Shown: piece by piece, positions 1 through 64,000 of the stretch | How positions within the stretch are numbered: position 1 is the first letter of the stretch | Layout: the number at the start of each line of letters is the position of its first letter | NCBI GenBank assembly: GCA_019454605.1 | Contig: JACFNZ010000001.1 | Location: 1-64,000 of the forward strand | DNA from: Candidatus Altimarinota bacterium | GTDB lineage: Bacteria; Patescibacteriota; Gracilibacteria; BD1-5; UBA6164 | Direction: 5' to 3' | Length of the DNA: 64,000 nt | Program-made: the position numbers and the translations under genes | Notes under the pieces: model-generated | What the model saw: the letters and a program-made list of their open reading frames with translations, nothing else | Told to the model about the DNA's origin: nothing | Databases searched by the model: none

Positions 1-16
1 ATAAGAAACATATTTA

Positions 17-428
17 ATAAGAGCATACATCTACGCATATTAAAAATATGTGAGGAAAGTCTGGACTCCAAGAGGGAAATTACAAAAGCTAACGGCTTTG
101 ATTGAGAAAATATAAGTATTAAATTTCTCAATACCACTAGTGCCACAGAGACAATACTATAAAGAGAAATCTTTAAAAAGGTGAAAAGTCAAAAAGTGTT
201 TTAAAAATTAATTATATAATTTTTTATATGTAAATATTTAAAGCTATTTTTGAAAAATTATAAGAAATTATAATATTTGGTAAACTGTGTATGGAGCAAT
301 GAGAATGGTATTTTTATAAATTACTCCCCTATTTTTTTATAAAAATATACTCAGCTTGAGGTTTTAGGTGACTAAAATCCTAGATAGATTGATGTAGAAG
401 TACAAAATCCGGCTTATTACTCTTATTA
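17..428 (+). ncRNA. rnpB: RNase P RNA (bacterial type)
   Basis: This is the catalytic RNA of RNase P, which trims tRNA 5' ends. The conserved core GAGGAAAGTCTGGACTCC (about 52-69) is followed by AGTGCCACAGAGACA near 139 and by GTAAACTGTGTATGGAGCAA near 281. The 3' core AGATAGATTGATG...AATCCGGCTTAT lies near 382-418. AATAAGAG near 17 pairs with CTCTTATT at 421-428 and forms the closing P1 helix, which sets both ends. The helices between these blocks are very AT-rich. The ends are approximate to a few bases. Confidence 0.93.
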
Positions 429-457
429 AATTTTTTTAGTTTATAGATTTTAAAGTA

Positions 458-1513
458 ATGAAAATAATTTTAGCTTGAATACAGTGATCTTGAAAATGAA
501 CTCAAGGAAAAATTTTAGAAAAAAAATATAATTTTAAAATATTTGATACTTGAGCACATATAAGAGAAATTTCTAAAGAAAATAGTGAAATATGAAGAGA
601 AGTAAAAGAGTTAATAGATGCTTGAAGATTAGTTCCAATTAATATACTTGAAAAAGTTTTTAAAAATTTCTTAGACAATCAATCAAGTGATGTTAATATT
701 GTTTTTGATTGAATCCCAAGAAATTTAGAACAAAAAGAGTTTTTTGATAGAATTGTTGATGATTTTAAAGTAATACATTTAAAACTAGATAAAAAAGAAG
801 CAGAAAATAGAGTTATTTGAAGAAAAATTTGTTTTTCTTGTCAAACAACTTACCCTAAAACATATGATCATAAATTTTGTGAAAGATGTTCTTGAAAAAT
901 ATGAGTAAGAGTTGATGATAGTGATGATAAAGCACTACAAAAAAGAATTGATATATTTGTAAATGAAACATTGCCTGTTATAAACTTATATAAAGAAGAG
1001 TGAAAAGTTATTGAAATAGATGCAACAAAAGATATTTCTAAAGTTTCAGAGGAAATAGAAGAAGTATTATGATTAAATACATTAAAAAAATATAAAATAA
1101 GAGAACTTGAATCAAATGAAAATGATATAAAAGATTTAAATAAATTATATGAAATATTTTGAAAGTGATATGAAGTTTCACCTAAAAATGTATATTTAAT
1201 AAATAAATCTTCTCGTGATTTTTTACTTTGATATGAAACTGATTGAAAAATTGTTTGAACTTTGAGTTTGTCAATATGTTTAAATGCATGACAAAACCCA
1301 TACTGAGTAATTGAAAATTTTTGTGTTTTAGATAATTATAGATGAATCTGAATTTGAAAGGCTTTAATGCAAGAAGCAGAAAATATTTCAAAAATGTTTG
1401 ATTGTTATAAAATAATGTTACTTTCAAATAAAAAACACACTGAATCTAACTCAATTTATTTAAAATTTTGATTTGAAAATGAATCAACTTTTTGATTTAA
1501 AAAATATATTTAA
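458..1513 (+). CDS. adk: adenylate kinase fused to a GNAT acetyltransferase
   Basis: The first ~205 residues are adenylate kinase (ATP + AMP = 2 ADP). They start MKIILAGIQGSGKGTQ, a P-loop in which several glycines are UGA, and include FDGIPRN. The LID domain carries a four-cysteine zinc knuckle (CFSC...CERC). From about residue 206 the chain continues without a stop into a second domain with NPYGVIENFCVLDNYRGIGI and GKALMQEAE, the acetyl-CoA loop of GNAT N-acetyltransferases. Ordinary Adk is ~215 aa; this protein is 351 aa. The acceptor of the acetyl group is unknown. The gene follows rnpB by 29 bases and heads a plus-strand run. Confidence 0.9.
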
Positions 1514-1525
1514 AATAATAACCTT

Positions 1526-2713
1526 ATGTTTTGATTTGAACTTTGAAGGGAATTTAAGCTTTCTATAGCAGAAATATTGTCTGCTTTTAAAAATAAAGAA
1601 GTATTTTTTGTAAATAAAAAAATACTTATTTTATCTTGAATTTCAAAAGATGAAATTTTAGAAAAATCAAAATTTTTATGAGGAACAATTAAAATTTTTG
1701 AGATCTTATGAAGTAAAAATACTAGTGAAAATCACAAAAAAGATATTGAAGAAATATTTTTAAACGATTTTTGAATTGAAAAATATATTTGAAAATTTAA
1801 TTATTGAGTAAATATTTTTTGAAATACAAGCCTAAAAACAGATGATTTATTAAAAGTTTCAAAAAATGCAGTAAAATCATTTTGATTAAACCCAAGATTT
1901 TTAAATCATGATAAAAAAAATTTATCTTCAATAGTTATTATAAAAGAAGCTTTAATTAAAAAAGAAACTGACTTTAATTTTTTATTTGTAGAAGATAAAT
2001 TATTTTTTTGAAAAACTATTTTTGTTCAAGATATTTATTCATATTCAAATAGAGATTATTCTAAATCAAGAGATATGAATGTTTGAATGCTTCCACCAAA
2101 ATTAGCTCAAATGATGATCAATTTATGAAATAATTTTTTAAAAAAAGATTTAGTTATTTATGATCCTTTTGTTTGACTTTGAACTGTTTTAATTGAATCA
2201 GTTTATATGTGAAATAAGTTAGTTTTTTGAAGTGATAAATCAGAAAGTATGGTGAGTTCTTCAACTAAAAATTTAGAAAAATTATTAAAAAATTTTAAGT
2301 TTGATTTTAAAATAATTAAGCAAAATGCTAAATATATAAATGAAGTAGATTTTTTAGATAAAGTAGATTTGATAGTTAGTGAATGATTTTTGTGAGAAAT
2401 AATGACAAAAAATAATATTTCAATTGAAAGAATAGATAGAAGTAAAAAAATATTGATTGATTTATATATTTCATTTTTTGAAAATTTAAAAAAAGTAAAT
2501 TATAAAAATAATATAGTTATTTCTTTTCCATTTTGGGATATAAAATGAAAATATTTGTTTTTTGATGAGGTTTATGATATAATAAAAAAAGATTTTTTAG
2601 TTATAAATTTACTAGAAAATAATACATTTCAATCAACCAAAGAGTGAAGTTTGCTTTATAAAAGAGATTCACAACTTGTTTGAAGAGAAATTTTTTTATT
2701 AAAATTAAAATAA
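1526..2713 (+). CDS. Trm11/TrmG10-like RNA guanosine methyltransferase
   Basis: A 395-residue S-adenosylmethionine-dependent RNA methylase, probably acting on tRNA guanosine N2. The central segment QDIYSYSNRDYSKSRD is followed by NVGMLPPKLAQMMINL. It matches the conserved block of the Trm-G10/Trm11 (UPF0020) family just before the methylase core. The SAM motif follows as YDPFVGLGTVLIE, with glycines encoded by UGA. The N-terminal ~150 residues occupy the place of a THUMP-like RNA-binding region but I see no clear motif there. The N/DPPY-type catalytic motif is diverged (VSEGFLGE at about residue 287). It starts 12 bases after the adk fusion, so they are likely cotranscribed. Confidence 0.75.
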
Positions 2714-2715
2714 AT

Positions 2716-4224
2716 ATGTGAAATAAAGTTATAACATTACAAAGTATATGACAAAAAGAAATAAAAGAAGATAGTGAGAGATTTATTGATATGAGTGACT
2801 TTTATGTAGAGGATTATAGGGAAATAATGAGGTATTTAAGGCCAATAAAAATAAATAATCTCGATGTTACAGTTCTTGATTTATTTAATATACCTTTAAC
2901 TACAGATGATGCTATTAAAGATTTTATTTTAAAAAGAACTTCTATTGATATTGATTCTAAAGAATGACTACAAAAAATTAATGATTTATTTAACAAGGCA
3001 ATTGATTTATATGAAAAAAGATATTTTAAAAAAATTCCTAAAAAAATACAAAAATTATATTTTAAAGATTCAAAACAAGTAATTAATTTTTTAAAAGAAA
3101 CAAAAACAAATAAGACTTCAGGAATTATAAGTTGTTCTATAGCTAAAATTTCTTATGCTATAAATGATATATTATTACATGATAAAATTAAAAGAGAATC
3201 ATTTTTAGATAGACAATTTATTAAAGAACATTTAGAATGACCTTTTCAAATAAGTGAAGCTTATGAGGATATCAATCAAAATATTTATAGAAATTGAAAG
3301 GTTGTTATATGAGATAGAATTATAAATTTTAAATTAATTGCAAGACAAAAATCAAAAGATTCTATTATTTGAAAGCAAATTTCTGATGCAAAATATTATT
3401 CTGTAGATGAATTTAAAGATATTGTTTGAGTTACTATATATGTTGACAAAGATGATGAAGCTGCACTTATGATGCAATATATTGACCAAATGATTTATAG
3501 ATGAAAAGCTGAAATAAAAAATAAAAATTGATTAAGTTTAAAAAAAGTAAAAAATACAACCTACTTAGAACAAGAATTTTATTTAAAATTAGAAGCAGAA
3601 ACAAAAAAGATAGAAAATAAAGAAGATGAGGGAGAAAAGGAATTTAAAGAAAGATCATCAACATTTGCCCCAGAAAAACAAAATGATAAAAAAAGTTCTT
3701 CAGCTAAAAATTATAAAGAAATAAAATTAGTTTGAAATGTATATTTATCTTTAGAAGAATGAACTAAATCATCTAAATTTCCAATTTGAACAGAAATAAA
3801 ATTTGTTGTTTGATGACATGATAATGAAAAAGGAATTGCATTACAAACAATTTATGATTATATAAAAAAATTTAGAGAATTAACTCGCCTTTGAATTCCA
3901 ATAAGGGAAATTGATTTAATAAATTATGTAAATGATTTTTTTGAAAATATTGATTTTTATCTAAAAAAGAAAAATAAAGAAAAACACAATTATTATAATG
4001 AATTATTACATGATTTTACTGAATTTTGATATTTAGATAAAGAAATTACATTAAATTGAAATATAGAAAATAATGAAAAAATATTAGCTTTATGATTATT
4101 AAATCATTTTAGAGCAAACCTAGTAAAAATAAAAATGCCTAACTCTACTAAATTTTTTTATTTTGATAAACATATTTTATCATTAAGAGATGCTTGATTA
4201 TTTAAAGAAATAAAAAAAATTTAA
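2716..4224 (+). CDS. large protein with a diverged RelA/SpoT-like nucleotidyltransferase region
   Basis: A 502-residue soluble protein that I do not firmly recognise. Residues ~195-250 read KLIARQKSKDSIIGKQ followed by DEFKDIVGVTIYV. This resembles the RelA/SpoT synthetase core (R-x-K-x-x-x-S-I-x-x-K ... D-I-x-G-x-R-I). Later, TEIKFVVGGHDNEKGIA could correspond to the E-x-Q-I block. A charged low-complexity stretch (about residues 290-345) splits the domain. The canonical NGYxxIH segment is not visible, so enzymatic activity is doubtful. It starts 2 bases after the preceding stop and ends before a hairpin terminator. A full-length RSH protein is encoded separately at 9227-11521. Confidence 0.45.
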
Positions 4225-4260
4225 AAATAAGAATTGATATTTTAAAAAAATTACTATAAT

Positions 4261-4293
4261 AAAAATACCTTTGAAAAATCACTGGTATTTTTT
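4261..4293 (+). terminator. Rho-independent terminator
   Basis: AAAAATACC pairs with GGTATTTTT around a 14-base loop and runs into T's. It follows the 2716-4224 gene and separates it from the next one. Confidence 0.7.
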
Positions 4294-4311
4294 AGTTTAT
4301 ATTTAAAATTT

Positions 4312-4644
4312 ATGAAAATAAAAATTTATTGAAAAAATAAAGAAACTCAAACTCTATTAGAACAAGTTAATTATGCAATTGATGAGTTATGATTAAATGA
4401 CTTTATGGATGTGGGAATCATTAATGATGATGTTACAAAAAATGAATTAAATATTACAAAAGAACCTGCTTTAATTATAGAAGAAGAATCTATATCTTTT
4501 AAAGATATGATTTTTGAATGAATTATACCAGAAATAGATGAATTAAAATCTATGTTTATATCAATAGTTTGAGGATGAGAGTCATGAGAAAGTTGATGTA
4601 GTACTTGAGCTTGATGTGGATGATGTTGAACTCCTTGTCATTAA
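4312..4644 (+). CDS. thioredoxin-like protein lacking CxxC but with a Cys/Gly-rich tail
   Basis: A 110-residue protein. Its N-terminal ~80 residues (MKIKIYGKNKETQTL..., then KEPALIIEEE and a final helix) follow the pattern of the short thioredoxin_3 (redox-active disulfide) family. That family normally begins with a GxxCxxC active site and carries a TPALVIDG strand. Here the active-site cysteines are replaced (YGKNKET). Five cysteines instead cluster in the last 19 residues (GCSTGAGCGGCGTPCH region), most of whose glycines are UGA. The tail may bind metal or act as the redox site; this is inference. The gene lies between a terminator and an MscS-related gene. Confidence 0.6.
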
Positions 4645-4668
4645 TATTTTATAAATTAATTTAATTTT

Positions 4669-5403
4669 ATGATTTTTGATATTGAAAATTCTTTAGATGT
4701 AATTTATGTCGATATAATTAGAAAAATTGAAACTTTTTGACCTAAAATAATAGGTTGATTAATTATCTTTATTATTTGATGAATTATATCTATTTTATTA
4801 TATAAATTTTTAATATTTTTTTTTAAAAAAATAAAATTAAATCAAATAATAGATAGACTTAAAGTTTCTTTTGATGAAGAACAATTATCATCAAAAGAAG
4901 AATCAAATAAAAAAATAAAAAATATAAAAAATATTGCTAAAACAAACAGATTTACAGATAAAATAAAAGTTGATGATGTGGTAGCAAAATCAGCATCTTA
5001 CTATATACTTGTTGTTTTTTTAAGATTATCAATAGGATTTATATGAATATATGAAATAGAAGATTTTTTAAAAGATGTAACTGATTATTTGCCTAACTTA
5101 TTTGTTTGAGTTTTGATTGGTTTTTTTTGAATAAGATTTGCTAATTTTATATATGATGTAGTTTATCATACTTTGAGTATTTCAAAAGAAAAAACAGCAA
5201 ATATTATCGCAGAATGAGCTCGTATTATTATACTATTTTTTACATTAATGGTATTTTTAGAATATACTAAAATAGTTTCAATGTTTATTATAAATACTAT
5301 TTTAATATGATTTATTTCAATGCTTGCCCTTGCTTGATGACTTGCATTTTGAATATGATGAAAAGAAATAGCTCGTGAAATACTTGAATCTTTTAAAAAA
5401 TAA
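4669..5403 (+). CDS. MscS-related membrane protein (conserved TM helix family)
   Basis: A 244-residue membrane protein with about five hydrophobic segments. One is near the N-terminus (residues 23-50), followed by a charged cytoplasmic loop (60-105) and then four further helices. The C-terminus LALAGGLAFGIGGKEIAREI is the glycine-rich pore-helix signature of mechanosensitive channel relatives (TM_helix/MscS-like). The protein ends straight after it, so the large cytoplasmic beta/cage domains of full MscS are absent. It may be a small channel or a stress-sensing membrane protein. It is 24 bases after the thioredoxin-like gene and 11 bases before mtaB. Confidence 0.7.
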
Positions 5404-5414
5404 ATAAAAAATAA

Positions 5415-6671
5415 ATGAAATATAAAGTTTTTGGGTGTAAGGTAAATAAATACTTTACTGATGAGTGGTTAAATAGTGCTTATTTAAAAGATAAATCTTG
5501 ACTATTTGTAGCTTCTTGTGTAGTTACAGACAGTGCTAAAAAAAAGTGGTTAAAATTTGTAAAGCAAGAACTTAGTAACTTAAAAGAAAATGAAAAAATC
5601 TTTATAAGTTGATGTTGAGCTTTTGAAAATTGAAAAGAAAATAAAGAGTTTTTTAAAGTTTATCAAGAACTTTCAGATTTTCAAGATAAAATAGAAGTTT
5701 TATGAGAAGCTCCTCCAAAAGAAGAAAAAAAACAAAAACTTGATTTATCTAAATTATGAAATTTAAAAAATAAATTATCTTTAACAACAAAAAAGTTTTT
5801 ACTTATACAATGATGATGTGATAGTTTTTGTACTTTTTGTCTAACAGTTCAAAAAAGATGAAGACATTTTTTTAGATCAAAAGAAGATATAGTTGACGAA
5901 ATTACAGAATTTGAAATGCAATGATGAAAAGAAGTTGTTTTAACATGAGTAAATTTAGCTGCTTGGTGACAAGATACTACAAATGAGTTTACCAAACCAA
6001 AACTTCATGAATTATTACAATATATTTTAGATAAAACAGATATAAAAAGGATAAGAATTAGTTCTTTATGACCTGAATTTGTTTGAGAAGATTTATTAAA
6101 AGTTTTTGAAAATAAAAGAATTTACCCTCATTTTCATTTTTCTATACAATCATGAAATTCAAGAATTTTAAAATTAATGAGAAGACATTATGATTGAGAT
6201 TATATGAGAGATTTACTAAATAAAACTTTAAAAATAAAAAGAGAAGATTTGGTTTCTGTAAGTATCTGAGCTGATTTAATAGTATGATTTCCTTGAGAAA
6301 CTAACACAGAGTTTGAAGATACTTTAAACTTAGTAAAAGATTATAATATAACAAAAGTTCATTGATTTCCTTTTTCAAATCATACTTTGTGAGAGCATGT
6401 TCCAGCAAGTTATTTTAAATGACAAATTGATGATAAAATTAAAAAAGAAAGACTTGAAAAACTACTTTATGCTTGAGAGGAAGTTAGAGAAAATTTTATA
6501 AAAACTCAAGTCTGAAAAACATTTGAAGTTTTAGTTGAAAGTGTTAATAATTGAATTTTTAAATGATGGACTCAAAATTATATTGAAGCTACAAATGATA
6601 ATTTTGAAGTAATTTCTTGAGAAATTAAAAAAAATGAAATAATAATTTGAAAAATAAAAAAATGATATTAA
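5415..6671 (+). CDS. mtaB: tRNA (N6-threonylcarbamoyladenosine) methylthiotransferase MtaB-like, radical SAM
   Basis: A 418-residue MiaB-family enzyme that adds a methylthio group to a modified adenosine at tRNA position 37. The N-terminal UPF0004 domain starts MKYKVFGCKVNKYFTDEW, with cysteines at FGC, ASC and GCG for one iron-sulfur cluster. The radical-SAM cluster motif is GGCDSFCTFC (about residue 135). TGVNLAAWGQD, ISSLGPE, HFHFSIQSGN and IVGFPGET follow in family order. A TRAM-like C-terminal strand region (FEVLVESVNNGIF...) completes it. The LGCKVN opening and overall pattern favour MtaB over MiaB or RimO. It ends in a hairpin shared with the opposite gene. Confidence 0.85.
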
Positions 6672-6687
6672 TTAATATCATTTTTTT
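6661..6687. terminator. bidirectional terminator between convergent genes
   Basis: The perfect palindrome AATGATATTAATTAATATCATT has A's before it and T's after it. It overlaps the stop of mtaB and ends at the stop of the minus-strand MBL-like gene, so it can serve both. Confidence 0.75.
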
Positions 6688-7150
6688 ATTTTAGATTTAT
6701 AAATTCAGTATTTTCTATTCAAATTTCTTGTTTCAATTTAAAGTTTTCAACTTCCTCTTTATGTTGTCATAAAGTATTTAAAAATATATCTTTTGCATCT
6801 CAAAAAGGAATAATAACTCTTGATTCAATATTTTCAACTATTTTTACTGCTTCTTTAGTTCAAGTAACTAAAAGTATATCTATATCTCAAAAAAAACTCA
6901 TTATTTCTTCTTTTTGTTCAAAGTTGTCTTCAAATAACACAAAAACAACTTTTTGCTCTATCAAAAAACTATAAAAAAGTTTATTTTCAAACTCTTTTAT
7001 TTCAAGTAAAATTCAAGATTTTTCATATTCTCAAGGAAAATTTACTAAATAATCTCAAATTTTTATTTCTTTTTTTATTATATCAATATAAATCAAATTA
7101 TTTTCTGATTTTATTTGTAATAAATCATTTTTATTAAATATTTCTATCAT
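6686..7150 (-). CDS. small metallo-beta-lactamase-fold-like protein
   Basis: A 154-residue protein. Its pattern (VNFPGEYEKSGILLEI, then LFYSFLIEQKVVFVLFED, GDIDILLVTGT and IIPFGDA) resembles short MBL-fold proteins of the UlaG/PF13483 type, where GPGEYE and a final HxG-like strand recur. The metal-binding HxHxDH motif is missing, so a hydrolase activity is unlikely. It could be a structural relative. It starts 6 bases after the NUDIX gene upstream on the same strand, so the two probably form an operon. Confidence 0.5.
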
Positions 7151-7156
7151 AATTTT

Positions 7157-7612
7157 TTATATAAAATAAACTTTATTTTTTGAAATAATACTTGGCAAAT
7201 CAAATTTTACTTCAAGGTCTTTTATTTCTTCAATTGGGACCCATTTGTATCAAACAAACCTTTCTTCTTTTTGAGGTTTAGGCTCACTATCTCATTTATA
7301 TTTTATTAAAAATAAATACACATCTTTATCTACGAGTGGATTATCTTCTAAATATCAAGCTGTAAAGGTATAATTTAGTTTTGTAATAAATTTTATAATT
7401 TCAAAATCTTTTTGTGACAATCAAGTTTCTTCTGAAGTTTCTCTAAGTGCCGTTTGACTCGCTGTTTCTCAAGATTCCATATGTCATTTAGGAGTAACAA
7501 GCTCTATTTGTTGTTTAGCATTTAACCATTCAAGTAATAAAATATCTATTTTATTTTCCTTAGATTTACGATAAACAATACCTCATGAACTTTTTTCATA
7601 TATTTTAACCAT
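7157..7612 (-). CDS. NUDIX hydrolase
   Basis: A 151-residue nucleoside-diphosphate-linked hydrolase. The Nudix box is complete and includes the metal-binding glutamates: GHMESGETASQTALRETSEE followed by TG (residues ~43-64). GH and other glycines are UGA. The N-terminus MVKIYEKSSGGIVYR is typical for the bis-tetraphosphate/8-oxo-dGTP-type members. The substrate cannot be read from sequence. It is transcribed with the MBL-like gene just downstream and diverges from the sortase gene. Confidence 0.9.
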
Positions 7613-7750
7613 TTTTACTTAAATAATTTTATTAATTTACTTTAATATAACTATTTTTGATAAAGTTGCAAGATTATTAATAAATAAAATTGCATAAAAA
7701 TAATATTTTAAAATTGTCAAATTATATTTAATTTTAAACCAATTAAAATC

Positions 7751-7779
7751 TTGCTTTCAAAAAAAAAGTATGTTAAAAT
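7751..7779 (+). promoter_or_regulatory. sigma-70-type promoter of the sortase gene
   Basis: TTGCTT and TAAAAT are separated by exactly 17 bases, and TGT precedes the -10 as an extended -10 element. It lies about 36 bases upstream of the sortase ATG. The same layout recurs at 11603, 30783 and 33501. Confidence 0.55.
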
Positions 7780-7814
7780 AATATTACTTTAAAAAACAAA
7801 TATAAAAATAAAAT

Positions 7815-8894
7815 ATGACAAATACAAATTTAGATTTTTTAGAAAATCTAGAAAATTCTGACATTTTAAATAACAATACACTACTAGACAATTTAGATAG
7901 TGAAAAAATAGACAATAATCTAGATGATTTAATATTAAAACAGATAGATAATGAATATTTAAATAATTCTAATTTAGATGATATATTAAATGATAATAAT
8001 TTTTTAGAAAATTTAGATAACAAAAATAATAATCCAGATGATATTTTAAATAATAATAACTTAGAAAATTTATATAAAAAACCATCTAAACTATTAAATT
8101 CAATAATATTTTCAATAAAATATATATCTACTTCAGCTTTAATATTTTGAGTATTAATTTTATGAGCAAATTATAGTGCTTATATAGAAATAGCTAGAAG
8201 TTATCTAAATCCTGAAATCTTAGAAAATAATAAAAATGCATTAATTGCATCTGTAAATAATAATCAAATAACTTCAGTAAAAGATACTAAAATAGAAGAA
8301 ATCAAAGAAGATAAACCATCAAAACAAGTTGATGAAAAAGACACAAAAATTGAAGAATCAAAAAATAAAACTTTCCACTCAATAAATAAACTTATAAATA
8401 AAGAATCAAAAGATTTTAATGCAAATATAGAAATAGTTCCTTATGAAAATAGAATAATTATCCCTAAAATAGCTAAAAATATCCCTTTAATTGATGTTTG
8501 AAATAAAACTGTTAGTGATGTAGCAGAGCTTGAAAATATATTTCAAAGTGAACTAATGAATTGAATTGTTAGATACCCTTGAAGCGCAAGACCTTGAGAA
8601 AAATGAAATAGTTTTATTTTTGGTCATTCATCAAATTTTCCTTGGATTAAATGAGAATATAATGATGTTTTTGCCTTAATAGATAATTTAACTTTTGGGG
8701 ATGAAATTATTTCTTACTATTGACAAAAAAAATATATATATAAAGTAAAAGAAAAAAAAGTTATAAAACCTTGAGATATTTCTGTTTTAAAAAGAGATGA
8801 AAATAAAAAAGAAATTACATTAATGACTTGTTGGCCTGTATGAACTACCTTAAATAGAATGATTGTAGTTTGAGAGCTTGTTGAAGTAAAATAA
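7815..8894 (+). CDS. sortase with a long Asn/Asp-rich N-terminus
   Basis: A 359-residue membrane-anchored transpeptidase that would attach proteins to the cell surface. The first ~95 residues are a low-complexity Asn/Asp/Leu stretch with repeated LENL/DDIL units predicted to sit in the cytoplasm. A single membrane helix follows (about 100-125). The extracellular sortase domain has the catalytic histidine in FIFGHSSNFPW, the cysteine in LMTCWPVGTTLNRM, and the arginine just after it. TLxTC is here TLMTC. Glycines of the domain are UGA. No certain LPxTG substrate is seen in this window; the protein at 40468-41355 has a suitable C-terminal anchor. Confidence 0.88.
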
Positions 8895-8918
8895 TTTTTT
8901 ATTAATTAAAATAAATAT

Positions 8919-9218
8919 ATGGAAAACTTAAATATAGAATACAAATACAAAACTGCAAAAGAAATAATTGAAGCTTTAAGTTGATTTTTGACAAGTTCTG
9001 TTTTAAATATAATTTTGTTTATTATAATAATAGTCTTTATAATAATATTAATTTTATACATAACCCCTAGTTTAAATGCTTTTTTAACTGCTAGAAAATC
9101 AAATAAAGATAGGCAAAATAAGAAACTATCTCTACAGCAAATACTTATACAAAAAGAAATTGAAGAAGAAATAGAAAAAGAATTAAAAGAAGACGCAGAA
9201 AAAAAACTTTCTATATAG
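8919..9218 (+). CDS. small single-span membrane protein with charged cytoplasmic tail
   Basis: A 99-residue protein without a recognisable family. It has an N-terminal soluble stretch (1-25), one long hydrophobic helix rich in Ile (about 30-52) and a highly charged, probably helical C-terminus ending in a Glu/Lys run. The first internal TGA (residue 22) must be read as Gly to reach the upstream ATG. It begins 24 bases after the sortase stop and is probably cotranscribed, so it may be an accessory of the sortase system. Confidence 0.75.
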
Positions 9219-9247
9219 CAGATCAGCTATTTAGAAAGTTTTTTTAT
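9204..9247. terminator. bidirectional terminator
   Basis: An imperfect inverted repeat (AAACTTTCTATATAGC ... GCTATTTAGAAAGTTT) has A's before it and T's after it. It covers the stops of the plus-strand membrane protein and the minus-strand RSH gene, which lie 8 bases apart. Confidence 0.75.
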
Positions 9248-11521
9248 ATTTAAAAATTCATAAAACATAGATAAATATACAATAAAGCAAAATAAAAAAT
9301 ATAATATAAATTTGTAATTAAATTCAAATCATAAATAAAGTATTTCCCAAAATATTATAAAAAATATTAATGTATTTAATAAAAATATAGAAAGCCAAAA
9401 TCTTTTATATTTTAATACATCAGGTAAAATAGTTTTTACAATAACTTTTAATAAAAAAGCTATTCATAACATAAAAATACTACTTCAAAACAATATAATC
9501 TCTAAAATTAATCCTTTTTCATAACTTGATACATTGAAAAAATTTAAAAAAAATACACTACAAAAAATTAAAGCTAAAGATATAGTATAAAATAAATAAT
9601 ATATTTTTAACCTAAATGGGAAGACTCTAGTTATATTTAAAATATTTGGCAACCTTTTTAGTTCTTTTAAAATATCTTTAAGTCAAGAGCTATTATTTAT
9701 ATTAAAAGATATATTAATAGTATTTTTATTTTTTTTATAGATAATTTTCTCTATAGAAATACCTAGTTTAAAAAAGGTATCTATTATATTATTTATAGAT
9801 AAATCATCTATTGTTTTTAAATTAATTTTTATAAATACTTTTTTATCTTTATCGTCTTTTGTATATATAGAAATCACTTTATTTAAAATTTTTTCAGTTT
9901 CAATACTTCAAATAGCTATAAAAAAATACATTTGTTCTTCATCTTTAAAGGAAAAAGATTTTAAAATATTTTGTCTAAATTTAGTTGGAATATTTTCAAA
10001 ATGTCTATATCACAGATTTTCTAAAGATGTATTTATTGTATATTTTCATAAATTTACTAGTTTTATTGTCGAATATTTTTTAAAAATTTCTTTAATTTCC
10101 TCTCTTGCTATTGATGTTTTTATATTAAAAAAATTTTCTATTTTATAATTTGTAAAAATATTTTTTTGCTTAAAAAGCTTTATTACATCTCAAGATTTTA
10201 ATTTAAAAAATGGGTCTAAAATCTCTTCTCAATTAATATTTGCCTTTAAAAAATATTTTCAATTTTCTATACTATACAAAAATGCATAATCAATTAATGT
10301 AGCATCTTTAGGTAATAATTTAATACTTTTATTTTCATCAAGACATTTTATATCTCAAATAATTATTTCATTTCAAAGATTTTCAAAAAATTTTTTTGTA
10401 TCTATAGTATCTTTAGTTCAATTTTTTATCCAGTTAGGTAATGATTTAAAATCTCACTCAAATCATTTATAGATAAAATGTGCTGCAAGTCATGTTTTAT
10501 TTAATAACATCATTTGATTTGATTGTATTTGAAACTCTAAAAATTCTCCATTTTCATCTATAACAGTTGTATGAATTGCTTGATATCAGTTTTTTTTAGG
10601 AGAAGATATATAATCTTTAAACCTATCATTTTTAGCAGTATAAATATTATGTAAAATTCATAAAACTTTATAAATATCTTGTTTATTTTTTGTAATAATT
10701 CTAAGTGCTAAAACATCATAAATATCTTTATAATCAATATTTTTTGCTTTAGTTTTTTTATATATAGAATACAAGCTTTTAACTCTCCCCTCTATATTAA
10801 TTATTTTTATTTTTTGTTTTTGTAATTCTTGTTCTATTTTATTATTTGTATTTATAATAATTTTTTTATGTTTTTCATAGTTTTTTCAAAATATTTTATC
10901 AAGCTTTTTATATTCATCTTCTTGAGTATATTTAAAACATAAATCGTTTAATTCATGTAAAAATTCTCAAATAGATAAAAAATTTGCTATTGGTATATAA
11001 ATTTCTTTAGTTTCTTTTGCTATACGATATCTTTTTTGTTTGGGCAAATGGTCAAGTGTTTTTAAATTGTGTAGTCTATCAACTATTTTTATTAAATATA
11101 TCCTAATATCATCTCAAATATTAATTAACTCTTTTTTTAAATTCAAAATATCTTTAGAATTCATATCAATAGTGTAATATAAATTTCAAAGCTTATAAAC
11201 TCATAAAACTATTTCTTTTATTTTAATTCAAAAATTTTTTTCTATATCCTGAGGTTTTATATCTTTATTATCTAAAACATCATGAAGTAATGCTCGAATA
11301 ATTGTCTTATCATCTGCTTCAATTTTAGTAAGTAAAATTGCTACATTTAATGGATGAATTATGTACAATTCTTTTGATTTTCTATATTGATTTTTATGAG
11401 CATTATAAGCAAACAAAAAAGCTCAATAAATGAAATCTTTATTATAGTTTTTATTATACTTTTCTATTTCAGTAATTAATTTATCATATAAATCTATAAC
11501 ATATTTCTCAATTTTTTCCAT
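9227..11521 (-). CDS. bifunctional-type (p)ppGpp synthetase/hydrolase (RSH) with C-terminal membrane helices
   Basis: A 764-residue RelA/SpoT homolog. In order it has an HD domain (YRKSKELYIIHPLNVA, LLHDVLDN, VDRLHNLKTL; about 38-160), then a synthetase with SLYSIYKK, IYDVLALRII and a KDYISSPKKNGYQAIHT block followed by FLEFQIQ (about 235-345). A TGS domain (about 395-460) and an ACT-like fold (about 560-630) come next. From ~635 to the end there are about four hydrophobic helices, which ordinary RSH proteins lack. The hydrolase HDxxED motif reads HDVLDN, so ppGpp hydrolysis may be weakened; the synthetase motifs look intact. It is monocistronic. Confidence 0.88.
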
Positions 11522-11602
11522 ACAAAAAGAAAATATATATTTAATATTAATTAAAATATATATTAACATAATTTAAAATAATTACAATAAAATAAAAAAA
11601 AA

Positions 11603-11631
11603 TTGTTTTTTTTTAAAAAATATGTTATAAT
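11603..11631 (+). promoter_or_regulatory. sigma-70-type promoter
   Basis: TTGTTT, 17 bases, then TATAAT preceded by TGT (extended -10). It lies 31 bases before the ATG of the small 11662 gene. Confidence 0.55.
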
Positions 11632-11661
11632 TTATATACAACTAAATCTAATAATTAATAA

Positions 11662-11871
11662 ATGAATCAAGAAAATAGCAATATAAATGAAATAAAAAAC
11701 AATCTAGAAGAGATACAATCTATAACTAGAGCTGATATTTTAAGAGTATTTTATGAAGAATACAATCCTTTCAAACAAATATTACAAATTTTATGAAATA
11801 ATGAAAAAAAACCTTGAGATATAGTAAATCAAATAAATCATACTAGAGAAAAATATAAAAGTCTAAATTAA
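11662..11871 (+). CDS. small hypothetical protein
   Basis: A 69-residue, mostly helical and charged protein of unknown function, with the central stretch ITRADILRVFYEEYNPFKQI and two UGA glycines (LGNNEKKPGD). It has its own promoter with an extended -10 and a strong terminator hairpin overlapping its stop. That argues for a real, separately transcribed gene. Confidence 0.7.
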
Positions 11872-11885
11872 ATTTAGACTTTTAT
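11857..11885 (+). terminator. Rho-independent terminator
   Basis: AAAAGTCTAAATT pairs with AATTTAGACTTTT, with T's following. It overlaps the last codons of the 11662 gene. Confidence 0.8.
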
Positions 11886-11930
11886 TAAAAAATAAATATT
11901 ATTACATATATATTTATTTAATAAAATAAT

Positions 11931-12158
11931 ATGAAAAAAACATTAATTTTAATATCTTTGTTATTTACACTAACTTCTTGTTTATCAAATAAAAACCAAG
12001 AAGTAATAAATTCTAATACAGAAACTTGAGGTATCTTAGAAAAAGTACAAGATAATGTTATTTTACCTCCAAATGAAAAAACAACAAAAACAGAAGAAGA
12101 CTTTTCAAAAGATTTACAAAATCTATTAAAAACTATTGAAGAAAATGAACAAAAATAA
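11931..12158 (+). CDS. small lipoprotein
   Basis: A 75-residue precursor. The N-terminus MKKTLILISLLFTLTSCLSN is a lipoprotein signal peptide with lipobox LTSC, so the mature protein is lipid-anchored at Cys17. The mature part is short, polar and Thr/Glu/Lys-rich with no known domain. Its last 14 bases overlap the start of the delta-prime-like gene. Confidence 0.8.
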
Positions 12159-12840
12159 TATTTTTTTAGATATTGAAAAAAAAATAAATTCTTGAAGTAT
12201 TTTTCAACCTATATTGTTTTTATGAGAAAATATTGAATTATTAAACAAAACTATTTATGATTTTATTATAGATATATTAAATAAAGAACAAATAGATAAA
12301 AATAGTTTACATTTATTAAAGGTTGATGATAAAAATATAAAAATTGAAATATTTAAAGAATTTATAAAAAAATCCTTTATAAAACCTAGTTTTAAATTTC
12401 AGTTTTTTTTTATTGAAGACTTTTTTAAAGCAACTCTTCAAACATTTAATGCAAGTTTAAAGTTTTTAGAAGAACCATGAGAACAAAATATAGTTTTTTT
12501 AACATCTTCTTCTATTTCTTCAATTCCAGAAACAGTATTATCGAGATTAAAAATAGTTGAAATAAAACAAACTCTAGTAAAAGTAAAAAATGATTTTTAT
12601 TTTGATTTGATAGACAATTATATAAGAAAAAAAGACACTAATTTAATAAATTATTTTTTTACAAACCAAAAACTTGAAATACATGAATATATTGATTTTT
12701 TAAACACTTTAAAAATATACTTAACGAGTAATTATTTAAATTTAGAATTATTATCTTTAGTAGATAATTCAATAAATTTAATAGAAAAAAATAATGTCCT
12801 TCCTAAAAATATTATAGATAAAATATTAATAAAAATATAA
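12145..12840 (+). CDS. holB: DNA polymerase III delta-prime-like clamp-loader protein
   Basis: A 231-residue protein. The segment FFIEDFFKATLQTFNASLKF followed by LEEPGEQNIVFLTSSSISSI and PETVLSRLK (about residues 90-150) matches the Walker B/sensor region of clamp-loader delta-prime/tau subunits. In that region a linker states that N-A-x-L-K-x-L-E-E-P and S-R-L are conserved. The P-loop region (PILFLGENIE) lacks the GKT lysine, as is normal for delta-prime, which does not hydrolyse ATP. The protein is short compared with the usual ~330 residues because the C-terminal domain is reduced. It overlaps the lipoprotein gene and is followed one base later by the prepilin gene. Confidence 0.75.
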
Positions 12841-12841
12841 T

Positions 12842-14254
12842 ATGAAAGAAAATAAGTTTTGATTTACACTTATTGAAATAATAGTTTGAATAAGCATTTC
12901 AATAATGATTATGATTTGAGTTTGAGCTTTTACATCATCTTGAATTAAAAATATAACTTTTTTAAAAATATTATTAAATCAATCGAAAGAAGAAGAATTA
13001 TTACAAAAAAATTTACTTGATATACTAAATAATAATTTTGAAGTTATTTCAAATTTTAATACTTGAATAATTCTAAAATCAAATAATTTCATATTATGAA
13101 AACCATTAATATATGATTTTTTAGTTAAAACTTCAACTTGAGAGTGCCAAAATGATTTAGATATAAAAACAAAATATTTAAGTTTAACAAATTATAATCC
13201 TTTTAATACAAATCCTATTTCTTCATTATTAACTTGAAGTTATTTAAAAAATGAAGTTTATTATAATTGAACTAAAATAGCTTGAAAATGATATTTTTGA
13301 GATAACTTTTTTGCTGGAATTCCCCAAACTGAATTATTATTAAACAATCCTTGATGATTAACTAGTAAGCTATCAACACATATTATTTCAGATACTTGAA
13401 ATAATAGAATTATTTATTTAAATTGATGAAAATCATACTCACTACTTGATGAAAATAATGGGATACTAAAGCCTACTTGAGTATATTATGATTCTAGCTC
13501 TTGATCTTTAATTATTTCAAACAAATTATGAACTGAAATTTTAAAATTAAAAAGTAGTCCTTGAACTGTAAAACCAATTGATATAATTTTTAAATCAAAC
13601 ACAGATTTTAATTTTGATAAATTAATACTTAATATAAAAGATAATTTTTTAATTTCTTGAACATATAACACTTGAAGTTTTAACTTCACTTGAATTACAA
13701 AAAGTATTGATGATACTGTTTCAAACACAACAACTTGAATAACTTATACTTTTTCTTGAAGTAAAAATATATCTAATTGAAATGATATTTCTATAAATAT
13801 ATCAAGTTTTAATTGAAATTTTGACTGAATTTGAAATAATTATATAGATCTAAATTTTTATAATTGAAATACTTTAGTTTATAATAAATTATTTTTTTAC
13901 GAAACAAACTCTGATAATGATATTTTCACTCTAACTGATAATTCTTTTGAAGTTCTAACTTGAAGTTTAAATTGAAATTATACTTATATAAGCAAGAATT
14001 TAGCTTGAGATTATTTAATATATGATTATATAAATAAAAAAAGATTAAATTTAACTTCTTGAGCAATTACTAGTATTGCTCCTCCAATTTTTGAAAAAAA
14101 TACAACAAATTATGATTTAAGAATAAAAGATTTTAAAACAAGTATTTCATCTTGAGTTTTAAATATAAAAATAGATTATTATAAAGTATTTGATTGTTTT
14201 AATGAAAAAGATAGTATAATAAAAACTATGTTAATAAAAAAAAGTATTAATTAA
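12842..14254 (+). CDS. large type IV pilin-like prepilin
   Basis: A 470-residue prepilin. The N-terminus MKENKFGFTLIEIIVGISIS carries the prepilin peptidase site just before FTLIE, with Glu at mature position +5. The hydrophobic assembly helix follows. The remainder is a very large beta-rich ectodomain, dense in Ser, Thr, Asn and UGA-encoded Gly, with recurrent TG/SG-W/N motifs. Typical major pilins are 130-170 residues, so this is a minor pilin or adhesin-like pilin. pilT lies at 50694-51794. The gene follows holB immediately and ends at a terminator shared with the opposite operon. Confidence 0.85.
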
Positions 14255-14263
14255 TACTTTTTT
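14237..14263. terminator. bidirectional terminator
   Basis: AAAAAAGTATTAATTAATACTTTTTT is a palindrome with A's on one side and T's on the other. It overlaps the prepilin stop and abuts the stop of the minus-strand MacB-like permease. Confidence 0.8.
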
Positions 14264-15521
14264 ACTCAAATCTCAAAGCATCTATAGGTCTTAATTTTGA
14301 GGCTTTCCAAGCTGGAACTATTCAAAATATTATTCACATAGAAACAGAAACTAAACTTGCTGTTAATAAAACATTTATTGAAAAAACAGCTGGCATTGGA
14401 GAGTATTTATTTATAAAATAAATTCAAATTAAAGAAACTCATAAAGCTAAAATACATCATAAAATACTTATAACTACTGATTCTGCTAAAAATTGCATTA
14501 AAATATCTTTTCTTTTTGCTCAAATAGCCTTTCTAATTCAAATTTCTTTTGTTCTTTCAACAACTGACACAAACATAATATTCATAATTCAAATTCATCA
14601 AACAAGGAGTGCAATTGATGCTATTCAAACTAAAAATAATTTCATTTGTTTTACTGTTTCATCAATATATTTTATAGCTTCATCGTTTGATTCTAAACGA
14701 AATTTTACCTCACTAGGAGAAAAAACTTCAGATAGTTTAAAAAGTAAATACAATACATTTTTTTTAGTATCTTCTATTTTTAAAATATCTTTAACATAAA
14801 TTGCTAAATTTTGAAATTTTGAAACTCAAAAACTACTTTGCAATGTAGTCATAGGAATTGAAATAGCATAATTTACATTCCAATCATTTGATTTATCTAA
14901 AATTCAAATAACAGTATAAGCATATCAACCTAACATTATTGTTTTTCAAATAGGATTTTTTCATTCTAAATCATATTTTACTAAATCATTTCATAAAATA
15001 GCTACTTTAGCATTATTTTTAAAATCTTTTGTAGTAAATCAATATCCTGAAACTACTTTAATATTTTTTGTTTTAAAATAATCATATGTAACTCAAACTA
15101 TCGAAGAATAAATAGTTTTTCATTCAAAATTAGTTTCTCATCCATAAGCATTTCAAGTTGCTAAAACAGTTTTCACATTTGGAACATATTTTTTTATCTT
15201 ATCAATAGTATCTTGAGTAAAAATTTCTTTTACTCTTATAGTAGGCTGACTTGTAGGAGTTTCACTATCTCAAGTTTGCATTTTTCAAATTCAAGGAGTA
15301 CCCACCTCTCCCCAATTTCATCATTCATTTGGAGTAATTGTTATAACATCGTTTGAAACTGAAAGATTTTCAAGCATTTGTTTTTTTAATCACTCTCACA
15401 AAGCAAGCATAATAGTTACAGATGCAATTCAAATAACAATTCATAAAGTACTAAGCGAAGTTCTTAGTTTATTTTTCCAAAGTATTTTAATTGCATATAA
15501 AAAATATTTTAAAAATCTCAT
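14262..15521 (-). CDS. MacB-like ABC transporter permease (FtsX fold)
   Basis: A 419-residue permease. The N-terminal MRFLKYFLYAIKILWKNKLR begins the family's first helix, followed by TSLSTLGIVIGIASVTIMLA. A large extracytoplasmic MacB_PCD domain (about 50-270) comes next, then three helices around MNIMFVSVVERTKEIGIRKA and IGAKRKDI, and finally PAWKASKLRPIDALRFE. Those motifs are diagnostic for the MacB/LolC/E type. It is the last gene of a three-gene minus-strand operon (adaptor, ATPase, permease) with short spacers. It therefore likely exports a peptide, lipoprotein or hydrophobic compound. Confidence 0.9.
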
Positions 15522-15541
15522 ATTATTTTCTTAATTTATAT

Positions 15542-16207
<666 letters not shown>

Positions 16208-16226
16208 ATCTTTTAATATTATAGTT

Positions 16227-18422
16227 TTAATACATTATCCCTCATCACATTCATCAATTAAAATCTTCTTGTTTAAAATTATTTGCATCAAAATTGATTT
16301 CTAAAACTTCATCTCAAACATTTATTCAAGAAATTATTTGAGTAACTCAATCTCTTGCTATTCAAGTTTGTACTACTTTTTTAATTTTTTTTCAATTTTG
16401 CTTAACTGTAACATAATTCTCTCAAGTCGATGGATCTTGCTCTATAGCCATAGTTGGAACTAAAACAGCATCATCTATTTTTTCAAAAACTATTTCTACA
16501 TTAGCACTCATTCAAGAAAAAATATTTAAATCTCAAATATCAATTACCATTTTTACTACATATTTTTTTGCTCAATTTTCATCAATAGGTTTTGTATCTA
16601 TTTGGTCAATAGTTCAAGTAAATACTTTTCCAGGTTGAGAGTCAAAACTCACTTGTCATTCAACTCATTTTTTAATTTTTACAATATCTATTTGATCAAG
16701 TTTCATTTTTATCTCAATAAGTTTTGGATTTATTAAGTAAATACTTTTATCATCTGTTGAATCAGTTGATAATTTATCTCAAACTTTTAGTGTATTTGTA
16801 GCAATATTTCAATCAAAAGGAGCAACTAAAGTGTAGTTTTTTAATTTTTCTTTTACTTGATCAATTCATATTTGTGCTTGATCTAGAGCATTTTGCAATA
16901 CTTTTATTTCGTCTGATGATTTTATATCTGAATATTTTTTTAAAAAGTTTTTTGAATTTATTGAGTAATCCACTTTTTCATTTTCAAGTGCTATTTTAGC
17001 ATCTTCTAAAGATTTATTATTTTGGTATTTTAAATCTTCTAAATCTTTGTTTAATGTTTTTATTGCTTCTTCTTTATCTTTTATATTTTCTTCTAAATCT
17101 TTTAGTTTTTCAGGAAATAATAGATTTAAATCATTAAATTCTTTTTCAAAATCAATTATCGATTTATCTAAATCCTTTAATTCTTTATTTAAATTCTCCA
17201 CTTTTATCCTTGATTTTTCTTCTAAATCTTTTTTTGAATCTTGAGTTTTTAGTTTATCAATATCTCAATCAATTTGTTTTTTTTGTGAGTCTCCAGTTGA
17301 TCTAAAAGAGTTTCACATAGATAAAAGTGATGAAATAACTCATTTATCAAAATCTTGAGTTTCAATACTTTCATTTGCTCATTTCGCTAAATTTAATCAT
17401 AAATCATATAAAGAATTTGATATTTCCTTCTCTTGAGAAAGTAGAGTCTTTAACTCATCAAAAGTAATTTTATTTTTATCTATTTTTTTAAGTTTTTCTT
17501 GTAGAGTTTTTGATCATCATTTTACTTGAAAATAATAATTTTCTACTAAATTTCTATAATTTATATTTTTAGCAGAAAAATATATATAATTAGAATTATT
17601 TGAAGATGTCTCTTCTCTATCTATATATAAAATTTCATTTAATGATTTTAAGTTTTGTAAAAAACTCTCTAAATCAGAGTCAATTTTGTCATACATATCT
17701 TTTGATAAAGAATCAAAATCTCTAAGTGATTTATCTAAAGATGTTTTTTCATCTAAAATACTTTTTTCTAAACTCCATTTTTTATCATCTAAAGTCTTTT
17801 TCTTATAATCTAAGTCATCTTTTTTATCTTGTAAATCTTTTGATAAATTAGTTTTTGAAACTTGTGATTCTTTTTTTAATTTTTCTAAATTAAATTTTTC
17901 TTTTTCTAAATTTGAAATGAGATCATTTAGTTTTTTATCATTATCGTATTTTAATTTATCCAAATTATATTTTGAATCCTCTATTTTTCTGAGTTGACTT
18001 TTTAGAGCAATTTCTTCTTTAAGTTTATCTTCTTTTGACATACTTAAAAATTTTTTATCTAAAGCTATTTTGGCATCATCGTATTTGATTTGAGCTTCTT
18101 TTAATTCATTTTCAATTAAGTTTGTTTCTAAAGATGCTAAAATATCTCAAGTTTTTACTTTATCTCACTCTTTCACTAAAACATTTTTTATAGTTCAATT
18201 TACATTAAATTTTAACTTTTGTTCTGAAAGTAAATTTGTTTCTCACATAACATTTATTCAAGAAGTTAAACTTCAAGTATAAGCAGGAGAAAAAATATCT
18301 TCTTGTTTTACTCAAGATGAAATATTTTTATCTTTTTTAAAAAAATAATTATAAGAATAATAACAAGATCAAACCAAAATAATAGCAAGTACAACAAAAA
18401 AAACAATACGCTTTTTACTCAT
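16227..18422 (-). CDS. HlyD/MacA-type adaptor with a greatly extended coiled coil
   Basis: A 731-residue membrane-fusion-type subunit. An N-terminal membrane helix or uncleaved signal anchor (about 4-28) precedes the first lipoyl half (NGTIKNVLVKEGDKVKTGDI). A very long Lys/Glu/Asp/Leu-rich helical region follows (about 115-530) with heptad spacing. The second lipoyl half is YTLVAPFDGNIATNTLKVGD, followed by beta-barrel and membrane-proximal domains to the end. MacA is ~370 residues, so nearly all the excess is coiled coil. The interruption near 270-300 (Ser/Asn/Tyr-rich) may be the hairpin tip. The C-terminus ends in a Gly/Met-rich tail. It is first in the operon. Confidence 0.88.
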
Positions 18423-18650
18423 AAAACAAAAACAATTATAAACTAATTCACTTTTAAAACTTTTTTAAAAAATAAAAGTGACAAAAAATTAATATTTTGT
18501 TTATAATTGTTTTTTGCGATATATCAAGAGTATAACTAAATATATTTTAAAATATTGCATTATTCCATAAAATATGATAAAATAATTTAAATTTTAAAAA
18601 AATATAAAAATATATATAATTTTAAATAATTAAAAAATTACTCTAATATT

Positions 18651-20564
18651 ATGCAAAATGAATTATTAAAAGAACTTATTAATAAAAGATATTCTTGAGA
18701 TACTATTTGATTTGAAAATAAAGATAAAATAGCTGAAATTAAGCCAAATAAAAACTCTATAGAAAAAGTGAGCTCAAAAGAAATTGAAAAAAATAAAGTA
18801 GATAATACTAATTTATCAAAAAAAGATGAAGATAAGATTTTAAAACAAACAGAAAAAGAATATAAAGAAGCTTTAGCTTATATAAAAGACTTAGTTGCTC
18901 CTGCATATATGAAAATTATGCCTGATAAAGTAAAAATAAATAATTTATTTGCTAAAACTTTTTTTGTTTATGCTTATCCAAATTTTTTAGAATGAAATTG
19001 GCTATCTCCTATAATTAATTGGGATACAAAATTTGATATGAGTTTGTTTGTTTACCCTATTGATAGTGCTTATATACAAAAATATTTAAGAAAAAGACTA
19101 ACTCAATTAAATTCAGAAAGATCTATAAATGCTGAAAAATGACTTGTTAATGACCCTTGATTAAATGCACAAATTCAAGATGTTGAAGAATTAAGAGAAA
19201 AATTAACAAGATGACAAGAAAAATACTTTCATTTTTGATTATATATAACAATATATTCTGAAACTGAAGATAAATTAAATAAAATATGAAAAGATATTGA
19301 AACAATTTTAGCTTGAAGAAATGTCTTACAAAAACAATCATATATGAGAGCTGAGGCTTGATTTATATCAACTTGACCTTTTGCTCGTGATGAACTTGGA
19401 GTTTATAGAAATATGTCAACAGGAGGACTTTCTACAACTTTCCCTTTTTCATCTTCAACTCTATCACATGATGATTGAATTTTATATTGAGTAAATACTC
19501 ATAATAATTCTTTAATTTTATATGATAGATTTAAATCAGAAAATGCTAATATGTGTGTTTTTGCAAAATCTTGAGGTTGAAAATCTTTTGCTGTTAAACT
19601 TGAAATTTTAAGAAGTTTAATGATGTGAACTGATGTAATTGTAATAGACCCTGAAAATGAATATAAAGCTTTAGTTGAAACTGTTTGAGGAACTTATTTA
19701 GATGTTTCTTTAAATTCAAGAGAAAGAATTAACCCTTTTGACTTACCTCTTTGAGTAAAAGATAAAGATATTAGACCTGGGGATTTGCTTCGTGATGCTA
19801 TAGTTAATCTACTTTGACTTATGAATTTAATGCTTTGAAAACTTAATTGAAATGAAAGTTCTATTATGGAAAAAGCAATAATTATTACTTATAACTTAAA
19901 GTGAATTACTTTAGAAGATGATGATATAAATTGAAAAGAAACCCCTACAATGAAAGATTTATATTCAGTCCTTGAAACTATGGATTGAGCTTTAGACTTA
20001 ACTCAAAGACTTGAAAAATATACTACTTGAATATTTTCTTGATTATTTTCAGAGTTAACAAATATTTCATTAAAAGAATGACTTCAAGTATTTTCAGTTA
20101 GAGATTTAGATGATATTTTAAGACCTACTGCAATGTATATAATACTTTCATATATTTGGAATAGAGTTAGAAGTTCAAATAAAAAAAGACTTTTAGTAAT
20201 AGATGAGGCTTGGAATATTATGCAACATGAAGATTCAGCAAAATTTTTATTTTGACTTGTAAAAAGAGCAAGAAAATATAATTTATGAGTAACTACAATT
20301 ACTCAAGATGTAGAAGACTTTTTATGATCTAGTTACTGAAAACCTATAGTTACAAACTCATCAATTCAATTACTTTTAAAACAATCCCCTGCTTCAATTG
20401 ATGCTTTACAAAATATATTTAAAATTACAGATCAAGAAAAATATATATTATTAAATAGTGCTGTTTGACAATGATTATTTTTTGCTTGAAGTGAGCATGT
20501 TTGAATTCAAGTCATAGCTTCTTATTATGAAGAGCAAATTGTTTCAACAAATCCAAATAGATAA
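18651..20564 (+). CDS. VirB4-like type IV secretion/conjugation ATPase
   Basis: A 637-residue ATPase. Residues ~60-130 resemble the N-terminal part of VirB4/TraC proteins. The Walker A motif is FAKSGGGKSFAVKLE (about 306-320). Later come Walker B RLLVIDEAWNIM (about 517-528), then a TTITQDVEDFLGS sensor stretch and a LLKQSP segment. These are characteristic of VirB4/TraC/HerA-FtsK motors. No other type IV secretion genes are in the window. Isolated VirB4 homologs are common in CPR genomes and have been proposed to drive DNA transfer or pilus functions; the role here is inference. Confidence 0.85.
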
Positions 20565-20580
20565 TTAAAAATTGATTTAA

Positions 20581-20618
20581 AAAAAAATTATATAAAATTA
20601 AATTATATAATTTTTTTT
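20581..20618 (+). terminator. Rho-independent terminator
   Basis: AAAAAAATTATATA pairs with TATATAATTTTTTT around a short AT loop, followed by T's. It separates the VirB4-like gene from the sugar transferase gene. Confidence 0.7.
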
Positions 20619-20626
20619 ATTTAAAA

Positions 20627-22096
20627 ATGAAAAAACATGAAATAATATTTTCATTAATTAAAGCTCCTCTTGATGCAATTATAATATTTTTTGCATTTTT
20701 TCTAGCAAGAAATTTAAGAGAAATAAATGATTTTATCCCTGGGATCCAACTTGAAAAACATATTTTAACAAATGAGTATTTAATTTATTTTGCCTTGTTT
20801 TGAAGTATACTTTATATATCAATTTTTTCAATACATAAACTTTATAGTTTAAAAATAAACTCATCAAAAATAAAAGAATTTCTTGATATAATTTTATATT
20901 CAATTTACTTTTTTTTATTTTATTCAGTTTTTATATATTTTTGAAAATGATTTTTTTATCAAGTAGAAATTCCAAGACTTGTAATTATTTTTACAACTAT
21001 CATTTGAGCTATTTGAGTTATTTTTCAAAGGATTATTTTAAATAAAATACAAAATATATTATTAAATAAAAAAATATTAAAAAAAAGAAAGATTATTTTA
21101 ATAACAAATAAAAGTGAAGCAGAAATAAAACATATTTTAAAAGATATTTCTCAAGCATCTATTTATGAATTAGTTTGATATATAAATAAAAATAAACTTG
21201 ATTCAAAACTAAAATATTTATGAGATTTAGATGAACTTTTAAAGATTTTACAAAAAAGAGAAATAGATGAAATACTGTTAATAGATAATATTTTTGATAA
21301 TAATCAATTATATAAAATATGGGATTTTTCAAGAATTTATTGAATAAATTATAGATATTTGGCAAATAGTTTCGATATAAATAAAATAAATACTGAAGTA
21401 TCTTTAATAAATAAAATTCCTGTAATTGAGATAAGAAATACTTCCATAACACCTTACTCAAGAGTTTTAAAAAGATCATTTGATTTAATTTGTTCTTCAA
21501 TTTTGATAATATTATTATTCCCTTTTTTTATAATTATTTGACTACTAATAAAACTTGAAGATTCAGGTGGCCCTATTATTTATAAAAATTTAAGAATTTG
21601 ACAATCTTGAAGAAAATTTAATTTATATAAATTTAGGTATCTAAGGTGGAAATATTGCATAAAAGAAAGTTATTGAATTGAAAATAAAAATGATGAAGCT
21701 TTAGAATTTGAGAAAAAATTAATTGAAAAAAATTCAACAAGAAAATGACCTTTATATAAAATAAAAAACGACCCAAGAAAAACTAAAATTTGAAATTTTA
21801 TAGAAAAATACTCAATAGATGAATTACCTCAACTTTTTAATGTGTTTTTATGAAATATGAGTCTTGTTTGACCAAGACCACATCAACCTAGAGAAGTTGA
21901 AAAATATGAAATATATCAAATGAGAGTTTTAACAATAAAGCCTTGAATTACTTGACTTGCTCAAGTAAATGGAAGAGATAATAATTCTTTTGAAAAAGAA
22001 GTAAATTTAGATATATTTTATATAGAAAATTTTTCTTTTTTACTTGATTTGAAAATATTTTTAAAAACTCTAAATATAGTTATTAACAGAAAATAA
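20627..22096 (+). CDS. undecaprenyl-phosphate sugar-1-phosphate transferase (WcaJ/WbaP type)
   Basis: A 489-residue enzyme that starts a surface polysaccharide on the lipid carrier. Four N-terminal membrane helices (about 15-145) and a CoA-binding-like soluble region (about 150-275) precede the catalytic bacterial sugar transferase domain. That domain has LKRSFDLICSSILIILLFPF, the proline-kinked re-entrant helix, EDSGGPIIYKNLRIGQSGR, KFNLYKFR and then IDELPQLFNVFLGNMSLVGPRP and ITGLAQVNGRD. It is complete and has usual length. The 7TM gene begins one base after its stop. Confidence 0.92.
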
Positions 22097-22097
22097 T

Positions 22098-23687
22098 ATG
22101 AAAAAACTTTTATTTTTACTCCTACTTTTTATTACTCACTTTACTTATGCAACTTGAGAAATAATAAACAACTCTCAAATAGATAATTTTATTTTACAAA
22201 AAGAAGATTTATCTAGTTTTTCAAATTTAATAAATGAATCTATTAATCTAAATTCTAGTATAAATAATGATTATACTATAGACTTATCTCAAGTAAAAAA
22301 ACTAATGGAAAATGAGATTTATAATTATGAATTTGAATGGGAAATGGATAAAATTCCTGCACAAAATGGACCAGTATTTAAAAAAAATTTTATAGAAAAA
22401 TGAATTAAAGAATTAAAATTAAATATATATGCAATTAAAAAAAATGTTGATAATGATACAGGAAATAATGATTTAAAAGAAGAAAAAAAATTAATATTTT
22501 CAAATAATTATTTGATACTTGTTTATGATAAAAGTTTTTTAATATTTTATTCAAATGAAATAGATCCTCAAGATATAAAAAATTATATAGATTTTGCTTC
22601 AAAAGATGGGATTTTAATTGATGTAATATGACCATTGTCTAAAACTGATTTAGAAGTTAAAAGTTTACTTTCAAATATAAATAATTTTAAAGAAAAAAAA
22701 TCATTAAAGTCTGATTTTATAACTATTTGGGGAACAAGAGATTTTGTTTTTTCTGTATTATCAAATATAAACAAAGATATTTCAAATAACAATTTACTTG
22801 ATAGATACAATATAATTGCTCTTTCTTCTTATAATTTAGATATTTTATGAAATTATTTAAAAAATTTTTTAGCAAATAAGAGTTGGATAAAAAAAATAGT
22901 TTTATTAAATGAAAATTCAAAATATATGATTTTGAAACAAGATAAAATAGAGAATTTAATAAAAGAATTAGAAAAAAATAACTATAATTTTTTAGATATC
23001 AATTTAAAAGAAACTACAGTTAGTAATACTTTATTTATATCAAAATTTATAAATAATTTATCAAATAAATGATATTCAACAAATAATATTTATTTATTTT
23101 TAATAATTCCTATTATTTTAATAATCATAATTTCATTTAAACATTTTATATGACTATCGCCTATTTGAATTATAATTCCTCTTTTTATAACACTATTATT
23201 TTTCAAATTATGAATTTATTCAACATTATTTTTTATATTTTTTTATGTAATTTTAAATATTATTTTATCAGTTATAACAGATAGATACAATTTACTTTAT
23301 GCTCCTAAAATATCTTTTTTATTATGAATCAATTTAATTAGTTTTATATTATTTATAAATATAATTAGTAGTTTTAATTTAATATCATTAAATTTTTTTG
23401 ATACTTTATATTTTATAATATTTATACTACTTAGTGATAAAATGATAAATATAATAACTTCAAAAGATTTACTTGAATATAAAGAAAGTTTTTTTTATAC
23501 TTTATTGATAGCTCTTTTTAGTTATATGATTTTAAATATAAATACAATAAAAATTATATTATTATCTTATCCTGAAATTATTTTACTTACTATACCAATT
23601 AGTTTTTTAATATGAAAATTTACCTGACTTAGAGTAACAGAGTATTTTAGATTTAAAGAGATTATAAAATCAGTTGAAGAAGAATAA
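22098..23687 (+). CDS. exported-domain plus multi-TM protein (7TM/inactive-transglutaminase-like)
   Basis: A 529-residue protein with a signal peptide (MKKLLFLLLLFITHFTYATG). A ~310-residue extracytoplasmic domain rich in Asn/Lys and a C-terminal bundle of about seven hydrophobic helices (about 330-520) follow. The bundle ends in KFTGLRVTEYFRFKEIIK. That last motif (GLR-x-TE-x-x-R-F-x-E) resembles the end of the 7TM domain fused to inactive transglutaminases. I do not recognise the outer domain. It is cotranscribed with the sugar transferase, so a role in the envelope is likely. Confidence 0.6.
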
Positions 23688-23717
23688 AAAATGAGTTTTA
23701 AAAAACTCATTTTTTTA
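23686..23717. terminator. terminator between convergent genes
   Basis: AAAAAATGAGTTTT pairs with AAAACTCATTTTTT, with further T's. It lies between the stop of the 7TM gene and the stop of the minus-strand FecR-like gene and could serve both. Confidence 0.75.
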
Positions 23718-23718
23718 T

Positions 23719-25134
23719 TTAATTTATTTTATTTTCTTCTTTAACTTCTTCTTTTTTAGGTTCTTCTTGTTTTATTATTGTAAAATTTGTTTCATATATT
23801 ACTTTATCTCATTCTCAATAGAATTGAATTTTATATATATTAACTCAAGGTTTTAAGTTTCCAAAATCACTATTTGCAAAATATTGCCAATAAGATGAGT
23901 TTTTTACAAATTTTTGTAATTGAAAATCATTTACAAATATTTTTGAAACTGTTCTTGCTGGAATAGTTCATTCTATTCTAACTACATTTTCTGTAGTTGT
24001 ATATGGATTTTGTTTTGGAGAAACTATTTGATATAAAGGAGATGTTGTAATTGGGTAATTTTCAACTCAAGCAAGTCAAGTAGTTCAAGATGGAGTTTGT
24101 CAAGATACTCATTTTATATTAAATAAAGTTAAAACTCATTTATCTACTATTTTCGAATTTGTATCATATATTTTATAAACTATATCATTTGTTTTATTTG
24201 AAATATTTACATTTTTTACTATAAAGGTTTTAGCTTCTGAGTTTATATCGGCACTTTTTCAATCAATTTCTATAGCTTTTATTCAATCATTAAGTAAACT
24301 TCAACTTATATCAATTTTATCTCAAGTAACTTCTGCTTCATCATATAAATTATTAAATGATATATAGCTTCAATTATTACTTGAAGATATATTATTTGAA
24401 GTTCAAGTAGAAGTTTCTCAAGTAGAAGTATTATCTTCTATTTGTGATAAATAAAAACTTCAATTATTTTTTATAAAAAAATCTTCATTTTTTATATAAT
24501 CATCTATTAATTCTTTTGATAATGATAAATCTTTATTTTTATCATTTGAATCATTTCTCATAATAACAAGTTTTTCTCATTTTTTTATAACTGTTGAGTT
24601 TCAAGCAAGATTTTTTACTTCTACATTTCATGATACTACATAAATAGTACTTGCAACTTCATTTTGAGATAAAGAAAATACACTATTTTGAGAAGCTAAG
24701 ACTTTAGCATATCTCATTTCAATAGTTATATTTGAAAGTGCTTCTACCCATAAATCCGATGAATATAAAGTATAACTTCCATCTTCATTATATTTTAATT
24801 CTCATAATTTATTTAAATTAAATTTAACTAAATCATTTTTTAATCAAATACTATCTGAAACTACTTGGATTTTTTCTGATTTATACAAAGAAGTTTGTCA
24901 TTCTATTTTTGTTTTTTTTCATCAACTATATTCTATATATCCTTCAGTTGTAGGACTTTGTAATGTAACTTCTAATTTTGAAGATGAATTATTATCTATT
25001 TTTGTTGTATCTTCTTTTGATACTAAACTATTTATAACAAATAATAATATAACTGATATAATAATAATTGGAGCTAAATAATCTTTAAAAGATTTAATAA
25101 TATTATTTTTATTACTTAATTGTCTTCTATTCAT
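23719..25134 (-). CDS. membrane-anchored FecR-like surface protein
   Basis: A 471-residue protein with a cytoplasmic N-terminus of ~20 residues, one membrane helix (LAPIIIISVILLFVINSLV) and a large outer part. Residues ~115-185 (LWVEALSNITIEMRYAKVLA ... SQNEVASTIYVVSGNVEV ... VIKKGEKLVI) follow the FecR beta-sandwich pattern. The rest contains two Ig-like beta domains (IEGTIPARTVSKIFVNDFQL is typical) joined by Ser/Thr/Gly-rich linkers, and it ends in a Lys/Glu-rich tail. No sigma factor gene accompanies it, so it is probably structural. Its start overlaps the end of the upstream gene by 8 bases. Confidence 0.65.
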
Positions 25135-25678
25135 ATTTTTTTAAATTAATGGTATTATAACTAGGATTATTTATATTTATAAAGAGATTTTTAATATTTT
25201 CAAGTATTTTTTTATTTTCTTTTAAAAATTCTTTATCATTTATTACGATATATTCTTTTTCAAATTTTAAAATATTATTAAAACTAATTTTTATAACTTG
25301 TTTTTTTATTATTTCAGTTATTTCTAATCAAAAATTAAATTTGTTTTCTATGTATAGAAATTTTAATTTATTTGTTAAATCAAACTCTATATCATATATA
25401 TATCAAATAGTTTTTAAATCTTGATTTTTAACTTCTTTTCAAATTATTTCATAATAATTATCTAAAAATATAGTTTCTTTTTTTGAAAAAAAAATATATC
25501 AATTTATAATTTTAGAATTATTTAATAAAAAATAAAAATAATTTAAAAAATCTTTCTTGCATATATATCAAATTACTTTTATATTATCTATATCAAATAA
25601 AACTCAAGTAATTGTAAATCGATTTTTATCTTCATCATAGACTTTATTTTTATAGAAATTTCTTAAAAATGATTGCAT
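25127..25678 (-). CDS. hypothetical protein, possibly two PRC-barrel-like repeats
   Basis: A 183-residue protein with no firm family. Two segments, GVLFDIDNIKVIGYICKK (about 27-44) and NQDLKTIGYIYDIEFDLTNK (about 91-110), repeat a strand-turn-strand pattern. It resembles PRC-barrel domains, in which V-x-D-x-x-N-x-K-x-I-G-Y-I is common. The protein is soluble and rich in Asn, Lys, Ile and Phe. It overlaps the FecR-like gene (ATGAATAG), so translation of the two is coupled. Function is unknown. Confidence 0.55.
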
Positions 25679-25731
25679 ACTTTTTTATTATTTTTAATAA
25701 TTAAATATTAATAAAAATAGCTTTATTGTCA

Positions 25732-25770
25732 AAAATTATTGTAATAAATCAAATTCATTACAATAATTTT
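25732..25770. promoter_or_regulatory. perfect 14-base inverted repeat between divergent genes
   Basis: AAAATTATTGTAAT and ATTACAATAATTTT flank an 11-base spacer in the 188-base gap between the minus-strand gene starting at 25678 and the plus-strand lipoprotein at 25867. The position suits an operator for either gene. It could also be an RNA hairpin. A longer T tract is missing, so a simple terminator is less likely. Confidence 0.45.
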
Positions 25771-25866
25771 ATAATTTGTCTATATTAGAAATATTGAAAA
25801 ATAAAATATTTTACTAAAATAACACTGCCAATTATTATTATATTTTAATTCATTTAAAAAATAAAT

Positions 25867-26088
25867 ATGAATAAAAAATTATTAGGAACATTAGCTTTAG
25901 TTGCTATGTTATCTCTAGCTTCTTGTGGTAAAACTGAAACTCCAACTGAAGCTACTCCAGAAGTTACTCCTTCTACTGAAGCTCCTGCTGAAGTTACTCC
26001 TTCTACTGAAGCTCCTGCTGAAGTTACTCCAGAAGTTACTCCTTCTACTGAAACTCCAGAAGCTGCTACTTGAACAGTTGCTGAATAA
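25867..26088 (+). CDS. small Thr/Pro/Glu-repeat lipoprotein
   Basis: A 73-residue precursor. MNKKLLGTLALVAMLSLASCG is a clean lipoprotein signal with lipobox LASC. The mature part is built of near-identical EVTPSTEAPA units (two to three copies, 30-base DNA repeats between about 25960 and 26050) and ends TPEAATGTVAE, where the Gly codon is TGA. Such acidic Pro/Thr repeats are extended and could span a cell-wall layer. The unusually GC-richer codons (GCT, ACT, CCT) suggest strong expression. A terminator follows immediately. Confidence 0.85.
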
Positions 26089-26095
26089 TTTCAAT

Positions 26096-26126
26096 AAAAA
26101 ACTCTCTTTTAAAGAGAGTTTTTTAT
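26096..26126. terminator. terminator shared by convergent genes
   Basis: AAAAAACTCTCTTT pairs with AAAGAGAGTTTTTT. It follows the repeat lipoprotein and overlaps the end of ruvX on the other strand. Confidence 0.85.
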
Positions 26127-26510
26127 TTGTCTTAAATAAGATTCTAAAATTAAATAAGCTGACATAGAGTCTTTTTTATTTTCTATTTCATTTTTTGATA
26201 ATCAATTTAAAATATTTAATGATTCAAAAGTTGTAAATCTTTCATCAATTTCATCAATTTCAATATTTTTAAATATTTCTTTTAATTTTTTTATAAAAAG
26301 TTTTGTTTTATTTAATTGTTTCAAATCATTATTATATAAATCATATGGAAGTCACACAATTATTTTTGAAATATTTTTTTCTAAAATAATTTTTTTTAAT
26401 TTTGGAATAATTTCACTTCTATTAACAAAAGGTAGCATAAATATAAATCACATATTTGAATATGCAAGTCAACATCTTTTATCTCATAAATCTATACTCA
26501 AATAATTCAT
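26109..26510 (-). CDS. ruvX: YqgF/RuvX-family nuclease (pre-16S rRNA processing)
   Basis: A 133-residue RNase H-fold protein. MNYLSIDLGDKRCGLAYSN opens with the conserved D-x-G-x-x-R-x-G motif, with both glycines UGA. IIVGLPYDLYNND follows, where the family has VGLP. DERFTTFES supplies the next conserved DER-T segment, and KKDSMSAYLILESYL contains the final catalytic Asp (family: D-x-x-A-A-x-x-I-L). Length is normal (~135). Its ATG shares one base with the rplI stop (TAATG), so the two are translationally coupled. Confidence 0.88.
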
Positions 26511-26950
26511 TAATTTATAATTATTGATATTTTAGCCATTGATTCTCAAAGTTTTACATATACATCACTTGTTCAAATCTTTTTTATATGTCAATTAGGC
26601 ATATAAATATTTTTTTTAGTTAATTCTATATTAAATTCTAGTTTTATTTGTTTTATGATATCAGTTTCTTTAATTCAACCAAACATTTTTCAATTCTCTA
26701 AAGTTTGTGCTTTAAATTCTAGTTTTTTTCAATTTAAAACATCTAGTATTTTATGTTTATTTTCAACTAAATTTCTTTTATTTTCTTCTTGTTTTTTTAA
26801 ATTTTTTAATAATTTTTCTTCATCTTCTTTTGTTAATTTTTTAGCAAATCATTTTGGAATTAAAAAATTTGTAGCATAACTATCTGAGACTTCTTTTGTA
26901 TCTCCAACATGTCATACATTTGGAACTAATTTTAAAAATAATACTTTCAT
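26510..26950 (-). CDS. rplI: 50S ribosomal protein bL9
   Basis: A 146-residue protein that binds 23S rRNA domain V. MKVLFLKLVPNVGHVGDTKE and VSDSYATNFLIPKGFAK reproduce the L9 N-domain, which typically reads ...GxVKxVxxGYxRNFLxPxxxA. A Lys/Glu-rich connecting helix and a C-domain (NGKMFGGIKETDI ... LGESMAKISIII) follow. Usual length is ~148. It sits directly upstream of ruvX and downstream of a hairpin after nusA. Confidence 0.92.
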
Positions 26951-26979
26951 AATTTTAAAAAAGTTAAATAATAAATTTT

Positions 26980-27010
26980 AAAAAAGTATAAATAAATTTA
27001 TACTTTTTTT
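26980..27010 (-). terminator. terminator after nusA
   Basis: AAAAAAGTATAAAT pairs with ATTTATACTTTTTT, with T/A tracts on both flanks. It lies just after the nusA stop and before rplI on the minus strand. Confidence 0.65.
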
Positions 27011-27014
27011 AATT

Positions 27015-28079
27015 TTACTCTTTTATTTCTTCTAAAGAAATATTATATCAAATAAGATTTGAAGCAAGATTTATATTTATTCAATTCTTTCAAATTGCTT
27101 TTGCTCTTTCTTCTGGAAGTAAATAAACTAATGCACTTTCAGCTTCTTCATTTACTACTACTTTTTGAATAACTGCAGGAGTTAATGATTTTGAGATCAT
27201 CTCTTGAATATTTCAATTATTTACAATAATATCAATTTTTTCTCAAGATAATTCTTCCATAACTGTTTTTACTCTTACTCATTTAGGTCAAATAAGACAT
27301 CAAGCTCGGTCTATTTCTTCAAATTCACTTGAAACAAGAATTTTAGTTTTTACTCAAGGATATCTAACTATATTATCAATTGTTATAGTATTGTTACTTA
27401 ATTCTGGAGCATTTAATTTAAATATAGCTCAAACAATATCTTTATTTTTTCTTGATAAAACTACTTTAGGTCAAGTTTTTTCATCAATAAAAGCTTCACT
27501 AACATATAAATAAAATCTAGCCTCTGGAGTATAACTATCTCTTGAAACTTGTTCTGATTTAGGTAAAATAACTTGATTTCAATTATAATCAAAAATAACT
27601 TTCCCTGATTCTACCATCACAACTTTCATGCTTATAACTTCTCATACTTTATCCTTAAATAAGTCATAAATTTTTTGTTTTTCTGAATCTCAGATTTTTT
27701 GAATAATAACTTGTCTTGCAGCTTGTGATGCAATTCTTCAAAAAGATTCTCAAATAGATCATTCCAAAACTTCATCTGTCATATCTATTTCTATAATATC
27801 TCCTTCTTCATATCAATCTCAATCTTCTCATAATTCTTCAAAACTTATTTCAGTGTATGGATTTTGTACTTCTTTTACCAAAGTTTTTCTTACAATAATT
27901 TCAATAGTTCAAGCATCTAAATCAAAAGAAACTAAAACATCTTCATCTTTATTTCAATAATCTTTTTTATAAGCAGTCTTGATTGCTGATTCAATTATTT
28001 CTATTAATGATTCTTTTGGTATTTTTTTCTCAGCTGAAATTTGATTAATTGCTGCTTCTATTTTTTTTAAATCTAACAT
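27015..28079 (-). CDS. nusA: transcription termination/antitermination factor NusA
   Basis: A 354-residue RNA polymerase-binding factor. The N-terminal domain (IPKESLIEIIESAIKTAYKK) is followed by S1 (about 135-200, GEVISMKVVMVESGKVIFDY). The KH domains follow: FYLYVSEAFIDEKTGPKVVL and SRKN, then IDRAGCLIGPKGVRVKTVME and LLPEERAKAIGKNGININLA. Most KH GxxG glycines are UGA. Length corresponds to the short NusA form without acidic repeats. It lies downstream of ftsZ across a hairpin. Confidence 0.93.
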
Positions 28080-28107
28080 ATTTTAATTAATTAATAATTT
28101 AATAATT

Positions 28108-28144
28108 AAGACGAGAATTTTAACAAATCCTCGTCTTTTTTTTT
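28108..28144. terminator. hairpin between ftsZ and nusA
   Basis: AAGACGAG and CTCGTCTT form a GC-containing stem around a 14-base loop. The T tract is on the plus-strand side while both neighbouring genes run on the minus strand. It may end antisense transcription or act as a weak terminator/processing site of the ftsAZ transcript. Confidence 0.55.
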
Positions 28145-28177
28145 AATATTATTTATTTTTTTTAAAAAATCAAATTT

Positions 28178-29353
28178 TTATATTTTCTTTCTTAAAAAAG
28201 CTGGTACATCTAAATCATCTTGTTTTTCAACTGGTTTCACTTGATTAGATATAGGTTTTTGTTCTCCTATATTTTTTCTTCAAAATGGAGATTGTTTTTG
28301 TGTTTGATATCATGATGAATAACTTTTATTTGTTTCTTCATCAAATCAAGTAGCTATAACTGTTATTTTTAATTCTCAAGTATAATTTTCATTTATAGTT
28401 GTTGCAAATATTATGTTAGCATTTGGATCTCGTGATTCTGTAATAATTTTAGCAGCTTCATCAACTTCAAACATTGATAAATCAGTTCCGCCTGTTATAT
28501 TGAATAAAATTCATTTAGCTCAAGCTATTGAAAGCTCTAAAAGTGGACTATCTATTGCTGCTCTTGCTCGTTCTACTGCTCTATTTTCACCTGATCAGTA
28601 TCATATTCACATTAAAGCTGATCAAGAATTTTTCATAATTGATTTAACATCATTAAAATCTGCATTTATAGTTCAATTCTCAGTTACAATATCTGTAATT
28701 CATAAAACTCATTCTTTTAAAACATCATCAACTATAGCAAAAGCATCAAGTAAAGGAGTTTTTTTATCAATTATATTTAAAATTCTATCATTTGGGATTG
28801 TAATTAAAGCATCTACTTTTTCTTTTAAAGCATTATATCAGTCAAGAGCTTTACCTCATCTTGATTGTCATTCAAAAGAAAAAGGTTTTGTAACTACTCA
28901 AACAGTTAAAGCTCAAAGTCATTTAGCTATTTCAGCAACTACAGGAGCTGCTCAAGTTCAAGTTCATCCTCATAATCAGCAAGTAATAAAAACCATATCT
29001 GCTCAATCAAGTGCTCGTTTTATCTCTTCTGATGTTTCTTCTGCTGCTTTTTTTCACATTTCTGGATTAGCTCAAGCTCAAAGTCATCCTGTAACAGCTT
29101 TTCAAATAACTATTTTATTATCTGCTAAAGAATTATATAAAGCTTGAGAATCAGTGTTTATAGCCCAAAACTCAACTCATTCAATTCCATCTCTAACCAT
29201 ACCATTTACAGCATTTCATCCTCCTCATCCAACTCAAACTATTTTTATATTAGCTGCTAGTGATATTTTAGATCACATATCAATTTCTTGTGGACCAAAT
29301 GAAACTTGTTGTCCTGATAAAATTCTTTTTAATTTATCATCTTTTTTAATCAT
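28178..29353 (-). CDS. ftsZ: cell division GTPase FtsZ
   Basis: A 391-residue tubulin homolog that forms the Z ring. The GTP-binding tubulin signature ITCGLGGGTGTGAAP has nearly all of its glycines encoded by [14 protein letters not shown]-like, IGKAVTGGLGAGANP-like and [20 protein letters not shown] segments are also in place. The variable linker (about 325-370) ends in [13 protein letters not shown], a good FtsA-binding C-terminal peptide. An antisense open frame at 28413-29147 on the plus strand is a by-product of this coding strand. The gene follows ftsA by 25 bases. Confidence 0.96.
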
Positions 29354-29378
29354 ATATTTTTTATTAAAAATTAAATTA

Positions 29379-30617
29379 TTAAGGTAGTAGTTTTTTAAAT
29401 ACTTTAATTATAGAACCAAATAGAGATCATATATTAAAAGATATTACATTTCTTGCATCTCTATATTTATTTGTAAGTATTATTGTTCCTAAAACTCACG
29501 CAAATGAAGGATCATTTATTGAAGCATCTGAAACAGATTCATCAAATTTTGGAACTCATATACTAACTGGTAATCTTAAAGATTCTTTTGATAATTCTAC
29601 AAGTCATCTCATTTTAGATCCCCCACCTACAAATACTGCTCATTCTGGCAACATTCAATCTCTTTGAATTTTTTTAAGCTCTTGTTTTATGAAATGAAGT
29701 ATCTCTTCATATCTAGCTGTAATTATTTTTGATAAATATAAAACTGAAAAAGTTCATTCCTCTTGACTTGATATCTTTGAAAAATCAATCTCACTATCTT
29801 TAAATCACTCTATTTTTTCTAAAGATAATTCTCAAAAATCAAGTTTTAACTTTTCTGCTGTATCTATAGAAGTTCTAAGTCATAAAGCTATATCATTTGT
29901 TACACTATCTCATCAAATAGGGATTATAGATGAAAAAATTAAACTTCATTCTTCAAAAACTGTTATTCAAGTAGTTGATGATCATATATCAACACAAACT
30001 ACTCATAACTCTTTTTGTCTTTTTGACAAAACTCATTCTGGAGATGAAATTAAGTTTGGGAAAATATCATAAACTTCTACTCAAATTCAAGATTCTATTG
30101 ACTTTTTTATATTGTTTAAAATATTTGAACTAATAGAAAAAATATTTGCATTTACTTCTAATTTTCTTGCATTCATTCAAATAGGTGATTTAATTCACTC
30201 TTCTAAATCAACAGTAAAATTATCTGGAATTACTTTTAATACTTCTCTATTTTGAAGTAATACCCCACTTTTTACCATATCAAGAACTCTTTCAATATCT
30301 GAAACTTCTATCTCATCTCAAGAAATAGCAATTATTCATTTATTATTTATAACCTCAAAAGATGAAGAATTAAAAGAAATAAAAACTCAAGTAGTTTGAA
30401 ATCAAGACATTTTTTCAGCATCTTCTAAAGATTTATCAATATTTTGTTTAAATTCTTCCATATCCAAGATATTTCACTTTCTTATAGCATTTGAGTTTGA
30501 GATTCATACTCAAAGTATATGTAATTGTTTTTTATCATCTCAAACAAATTCTCATATAACAGTTCTTATTTTTGAACTTCAAATATCAATACATGTTATA
30601 GCATTTTCAATACTCAT
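29379..30617 (-). CDS. ftsA: cell division protein FtsA
   Basis: A 412-residue actin-like ATPase that tethers FtsZ to the membrane. Visible are CIDIGSSKIRTVIGEFVG, the SHS2 subdomain, VVCVDIGSSTTGITVFEEGS, IPIGGDSVTNDIALGL and VFVGGGSKMRGLVELS. The C-terminus (SLFGSIIKVFKKLLP) is an amphipathic helix suitable for membrane targeting. Length is normal (~410-420). It is first in the ftsA-ftsZ operon and diverges from the SpoIIE-type phosphatase gene. Confidence 0.95.
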
Positions 30618-30782
30618 ACTTTTTATTAAAAAATTATTAATGTTCTATTTTTTTATACAATTATATTGTCTTAAAATAGAGTATTTCTTATATTTTATAT
30701 TAATTATCATATCAAAATATAACTAAATTATATTTATAATAAATAACTTTAAAACCAAAAATAAAAAATTATGTTAAAAACT

Positions 30783-30811
30783 TTGCATAATTAAATAAAT
30801 TATGTTATAAT
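30783..30811 (+). promoter_or_regulatory. sigma-70-type promoter of the PP2C gene
   Basis: TTGCAT, 17 bases, then TATAAT preceded by TGT. The -10 ends 32 bases before the ATG at 30844. It sits in a 226-base divergent gap with ftsA; the ftsA promoter on the other strand was not identified with confidence. Confidence 0.65.
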
Positions 30812-30843
30812 AAAGCAAAAGATATTTAAATATTATTTGAATT

Positions 30844-32061
30844 ATGAACTACTTAAAAAAATTTTTTAATTTTTATATAAATGTATTAATACTTATTATT
30901 ATTATTTCTAGTATTTGATTATTTTACTATTTTAAAAAAGATATTTTAATAAATTTTAATAAAGATGATTACTTATTATTTATTTGAGTATTTTTAATTC
31001 AGTATATTTTAATAATATTTATAATAAACATATCCTTTTATACTCCTATTGAAGAACTAAAAAGACAAGTATTAAATTTTTTATCTTGAAATAATAAATG
31101 AGATAAATTAAAAATAAAAACTGATTTTATCAACCCAAATATAAAAATATCACTTATTTTTTTTGATAATATATTAAACTCTTTAAAAAATATAAAAGAT
31201 GAATTTTTAAGTGGTAAAGCGATAAAATGAGAAATACAACTTGCTATGGAATTACAAGAAAAACTACTTTATAAAAAACTAGAAGAAGTTCCATCTCTTG
31301 ATATAATAGCAAAATCAAAACCAGCTTGAGAGATAGGTTGAGATAGTTATGACATAATTAAATGACAAGATAGTAATTATTATATATATGCCTGAGATGC
31401 TACTTGACACTGAGTTTGAGCTTGATTTGTAATGGTGATGGTAAATGCTTTAGTTTCTTGATTTTCAAAAATTTATAAAAAGTGATCTGAAATACTTGCA
31501 AATACAAATGAAGTATTAAAACCTAGAGTAAAGTCAAACATATTAATGACCCTACTTTTAGTAAGATGGGATGAATTAAATAAAAGATTATTTATGACTT
31601 GAGCTTGACATGAATATTTAATTATTTATAAACATTCATTAAATAAATGTTTTAAAATAAAATCAGGTTGACTTGCTTTAGGTATGACAAAAAATATCCA
31701 TAAAATACTAAAAGAACAAGAAATAAAGTTTGAAAAAAATGATATAGTTGTTTTATATACCGACTGAATAACTGAAATGTTAAATCAAAATAAAAAAGAT
31801 TGAAATGAAGAAATGTTTTGAGAACAAAGACTTATGGATTCGATATTAAAATCTCCTATCCTACCATGACTTTGAATAAAAACAGCTACTTGAGTTTTTA
31901 ATAACTTAACTATTGATATATCAAAATTTATGTGATATAAATATAGGCAATTTGATGATATAACTTTAGTTGTAATTCATTATAAATGAGATCAAAAAAT
32001 AGAACAAGATTTTCCAAAAGAAATACCAAATGATTTTATAACTGAATGGAACTGGGATTAA
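30844..32061 (+). CDS. membrane-bound SpoIIE/RsbU-type PP2C phosphatase
   Basis: A 405-residue Ser/Thr phosphatase. Two N-terminal membrane helices (about 12-32 and 45-65) and a HAMP-like linker precede a PPM domain. The domain shows metal-binding motifs: EIGGDSYDII, YAGDATGHGVGAGFVMVMVN, GAGHEYLIIY and VLYTDGITEM ending in FDDITLVVIHYK. These match RsbU/SpoIIE phosphatases, which usually dephosphorylate anti-anti-sigma factors. No such partner gene is adjacent. Its last bases overlap the stop of rsmA on the opposite strand. Confidence 0.88.
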
Positions 32062-32852
32062 TTACTAATTAATTTTAAATAATTTTCTATACTTAATTCT
32101 TCAGCTCTTGAGTTTTCATTAAATCATAAAGAAATTAATTTTTCTAAATATATTTTTTTATCATATCAAAAAGATGACAAATTATTTATCATCTTTTTTC
32201 TTGGATTTGAAAAAGATGCTTTTATAAAAGCTAAAAACAAATTATCATCTACAAAATCATAATCATTTATTATTTCAAAATGTAAAACTATAGAATCAAC
32301 TTTTGGACTAGGAGTAAATGATTTTTTTAAAACATCTATTTTTTTAGAAGCTTTTGCTTTTTTTGCTATAAATAAAGACAGTACTGATGATTTTTTAGAT
32401 AAAATTTTTTCTCAAACTTCTTTTTGCATCAAAATAATCATTTCTTTTGGTTTATTTTTTAATCAATACAAAAATCTATGTAAAATTGGTGAAGTGATAT
32501 AATAAGGAATATTTGCTATAACTTTATAATCTGAAAATAAAACATCATATTTTAAAATATCTTGATTAATTATAGAAAATTTAGTTTCTCAAATATAAAA
32601 ATCATTATTTAAAATCCTATCATTTAATATTTCTATCATAAAATTATCAAGTTCAACTAAAGTGAGTGTTTTTGGTTTACCAGCTAAAATCTCTTTAGTT
32701 AAAACTCAAAATCAAGGTCAAACTTCAATAATATTTTCATCTGAAATATTTGAAATACGAGCAATATTTTTTAAAATATTTTCATCATTTAAAAAATTTT
32801 GTCCTAAAGATTTTTTGGATTTTATACCATATTTTTTAATTAATTCTTGCAT
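32058..32852 (-). CDS. rsmA: 16S rRNA dimethyladenosine transferase RsmA/KsgA
   Basis: A 264-residue enzyme that dimethylates two adjacent adenosines near the 3' end of 16S rRNA. LIKKYGIKSKKSLGQNFLND is the family N-terminus. IIEVGPGFGVLTKEIL is the SAM-binding motif, VIANIPYYITSPILHRFL the catalytic N-I-P-Y block, and FTPSPKVDSIVLHFE the later conserved segment. Length is normal. Its ATG overlaps the tmk stop (TAATG), giving a coupled tmk-rsmA operon. Confidence 0.95.
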
Positions 32853-33457
32853 TAAAAATTGTAATTATCTAATATATTTTTTATTTGTAAAAAAGTTTCT
32901 TCTATAGATTTATTTGCATCTATTAAATAAATAGTTCTTTTATCTTTTAAATTTTCAAAAGTTTCAAGATATTTTTCTCTAACCTTTAATAAAAAATCAA
33001 TTTCTTCAAAAGTTTCTTTTTCTCCACCTCTTTTTTTTAATCTATTTTCAATATTTTCTTTTGAAACATCAAATAAAAAAGTTATATCTGGAATTAAGAT
33101 ATTTTTATAATTATGGGAAGAATATATTTCATCAAAACTAAGTCAACTAGCTCATTGGTAAGCATAAGTTGAATAATCAAAACGAGTTGAAAGTATAATA
33201 GAATGTTTTAAAATCTCTTTTCTTAAAACTGATTGCTCTTCCCTATCTTTTACATATAAATCTAGTGCCTCTTTAGCGCTAGAAAATCAAGTTGATTTTA
33301 ATTTTTGTAAAATTTCTTTTCATGATTTTGTATTTCAAGTTGGTTCTTTTGTTAAAAAAAACTGCAAGTTTTTATTTCTTTGTTTTAAATACTCTAAAAC
33401 TTTTAATAATTGTGTATCTTTTCCACTTCAATCTACTCATTCAAAAACTATAAACAT
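32852..33457 (-). CDS. tmk: thymidylate kinase
   Basis: A 201-residue dTMP kinase. MFIVFEGVDGSGKDTQLLKV is the P-loop, with Asp replacing the usual Ser/Thr after Lys and Thr next. TKEPTGNTKSGKEIL carries the EP-G segment, STRFDYSTYAYQGASGL the DR-like TYAYQ motif, and IPDITFLFDV followed by RLKKRGGEKETFEEIDFLLK the LID region. Usual length is ~205-210. It is upstream of and coupled to rsmA. Confidence 0.92.
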
Positions 33458-33500
33458 ATTTTTTTATTATAAAATTAATATTTTTTATTATATAAATTAT

Positions 33501-33529
33501 TTGTAAAATAAAAGTTTTTATGTTAATAT
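33501..33529 (+). promoter_or_regulatory. sigma-70-type promoter
   Basis: TTGTAA, 17 bases, then TAATAT preceded by TGT. It lies 33 bases before the small 33563 gene, in the gap that diverges from tmk. Confidence 0.5.
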
Positions 33530-33562
33530 TTAAACAATTTAAAAATATTAAAAATATATAAA

Positions 33563-33832
33563 ATGGAAAAAATAAATATTATAGAAAATAACTTAGAATT
33601 AGAAAAATACAATATTTTAGTAAAAGATTATCTAAATTATCCTAATTATATAGAAGCAAATTTGGTAAAAGATAGTATTATAGCTAAAATAACTCAAGAA
33701 TTAAGTTTAGAAGAAACAATTTACTTAAAAGATTATATATCTAGTATGGCAATTTTAGAGTCTTGAAAAAGAAAATTAAGATTATATGAATTAATTGCTT
33801 GAATTTACAATAATTATCCTTTTTTTAAATAA
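33563..33832 (+). CDS. small hypothetical protein upstream of dnaG
   Basis: An 89-residue, acidic, helical protein without a recognised family: an Asn/Leu/Ile-rich N-terminus, then EETIYLKDYISSMAILESGK and RKLRLYELIAGIYNNYPFFK. Two TGA codons must be read as Gly to reach the TAA. It has its own promoter and its own strong terminator, hence it is a separate transcription unit from dnaG. Confidence 0.7.
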
Positions 33833-33861
33833 AAAGTCAAAAATTGCATTTTGACTTTTTA
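33831..33861 (+). terminator. Rho-independent terminator
   Basis: AAAAAGTCAAAA pairs with TTTTGACTTTTT around a tight loop; it starts at the stop codon of the 33563 gene. Confidence 0.85.
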
Positions 33862-33902
33862 CTTTATTTTTTATAATTAACTTTAGAATTTAATTATAAA
33901 TT

Positions 33903-35576
33903 ATGTCTCAAGTAGAAGAATTAGAATCAAGTATAGATATTGTAGAACTTGTTAAAAGATATACAAATATTAAAAAAGCATGAGCAAATTATAAAGCTCT
34001 ATGCCCTTTTCCTGGTCATAATGAAAAAACTCCAAGCTTTATTATAAGCCCCTCAAAACAAATTGCTCATTGTTTTTGATGTAGAAGATGATGATGACCT
34101 TTAAAATTTATCATGGATGTAGAAAATGTAGAATTTAAAGATGCTCTTGAAATATTATCAAATATAACTTGAGTTAAACTAAAATGATATGATGAAAAAA
34201 AAGAAACTTTGAAAAAAAATATATACTCTATTTTTAAAGATATAACAAATTTTTACAAAAACTCATTAAATGAAAATCCAAATATTTTAAAATATTTATT
34301 TGATAGATGAATCACAAAAGAAAGTATTGGCCAATTTTCTTTTTGATATGCATCTTCTTGACTTGAATTATATAATTATTTAAAAAATAAAAATTATGAT
34401 GATAATTTAATAGAACAAACAAATGTTTTACAAAATCTATCATCAAAAAAAGATAAATTTATAGGTAGATTTATAATTCCAATTAAAAATTTAAGATGAG
34501 ATATAGTTTGATTTGCTTGAAGAATAATTGATGTTTGAGAACCTAAATATTTAAACTCTCCTGCTTCTTTAATTTATGATAAATCATCTATTTTATATTG
34601 ATTATTTGAAGCAAGAAATGAAATAACAAAAAAAGATTTTATTATAATTACAGAATGATATTTAGATACTATTTCGCTTCATCAAGTGTGATTAAAAAAT
34701 ACTGTTTGTGTAAGTTGAGTTGCTTTAACTGAAAAACATATAAATATAATCAAAAAACTAACAAAAAAAATATATCTTTGTTTTGATAATGATGATGCTT
34801 GAAAAAAAGCTACTTTCCTAGCTATTGAAATGTTAAAAAATAAAGATCTAGAAGTCAAAATTATATCTCTAGAGTGATGAAAAGACCCAGATGAAATAAT
34901 CAAATCTTGAATTGATTTTAATATTTTTATAAAAAACTCTCTCTCTCCTATTTGATTTTTTTTAAACAATATAGAAAAATCAAATTCACTACAAGATAAA
35001 AAAGATACTTTAAAAAAATTACTTGATATAATCAAAAATTATCAAGACAATATTGAGAGAGATTATTACTTAAAGGAAATTTCAAAAAAACTAGATATTT
35101 CTTTAGATATAGTTTATCTTGAATTTAATAAAACAAGACTACAAAAAAGAGATGATAATTTTGAAATAAATAACAAAAAAATACTAAAAAGTAGTGATTT
35201 AATTATAGGACAAATAATTAAATATGAAAATTTATTTGAAGATATAAAAAATGAAATTATTTTAAAAGAATACCTAGATTCTGACTTACAAGATATATTA
35301 AATAATTGAATTAAAGCTTTAGATAACTTTGAAATAAATAAAAAAAATTATTATTTAATGCTTTCTCAAAATGATGAATCACTTGAAATACAAGCACAAA
35401 TAGAATGAATTATAACAAAAAATGATGAAACTATTTTAAAACAAATTAAAAAAACTATTTCAAAATTAAATAAAGATACTTTAGAACAAGCAAAAAATAT
35501 ATTAATAGAAAAAATAAATTTATGAGACAAAGAGGCTCTAAAAAAATATCAAGAAATAATTTTAATTAAAAAATAG
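33903..35576 (+). CDS. dnaG: DNA primase
   Basis: A 557-residue primase. The zinc-binding domain has [13 protein letters not shown] and later HCFGCRRGGG, so the CHC2 finger is C-x4-H rather than the usual C-x2-H, with a two-residue insertion. The core has [16 protein letters not shown] and then the Toprim motifs [12 protein letters not shown] and [12 protein letters not shown]. The C-terminal ~180 residues are helical and would bind DnaB. Many core glycines are UGA. It stands alone between two terminators. Confidence 0.95.
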
Positions 35577-35597
35577 CTAAAATTTTAGCTATTTTTT
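35568..35597. terminator. bidirectional terminator
   Basis: AAAAAATAGCTAAAA and TTTTAGCTATTTTTT are perfectly complementary. The hairpin overlaps the dnaG stop and ends at the stop of the convergent cNMP-binding gene. Confidence 0.85.
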
Positions 35598-35985
35598 AAT
35601 ATTTATTTATAGTTTCTCTTTTTTGTATAATATCTTGTATTTGAAGTAGTATTTCAGGGTGTTTTTGTCATAATTCTTTTATAGCAAAATCAAGTAATAC
35701 TATTATACTTGTTTGTTCTACTGCCTTTACTGAAGCTGTCCTTTTTTTATCCAAAGAAAATAAAGCCATTTCTCATACAAAATCTCAAGGATTTATATAT
35801 CAATATATTTTATTTTCATCATAAACTTCCAACTTTCAAGTTTTTACTATATACATTCAAGTAGAATCTTCTCATTTTGAAAATAAAACTTCTCAAGTAT
35901 TTAAAAATCTTTCTTGACAAAATATTTCTAATTGCGCTAGAGAATCTTTTGGCAAAAAAGAAAACAAATCAATATTTTCTAACAT
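35596..35985 (-). CDS. cyclic nucleotide-binding domain protein
   Basis: A 129-residue single-domain protein. FLPKDSLAQLEIFCQERFLN, then GEVLFSKGEDSTGMYIVKTG and KLEVYDE, and the phosphate-binding cassette GDFVGEMALFSLDKKRTASV follow the CAP/PKA effector fold. The cassette keeps the G-E and R-T-A residues that hold cNMP. No helix-turn-helix or other output domain follows. It may therefore be a stand-alone sensor or regulatory subunit. It lies 23 bases downstream of infB. Confidence 0.88.
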
Positions 35986-36008
35986 ACAAATATATTTTAA
36001 AAAATAAA

Positions 36009-38552
36009 TTATTTTCTTACTTCTAGTTTAAAAATTTCTAAACTATCTTTTAATTCTAACTTAATATCTGTTTTTAATTTAATTCAACACTCAACAGGTC
36101 ATTCAAGGTCATTTACATCTATAATTCAAGATTTTAAATTTTCAATAACTCATTCTCATAAATATTTATCTCATCTAATAATTTTAACTTTTGCTTTACT
36201 CTCAATTTTTGAGTCTATTTTTAATTTTAATCATAAAATCATAAATCATTCTCATTCATAAAATATTCATCAAACCTCTGCATTTCATATTATAACTTCT
36301 TTTGTTGTTATGTCAAACATTCAATTAACTATTTTTTCTATTTTTTCAGCTATATGGTATATAACTTTTGATGAAATATACTCCACTTTTGTATCTTCTA
36401 TAATATTTTTAGCATTTCATAAAACTTCTACATTATATCAAACAAGTATAGCACTACTTCAACTACACATTAAAGCATCTCATTGAGTTATACTTCAAAC
36501 TCAAGTATGTATTATATTAACTTTTACATCTTCTGTTGAAAGTTTTAGTAAAGTTTGTTTTATAGCCTCTAGACTTCAATTTGTATCTGCTTTTAAAACT
36601 ATTTTTAATTGTTTTAAACTTCAAGATTTTATTTTTCACATTATCATATCAATTGATGAGTTTGATAATGATTTTTTTGATGACATTAACTCTTTATATT
36701 CTAAAGCTTTAGTTCTTGCTTTTTCTATATCCAAAACAACTTGAACTATATCTCATCATTCACAAACACTATCAAGTCAAACAACTAAAACCGGTGATGA
36801 CGGTCATGCATGGTCTATATTTTTACCTAAATCATTTTTTAAAACCTTTACTTTTCAATAACTTCATTTACAAACTATAGAATCTCATTTATTTAAAGTT
36901 CAAGTATTTATAAGTAAAGTTGATACTGGTCACATTTTTGTATCTAAATATGATTCTAAAACTGTTGCCACAGCAAATCTATCAGGGTTTGCTTTAAAAT
37001 CTTCCATTTCAGCTACAAGCAATATAATTTCAAGTAAATTATCTATTCACTCTCAAGTTTTAGATGATATTCAAACCATTGGTATATCTCATCCCCAATC
37101 TTCTGATAGAAGTCAATTTGCTGATAATCATGATTTAACATTATCTAAATTTGCTCCTGGTTTATCTATTTTAGTTATAGCTACAACTATTTTTAATCAA
37201 GCTTCTCTTGCATGATTTATACTCTCAATAGTTTGAGGTTTTACTCATTCATCAGCTGCTACAACTAAAATTGCAATATCTGTTGATTTTGCTCATCTTG
37301 CTCTCATTATAGTAAAAGCTTCATGTCATGGAGTATCTAAAAATGTTATTTTTTCTCAATTGTAATTAACTTGATAAGCTCAAATTTTTTGAGTTATTCA
37401 TCAAGCCTCTTTATCTGCTAATTTTGTTTTTCTTAAATAATCAAGCAATGATGTTTTTCAATGATCTACATGTCACATTATACTTATTACAGGAGCTCTT
37501 TTTTTAAGTAGAGTTTCATCATCTTCATGTAATAAAGTTGTAATATCTCAAGATAATACTTCCTCTATCCCAAATCAAGAAGAAATATCTTTTTGTACTT
37601 TTATATCAAATGCTTCTCAAATAATCAAAGCTGTTTCATAATCAATTTTTGAATTTATATTAACTTTCATTCAATTTTTCAAAAATTCTGTTAATAGTTT
37701 CATTATTGGAACTCAAAGTTTTTCTGATAATTCTTTTACTGATAATATTTCTGGAATAATTACAGTTTCTCAAGTTCTATTTGTAAGGTTTTGAACTATA
37801 TCTTCAATATTTTTTTCTTGCTTTTTTTGAGGTTTTATTTTTGTTGATCTTGAAAATGAAGTATCTTCTTCTTGTTCCTCTAAAAACTTTTTTTGATGTT
37901 TAAAACTTTTATCTTTCTTAAAAACTTTTTTTTGTTCTTCTTGAGTTTTTTCAAATCATTTTTTTACTGGTTTTGAAAAGTTTGGTTTATTAAAATCTTT
38001 TTTAAAAGTATTTGAATTTTCTTGAGGTTTTTTAAAAAATGAGTTATTTCATTTATTATCATTATTATCCTTTTTAACAAAGTCTTTTTTAACAAACTCT
38101 TTTTGAGGTTTTTCTACATCAAAAGATATTGGTTTTTTAAAAGGTTTCTCTTTATTTTTAAAAGCATTATCATCTTTTTTAACAAAATCTTTTTTAAAAG
38201 TATTTGAATTTTCTTGAGGTTTTTTAAAAAATGAGTTATTTCATTTATTATCATTATTATCTTTTTTAACAAAGTCTTTTTTAACAAATTCTTTTTGAGG
38301 TTTTTCTACATCAAAAGATATTGGTTTTTTAAATGGTTTTTGCTTATCTTTAAAAGTATTTTCTTCTTTTTTAAGATTTTCACTTAGTTTTTTATCTAAT
38401 TTTTTTTGTTCAGAAATATCCCCTAAATCTTCTTGTTTTTTAGGTTTAATTTTTCATTTTATAACTTGTTTTTTTTTGATATTTGATTCGTTTTGATTTC
38501 AAGAATCATTTGAGTGAGAATAATAATCGTCTACTAGTGTTTTATCTGGCAT
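36009..38552 (-). CDS. infB: translation initiation factor IF-2
   Basis: An 847-residue GTPase that delivers initiator tRNA to the ribosome. The GTPase domain has [52 protein letters not shown] and [11 protein letters not shown]. The IF2_N region and four C-terminal domains are present. The N-terminal ~270 residues are low-complexity Lys/Phe/Asn/Pro, including a 64-residue unit repeated in tandem ([35 protein letters not shown]). G-domain glycines are largely UGA. It is upstream of the cNMP-binding gene and downstream of mnmA. Confidence 0.95.
37994..38370 (-). repeat. 192-bp in-frame tandem repeat inside infB
   Basis: Two copies at an offset of exactly 192 bases (37994 and 38186) differ by only a few substitutions over most of their length. 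The unit encodes 64 residues of the charged N-terminal region of IF-2, so copy number could change without a frameshift. Confidence 0.85.
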
Positions 38553-38649
38553 TAATTCATATTAAATAAATAAATTTGCTATAGATAATAGATTTTTTTT
38601 TTATATTGTCAAAAAAAAGTTTAATTTTAGGCTTTTTAAAACTATAAAA

Positions 38650-39696
38650 CTACAAAATAACTCAACTTAAAATCAAAAATCAGTTTTCATCATAAATAGC
38701 GCATATTTGTCAATTTGCAATAGCTCTTTGAGGAGATTCAAATTTTACTATATATTTTTCTCAAATCTTATCTATTAAACATTTTTGATCTTGTTGTCTA
38801 TATCTTATTTTAGCATATCAACTATATGGAAAAGATATATTTTTAGGATTTTCTAAAATAGATAATTCTAGAAAATCTTTAAAAAGCTCTTCATCACTAG
38901 AAGTTCAAACAACAAGTTCATTTTTTAATATATCTTTTTTAATTACAAAAACAGGTTCTTTTAATCATCATAAATCAAGTCATTTCCTTTGTCAAATAGT
39001 GTAATAAAATACTCAATTATGCTTTCAAAGGACTTTTCATGATGTATCAATAATATATCATGGTTTATGAGCAATTTTTTTCTCTAAAAATTTTGATAAA
39101 TCAACTTTTCACACAAAACAAATTCATTGACTATCTTTTCTTAGTGCATTTGGTAATCAAATCTCAATTGCTATTTTTCTAACATCTTCTTTTTTTAAAT
39201 TTCAAATTGGAAAAATTGATTTTGATAGTTGTTTTTGAGTTAATCATGATAAAAAATAAGACTGATCTTTATTTTCATCAATTCATTTCTTAAGTAAAAA
39301 ATTATTTCAAATTTTTTCTATTTGTGCATAATGTCAAGTTGCTATTCAATCAAATCAATGTTCTAAAGCTTCATCTAAAAATACTTTAAATTTTATCTCA
39401 GTATTACACATTATATCAGGATTTGGAGTAATTCACTTTTTATATCACTCATACATATAATTTAAAACTTTTTCTTCGTATTCTTTTATATAATTAAAAG
39501 TAAAAAATGGTATATCTAAAAAAGCTGCAACTTCTTTTGCAACTTCTATATCTTCTAAAGTTGGGCAATATTCTCAAGGTGGAGCTAAATAATTTATCAT
39601 AAATCATCAAACAACTTCATATCATGCTTTTTTTAATAAATAAGCACTAACTGCTGAATCAACTCACCCAGATAATCAAACTAGTATTTTTTTCAT
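38650..39696 (-). CDS. mnmA: tRNA-specific 2-thiouridylase MnmA
   Basis: A 348-residue enzyme that puts sulfur on U34 of Lys, Glu and Gln tRNAs. It begins MKKILVGLSGGVDSAVSAYL, the ATP pyrophosphatase P-loop with UGA glycines. TPNPDIMCNTEIKF holds the first catalytic Cys, and then come DGIATGHYAQIE, KDQSYFLSGLTQKQL and DSQGICFVGKVDLSKFL with the second Cys. HNGVFYYTIGQRKGLDLGG follows before the C-terminal beta barrel. Length is normal (~360). Confidence 0.95.
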
Positions 39697-39708
39697 ATTT
39701 TATATAAA

Positions 39709-40383
39709 TTAATATTTTTCTTCAAATATGTTTTCTTTAGAAATACTTGAATTTATTAAAATCTCAATAACTTCATCTATCATATTTGGATTTCAACAAA
39801 TATAAAATTCATCATAGTCTAAATAATTATCTTTAACATAATTTTTTACATATCAAAAATTATATATAGTATTATCTTCTCTACTTAAAAATATTTCATA
39901 ATCAAAATTTGAATAATTTTTCTTAAATTCTTTTAGTTTTTCTATATAATATAAATCTTTTAAGGTTCTATTTCATAAAACTAGTTTTATATTTTTTTTA
40001 AATCAACTTTTAAGCAAATCTCATATCATAAAAAACAAAGGTACAACTCAAGTTCAAGTTGCAATATAAAGTTTATTTATATCTTTTTTTGAGTCAATAA
40101 ACTTTCAAGCTGGTCAAATTCATTTTATAATTTCTCATTCATTCAAATCACAAATTTCTTTACTTCATCATCTTCAATCCTCAAGTCTTTTTATTAAAAA
40201 AGAAACTCAATTAATATCTTTACTTAAAACTGAGTATGATCTTCATAACCTACTTTTTGGTAGCATAAAAGTAATAAATTGCCCAGGAGTTATTTCAAAA
40301 TCTTTTTCTGATTCAAAAACAAGTTCAAATACATCTTTTGTTATTTTTTCTTTTTTTATTAATTTAAAATTACTAAATCACAT
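39709..40383 (-). CDS. ferredoxin-NADP reductase-like FAD oxidoreductase
   Basis: A 224-residue flavoprotein. The FAD-binding barrel has TPGQFITFMLP and the R-x-Y-S motif in RSYSVLSKD. The NAD(P) domain has YIATGTGVVPLFFMI, LVLGNRT and FYICGNPNMIDEVIEIL. This is the ferredoxin reductase/phenol hydroxylase reductase fold without an attached ferredoxin. Its electron partner is not evident nearby. It lies 12 bases upstream of mnmA on the same strand. Confidence 0.88.
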
Positions 40384-40467
40384 TTACTTTATAAAATTAT
40401 ATTTTAAAATTTGTTTTTTTTAAACACTTGTGTAATATATTTAAAAAATAAAACTAATCAAACAAAA

Positions 40468-41355
40468 ATGAAAAAATTACTATATTTATTATATCTTTTT
40501 ATAATACCTATAAACATTTCTTTTGCTGAATTAGATGTGAAGTCAAATATTCCATCTTGAGAATATAATAAAGTTTTAGAAATATTTTTAAATTCAAATG
40601 AAAATGATGCTAAAATATTTTATTATTTAGATTGAGTATGACAAATAGAAAATATTTTAGAATATAAAGAGCCAATTTTAATAAAAAAAGATACAGAAAT
40701 AAATTTTTTTGCTACAAATAAAGATTTTCAAGATACAAAAATAAAAACTTCAAACTATAAAATAAATTATAGTAATAATATAAATTTAGATTTAGAAAGT
40801 GGGATTATTAAAATAAAAAATAATTCAAGTGAAGTTCAAAATATATGATATTGGATAATTGAAAGTGGTAATTTTTTTTATGAAATCAAAAAAAATACTT
40901 ATTTAGAGCCAAATACTTACTATAATATAGATTTTAAGTTAAATAATCAAGCTTTAGTAAAACTTTATTCTCCTGATAAAAAACTTAAATCAAGTAATAC
41001 CTATAATAATATTAAAAAACAAGAAATTAAAAAAGAAGATATTCTAGTTAAAACTTGAAGTAATTTAGAAGTAAATTCTTGAGAAATCCTAGAAAAAAAT
41101 ACTCTAAATAATTTAATAATCAAAGAAGATACTTGAAGTATAATAGAGATTGATTCTTGAGAAATATTAAAAGAAGATGGGAAAAAAGAATTTAATAATT
41201 TTCAAAATATTAAAACTTCATCTATTGACCCAACTAAAAATGAAAATAAAATTAATATTTATTATATAATTATTTTTTTAATAATCTTAAAAATCATAAG
41301 TATAACAAGTTATTATTTTTATAACAAAAAAATAAAAATTAATTTGAAAAAATAA
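40468..41355 (+). CDS. exported surface protein with chitobiase-like domain and C-terminal anchor
   Basis: A 295-residue protein. A signal peptide (MKKLLYLLYLFIIPINISFAE) is followed by a beta domain with AKIFYYLDGVGQ and ...EPILIKKDTEINFFATNKD. This resembles the C-terminal beta-sandwich domain of chitobiase/hexosaminidase (CHB_HEX_C). A Thr/Ser/Glu-rich repetitive stretch (TGS..., LEVNSGEILEKN, IEIDSGEILKED) leads to a hydrophobic helix and a Lys-rich end. The layout is that of a cell-surface protein anchored at its C-terminus. The segment before the helix (SIDPTKNENK) has no canonical LPxTG. Confidence 0.65.
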
Positions 41356-41408
41356 ACTTTTTTTCTATTATTAAGCTTAATTTTAATAAGTAATTAAAAA
41401 ACAAAAAA

Positions 41409-43778
41409 ATGAAAGTTTCATATAAAATACTAAAAAAATACCTTCCTTATATTGAAAGTGCTGAAAGTGTGTCAAAAGATTTAATTATGCATACTGCTGA
41501 AGTTGAGGAAATTTTATCTGAAAAAAAATCATTTGAAAATATAGTTATTTGAATAATTAAAGAAATATCAAAACATCCTGATGCTGATAATTTATCTGTT
41601 TGTCAAGTTGATATTTGAGAGAGTGAGTTATCTCAAATAGTTTGTTGATGAGATAATTTAGCTATTTGACAAAAAGTTGTTGTTGCAAAACCTTGATCTA
41701 AAGTACTTTGGCATTGAGAATGAGAACTTATAGAACTAAAAAAAACTAGTCTAAGATGAGTTGAAAGTAATTGAATGATTTGTGCTAGTGAAGAGATTTG
41801 ATTAAAAGAGCAATTTCCTCAAAAAGGACCTAAAAATATTTTAGATTTATCATTTTTAAATGATGATGCTTGAACTTTGTTATCAAAAGCTTTAAATAAA
41901 GATGATGAAGTTTTAGTTATTGACAATAAAGCTATAAACCATAGACCAGATATGTTTTCTTATATGTGAGTTTTAAGAGAAATATCTACGATTAATAAAA
42001 AAAATATTGACTTAAATTATGAAAATATTGATTTTTCTAATTTAAAAACTCTTGATGTAGAAAATAAAATTCCATCAAAAGTTAAAAGATATTCCCTACT
42101 TTCAGTATCAAATGTAGAAAATATTACTTCAAATCAAGATATAAAAACTATTATAGAAAGTGCTTGACACTCAGTAAAATGATTATTAATTGATTTATCA
42201 AATTATTCTCTTTATTTTTATGGACAACCAGCACATATTTTTGATAGAGATAAAATAAATTGAAAAATTGAAGTAAGATTTGCAAAAACTTGAGAAATAT
42301 TAGAAGCTTTAGATGATAAAACTTATAATTTAACTTCAAATGATATAGTTATAGCAGATCAAGAAAAAATACTTGCCTTATGATGAATTATTTGATGAAA
42401 ATCAAGTGCTGTATCAAAAGATACAAAAAATATTTTAATTGAAACAGCTCATTTTGATCAAGCTATTTTAAGAATAACTTGAAAAAATCTTTGACTTAGA
42501 ACTGATGCTTTAAATGTTTTTGAAAAAGATATTATGCCAGAAACTTGCCACTATGCTACAAGTTTAATACTAAAAGAATTACAAAATAATTTTAAAAATT
42601 TAACTCTTGATTGATATTTTGATTCATATCCTATAAAACAAAAAAAAGTAACTCAAAAATTAGATATTGATTTTTATAATGATTTACTTTGAACAAGTTA
42701 TAAAAAAGAGGAAATAACTGACATATTAAAAAACCTTTGAATAAATATAGTTTGAGATACTTTAGAAATTCCATTTTGGAGGAAAGAGTTAACAACTAAA
42801 GCAGATATTGCAGAAGAAATAGCAAGAATTACTTGATATGATAAAATAATACAAACCATCCCTAGAATCAATTTGTGAGCTATAATTCAAAACCCAATTT
42901 ATAATTTAAAAAATGACTCAAAAACATTTTTTTCTCATAAATGATTTTTTGATGTATTTAATTACTCTTTTGTAAATAATGATTTAATGCAAAAATTAAA
43001 TCAAGATACAAGTAATTTAGTAGATTTAAAAAATTCTTTAAGTCTTGATGCAACTCATTTAAGATGAAGTTTGATACCAAATTTAATGAAATGACTACAA
43101 GATAATATTAAAAATTTAAGTTCAATAAAATTATTTGAAATTGAAAAAGTATTTTATAAAAAAGAGAATAATATAGTTGAAAAATATATGTTATCTTGAG
43201 TTATGGTTGCAAAAAAAGATATAGTTTATTATGATTTACAAAATATCTTAAGTGATTTTTTCAAAACAATATTTGTAGATAATTTTTATTTTGAAAAATG
43301 TGATAAAAATATAGAATTTGCTCATAATTGAAGAGTTGCAAAAATTATTTTAAGATGAAAGGAAATTTGAATTATTTGAGAAATTCATCCAAGTGTAGCA
43401 AAAAGATTTGATATAGAGGATAGAGTTTGATTTTTTGAAATAGATGCAGAAAAACTACTTTCTTGAGCTTATAACAAAACAAAAGCTAAAGATTTATCTA
43501 TTTATCAAGAAAACAATTTTGATCTATCAATTGTTGTTGATAAATCTGTGAATTGAAGAGATATTTATCAAACTATATTACAAACTGATAAAAAATTAAT
43601 TCAAGATATAGAATTATTTGATATTTATGAAAACAATGAAAAACTACCTTGAAAAAGAAGTTTATCATTTAAAATATTTATTCAATCAACAGAGTCTACT
43701 ATAAAAGATGATGTAAAAACTAATTTAATTCAAGAAATTATTAAAAGAGTAGAAAAAAAATGATGATCTTTAAGATAA
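41409..43778 (+). CDS. pheT: phenylalanyl-tRNA synthetase beta subunit
   Basis: A 789-residue subunit. MKVSYKILKKYLPYIESAES opens the B1 domain. The tRNA-binding domain (VIGIIKEISKHPDADNLSVC ... IVCGGDNLAIGQKVVVAKPG) is followed by LEALDDKTYNL, DALNVFEKDI and the B5 domain with LEIPFWRKELTTKADIAEEI and ARITGYDKI. A core (LRGSLIPNLMKGLQDN, FEIEKVFYKKE) and the C-terminal anticodon-binding FDX-ACB domain (FDLSIVVDKSVNGRDIY) complete it. Length is normal. pheS is not in the window. Confidence 0.95.
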
Positions 43779-43802
43779 AAAAAGAGCTAAAAAGTTGATT
43801 TT

Positions 43803-44522
43803 TTATTTTCAAAATAAATCAAAAAATACTTTTAATGCGAGTTTTTGATCTATAAAAAATGGACTTGTTGCAATAGTTATTAATTTAGATTTTTCTGCTA
43901 TATCTAAAATAACTTCTTTTTTTAATTCATAATCTATAAAATCTAAATTTGGTTCAAAAAAATCTAAATCAAGATTTAAAACTATATCATTAGAATATAT
44001 TTTATTAAAATCATAATCAAGCAAACTTTTGGTATCTCTTATCTGAACTACATCACTAAACAAATTGTTTTCTAGTGCTGGAATTATATAATTTCACACA
44101 TTTAATTCAAAATTTGTATAATCAAATATTTTTTCTAAATCATTTAAATTTGATTTTTCTATGATATTTTTTGGCTTTCTCATATCAGAATGTTCATCAA
44201 TATGAAATAATAAACTATTTTCTTGTATTAAGTTATTATTTTTTGCTAAATACCAAAAATAAAATGCATGATTATGATTGTCAAATAAATAAACTTCTAT
44301 ATTGTTCCAATAAAATTTATAAAAATTTTTTAATCCTTTAGCACTAATTAATTTATTATCAAAATCATAATCTTCAAAAACTATTTCATCTCAAATAATT
44401 ATTTCATCAAAGTTTTTAATTTCAATTAATTTTGGAACAAACAACTTTTTATTTTGCCTTAAATCAAATGATAATTCATTATTTCAAACTTTTTTTTCTA
44501 TATAAAAACTATTTTCATACAT
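43803..44522 (-). CDS. UPF0489-like protein with His/Asp clusters
   Basis: A 239-residue protein. VYLFDNHNHAFYFWYLAKNN, LLFHIDEHSDMRKP and VLNLDLDFFEP form a set of Asp/His motifs as in the UPF0489 family, whose fold suggests a metal-dependent hydrolase of the arginase/deacetylase class. The function is not established. Its ATG lies within the last 14 bases of the BaiN-like oxidoreductase gene, so the two are cotranscribed. Confidence 0.65.
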
Positions 44523-45684
44523 AAATATTTTGTCAAACAATAAATCAACTAGTCCAAGAAAGTTGTAAATTAAATCATCAAGTTTTTCAAGTTATATCAA
44601 GTATTTCTCAAGCAAAATAAAGATTTTTTACAAGTTTTGATTCTAAATTATTTGTTAATTCATCAATTTTAACTCATCATCAAGTTACTTTTGCTTCTCT
44701 CCAAGATCTATAGTCTTGTAAAGATAGATTTATCTTAGTATTCTCTAAATCTAAATTAAAAAAACTTTTTAACTTTTTAGGTGTGTTTTCTAAATCAAAG
44801 TCAAGTGTTACATAAATATTTTCTTTTATAAAACTTCTTTGAATAAAGTCATTTTTTTCATTTTCAGGTATTTTACTAAAATCAAGAGATGAAATAAATT
44901 CATCTAAATTTAAAGAATTAATATACTCTCAAATAGCAACAGCTCAATTAAAAATTATAGGCCCAGAAACTCAAAAATGAGTAAATAAAAGTGGTCAAAA
45001 TTCTTTATAAATTTCTTTTTTTGTAATTTTTGAAAATATTTTTAATTCTAAATTTGTAGAAATTCAAGATATTTCACTTAAATTTGTTATAGTAACTAAT
45101 CATGAAAGTCCTCTGTGTGGTTCTAATATAGTATGTCAAAAATTTTTTGCTATTTGATATCAATCTCAAGTAGTTCAAACTTGTGGAAAGCTTTTTCATC
45201 AAGTAGTTATAACAAGTTTTTCGCTATGAAAAATATCTCAAGAAATTGTTTTTATTTCAAATAAATCTAAAACTTTTTTTACTTCAATAACTCAAGAATT
45301 TGTTTTTAACATAGTTTTATTTTTCAAAGCATTTTTAACTAAAATAGCAAGCAGTTCTTTACTATCTCAACTTTCTAAAATCATTCTTCCTCTATCTTCT
45401 TCAACTATTGAAGCTCACATATTTGAAAAATAAGAAATAGCATCGTATTGATTAAATTTTTTAAACATTGAAATTAATGCTTTTTTGTTTTGTCAAAAAT
45501 AATCTCTTTCTGGAATTATATCAATATTTGTCAAATTTGCTCTTTCTCCCCCAGAAAGTAAAACTTTTACTCACATATCTTTTTGTTTTTCAAGCAATAG
45601 TTTTGTTTTATTTAAAGGACTATTTATAGCAGTAAAAAATCATGCTGCTCATCATCATACAATAATTATATCATAATATTTCAT
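44509..45684 (-). CDS. HI0933/BaiN-family NAD(P)/FAD-dependent oxidoreductase
   Basis: A 391-residue flavoprotein. YYDIIIVGGGAAGFFTAIN is the dinucleotide motif, its glycines being three consecutive TGA codons. VKVLLSGGERANLTN is the family block (usually KxLxSGGGRCNxTN), followed by KLVITTGGKSFPQVGTTGDG, LLFTHFGVSGPIIF and the C-terminal TGGGVKIDEL, NLYFAGEILDITGKTGGFNL and QLSWTSG. Length is normal (~400). The substrate of this family is mostly unknown. It is the middle gene of a three-gene minus-strand cluster. Confidence 0.9.
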
Positions 45685-45685
45685 G

Positions 45686-46351
45686 CTAGTTTTTAATTAT
45701 ACTTATAATATTTTTTTGGTTGTCAAATAATCTATTTTCTATAATCTCATATCAAGTTTTTTTAAATAAAAATTCAAGTTCTTTTAGGGAAAAAGAGTGG
45801 TAATATCTATAAAAATTTCATATTTTTATATTATAATCCAAAGACTCAAAATCATTTTTAGAATCTTTTATTATACTATCAAAATATTTATCTTTATTTA
45901 ATTCACTACTCAGTGCCCAATTAGTCATAAAAATATAACTTCAAGGATTAATAATATTTTTTAGCTTTTTTAAAACTAATTCCCTTTTTTCTAAAGAGTC
46001 TAAATGATGAAAAGAAGCAATAAAAAAAACTATATCAAAATTACTTTCTATAGAATCCAATTTTTCCATATCTAAAACAAAAAAATAATTATTTCAAAAT
46101 TCTTTTTTTGCTTGATTAATCATCTCACTTGAAGCATCTATTCAAGTATATTTTATATTATTAAATATACTTAAACTTTTTAATAATCTTCAACTTCCAC
46201 ATCATACATCTAAAATACTTTTATTTTCAAAATTTGACTTATAATTATTTATAAAATAATCTATTTCTTCCCATTTCAAAGCAGATCTTGAAGCAGAAAA
46301 AGTTTTAGCAAATAAGTTATAATTAACTTTTTTATTATTTTTAGTTGACAT
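45686..46351 (-). CDS. SAM-dependent methyltransferase (class I)
   Basis: A 221-residue methyltransferase. KSILDVGCGSGRLLKSLS is the SAM-binding motif I, and YTGIDASSEMINQAKKE, FDIVFFIASFHHLDSLEKRE and IINPGSYIFMTNWAL follow in class I order. The late segment IKIGNFYRYYHSFSLKELEF is reminiscent of Trm9-type tRNA methyltransferases, but the substrate is uncertain. Its stop is one base before the oxidoreductase ATG, which indicates a single operon. Confidence 0.82.
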
Positions 46352-46414
46352 TTTTAAAAAATATTTATTATATACTTAAGGTTTTAATATTTTATTTTAA
46401 ATAAATAAAATTTG

Positions 46415-46507
46415 TTTTACCCTTTCCGCAAGCTTGACAATAATGGCTTAGTTCCATCCAAGCTTGGGTTTCCCCCTGTTGAGCTTTGCTCCAGGGGGTC
46501 TTTTTTT
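46415..46507 (+). ncRNA. putative structured small RNA ending in a strong terminator
   Basis: A GC-rich stretch in an otherwise ~25% GC region that contains no open frame. CAAGCTTG (46432) is self-complementary and recurs at about 46470. With CCGCAAGCTTGACAATAATGG facing CCATCCAAGCTTGGG it forms a long imperfect stem. A second stem, CCCCCTG TT GAGC TTT GCTC C AGGGGG, follows and runs into seven T's on the plus strand. TTGACA at 46345-46350 with TTATAT 17 bases later could be the promoter. Family unknown; it does not match RNase P, tmRNA or the SRP RNA core by eye. The 5' end is a guess. Confidence 0.55.
46479..46507 (+). terminator. GC-rich Rho-independent terminator of the putative small RNA
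   Basis: CCCCCTGTTGAGC pairs with GCTCCAGGGGG around TTT and is followed by TCTTTTTTT. It is by far the most GC-rich hairpin in the window. The T tract places the transcript on the plus strand, while its last bases abut the minus-strand argS stop. Confidence 0.85.
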
Positions 46508-48254
46508 ACATTTTAATTGGAAGTTTTATAGCAAGTATTTTAAATACTATATCTAGAACTTCTTTATATAAGTAAATTAATTTTAAATTTGTTAATTTTT
46601 TATTTTCATCCTCTTCTTGTAAGATATTTACATTATTATAAAACAAAGAAAAATCTTTAGATAAATTATATATATAAGAAATTAAATTATGGTATGACAT
46701 ATTTTCTCAAACTAAAATCAGTGTTTCATTTAATGCAACTATATTTTTTAGTATTTCTAATTGTTCTTTCTTATCTAAATTTATATTTTTAAAATTTTTT
46801 AGTATTTCCAACTCAACTCCTGATTTTTCTATTAATTTTAAAGCTCTAACATAGCTATATGCTACATAAGGAAAGCTATTTCATTCAAAAGTAATAAATT
46901 CATCAAAATCAAAAACAATATCTGTATTTCTTGATTTTGATAAATATTCATATTTTATAGATCAAATTCAAATAATCTCTCAAATATCATTTAAATTTTT
47001 TTCTCAAATATCTGGATTTTTTTGTATAATTATTTTTTTTGCTCTATTTACAGCTTCATCAAGTAAATCTTTTAATCTAATTATATTTCAAGTTCTTGAA
47101 CTCATAGTTCAAGTTTTTAGTGATATAAATCAATTTCATGCAAAAATTAATTTTTCTTTTTCTATCCATTTTGCATTTGAAGATATTTCAAAAGCTTGTT
47201 TAAAATGAAGTTCTTGTCTTATATCAACATGATAAATAATTTTTTCTGGGTTAAAACTATCAACTCTATATTTTATAGCAGCTAAATCTGAAGCTAAATA
47301 CCCATGAGTTCCATCTCTTTTAGCAAGCATACAACTAGGAATTTTTGAATTTTCTAAAAAAATTACTCAAACAGAATTATCATCATTTTTTTGTGCTATA
47401 TTTAGTTTTAAAAGTTCTTTTACTATATCTGTCATAGAATATTTCAAATCTGGGTAGTCTCACATTTTAGGCAAATTTAATCCTTCATAAAAACTTTCTC
47501 ATATATGATAAGTTGGCTCTATATTTAATCTATCAAGTTCTTTTTGCATAGCTAAAATACTATAACTTGTAAATTCTTGCCATAATTTTATATAATTTTT
47601 GTCTCAAGAAGACAATTTTAAAAAAGTTTCTCTTATTTTATCTTCTAAACTAACATCAACTTCACTTTCTTTTGTAATTTTTATATATAATTCAAATAAA
47701 TGATTTACAGCATTATCTTTTAATTTTTCTTCTTCTCCCCAAAGCGTATAAGCTAAAATCAATTTTCAAAATATAATTCACCAATCTCATAAATGGCTGT
47801 CTCAAATCACTTCATATCATAAATATCTAAATAAATTACAAGTAACTTGACCTTGATTTGGAGTGCACATATGCCCTATATGAAGAGGTTTTCATATATT
47901 TGCTCAAATATAATCAACAACTATTTTATTTCAGTTTCAAATATTTGGTTGTTTTATAAAAAAATATGTTAAAATATCTTGATAAAATATATAACTTAAT
48001 TTTAAATTTAAATAAGGTCAATCTACACTAATTTCTAAAAAGATATCATTATTTTGTAAATAATCTTTTAACTCATTTGATATTTGATTTGGAGATTTTT
48101 TTATTTCTTTAGATATTAAAAAAGGAGCAAAACAAAAATCTCAAAATTCTTTTTTTGGTGGATTTTCAAGTTTTATTTCATCTATTTTTATATTGTAAAG
48201 AGTAAAAATAGCATTTATTAAAATATTATTTAATTTACTTTTAATTTCATTCAT
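46506..48254 (-). CDS. argS: arginyl-tRNA synthetase
   Basis: A 582-residue class I synthetase. The N-terminal Add-1 domain has NPPKKEFGDFCFAPFLISKE. The HIGH motif is DYIGANIGKPLHIGHMCTPN. DSHLGDWGIIFGKLI, LAKRDGTHGYLASDLAAIKY and GTMSSRTGNII (KMSK region) follow. The C-terminal DALR anticodon-binding domain ends YLYKEVLDIVFKILAIKLPI. Length is normal (~560-590). It lies alone between two hairpins. Confidence 0.95.
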
Positions 48255-48296
48255 TTTTTAAAATATTTGATTATAAATTTTTATACAAGTATATAA

Positions 48297-48352
48297 AAAA
48301 TGCCTAAAAATCAAAAAATAGTTTTATTTTAATTTTTAGGCATTTTATAAAA
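48297..48352. terminator. bidirectional terminator with long stem
   Basis: AAAATGCCTAAAAAT pairs with ATTTTTAGGCATTTT around a 21-base AT loop. It separates argS from the decayed island to its right. Confidence 0.75.
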
Positions 48353-48362
48353 AAAATAATAA

Positions 48363-48609
48363 TTATAATTTACTAAATTCTAAATCAAACTCTTTTCTAA
48401 TTGTGTCTAAAAAAAAATAGGACTTGACATATCTTTATTTTCTTCTTGAAACACTAAAAAATTTTCTAAAGCACTTTTTTGCCAATCAAAAAATTCATAC
48501 TTTAAATTTGATGTTATTTCATTTGAAATATTTAAAACTTCTTGTTTATATTTTCTAATAACTTCTTTTTCAATATTTATTTTTCATGTAAAAATTGTTT
48601 ATCTGTCAT
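48363..48609 (-). pseudogene. frameshifted, truncated ResIII/DEAD-type helicase remnant
   Basis: The ATG at 48609 opens MTDKQFLHEK and then meets TAA. Adding one A to the A run near 48577 would join it to the open frame INIEKEVIRKYKQEVLNISN ... FFDWQKSALENFLVFQEENK, which ends at 48363. The W-Q-x-x-A-L-x-N-F motif resembles the N-terminus of type III restriction/ResIII helicases, but the chain stops after ~82 residues, before any Walker A. The gene is most likely a dead fragment. It follows the RhuM-Fic gene by 3 bases, so the two were once an operon. Confidence 0.5.
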
Positions 48610-48612
48610 AAT

Positions 48613-49587
48613 TTATTTTTTTAATAATAACAAAATAAGTCATATCATCCTTTCTTTTTCTTTTGGGTCACTTTGTGCTATAAGTAAAGTAAGTGTAGTA
48701 AGAGTTTCTGGGCTTATAATAGAACTAAATTCAAATCAAGTTTTTTGTAAAAACCACACAAAACAAAATGCTCAGGTTCTTTTATTTCCATCATTAAATG
48801 GATGATTTTTTATAACAAAATAAAGCAAATTTGATGCTTTTTCTTCTATTGTTTCATATAAATCAACTCCATCAAAGCTTGCAAAAATATTTCAAAAAAT
48901 TCACTCTAAATTTCACCTATTTTTCTCTTGAGCAAACATTTCAGTTGCAAGTCATTTTTTAATCAAATCTTGTTTTAAAATTTCTATATCTTGATAGAGC
49001 TTTTTTATTTCTATTTTAAATTCTTTTTTAGTAATTCATTTTTCTGGCAGATTTCATTTATCAAAATTTTCTAAATTAAACCAAGTGTTTGCAAAAGATT
49101 TTATAAGATTTAAAACTTCATCATTTCAAATTTCTTTTCAAATTGTTAATTTTTTTAAATCTTCTACCACTTTTAAAAACCTATCGTAATTTCTTTGAAT
49201 TTGATTTTTGTTTATAGTAAATCAAGTAGTTATATGTTCTTTTAAAACTCAAGTTGCCCATTTTCTAAAGTTTGTAGCAATTTTAGAATTTACTCTATAT
49301 CAAACTGATATAATCATATCTAAATTATATAAATTATTTTCTCTTTTTACTTTTCTATTTCACTCTAATTGAACTTGTGCATTTTTTGCACAAGTTGTTT
49401 TTTCTTCTAATTCTCAAGTTTCATAAATATTTTTTATATGTTTTTGAATAACACTTCTATCTCTTCAAAAAAGACTTCAGATTTGGTAAACATCAAGCCA
49501 AAATGTTTCTTCATTTTTATCAAAATTTACTTCTATTTCTCAATTTTCTAATTGATAAATAGCTAATTTTAAATCTTCTTTTTTCAT
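48613..49587 (-). CDS. RhuM-like protein with Fic domain
   Basis: A 324-residue protein. The N-terminal half (ETFWLDVYQIGSLFGRDRSV, IQKHIKNIYETGEL, YNLDMIISVGYRVNSKIATN, FRKWATGVLKEHI) is the virulence RhuM family region with its predicted DNA-binding helix-turn-helix. The C-terminal part carries a complete Fic active site HPFNDGNKRTGAFCFVWFL (catalytic His, Asp, two Asn, Lys, Arg), so AMP or another NMP could be transferred to target proteins. An inhibitory S/T-xxx-E-G-N helix was not recognised. RhuM-Fic genes commonly sit beside restriction-modification loci. Here it is flanked by an AlbA_2 gene and a helicase remnant. Confidence 0.9.
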
Positions 49588-49597
49588 AATTGTGAGT

Positions 49598-50194
49598 TTA
49601 TAAAGTAGTTTTTTTTATATTTATATGTTGTTTTTTTGTGGGTAGAGAGTTTAGATTTTTAAAAAAAAGTATTAAATCATTTATATTATTAACATTATGT
49701 TCTATTTTAAATTCTTTTAATTTTTCTAAAGCAAGTCTAGTATATAAACTTGTATTTTTCTTTTGAAACATTCTTGGGTCATCTTTTAATTTTAATTTCT
49801 TAATAATTTCTTGAGTGTGATAAGTATTACTATTTCAATTTAACCAATTTAATTTAACTGCTAATTCTTTAGTAGTAAAAAAATCTTTTTCTAAATTAAT
49901 ATCTTGAGAAAAAGAATTCATTTCGATTTCAAGATTATATGATATAGAATTTTGTAAATGAGTTGTTAAATCTTTTAGATCAAAATTATTAAATTTATTA
50001 TAATCATTTCAAAGTCATATAGGCTTTCTAGGTTTATCTTCAACTCAAAATACAATATATCATCATTTATTGTTAGCAAAAGCACAAATAGTTTTTATAT
50101 AATTTTTTATATAATTATTAAAAGTTTTTTTAAATTCTAATTGAGAATTTTCCCTATTATTAACTAATCACTTTTTAATTTCAAGTTTATCCAT
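49598..50194 (-). CDS. AlbA_2/Schlafen-domain protein with a distinct C-terminal region
   Basis: A 198-residue protein. RENSQLEFKKTFNNYIKNYI then KTICAFANNKGGYIVFGVED and KPRKPIGLG is the AlbA_2 (Schlafen AAA_4) nucleic-acid-binding domain, in which E-x-K and A-x-A-N-x-x-G-G-x-x-x-x-G are diagnostic. The last ~95 residues (KDFFTTKELAVKLNWLNGNS ... KEFKIEHNVNNINDLILFFK) contain a MerR/Excisionase-like helix and are lysine-rich. Such proteins occur in mobile elements and restriction loci. It lies 10 bases upstream of the RhuM-Fic gene. Confidence 0.8.
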
Positions 50195-50200
50195 ACTACC

Positions 50201-50281
50201 CTACCTTAATCAATAAAACTTCTCACTTAATTTCATATCTTCATCATTAATTCCAAACTTTTTATCTTCTCTTTCACTCAT
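50201..50281 (-). pseudogene. short N-terminal remnant of a defence-island gene
   Basis: A 26-codon frame MSEREDKKFGINDEDMKLSE followed by KFYGLR and TAG, located 6 bases upstream of the AlbA_2 ATG. The acidic/basic composition and position would fit the beginning of a type I restriction methyltransferase or similar operon gene, but the fragment is too short to identify. It could equally be a leader peptide. The rest of 50282-50435 contains nothing I can name. Confidence 0.3.
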
Positions 50282-50435
50282 ATTTACATACATTTAATTG
50301 AGATCAAGCATTGAAACAAACATCTTTTAGAGATCTAAAAGAGTGTCTTTAAAAGTTGTCATATTTTTGTTAGATAAAAGTATAAAATGTATATTTTTAT
50401 TATATATAAATATTTATTTTTTCAAAATTTATACT

Positions 50436-50472
50436 AAAAAAGAACAAAAATTTATAAATTTTTGTTCTTTTT
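50436..50472. terminator. bidirectional hairpin near tRNA-Cys
   Basis: AAAAAGAACAAAAATTT pairs with AAATTTTTGTTCTTTTT. It lies just downstream of the minus-strand tRNA-Cys and would end its transcript. Confidence 0.8.
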
Positions 50473-50493
50473 ATATAATTAGTCTTTTTATTA

Positions 50494-50567
50494 TGGAGGT
50501 GTCAATGGGAATTGAACCCATATACGGGGTGTTGCAGACCCCTGCATAACCACTCTGCCATGACACC
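50494..50567 (-). tRNA. tRNA-Cys (anticodon GCA)
   Basis: On the minus strand the acceptor arms GGTGTCA and TGACACC pair over 7 bp. The anticodon stem GGGGT/ACCCC encloses TCTGCAACA-type loop bases with GCA in the centre, and the T arm ATGGG-TTCAATT-CCCAT is complete. TCCA follows the acceptor, so the discriminator U and CCA are encoded. It is 74 nt, a normal length. Confidence 0.93.
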
Positions 50568-50693
50568 AAAGTAGTATTTTTAAAGCTTTTAGATTATATA
50601 AAAAAGTTTTTAAAACTCAAATTTATTATATAATTTTGTAATTTTATTGAATTTATGATATAATTAAACAAAATATTTATTTATAAAAAAACT

Positions 50694-51794
50694 ATGATTG
50701 TTAAAGATTTGCTTTTTGCTATATTAGAATCTACTCAAAAAGAAAAATACCCTGATTTACATCTAAATTCTTGATTACAACCAATGATTAGAAACCATAA
50801 TTGAGAAATAACAAAACTTGAAAAAATAGTTATTTGAGATAGTGAAATAGATAGTCCAATCCTTACAAAAGAAATAATGAAAAATATCATTATAGAGCTT
50901 GTTTGATATAACTGAATGGATAAATTTATGGAAAATTTAGAACTAGATTCTTCATACCAATATCTAGATAAAGATAAATATAGAGTTAATTGTTATATGG
51001 ACTCAAATTGATTCAATGTAGCTTTAAGAGTTATTCCAAAAATAATTCCTACTTTAGAAGAGCTAAATTTATGAGAAACAATAAAAAATTTATGTAGTAA
51101 ATCAAAATGATTGATTTTAATGACTTGACCAACTTGATCTTGAAAATCTACAAATTTAGCCTCAATGATAAATTATATAAATAATAATTTTAAAAAACAT
51201 ATAATAACTATTGAAGACCCTGTTGAATTTGCATTTAATTCAAATAAAAGTTTAATAAATCAAAGAGAAATATGAAATCATACTTTATGATTTCCTCAAG
51301 CAATTAAAGCATCTTTAAGGGAAGACCCAGATATAATAATGGTATGAGAAATGAGAGATCCAGAAACTATAAAAGCTGTTTTAACTTTAGCAGAAACTTG
51401 ACACCTTGTTTTATCAACTCTACATACAAATGATACAGTTTCAGCAATAGATAGAATAATTGATGTTTTCCCTTCTGGACAACAAGAACAAATCCGCATG
51501 CAACTATCAATGAATTTACTTTGAGTTATGACTCAAAGATTATTACCAAAAGTAGATTGAACTTGAAGAATCCCAGCAAGAGAAATACTATTAAATAATG
51601 ATGCTATAAAAAATTTAATTATTACTTGAAAAACTCACTTAATTTATTCAATAATAGAAGTTTCTGCAAAAAATTGAATGATATTAATGGATAAATACTT
51701 AGTATTTTTGTATAATAAAAATATTATCTCAAAAGACACTTTACTTTCTTATGCTAGAGATAAGGATTGAGTTGAAATGTTAATATCTGAATAA
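50694..51794 (+). CDS. pilT: type IV pilus retraction ATPase PilT
   Basis: A 366-residue AAA-type ATPase that retracts pili. Walker A is LMTGPTGSGKSTNLASMINY, IITIEDPVEFAF is the Asp box, IMVGEMRDPETIKAVLTLAE the Walker B region, and TGHLVLSTLHTNDTVSAIDR the His box. RIPAREILLNNDAIKNLI and the C-terminal helix follow PilT rather than PilB. The N-terminus opens KDLLFAILESTQKEKYPDLH with LNSGLQPMIR, as in PilT. The cNMP-binding gene begins 16 bases after its stop. Confidence 0.95.
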
Positions 51795-51810
51795 TTAATA
51801 ATTTTAAAAT

Positions 51811-52770
51811 ATGGAAAAAAATATTAAAAATATTGAATTCAATTCTCCAATATTATCAAATATAAAAAAACAAACTTCAAATATTGATATAAATACAATT
51901 GCAAATAATTGATTAACTAAATATTTAGATTTATTTGAAAAGTCAGATTTTTTTGAAAAAAAAGAGTTACAAAAATGAAGTATTTTGTTTAAAGAATGAG
52001 ATATTGATAACAATCTATATATAGTAAAAAAATGACTTTTATCTATTGAAAAAAGTCTTGCTAATACTAAAGATACTAAACAACTTGCTACTTTAAAAAC
52101 TTGAGATTTTTTTGGTGAATGATCTATAGATAAAAGTGATATAAAAAAAGAAGTAACTATAAAGACCATTGAAGATAGTCAATTATTATACATTGATTGA
52201 AAAAATTGACTACAAAACTTTATAGAAAATAATCCTATTATATGATATTCTCTATTAAAACATATAATTATAACAACTAACCAAAGACTGCTTGAATCAA
52301 ATAAAATAATTACAAATAATTATGAAATAGACAAATACATAAATTCACTAAAAATAATTAATTTAAAAAATGTTTTTTGACTTATTGATAAAATAAAAGA
52401 CATTTTAAATGTAGAATATATTTTATATTTTGAAAAACATCAAATAATGGAAAGTTTTTTAACTTTAAGATATGATAGTAGAGAGTCAAATAAGATGCAA
52501 GAAAAGGTATTTGAAAGAGCTTGATATTTTTTAAATTTAGATGATTTATTTTTAGAGTGTAATGTAGACAAAAAAGATAAAATAATAGTAAATAAATTAT
52601 GAATTTGAAATGAAGTATTTTGATATTTAATACTCGTAAGAAAAAATAATATTTTTAATGAAAGTGATAAAAAATCATTTTCATCAATAGCAAATTCTCT
52701 ATCATGAGTTATAAAAAAATTATTTGTAGATAAAGAACAAAGAGATAAAATATATATTGAGATGATATAA
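51811..52770 (+). CDS. cNMP-binding protein with a C-terminal GAF-like domain
   Basis: A 319-residue protein cotranscribed with pilT. Residues ~35-150 are a cyclic-nucleotide-binding fold: GSILFKEGDIDNNLYIVKKG, LATLKTGDFFGEGSID and VTIKTIEDSQLLYI. The cassette is diverged (GEGSIDKSDIKKEVT), so ligand preference is unclear. After a helical linker, the C-terminal ~140 residues (LNVEYILYFEKH ... FGYLILVRKNNIFNESDKKS, FSSIANSLSGVIKKL) match the end of GAF domains. A role in tuning pilus retraction in response to a second messenger is inference from context. Confidence 0.75.
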
Positions 52771-52800
52771 AAAAATAGGTAAAAATTACCTATTTTTTTA
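52769..52800 (+). terminator. terminator after the pilT operon
   Basis: AAAAAAATAGGTAA pairs with TTACCTATTTTTTT; it begins at the stop codon of the cNMP-binding gene. Confidence 0.85.
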
Positions 52801-52819
52801 TAAATTTAAAATTTATTAA

Positions 52820-52895
52820 TGGTGGAGCATAGGGGATTTGAACCCCTAGTCTACAGGATCGAAATCTGCATGCATTACCATTATGCTAATGCCCC
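52820..52895 (-). tRNA. tRNA, probably Arg (anticodon UCG)
   Basis: On the minus strand GGGGCAT pairs with ATGCTCC (one G-U), the D arm is GCAT-AATGGTA-ATGC and the T arm AGGGG-TTCAAAT-CCCCT. A is the discriminator and CCA is encoded. The anticodon region GCAGA-TTTCGAT-CCTGT puts UCG at 34-36 but leaves an A-C mismatch at 31/39 and one extra base after the D arm. A Glu (UUC) reading gives a worse stem. Presence of a tRNA is clear; its identity is moderately supported. Confidence 0.75.
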
Positions 52896-52936
52896 ATTTT
52901 AATATAATTCTTGATCTTATCAAGAATTATATTAAA

Positions 52937-54844
52937 CTATCTAAGTAGTATTTTACCATCTTTTACTTCAAAATTTAATTTATATATTCAAGATTTTGTA
53001 AGTATATTTATTTCTCAGTCTCTTGGAACATAAAATCATAATATATTTTCTGACTTCCCTTCTATTTGTCATCTATAAGTTAAACTTTTTGTATCTGATG
53101 ATATTTTAGTATTTGGTTCAAAAACAAATATTTTACTTCAAAGTAATAAATAAACATAATTTAAATTATTTCTAACATACATAGAAACTTTTTGATTTCA
53201 AATATTATAATTTTGAGGTAATGAATTTAATAATAATCATTCAAGTCTATATTTTGGTGCAGAATATAGTTTAAACATTTTTCATTCATTATTTAAAATA
53301 TATATTCCTCCATCTATTCAAATTGATACTATTTCTTTTAAATTTTTACTATCTTCATTAGTTAAATAAGGCACTCACGATGTGTATGATCCTGTTGTTG
53401 GAGAATGTTTATATAATTGATTTTTTGCAGAATTAATCATATAAATATTATTATTATATGTTTCAACTAAAGGGCTTCATTCCCAAGTATTTTGTCAAAT
53501 AACACTTATATAACTAAATTTTTGATCTTTAGAAAATTTAACAACTCTTTTTTTCTTTGTTGTTAAAATAATATCATCTCACACAGAAACTCAATCTAAA
53601 AACTCATCATCTAAATCAATTTCTTTAAAAATATTGTTTTTTATATCTTGTCATGAAATAATAGGTCAATAAATTGATGTTTTTCAAACTACATACAATT
53701 TTTTTGCGCTTTCGACTAATTTTATTCAATCATCAAACTTTCATTTAAATATTAAGTTTGACATATTTGGATCAAATACTTCAATTCAATTAAATTGTTT
53801 TTTTATTATAGAAATATCATCATAAATACCTTCTATATCATTTAAAAATAAATTATTTTCTTTCACTTTTGAAAGTAATTCTTCTGCTTTATTTATATTT
53901 AATTCAAATGCTTCTTTATTTGCAAGGTTTTGATTTGCAATTCTTATATATTCTCTTGCTTCTATTAAGTCATTTTTAAATTCAACACTTTTTGATGTTT
54001 CAAGACTTTTTCATAAAATTGAAGAAATTATAGAGAAAAGTAATATTGTTGAGATAATTATTCAAGAGAAAAATAAAATATTTTTTAAGATTTTTGATTG
54101 TTTTTCAATTTTTTCTTTTAAAATTAAAAATAAAGCAATCCCTTTTTTTGAAAAATTATTATCTAAAAATTTATATAAATTATTTTTAATTTTACTTACT
54201 ACTTCTTGATTAATCACTCAAGCATCATCTAGTTTATAATTTGACCTAATTCATACTATTGCAATATCTGTTTCAACTTTTTCATCATCTAATATATCAA
54301 CAATATTTTGAGTCATTTTTCAAACTTCATTTAATCAACTTATTTCAGTCCAATCAGTATTTGTTAAATAATCATTTAAACCTCCACTTGTTAAAATAAT
54401 ACTTTCTCAATACCCTATTTTTCAACTAGATATGTAATCAAATATAGTTAATTTATCATTTTTATCACTAATTTCAATTAATTCTTTTTTTGAATTTATT
54501 AAATAAGCTTGTGTTTTTCAAATTTTAGAAAAATGAAGATTATTTTTATCTAAAACAGCAATTATTATATTTAAATTTTCAAGTTTATTGTCTTTACTTT
54601 TTAAAGTTTTAATAAAGTGATTTATACTTTCTAAACTAACTCAAAAAGTATCATAAACTGATTTTATTGATATATTATCAATTAAATAATCAACTATTTT
54701 ATTTAAAATAGGAGTAATGATTTTGTTATCTTTACCCTCTATTAAAATAAAACAATTTAGATTATCATCTATTTCAATATTTTTTGATACTACTAAATTT
54801 TCTCATAAATCTGTATTATAGTTTTTTAAATCAAACTCAAACAT
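52937..54844 (-). CDS. PP2C-like/beta-propeller-like membrane protein
   Basis: A 635-residue protein of three parts. The N-terminal ~225 residues (MFEFDLKNYNTDLGENLVVS, FGVSLESINHFIKTLKSKDN, IIIAVLDKNNLHFSKIGKTQ, IGYGESIILTSGGLNDYLTN) follow PP2C-like strand order but lack the metal-binding Asp-Gly motifs, so the domain is probably inactive. A membrane helix (about 253-275) and a helical segment come next. The C-terminal ~310 residues are repeated beta strands (KKLYVVGKTSIYGPI, DDIILTTKKKRVVKF, NIYMINSAKNQLYKH, GGIYILNNEGKMFKL), which suggests a six- to seven-bladed propeller outside the cell. I know no characterised member. Confidence 0.6.
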
Positions 54845-54916
54845 TTTTTTAATTATTATAATTTAAACTATATTAATAGTTAATTTATAATAAAAAATTA
54901 TTTTTTTTCAACTATT

Positions 54917-55579
54917 TTATTTTTTTATTAATTTAAATATTTTTTTACTAAAAAAATCAATTATTCTATTTTTATTTTTTAGATCATTATTTGATATTTT
55001 TTTAATTGGATTAACTTTAGATTCTTCTTTTTTTAAAGTTTCATCTTTTTGTTTAATTTTTTTATACAAGGTAATATCTTTAATATTTTTTTCTTGTAAA
55101 ATATCTTTCATTAATATATAAAAAACTCATTTTAAGCTTAATTCAACTCACCTCCTTCAGTATTGAATTATTGGCATAATTATAGTTCAAATTTTTGTTT
55201 GAGAAGTGATATTTTTTTCAAAATCTGTAATTTTTATAAATCAAACTACTTTTTTAGTTTTATTTTGAAATATAAGAATTTTCAAATTTACTAGATTTTT
55301 TTTATTATTATCTTTAAAAAAATTAATATTTATTATGTCTCAAGGTCAAATAACATCATAATCAATAGCCACTAAATTATCAACTTTTATATATTCATCT
55401 AAAAAATCAAAAAAACTAGTTAATACTTTTTCTGCATTAGCTTCTTTTATCCTAATTTTTAATTTTAAATCTCCTTTTACTATAGTTGATTTTGTATTAT
55501 TTACTAAATGATTTTTTTCATCTGTTAATAATATATTTTCATCTACACTATAAAAATCAGTTGATCTTTTAGCTTCCAT
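54917..55579 (-). CDS. hypothetical protein with a weak GNAT-like core
   Basis: A 220-residue soluble protein. The middle region (VVGFIKITDFEKNITSQTKI, GTIIMPIIQYGRRGVELSLK, GVFYILMKDIL) follows the strand, G-rich turn and helix order of acetyltransferases, but the acetyl-CoA loop is only partly matched. The C-terminal ~60 residues are Lys/Glu-rich and basic, possibly nucleic-acid binding. It lies upstream of the PP2C/propeller gene on the same strand with a 72-base gap. Function unknown. Confidence 0.5.
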
Positions 55580-55634
55580 AAATAATAATATATAAATACT
55601 TTATTATTTTATCATATATATCATTTAAAATCAA

Positions 55635-56324
55635 TTAAATCAAAGGATTTTTTAATGGTTCTCAAATAGTTCTTGGATATTTCTTATGAGTTGTTCAAAT
55701 TTTTTGTATAAATAACAAAGCTCTTTTTTGTCAATTTAAACTATATTTTTTAATAACAGCTATTTCTGCATTTAATAAATTTAATGCCTTTTGTGATCTT
55801 TTAATTTCCTCATCATCATCTAGTTTATAAGCAACAAATATTCATCAAATAGATAACAAAGGGATAACATATTCAAGTAAAGTTGGTAAATATGCTGTAG
55901 CTCTTGAAACAACCATATTATATTTTTCTCTATGTTCTGTGTCATGACCTAACTCCTCTGCTCTTTTTTGAATTGCTTTTATATTTGTAAGTCAAAGTTT
56001 GTCAATAAATTCATTAACAGCATTGACTTTTTTTCAAACACTGTCAACTAAAGTAAATTCTGTATTAAAATCATCAACTATTTTTAAAGGAATTCAAGGG
56101 AATCATCATCAAGTTCATAAATCAAGTACTTTTCATTCTATTGATGAAAAATTTTTTAAAATAATTGAATCAACAAAATGTTTTTCTATAATCTCTTTTT
56201 CATCTCTAATTGCTGACAAATTTATTTGAGAGTTTTTTTCAATAAATATTTTTAAGAATTGCTCAAATAATTCTAGTTGTTTTTGAGTTAAATCAATATT
56301 AAATTGTGAAAATATTTCTTTCAT
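55635..56324 (-). CDS. rsmG: 16S rRNA m7G527 methyltransferase RsmG
   Basis: A 229-residue enzyme. MKEIFSQFNIDLTQKQLELF, IEKNSQINLSAIRDEKEIIE and KHFVDSIIL form the N-terminal block. VLDLGTGGGFPGIPLKIV is the SAM motif, with most glycines UGA, followed by LVDSVGKKVNAVNEF and VSRATAYLPTLLEYVIPLL. A start at 56375 would add 17 residues (MHCNIKNLKI...). I prefer 56324 because family members begin at the helix equivalent to MKEIF. Confidence 0.93.
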
Positions 56325-56424
56325 AAGAATTTGGTAAGAATTTTTAATTTTTAAATTTTTTATATTGCAATGCAAATATTTTTAATTATTATATGAAAAA
56401 ATACTTTTTTAACAACTTTAAAAA

Positions 56425-57603
56425 ATGAATAATACAAATAAAAACTTTATTATTGTCCTTATAATGTTTTCAAGTCTAGTATCTTGACTTATATGAAGTT
56501 ATATATTTTTATACTTTATAAGCCCTGAATTAAACAATGTAAGATATGAAACTATTACAAAAGAAATAACAAAAAATTGAAAAAATATTACAATAACAAA
56601 TCTTGAAAGTGAAGTTACAAAATTAGCAAAAACAGCTTGAGTGAGTGTTGTAAATATTATAATAAAAAAAGATATTGATCTATATAGAAGAGATCCTTAT
56701 TGATTTTTTCAAGAGAAAGTTTGAACTACTGAAAGAAAAATATGATGATGAAGTTGATTTTTTGTTTCAAAAGATTGAATTATTATGACAAATAAACATG
56801 TTGTTTATGATAAAGATGCAAAATACACAGTTATTACAAATGAATGAAAAGAGTACGATGCTAAAGTGCTTGCTTTAGATCCATTAACAGATCTAGCTAT
56901 TATAAAAATTGAGTGAGAAAATAATAAAAATTTTAAAGTTTTACCAATTATTGATGATAGTAAATATATAGATATTTGACAATTTGTAATTGCTATATGA
57001 AATGCTTTATGAGAATTTCAAAATTCTTTAAGTTTTTGAGTAATATCTTGAAAAAATAGATCAATAATAGCTTCTTGAAATAGTATGTGAAGTGAGGAAT
57101 TAAACTGACTTCTTCAAACGGATGCTGCTATAAACCCAGGAAATAGCGGATGACCTTTATTAAACTTAGCTTGAGAAATTATTTGAATAAATACTGCAAT
57201 ATCTTGAGATTGACAAGGACTTTGATTTTCAATTCCATTATCAAAAAAGAAAATTGATTTTATACTTAGTTCTATAAAAAAATACAATGAAATTAAAAGA
57301 CCATTAATTTGAATAAATTATATAGTTTTAAATCCTGAAATATCTAAAGAGTATTGATTAAATACAAATTATGGGGCATATATACCAAAAGAGAAAGATA
57401 GTATATTATATGGAAGTATGGCACAAAAATCTTGAATTGTAGCTTGAGATATTATTTTAGAAGTTGATGGAATTCAAATAAACACAAAAAATTCTATCTT
57501 ATGAGTTATACAAAATAAAATACCTTGAGATCTTATAAAATTAAAAGTTTTAAAAGATAATTGAGATATAAAAGATATTAATTTAGAGCTTTGAGAATAT
57601 TAA
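56425..57603 (+). CDS. HtrA/DegP-family serine protease with PDZ domain
   Basis: A 392-residue membrane-anchored protease. One N-terminal helix (about 8-32) precedes the trypsin-like domain. The catalytic His is in IIMTNKHVVYD, Asp in DPLTDLAIIKIEG and Ser in QTDAAINPGNSGGPLLNLAG. The IGNALGEFQNSLSFGVISGK stretch before it is also typical. The single PDZ domain (about 300-392) contains AQKSGIVAGDIILEVDGIQI. Length and single PDZ fit HtrA/DegS. It stands alone with a terminator behind it and diverges from rsmG. Confidence 0.94.
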
Positions 57604-57665
57604 TTTTTGATATTTAAATATTTTTTGACTTATTATAATTTTTTATATAATAATTATTGACAAGT

Positions 57666-57693
57666 GCTACAAGATAATATTGTAGCCTTTTTT
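57666..57693 (+). terminator. terminator after htrA-type gene
   Basis: GCTACAA pairs with TTGTAGC around a 7-base loop and runs into six T's, 63 bases after the protease stop. Confidence 0.8.
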
Positions 57694-57712
57694 AATTAAC
57701 TTATTTATTTTT

Positions 57713-57895
57713 ATGATAAAATTTTTCAAAGATTCTACTAGAGAATTAAAACACGTTATTTGGCCTACTTCAAAAGAAACTAAAAAATATTTTATAGTTG
57801 TAGTTAGTGTTTTAATTTTATTTGGATTATATTTATTTATAGCATCAACTATATTTACAAATCTAATTATGTGGTTAAAAGACTATTTTTCTTAA
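57713..57895 (+). CDS. secE: preprotein translocase subunit SecE
   Basis: A 60-residue single-span membrane protein. IKFFKDSTRELKHVIWPTSK carries the conserved amphipathic segment with V-x-W-P, and one helix (about 27-52) follows. It contains no TGA codons. Position directly before nusG is the standard secE-nusG order, which supports the call. Confidence 0.95.
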   Translation: MIKFFKDSTRELKHVIWPTSKETKKYFIVVVSVLILFGLYLFIASTIFTNLIMWLKDYFS

Positions 57896-57931
57896 TTTAA
57901 ACTTTATTTTTTAAAAAATTAAATACACTAT

Positions 57932-58459
57932 ATGGAAGCAAGATGGTATGTTATACAAGTAATTTCATGAACAGAAGAAAATGTTAAACAATCTTTATTT
58001 CAAAGAAGAGAAAGCTTTTCACTGCAAGACTATATATTAGATGTTTTTGTGCCAACTCACGACGTAGTATCAGTTAGAGCTTGATGAGCAAAAGTTAAAA
58101 GACGAAAAAATATATTTCCTTGATATATTTTAATACAAATGGTTGTAACAAATGAAAGTTGGTATATTGTAAGAAATACACCTAATGTTACTTGATTTTT
58201 AGGAGCTTGAAATGTTCCTGTTCCAGTTTCTTGAGAAGAACTTGAAAAATTAAAATGAACTCTTGCAAAAAATTCAGAAACTTTTTTAACAAAATTTAAT
58301 GTTTGAGATATAGCAAGTATTGTAAAATGACCTTTTGAATGAAATCAGTGAGTTATTACAGAAATTAATGATAAAAAATGAACTCTAAAATTAAATATAA
58401 ATCTTTTATGAAGAGATACTCCTTTAGAACTCGATTATGGGCAAGTTAAAGTAAAATAA
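57932..58459 (+). CDS. nusG: transcription elongation factor NusG
   Basis: A 175-residue factor that binds RNA polymerase and links it to the ribosome. MEARWYVIQVISGTEENVKQ opens the NGN domain. KVKRRKNIFPGYILIQMVVT, SWYIVRNTPNVTGFLGAG and the KOW domain FNVGDIASIVKGPFEGNQGV with LGRDTPLELDYGQVK follow. Length is normal. It lies 36 bases after secE and 7 bases before the next gene. Confidence 0.96.
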
Positions 58460-58466
58460 TTTTATT

Positions 58467-59216
58467 ATGAAAAAAATAGTATATATAATATTTTCAATAT
58501 CTTTTATATTTATTTTAAATATATTTTTTTTCTATTACAGTAATTCATATAGTATTTTTTTAAAAAATTTAAAAAATCATACTGAAAATAAAAAAGATTT
58601 AAGTAACTTAATAACAGATGATTATATGTTGAATAACTTAAATCAAGAATCTGTTCCTTGTATTGATACAAATAAAGAAGTAGAAAAAAATCCAACTAAT
58701 GTAGATAATGAAATAATAGATATACTAAATGAAAATAATAAAGTAATTGAAACTACAATTCCTCCAAAAGTAGATAAAAATAAATTATTACTTGAAAAAT
58801 TAAAGTCTTGAGAAACTGATAAAAACAACTTAAAATTACTATCTAACTTTAAAGAGTTTAATTTAAAATTAAATGATTATAATGAATATTATGAATTATT
58901 TTGATTAACTACTGAATATCCAAACCCATATTTAACTTATATAAATAATACTTCTGATTTTGATTTATATATATTTATTGACGATACTTTTGATAATATA
59001 TATAATACTTTCAATTATTTATCTTGAAGTGAAGAAAAAAAATTCTCTTTAAATAAAACAAATAATTTTTGAGATAAATCTTTTTTTATAAATTTAGAAA
59101 ATGATAATTTTATAAGAATTATAATTGAAAAAAATAATTTATTATTTTGATTAAAATTAAAAAAAGAATATTATAACAATATAAAGAATATATTAAATAA
59201 CTTAATACTTAATTAA
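58467..59216 (+). CDS. hypothetical membrane-anchored protein in the nusG-greA cluster
   Basis: A 249-residue protein. An N-terminal hydrophobic helix (about 4-25) is followed by a Lys/Asn/Glu-rich stretch (30-115) and a soluble C-terminal region rich in Asn, Tyr and Phe. LKLNDYNEYYELFGLTTEYP is its most distinctive piece. No family is recognised. The first internal UGA is at residue 115. It sits between nusG and greA with 7- and 6-base spacers, so expression is tied to core transcription genes. Confidence 0.7.
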
Positions 59217-59222
59217 AAAATT

Positions 59223-59699
59223 ATGGCTGAAAACTTAATTTATGTTACAAAAGAATGACTTTTAAAATTACAAGAAGAATTACAATTTTTAAAAAATAAT
59301 AAAAGAGTTGAAATAGCAGAAAAATTAAAAGAAGCAATTTCATTTTGAGATTTATCAGAAAATTCTGAATATGAAGATGCTAGAAATGAACAAGCTCAAG
59401 TAGAAAAAAGAATTATAGATTTAGAAGAGCAATTAAAAACAGTAGTTTTAGTTGATGAATCTAAAAATGAAAATAAAGTAAAAATATGATCTTTAGTAAC
59501 TATTTTAGATTTAGAAAAAAATGAAGTAGAATCTTATAAAATAGTTTGAACAACAGAAAGTGATATACTTTCATCACCAGCTAAAATTTCAAATGAATCC
59601 CCTATTTGAAAGTCAATAATTTGAAAAAAGAAATGAGATAAAGTGAAAGTTAAAACTTTATGATGAGTTATTGAACTAAAAATAGAAGAAATAAATTAA
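59223..59699 (+). CDS. greA: transcript cleavage factor GreA
   Basis: A 158-residue factor that rescues backtracked RNA polymerase. The N-terminal coiled coil contains [20 protein letters not shown] and [13 protein letters not shown], with the acidic tip D-L-S-E-N-S-E-Y fully kept. The C-terminal FKBP-like domain has ISNESPIGKSIIGKKKGDKV. Length is normal. Confidence 0.96.
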
Positions 59700-59715
59700 T
59701 ACTTTAAATAAAAAA

Positions 59716-60129
59716 ATGGATTTTAATATATTTTATTCACATCTCATATCAATTCCAACTATAGCTTTTTTTATGGCTGTTTTAATAAAATGACTTTCAT
59801 TTTATTATAATACATGAAAAATAAATTTAAAAAAAGCTTTATCTAGTTGATGAATGCCGTCTGTTCATAGTGCTGTAGTAACTTCTCTAACAACAGCTAT
59901 AGCATTAAAATACTGAGTTTCATCTGATTTATTTGCAATAAGTTTATGATTTACTGTTATAATAATTTATGATGCTATAAATATAAGATATGAAGCTTGA
60001 TTGCATGCTTGAGCTATAAATAAATTACTTTGAGAAAAATTTAAAGAACATTTATGACATCTGCCAAGTGAGGCTTTTGCTTGAAGTCTACTTTGAGTTA
60101 TCAGTGCATTATTTTTATTTTATATTTAA
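59716..60129 (+). CDS. divergent PAP2-family membrane protein (DUF212)
   Basis: A 137-residue membrane protein with about four helices. GGMPSVHSAVVTSLTTAIAL holds the S-x-x-x-H motif, and DAINIRYEAGLHAGAINKLL and LGHLPSEAFAGSLLGVISAL complete the divergent PAP2 pattern, where the last His is H-x-P-x-E. Some members of this family act on lipid pyrophosphates; activity here is unproven. It lies 16 bases after greA and ends before a shared hairpin. Confidence 0.88.
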
Positions 60130-60166
60130 AAAAATCTAAGTTTTATTAAAAACTTAGATTTTTTTT
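60128..60166. terminator. bidirectional terminator
   Basis: AAAAATCTAAGTTTT pairs with AAAACTTAGATTTTT. It fills the gap between the PAP2-related stop and the glmS stop. Confidence 0.8.
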
Positions 60167-61991
60167 ATTCAACAGTTACACTTTTTGCTAAATTTCTAGG
60201 TTTATCTATTTCCCTACCTAATTCATCTGCCATATAATATGCAAAAAGTTGTAATACAACTCAAGTGGTAAATAAAGAGTTATATTTATTTGTTTTAGGT
60301 ATTTCTATTGTGTCATCATACTCATTTTTATGTTCATCTCATGAAGAGATAATTCAAATTACTTTTCATTTTCTTGCTTGTATTTCTTTTAATGAACTTA
60401 TATTTTTATCATAAAGTTTTGAATCTGGATTTAATAAAATACTTGGAAAATTCTCATCTATCAAACTTAAAGGTCAGTGTTTTAGCTCTCAAGCACTATA
60501 ACTTTCAGTATGATTATAAGTAATCTCTTTACATTTTAAACTTCACTCCATAGAAAGTGGATAAAACATATTTCTTCATAAAAAAAACATATTTTTATAT
60601 TTAGAATATTTTTGTGAAATTTCTTTTATTTTTCTTGCATCAAGTAGAGTTTTATTAATATCGTCTTTTAAAGTTTTTAATCACTCTAAAGCATCAATAT
60701 ATTTATTATAGTCTAAATTTCTTTTATTTCAAAAATATAAAGACATAATAAATAAAGTAAGTAATTGTCAAATAAATGTTTTACTTGCTGCAACTCAAAT
60801 CTCAACTCAAGAATGTGTATAGAGTCAATTATCAGTTAATCTAGCAATACTTGATCAAACAACATTTACAACTCAAAAAGTATTTCATCATTTATTTTTT
60901 ACCATCTTTAAACACTCTAAACTATCTGCTGTTTCTCACGATTGAGAAATAAAAATATATAAAGTTTTTGGTGATATAAATTGTTTTTTATATTTAAATT
61001 CAGTTGATATATGAACTATTGTTTGAATTTCTGCAATTTCTTCAAATAAGTAAGATGCTATCAATCAAGCATTATAACTTGTTCAAGATGCTATAATTTC
61101 TATTTTATCAATATTTTTAATATCTATTTTATCTAAAGCATTACTTTTAATTTCTTTTTGATCAAAAAACACTCTTCATCATAAAACATTATCAATTATA
61201 TTTGGTATTTCAAATATTTCTTTTTCCATAAAATGTTTAAAACTCCCCATATCATTTTCTTTATCATAATATATAGAGTTAATTTTTTCTTTTTTAATTT
61301 CTACTCAAGAGTTAAGTATTTTATATCAATTTTTATCTATTATAACCATTTCATTATCATCTATTGGTATATAATTTTGAGTCATATTTGATAATGCATT
61401 TGAATCACTTGATAAAAATACTTCTTTTCAAGAGAATCATAATACTAAAGGACTTCAAAGTTTTAAAGCAATTATTGTTTCTGGATTTTCTATATCAACT
61501 ACAACTAAAGCATAAGCTCAAGTAATAATTTCTTTTACTTTTTTTAAAGTTGTTTCTAAATCTTTTTCAAATAAATCTTCAATGAGCTTTGCAACAACTT
61601 CACTATCTGTATCTCAGTAAAAATGGTATCACTTTTTAGTTAATTGTTCTTTTAATTTTATATAGTTTTCTATAATTCAATTATGAACTAAAAAAAATCT
61701 ATTATTTTGAGAAGTATGTGGATGAGTATTTTTTATTTCAACCCCTCCATGAGTTGCCCAACGAGTATGTGCTATTCAAATATTAAAATTTTGAATATCT
61801 TTATTTTCTTCCATTATTTTAGTAGCAAGGTTTGATACTCTTCAAAGTGATTTTATAGTATAATCTTTTTTATTATCATTAAATACAGATATTCAAGCAC
61901 TATCATATCACCTATATTCTAGGTTTTTTAATCAGTTAATTAAAACATTAACTGCACTTTTATCTCATTTATAAGCAAAAATTCAACACAT
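60165..61991 (-). CDS. glmS: glutamine-fructose-6-phosphate aminotransferase
   Basis: A 608-residue enzyme that makes glucosamine-6-phosphate for cell-wall sugars. The nucleophile Cys2 heads [39 protein letters not shown] and [18 protein letters not shown] are the glutaminase motifs. The isomerase has two SIS domains with [32 protein letters not shown] and SYSAGELKHGPLSLID, ending [18 protein letters not shown]. Length is normal (~609). No glmS ribozyme was recognised in the 127 bases upstream. Confidence 0.96.
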
Positions 61992-62118
61992 AATAAATAT
62001 TTAAGAAATATTATAAAAGTATATTATACAATATTTTTATTTTTGCAAAATTTTTAAAATTAACTTGAAGTTACAAAAAAATTAATATAATAAATCAAAT
62101 ATTTATTAATTAAAACTT

Positions 62119-62664
62119 ATGTTAGACAAAGTAAAAAATGGTATTACAAAAGCATTAAATCATCTTGAATTAGAATTTTCAAAATTACAAGCTTGAAGAG
62201 CAAGCCCAGCTATGATCGAAGATATAAAAATTGACAGTTATTGAAGTCTAACTCCTATAAAAAATACTGCTTCAATAAATATACTTGATAGTCAAACATT
62301 GTCTATTGTTCCTTGGGATAGAAGTCAAATTCACTCAATAGCAAAAGCAATAACTGATGCTTGAATATGATTAAATCCTCAAACTATGGCAGATAGTGTT
62401 ATGATTAAAATCCCTCCTGTTACACAAGAAAAAAGAATTGAATTATGTAAAATAGCAAAAAAAATGACTGAAGATGCTAAAGTATCAATAAGAAACTCAA
62501 GACAAGAAACTTTAAAAGATATAAAACAAGCTAAAGATGAAAAAAATATTACTGAAGATGATGAAAAAAATTTTAATAATCAACTACAAAAAGAAATAGA
62601 TGATGCTTGAAAAAAAATAGATGAACTTTTAAAAAAGAAAGAAAATGATTTAATGAAAATTTAA
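62119..62664 (+). CDS. frr: ribosome recycling factor
   Basis: A 181-residue factor that splits post-termination ribosomes with EF-G. LEFSKLQAGRASPAMIEDIK, IDSYGSLTPIKNTASINI, LSIVPWDRSQIHSIAKAITD, and PPVTQEKRIELCKIAKKMTE then DAKVSIRNSRQETLKDIK are all in place. Length is normal (~185). It begins 127 bases away from the divergent glmS start. Confidence 0.95.
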
Positions 62665-62692
62665 TTAAAATTAAAATAATTGTAAATATAAA

Positions 62693-64000
62693 ATGAATAA
62701 AAATATAGGGGAAAAATTTAGTATAGAACAAAGAAATAATCCTGATTTTAATAATTCTATAGATAGTTTTACTACAGAAAATAAATCAAAAGCATTAGTT
62801 ATTATAAATGAAAATTTTTGACAAAAAATTGATGAGATTAAAAAAGAATTTTTTTTATGAGTAGATATTAAGGAAAAATATAAATCTAATTTTCAAAATC
62901 TAGATTTTTTAGAAAATTTAAATTCTTATATTTGAAATAGTTTTTGAAAAATAGCAGAAAATAATAATTTAAATTCTTATAATGAAATATATTTTTTCTT
63001 ATATTTTTTTTCAATAAAAGAAAAATTAGATATTTATGATAGTTGAGATATTTATGATGAGAAAAAACTTTTTAGCCTTTTAAATAATTATTTTGATAAA
63101 ATAGTAAATAGTTCTGATTTAAACAATAGAGAATCAATTTTAAATTTAAATTCCTATTTAAAATTATGTTGATTATGTAATATAATTTGTTTATTAAATC
63201 AAAATAACTCTTTAAAAAAAGATTTTATATACTTAATTATTGATTTTATAACAGTAAAAATTAATTCAATATTACCTTTATTAGAAGAAAAGTTAGATGA
63301 TAAAAATATTATAAATTGATTTAAATATATACTTTGATTATTTGAATTAAACTACAGTTATATAACTTATGTCAATATAGATAAAAAGGATCAATTAGAT
63401 ATCTTTTTAGAAGAAGAAAAAAATATCTTATTAAATACAATAGCTTGATATAATAATTGTAAATCTTCTGATTTTTGATGAAATTTAGAAAAAAAACAAA
63501 TTATAGATAGAGTTTTTATCATAAATATAACATATATAATAAGTTTGTTAGATTTAAAACTTATTAAAATAAACCTAACAAAACAAGATTATGAAAATAA
63601 TACTAAATTTATTGAAATTATAAATTTATTTAAAAATGAACTAATTAATTTATGATTAAATATAAATTTAGATAAAAATCTAGCAGATATATGTAATTTT
63701 ATATTTATAAAAAACTATAAATGATTTAATAAATTAAACATATTAACTACTTTTGAAAAAAAAATTGATATTAATGATTTTTTATCTCAATTTTCTTTTT
63801 TAAATTTTACAAATAAAGTCGATGATTTAGAGCTTATTCATCATATACTATTATTTAATACTAATATAAATAATGAGAATATATATAATATATTATATAT
63901 ATTAGTAAATCAAAATGCATCAACAAATTTAAACTATGAAGTAATACGTTTAAGAATATTAAATATAATTTTAACTAGACTAGCTCCTTTAAAAGATGAA
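62693..64000 (+). CDS. hypothetical protein, cut by the window edge
   Basis: The first 436 codons of a gene that continues past 64000. The protein is acidic, rich in Asn, Ile, Leu and Lys, almost certainly all-helical (ENLNSYIGNSFGKIAENN, NILNLNSYLKLCGLCNIICL-like segments) and shows no signal peptide or membrane helix. I recognise no domain. It lies 28 bases after frr and could be cotranscribed with it. Confidence 0.7.

What the first reader, a model, noticed from the sequence alone, without database searches (positions are those of the whole stretch)
458..1513. Adenylate kinase-GNAT acetyltransferase fusion
A complete Adk with zinc LID runs straight into a GNAT domain with an intact acetyl-CoA loop. 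Fusing nucleotide balance to an acetyltransferase is unusual. It suggests local coupling of adenylate state and acetylation, or nucleotide-linked toxin or antibiotic modification.
Basis: partly seen in the sequence, partly recalled or inferred. Interest (0 to 1): 0.6.

Follow-up and report, generated by a model that had tools for sequence, protein, structure and literature searches.

The report
Adenylate kinase fused to an acetyltransferase
In a small group of uncultured Gracilibacteria the only copy of the essential adenylate kinase gene has a second enzyme, an acetyltransferase, joined to its end; the join is real and conserved, but what the acetyltransferase acts on is unknown.

Summary
Window 458-1513 is one 351-residue frame: residues 1-207 are a complete zinc-LID adenylate kinase, residues 209-351 a GNAT domain with an intact acetyl-CoA loop (RGIGIG). 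There is no stop or usual start codon between the domains, and it is the only adk found in a 99%-complete genome. Three other assemblies of the same family (two genera in all) encode the same 351-residue fusion at 61-80% identity. It was absent from 349 other genomes of the class and from a 380-genome phylum sample. The four adk domains form one clade among zinc-LID kinases, whereas two genomes of the same genus carry a different, cysteine-free, unfused adk, in one of them just upstream of the same methyltransferase gene. The nearest stand-alone GNAT found is a Paenibacillus protein (39%). Most likely this is a bifunctional enzyme: housekeeping kinase plus a GNAT of unknown substrate. Coupling of adenylate state to acetylation is possible but untested; toxin or antibiotic modification has no specific support. 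It is a lineage-specific fusion of known domains. Seen in passing: a primary sigma factor fused to an adenylate-kinase-like domain in two related genomes.

The parts
458..1513 (+). adk-GNAT fusion gene, 351 aa, genetic code 25
   Evidence: single open frame; full-length relatives in three other genomes
458..1078 (+). adenylate kinase domain, residues 1-207
   Evidence: Pfam ADK 5.5e-27; all E. coli Adk catalytic residues checked are aligned; AF2 pLDDT mostly 65-92 and Foldseek to zinc Adk structures 5g3z and 2xb4
476..502 (+). P-loop GIQGSGKGT, residues 7-15
   Evidence: sequence; invariant in four fusions
830..889 (+). zinc-LID cysteines C125, C128, C141, C144
   Evidence: four cysteines in all four fusions, none in genus-mates G001 and G002
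1082..1510 (+). GNAT acetyltransferase domain, residues 209-351
   Evidence: Pfam Acetyltransf_1 1.6e-14; GNAT core fold in a low-confidence model, best Z 10.0
1340..1357 (+). acetyl-CoA pyrophosphate loop RGIGIG, residues 295-300
   Evidence: sequence; R295, G296, G298, G300 invariant in the four fusions
1313..1315 (+). beta-4 acidic residue E286 (E or D in the four copies)
   Evidence: alignment; role inferred from GNA1-like enzymes
1457..1459 (+). Y334, candidate general acid
   Evidence: invariant in the four fusions; role inferred
15..432 (+). RNase P RNA (class A) just upstream
   Evidence: Rfam RF00010, 110.9 bits, full length
1526..2713 (+). downstream RMKL/UPF0020-type methyltransferase, frequent neighbour of adk in the family
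   Evidence: Pfam; synteny survey

Best explanation
A bifunctional protein. The N-terminal part is the cell's only recognised adenylate kinase and still does the housekeeping reaction ATP + AMP = 2 ADP. The C-terminal part is a working GNAT acetyltransferase with its own, unknown amine or protein substrate. It probably arose when a GNAT gene came to lie between adk and the methyltransferase gene and was joined in frame. The joined gene, carrying a zinc-LID kinase, now occupies the usual adk site in one small lineage of Gracilibacteria. Shown: one frame, intact catalytic motifs in both halves, conservation in four genomes of two genera, sole adk, and a different unfused adk beside the same methyltransferase in a genus-mate. 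Inferred: both activities, the GNAT substrate, the order of events, and any cross-talk between the domains.
For: Single frame. Sole Adk match. Catalytic residues K13, R36, D84, R88, Q92, R119, R123, R156, D158, D159, R167 (E. coli numbering) all kept. GNAT loop and C-terminal motif invariant. Four genomes. Estimated dN/dS below 1 for both domains in all pairs (0.12-0.14 for the closest pairs). Adk tree: fusions form one clade (100/100) in a zinc-LID group of 18 rows (100/98); uniting the four genus-g1 adks is rejected, p-AU 9e-05. In the methyltransferase tree G000, G003 and G001 are together (SH-aLRT 100). Nearest stand-alone GNAT found: Paenibacillus WP_152404378.1, 39% over full length, against at most 45 bits for any other GNAT in the class.
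Against: No biochemistry. The Adk half scores 150.9 bits, below the TIGR01351 cut-off of 168. The GNAT half was modelled poorly (mean pLDDT 57.8) from four sequences. dS is near saturation. Insertion between two genes is inferred from synteny, not seen in an intermediate: no genome with adk and this GNAT as separate neighbours was found. Copies G003 and G022 hold in-frame TTG or ATG codons from which a shorter GNAT could in principle start.
Confidence: 0.68

Rival explanations
1. Regulated acetyltransferase: nucleotide binding and LID closure in the Adk half change the activity of the GNAT half (or the GNAT acetylates lysines of its own Adk), so acetylation follows the ATP/AMP state. This is a special case of the bifunctional reading.
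For: In other bacteria a ligand-binding domain N-terminal to a GNAT regulates it: cAMP in mycobacterial Pat, amino acids in ACT-GNAT enzymes (PMC6434083). E. coli Adk lysines are reported as acetylated, some by the GNAT YiaC (PMC8843374). The linker is short.
Against: No test of contact or allostery: the full-length model has pTM 0.51 and an ill-defined GNAT half. The Adk half keeps all catalytic residues, as expected of an enzyme, not of a pure sensor.
Confidence: 0.2
2. Plain co-expression: two independent enzymes share one chain because two genes of one operon were joined by chance, with no functional link. Also a special case of the bifunctional reading.
For: Rare and confined to one clade; compact genome with adk closely followed by the methyltransferase gene in many relatives.
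Against: All four copies keep the same length without insertion, deletion or split, though this is weak evidence for a link.
Confidence: 0.45
3. The GNAT half modifies a toxin or antibiotic.
For: Weak similarity to aminoglycoside and other resistance GNATs in profile and fold lists.
Against: Scores are far below every such model's cut-off (for example 25.2 bits against 140 for AAC(6') group E, 27.8 against 350 for AAC(2')-Ia), and the same weak matches are made to RimI, PhnO and others; resistance GNATs are common among solved structures. No resistance or toxin gene among the adjacent genes.
Confidence: 0.06
4. Artefact: missed stop, chimeric assembly or two separate genes.
For: Gene lies 457 bases from a contig end.
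Against: Four assemblies, same length and junction; TGA falls on invariant glycines; complete RNase P RNA upstream.
Confidence: 0.01

Closest known systems
Zinc-containing bacterial adenylate kinase (Pfam PF00406; structures 5g3z, 1zin, 2xb4)
   Same: P-loop, AMP site, four-cysteine LID, all catalytic residues checked
   Different: carries a 143-residue GNAT domain at the C-terminus
GNAT acetyltransferases (PF00583/PF13508), nearest stand-alone match Paenibacillus cellulositrophicus WP_152404378.1
   Same: 39% identity over full length; shared CL.A..PY..I.N and GFKKY motifs
   Different: stand-alone there, next to a NUDIX gene; its acetyl-CoA loop is a less typical HRSRNIG
Class I-beta regulated protein acetyltransferases (mycobacterial cAMP-Pat, ACT-GNAT AAPatA; PMC6434083)
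   Same: layout: ligand-binding domain N-terminal, GNAT C-terminal
   Different: the N-terminal domain here is a whole enzyme and the sole housekeeping kinase; no regulation shown; substrate unknown
Stand-alone cysteine-free Adk of most other sampled Gracilibacteria of the family
   Same: same position before the methyltransferase gene in many genomes
   Different: another Adk lineage, no LID cysteines, no GNAT

Membership tests
Adenylate kinase (PF00406, zinc-LID type) | Pfam gathering score | tested here: met
   95.2 bits against 26.8
Adenylate kinase (PF00406, zinc-LID type) | NCBIfam TIGR01351 adk cut-off (a naming threshold, not a catalytic feature) | tested here: not met
   150.9 bits against 168; best match of that library, covering profile positions 1-211 of 212
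Adenylate kinase (PF00406, zinc-LID type) | catalytic residues and four LID cysteines | tested here: met
Adenylate kinase (PF00406, zinc-LID type) | kinase activity and zinc content | not testable with these tools
   needs protein
GNAT superfamily | Pfam gathering score | tested here: met
   54.6 bits against 20.7
GNAT superfamily | acetyl-CoA loop R/Q-x-x-G-x-G/A | tested here: met
   R295-G-I-G298-I-G300; R295, G298 and G300 invariant
GNAT superfamily | GNAT fold | tested here: inconclusive
   low-confidence model; best Z 10.0, rmsd 3.9, 96 residues aligned
RimI, PhnO, AAC or other named GNAT subfamily | NCBIfam equivalog cut-off | tested here: not met
   best 29.3 bits against 86.4 for rimI; others lower relative to cut-off
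Class I-beta regulated acetyltransferase | effector binding changes acetylation | not testable with these tools
   needs assays

The most novel reading that the evidence does not exclude
An acetyltransferase regulated by, or acting on, the housekeeping adenylate kinase to which it is fused, so that protein or metabolite acetylation follows the adenylate energy charge.
Probability: 0.2. Interest if true: 0.65.

Novelty: new variant of a known kind. Interest (0 to 1): 0.38.

Why it matters
Adenylate kinase is an essential and normally single-function enzyme in bacteria. A conserved fusion of the sole copy to an acetyltransferase is a ready-made test of whether energy charge and acetylation can be joined in one protein. 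It also shows a core gene, adk, being of two different lineages at one site within what is classed as one genus.

Tried and rejected
Missed stop, separate start or assembly error: rejected by code 25 and four assemblies. Phage or plasmid origin of the fusion: no full-length match in phages, plasmids or viral contigs. Search for a split adk plus GNAT intermediate in the class: none found. Viral-contig scan for GNAT relatives to deepen the structure alignment: no relatives. AlphaFold of the whole protein and of the GNAT domain: Adk good, GNAT poor, with only four rows in the alignment. Literature: no paper found in the held library on an adenylate kinase-GNAT fusion; subscription papers are not held, so this is weak evidence of absence.

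Full report
Setting. The window is the start of contig C6 of a 1.0 Mb, 99%-complete genome. Its genes read only with TGA = Gly: 88% of glycine codons in 21 window genes are TGA and G+C is 21%. The named relatives that carry the same gene are 'Candidatus Gracilibacteria' MAGs, so the source is a Gracilibacteria-type organism.

Window 458-1513 is one frame of 351 aa. Residues 6-182 match Pfam ADK (5.5e-27) and 240-339 match Acetyltransf_1 (1.6e-14). Aligned with E. coli Adk, every catalytic residue checked is kept: P-loop with K13, T31, R36, D84, R88, Q92, R119, R123, R156, D158, D159, R167. The LID has four cysteines (125, 128, 141, 144) as in zinc-type Adks; the AlphaFold model of this half is good and its closest solved structures are adenylate kinases, zinc-containing ones among the best. 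The GNAT half has the acetyl-CoA loop RGIGIG, an acidic residue at 286 and an invariant Y334. Its model is of low confidence, yet the core aligns with GNATs (Z up to 10.0, rmsd 3.9, 96 residues).

It is not an artefact. Three other assemblies in the same family (G003 in the same genus; G022 and G030 in another) carry a 351-residue fusion with no gap anywhere in the alignment (80, 62 and 61% identity). The window gene has no usual start codon in residues 185-260. Both domains show dN/dS below 1 in all pairs, though dS is near saturation. The genome has no other Adk match and one other GNAT match.

Distribution. A profile of the four fusions found Adk in 332 of 353 genomes of the class, but the full-length match only in these four; in a 380-genome sample of the phylum only in the window genome. 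No full-length match was found in phages, plasmids or viral contigs. Genomes outside this phylum could not be sampled broadly.

History. The four fused Adk domains are one clade (100/100) inside a group of 18 zinc-LID Adks (100/98) that includes an unfused Gracilibacteria Adk (G016) and Adks of other families of the class; all other sampled Adks of this family are cysteine-free and lie elsewhere. G001 and G002, assigned to the window's own genus, have the cysteine-free, unfused kind; a tree uniting the four genus members is rejected (p-AU 9e-05). Yet the methyltransferase gene directly downstream groups G000, G003 and G001, and in G001 the unfused adk sits directly before it. So two different adk lineages occupy one site in close relatives. 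Replacement by transfer, or an ancestral fusion later replaced in G001/G002, are both open. In G022 and G030 a short unrelated frame lies between the fusion and the methyltransferase gene. In unfused relatives the methyltransferase gene often follows the adk stop closely; in G000 and G003 the GNAT sequence lies between, so insertion of a GNAT gene at this junction and in-frame joining is the simplest origin (inference). The nearest stand-alone GNAT found is from Paenibacillus (39%, full length); other GNATs of the class are far weaker (45 bits at best). The search for GNATs outside the class was limited to plasmids, phages, viral contigs and solved structures, so this does not identify a donor.

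Mechanism. Most likely the kinase half does the cell's adenylate kinase reaction, since no other recognised adk is present, and the GNAT half acetylates an unidentified substrate. Whether the halves talk is open. The layout recalls regulated acetyltransferases with an N-terminal ligand-binding domain (cAMP-Pat, ACT-GNAT; PMC6434083), and E. coli Adk lysines are reported as acetylated, some by the GNAT YiaC (PMC8843374), so both allosteric control and self-acetylation are testable; neither is shown. Antibiotic or toxin modification is not supported: all named GNAT models are matched far below cut-off and adjacent genes are unrelated.

Verdict. A real, conserved, lineage-restricted fusion of two known domains: a new variant of a known kind, of moderate interest. 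In passing, the two sampled genomes of another order of the class encode a full primary sigma factor (regions 1.1 to 4) with an adenylate-kinase-like domain at its C-terminus, beside a normal adk elsewhere in the genome; that domain has altered AMP-site and LID arginines and may be a nucleotide-binding sensor. It may deserve its own study.

Noticed in passing
L093 1640-3529 (-) and L092 1779-3668 (-); genomes G231 and G089: A complete primary sigma-70 factor (regions 1.1, 1.2, 2, 3, 4) fused at its C-terminus to an adenylate-kinase-like domain (629 aa, 88% identical between the two genomes). The P-loop is kept, but the AMP-site arginine (R36 position) and LID arginines are altered; both genomes also have an ordinary adk. 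Possible adenylate-sensing sigma factor; no paper found.
   Followed up: partly
window 15-432 (+): RNase P RNA gene of class A directly upstream of the fusion.
   Followed up: no
window 458-1513 and 20 other window genes: TGA has nearly replaced GGN as glycine codon: 25 of 26 glycines in the fusion, 88% over 21 genes.
   Followed up: partly
L018 1480-2766 and L023 790-2124: Two adk genes in tandem in genomes G056 and G064 of a neighbouring family.
   Followed up: no
G357:C15:9189-9815: Adk match inside a 487-residue open frame, possibly another Adk fusion in the phylum.
   Followed up: no
window 2680-4224 (+): A protein of about 500 residues with no Pfam match, kept next to the methyltransferase gene in G000, G003, G022 and in unfused G001.
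   Followed up: no
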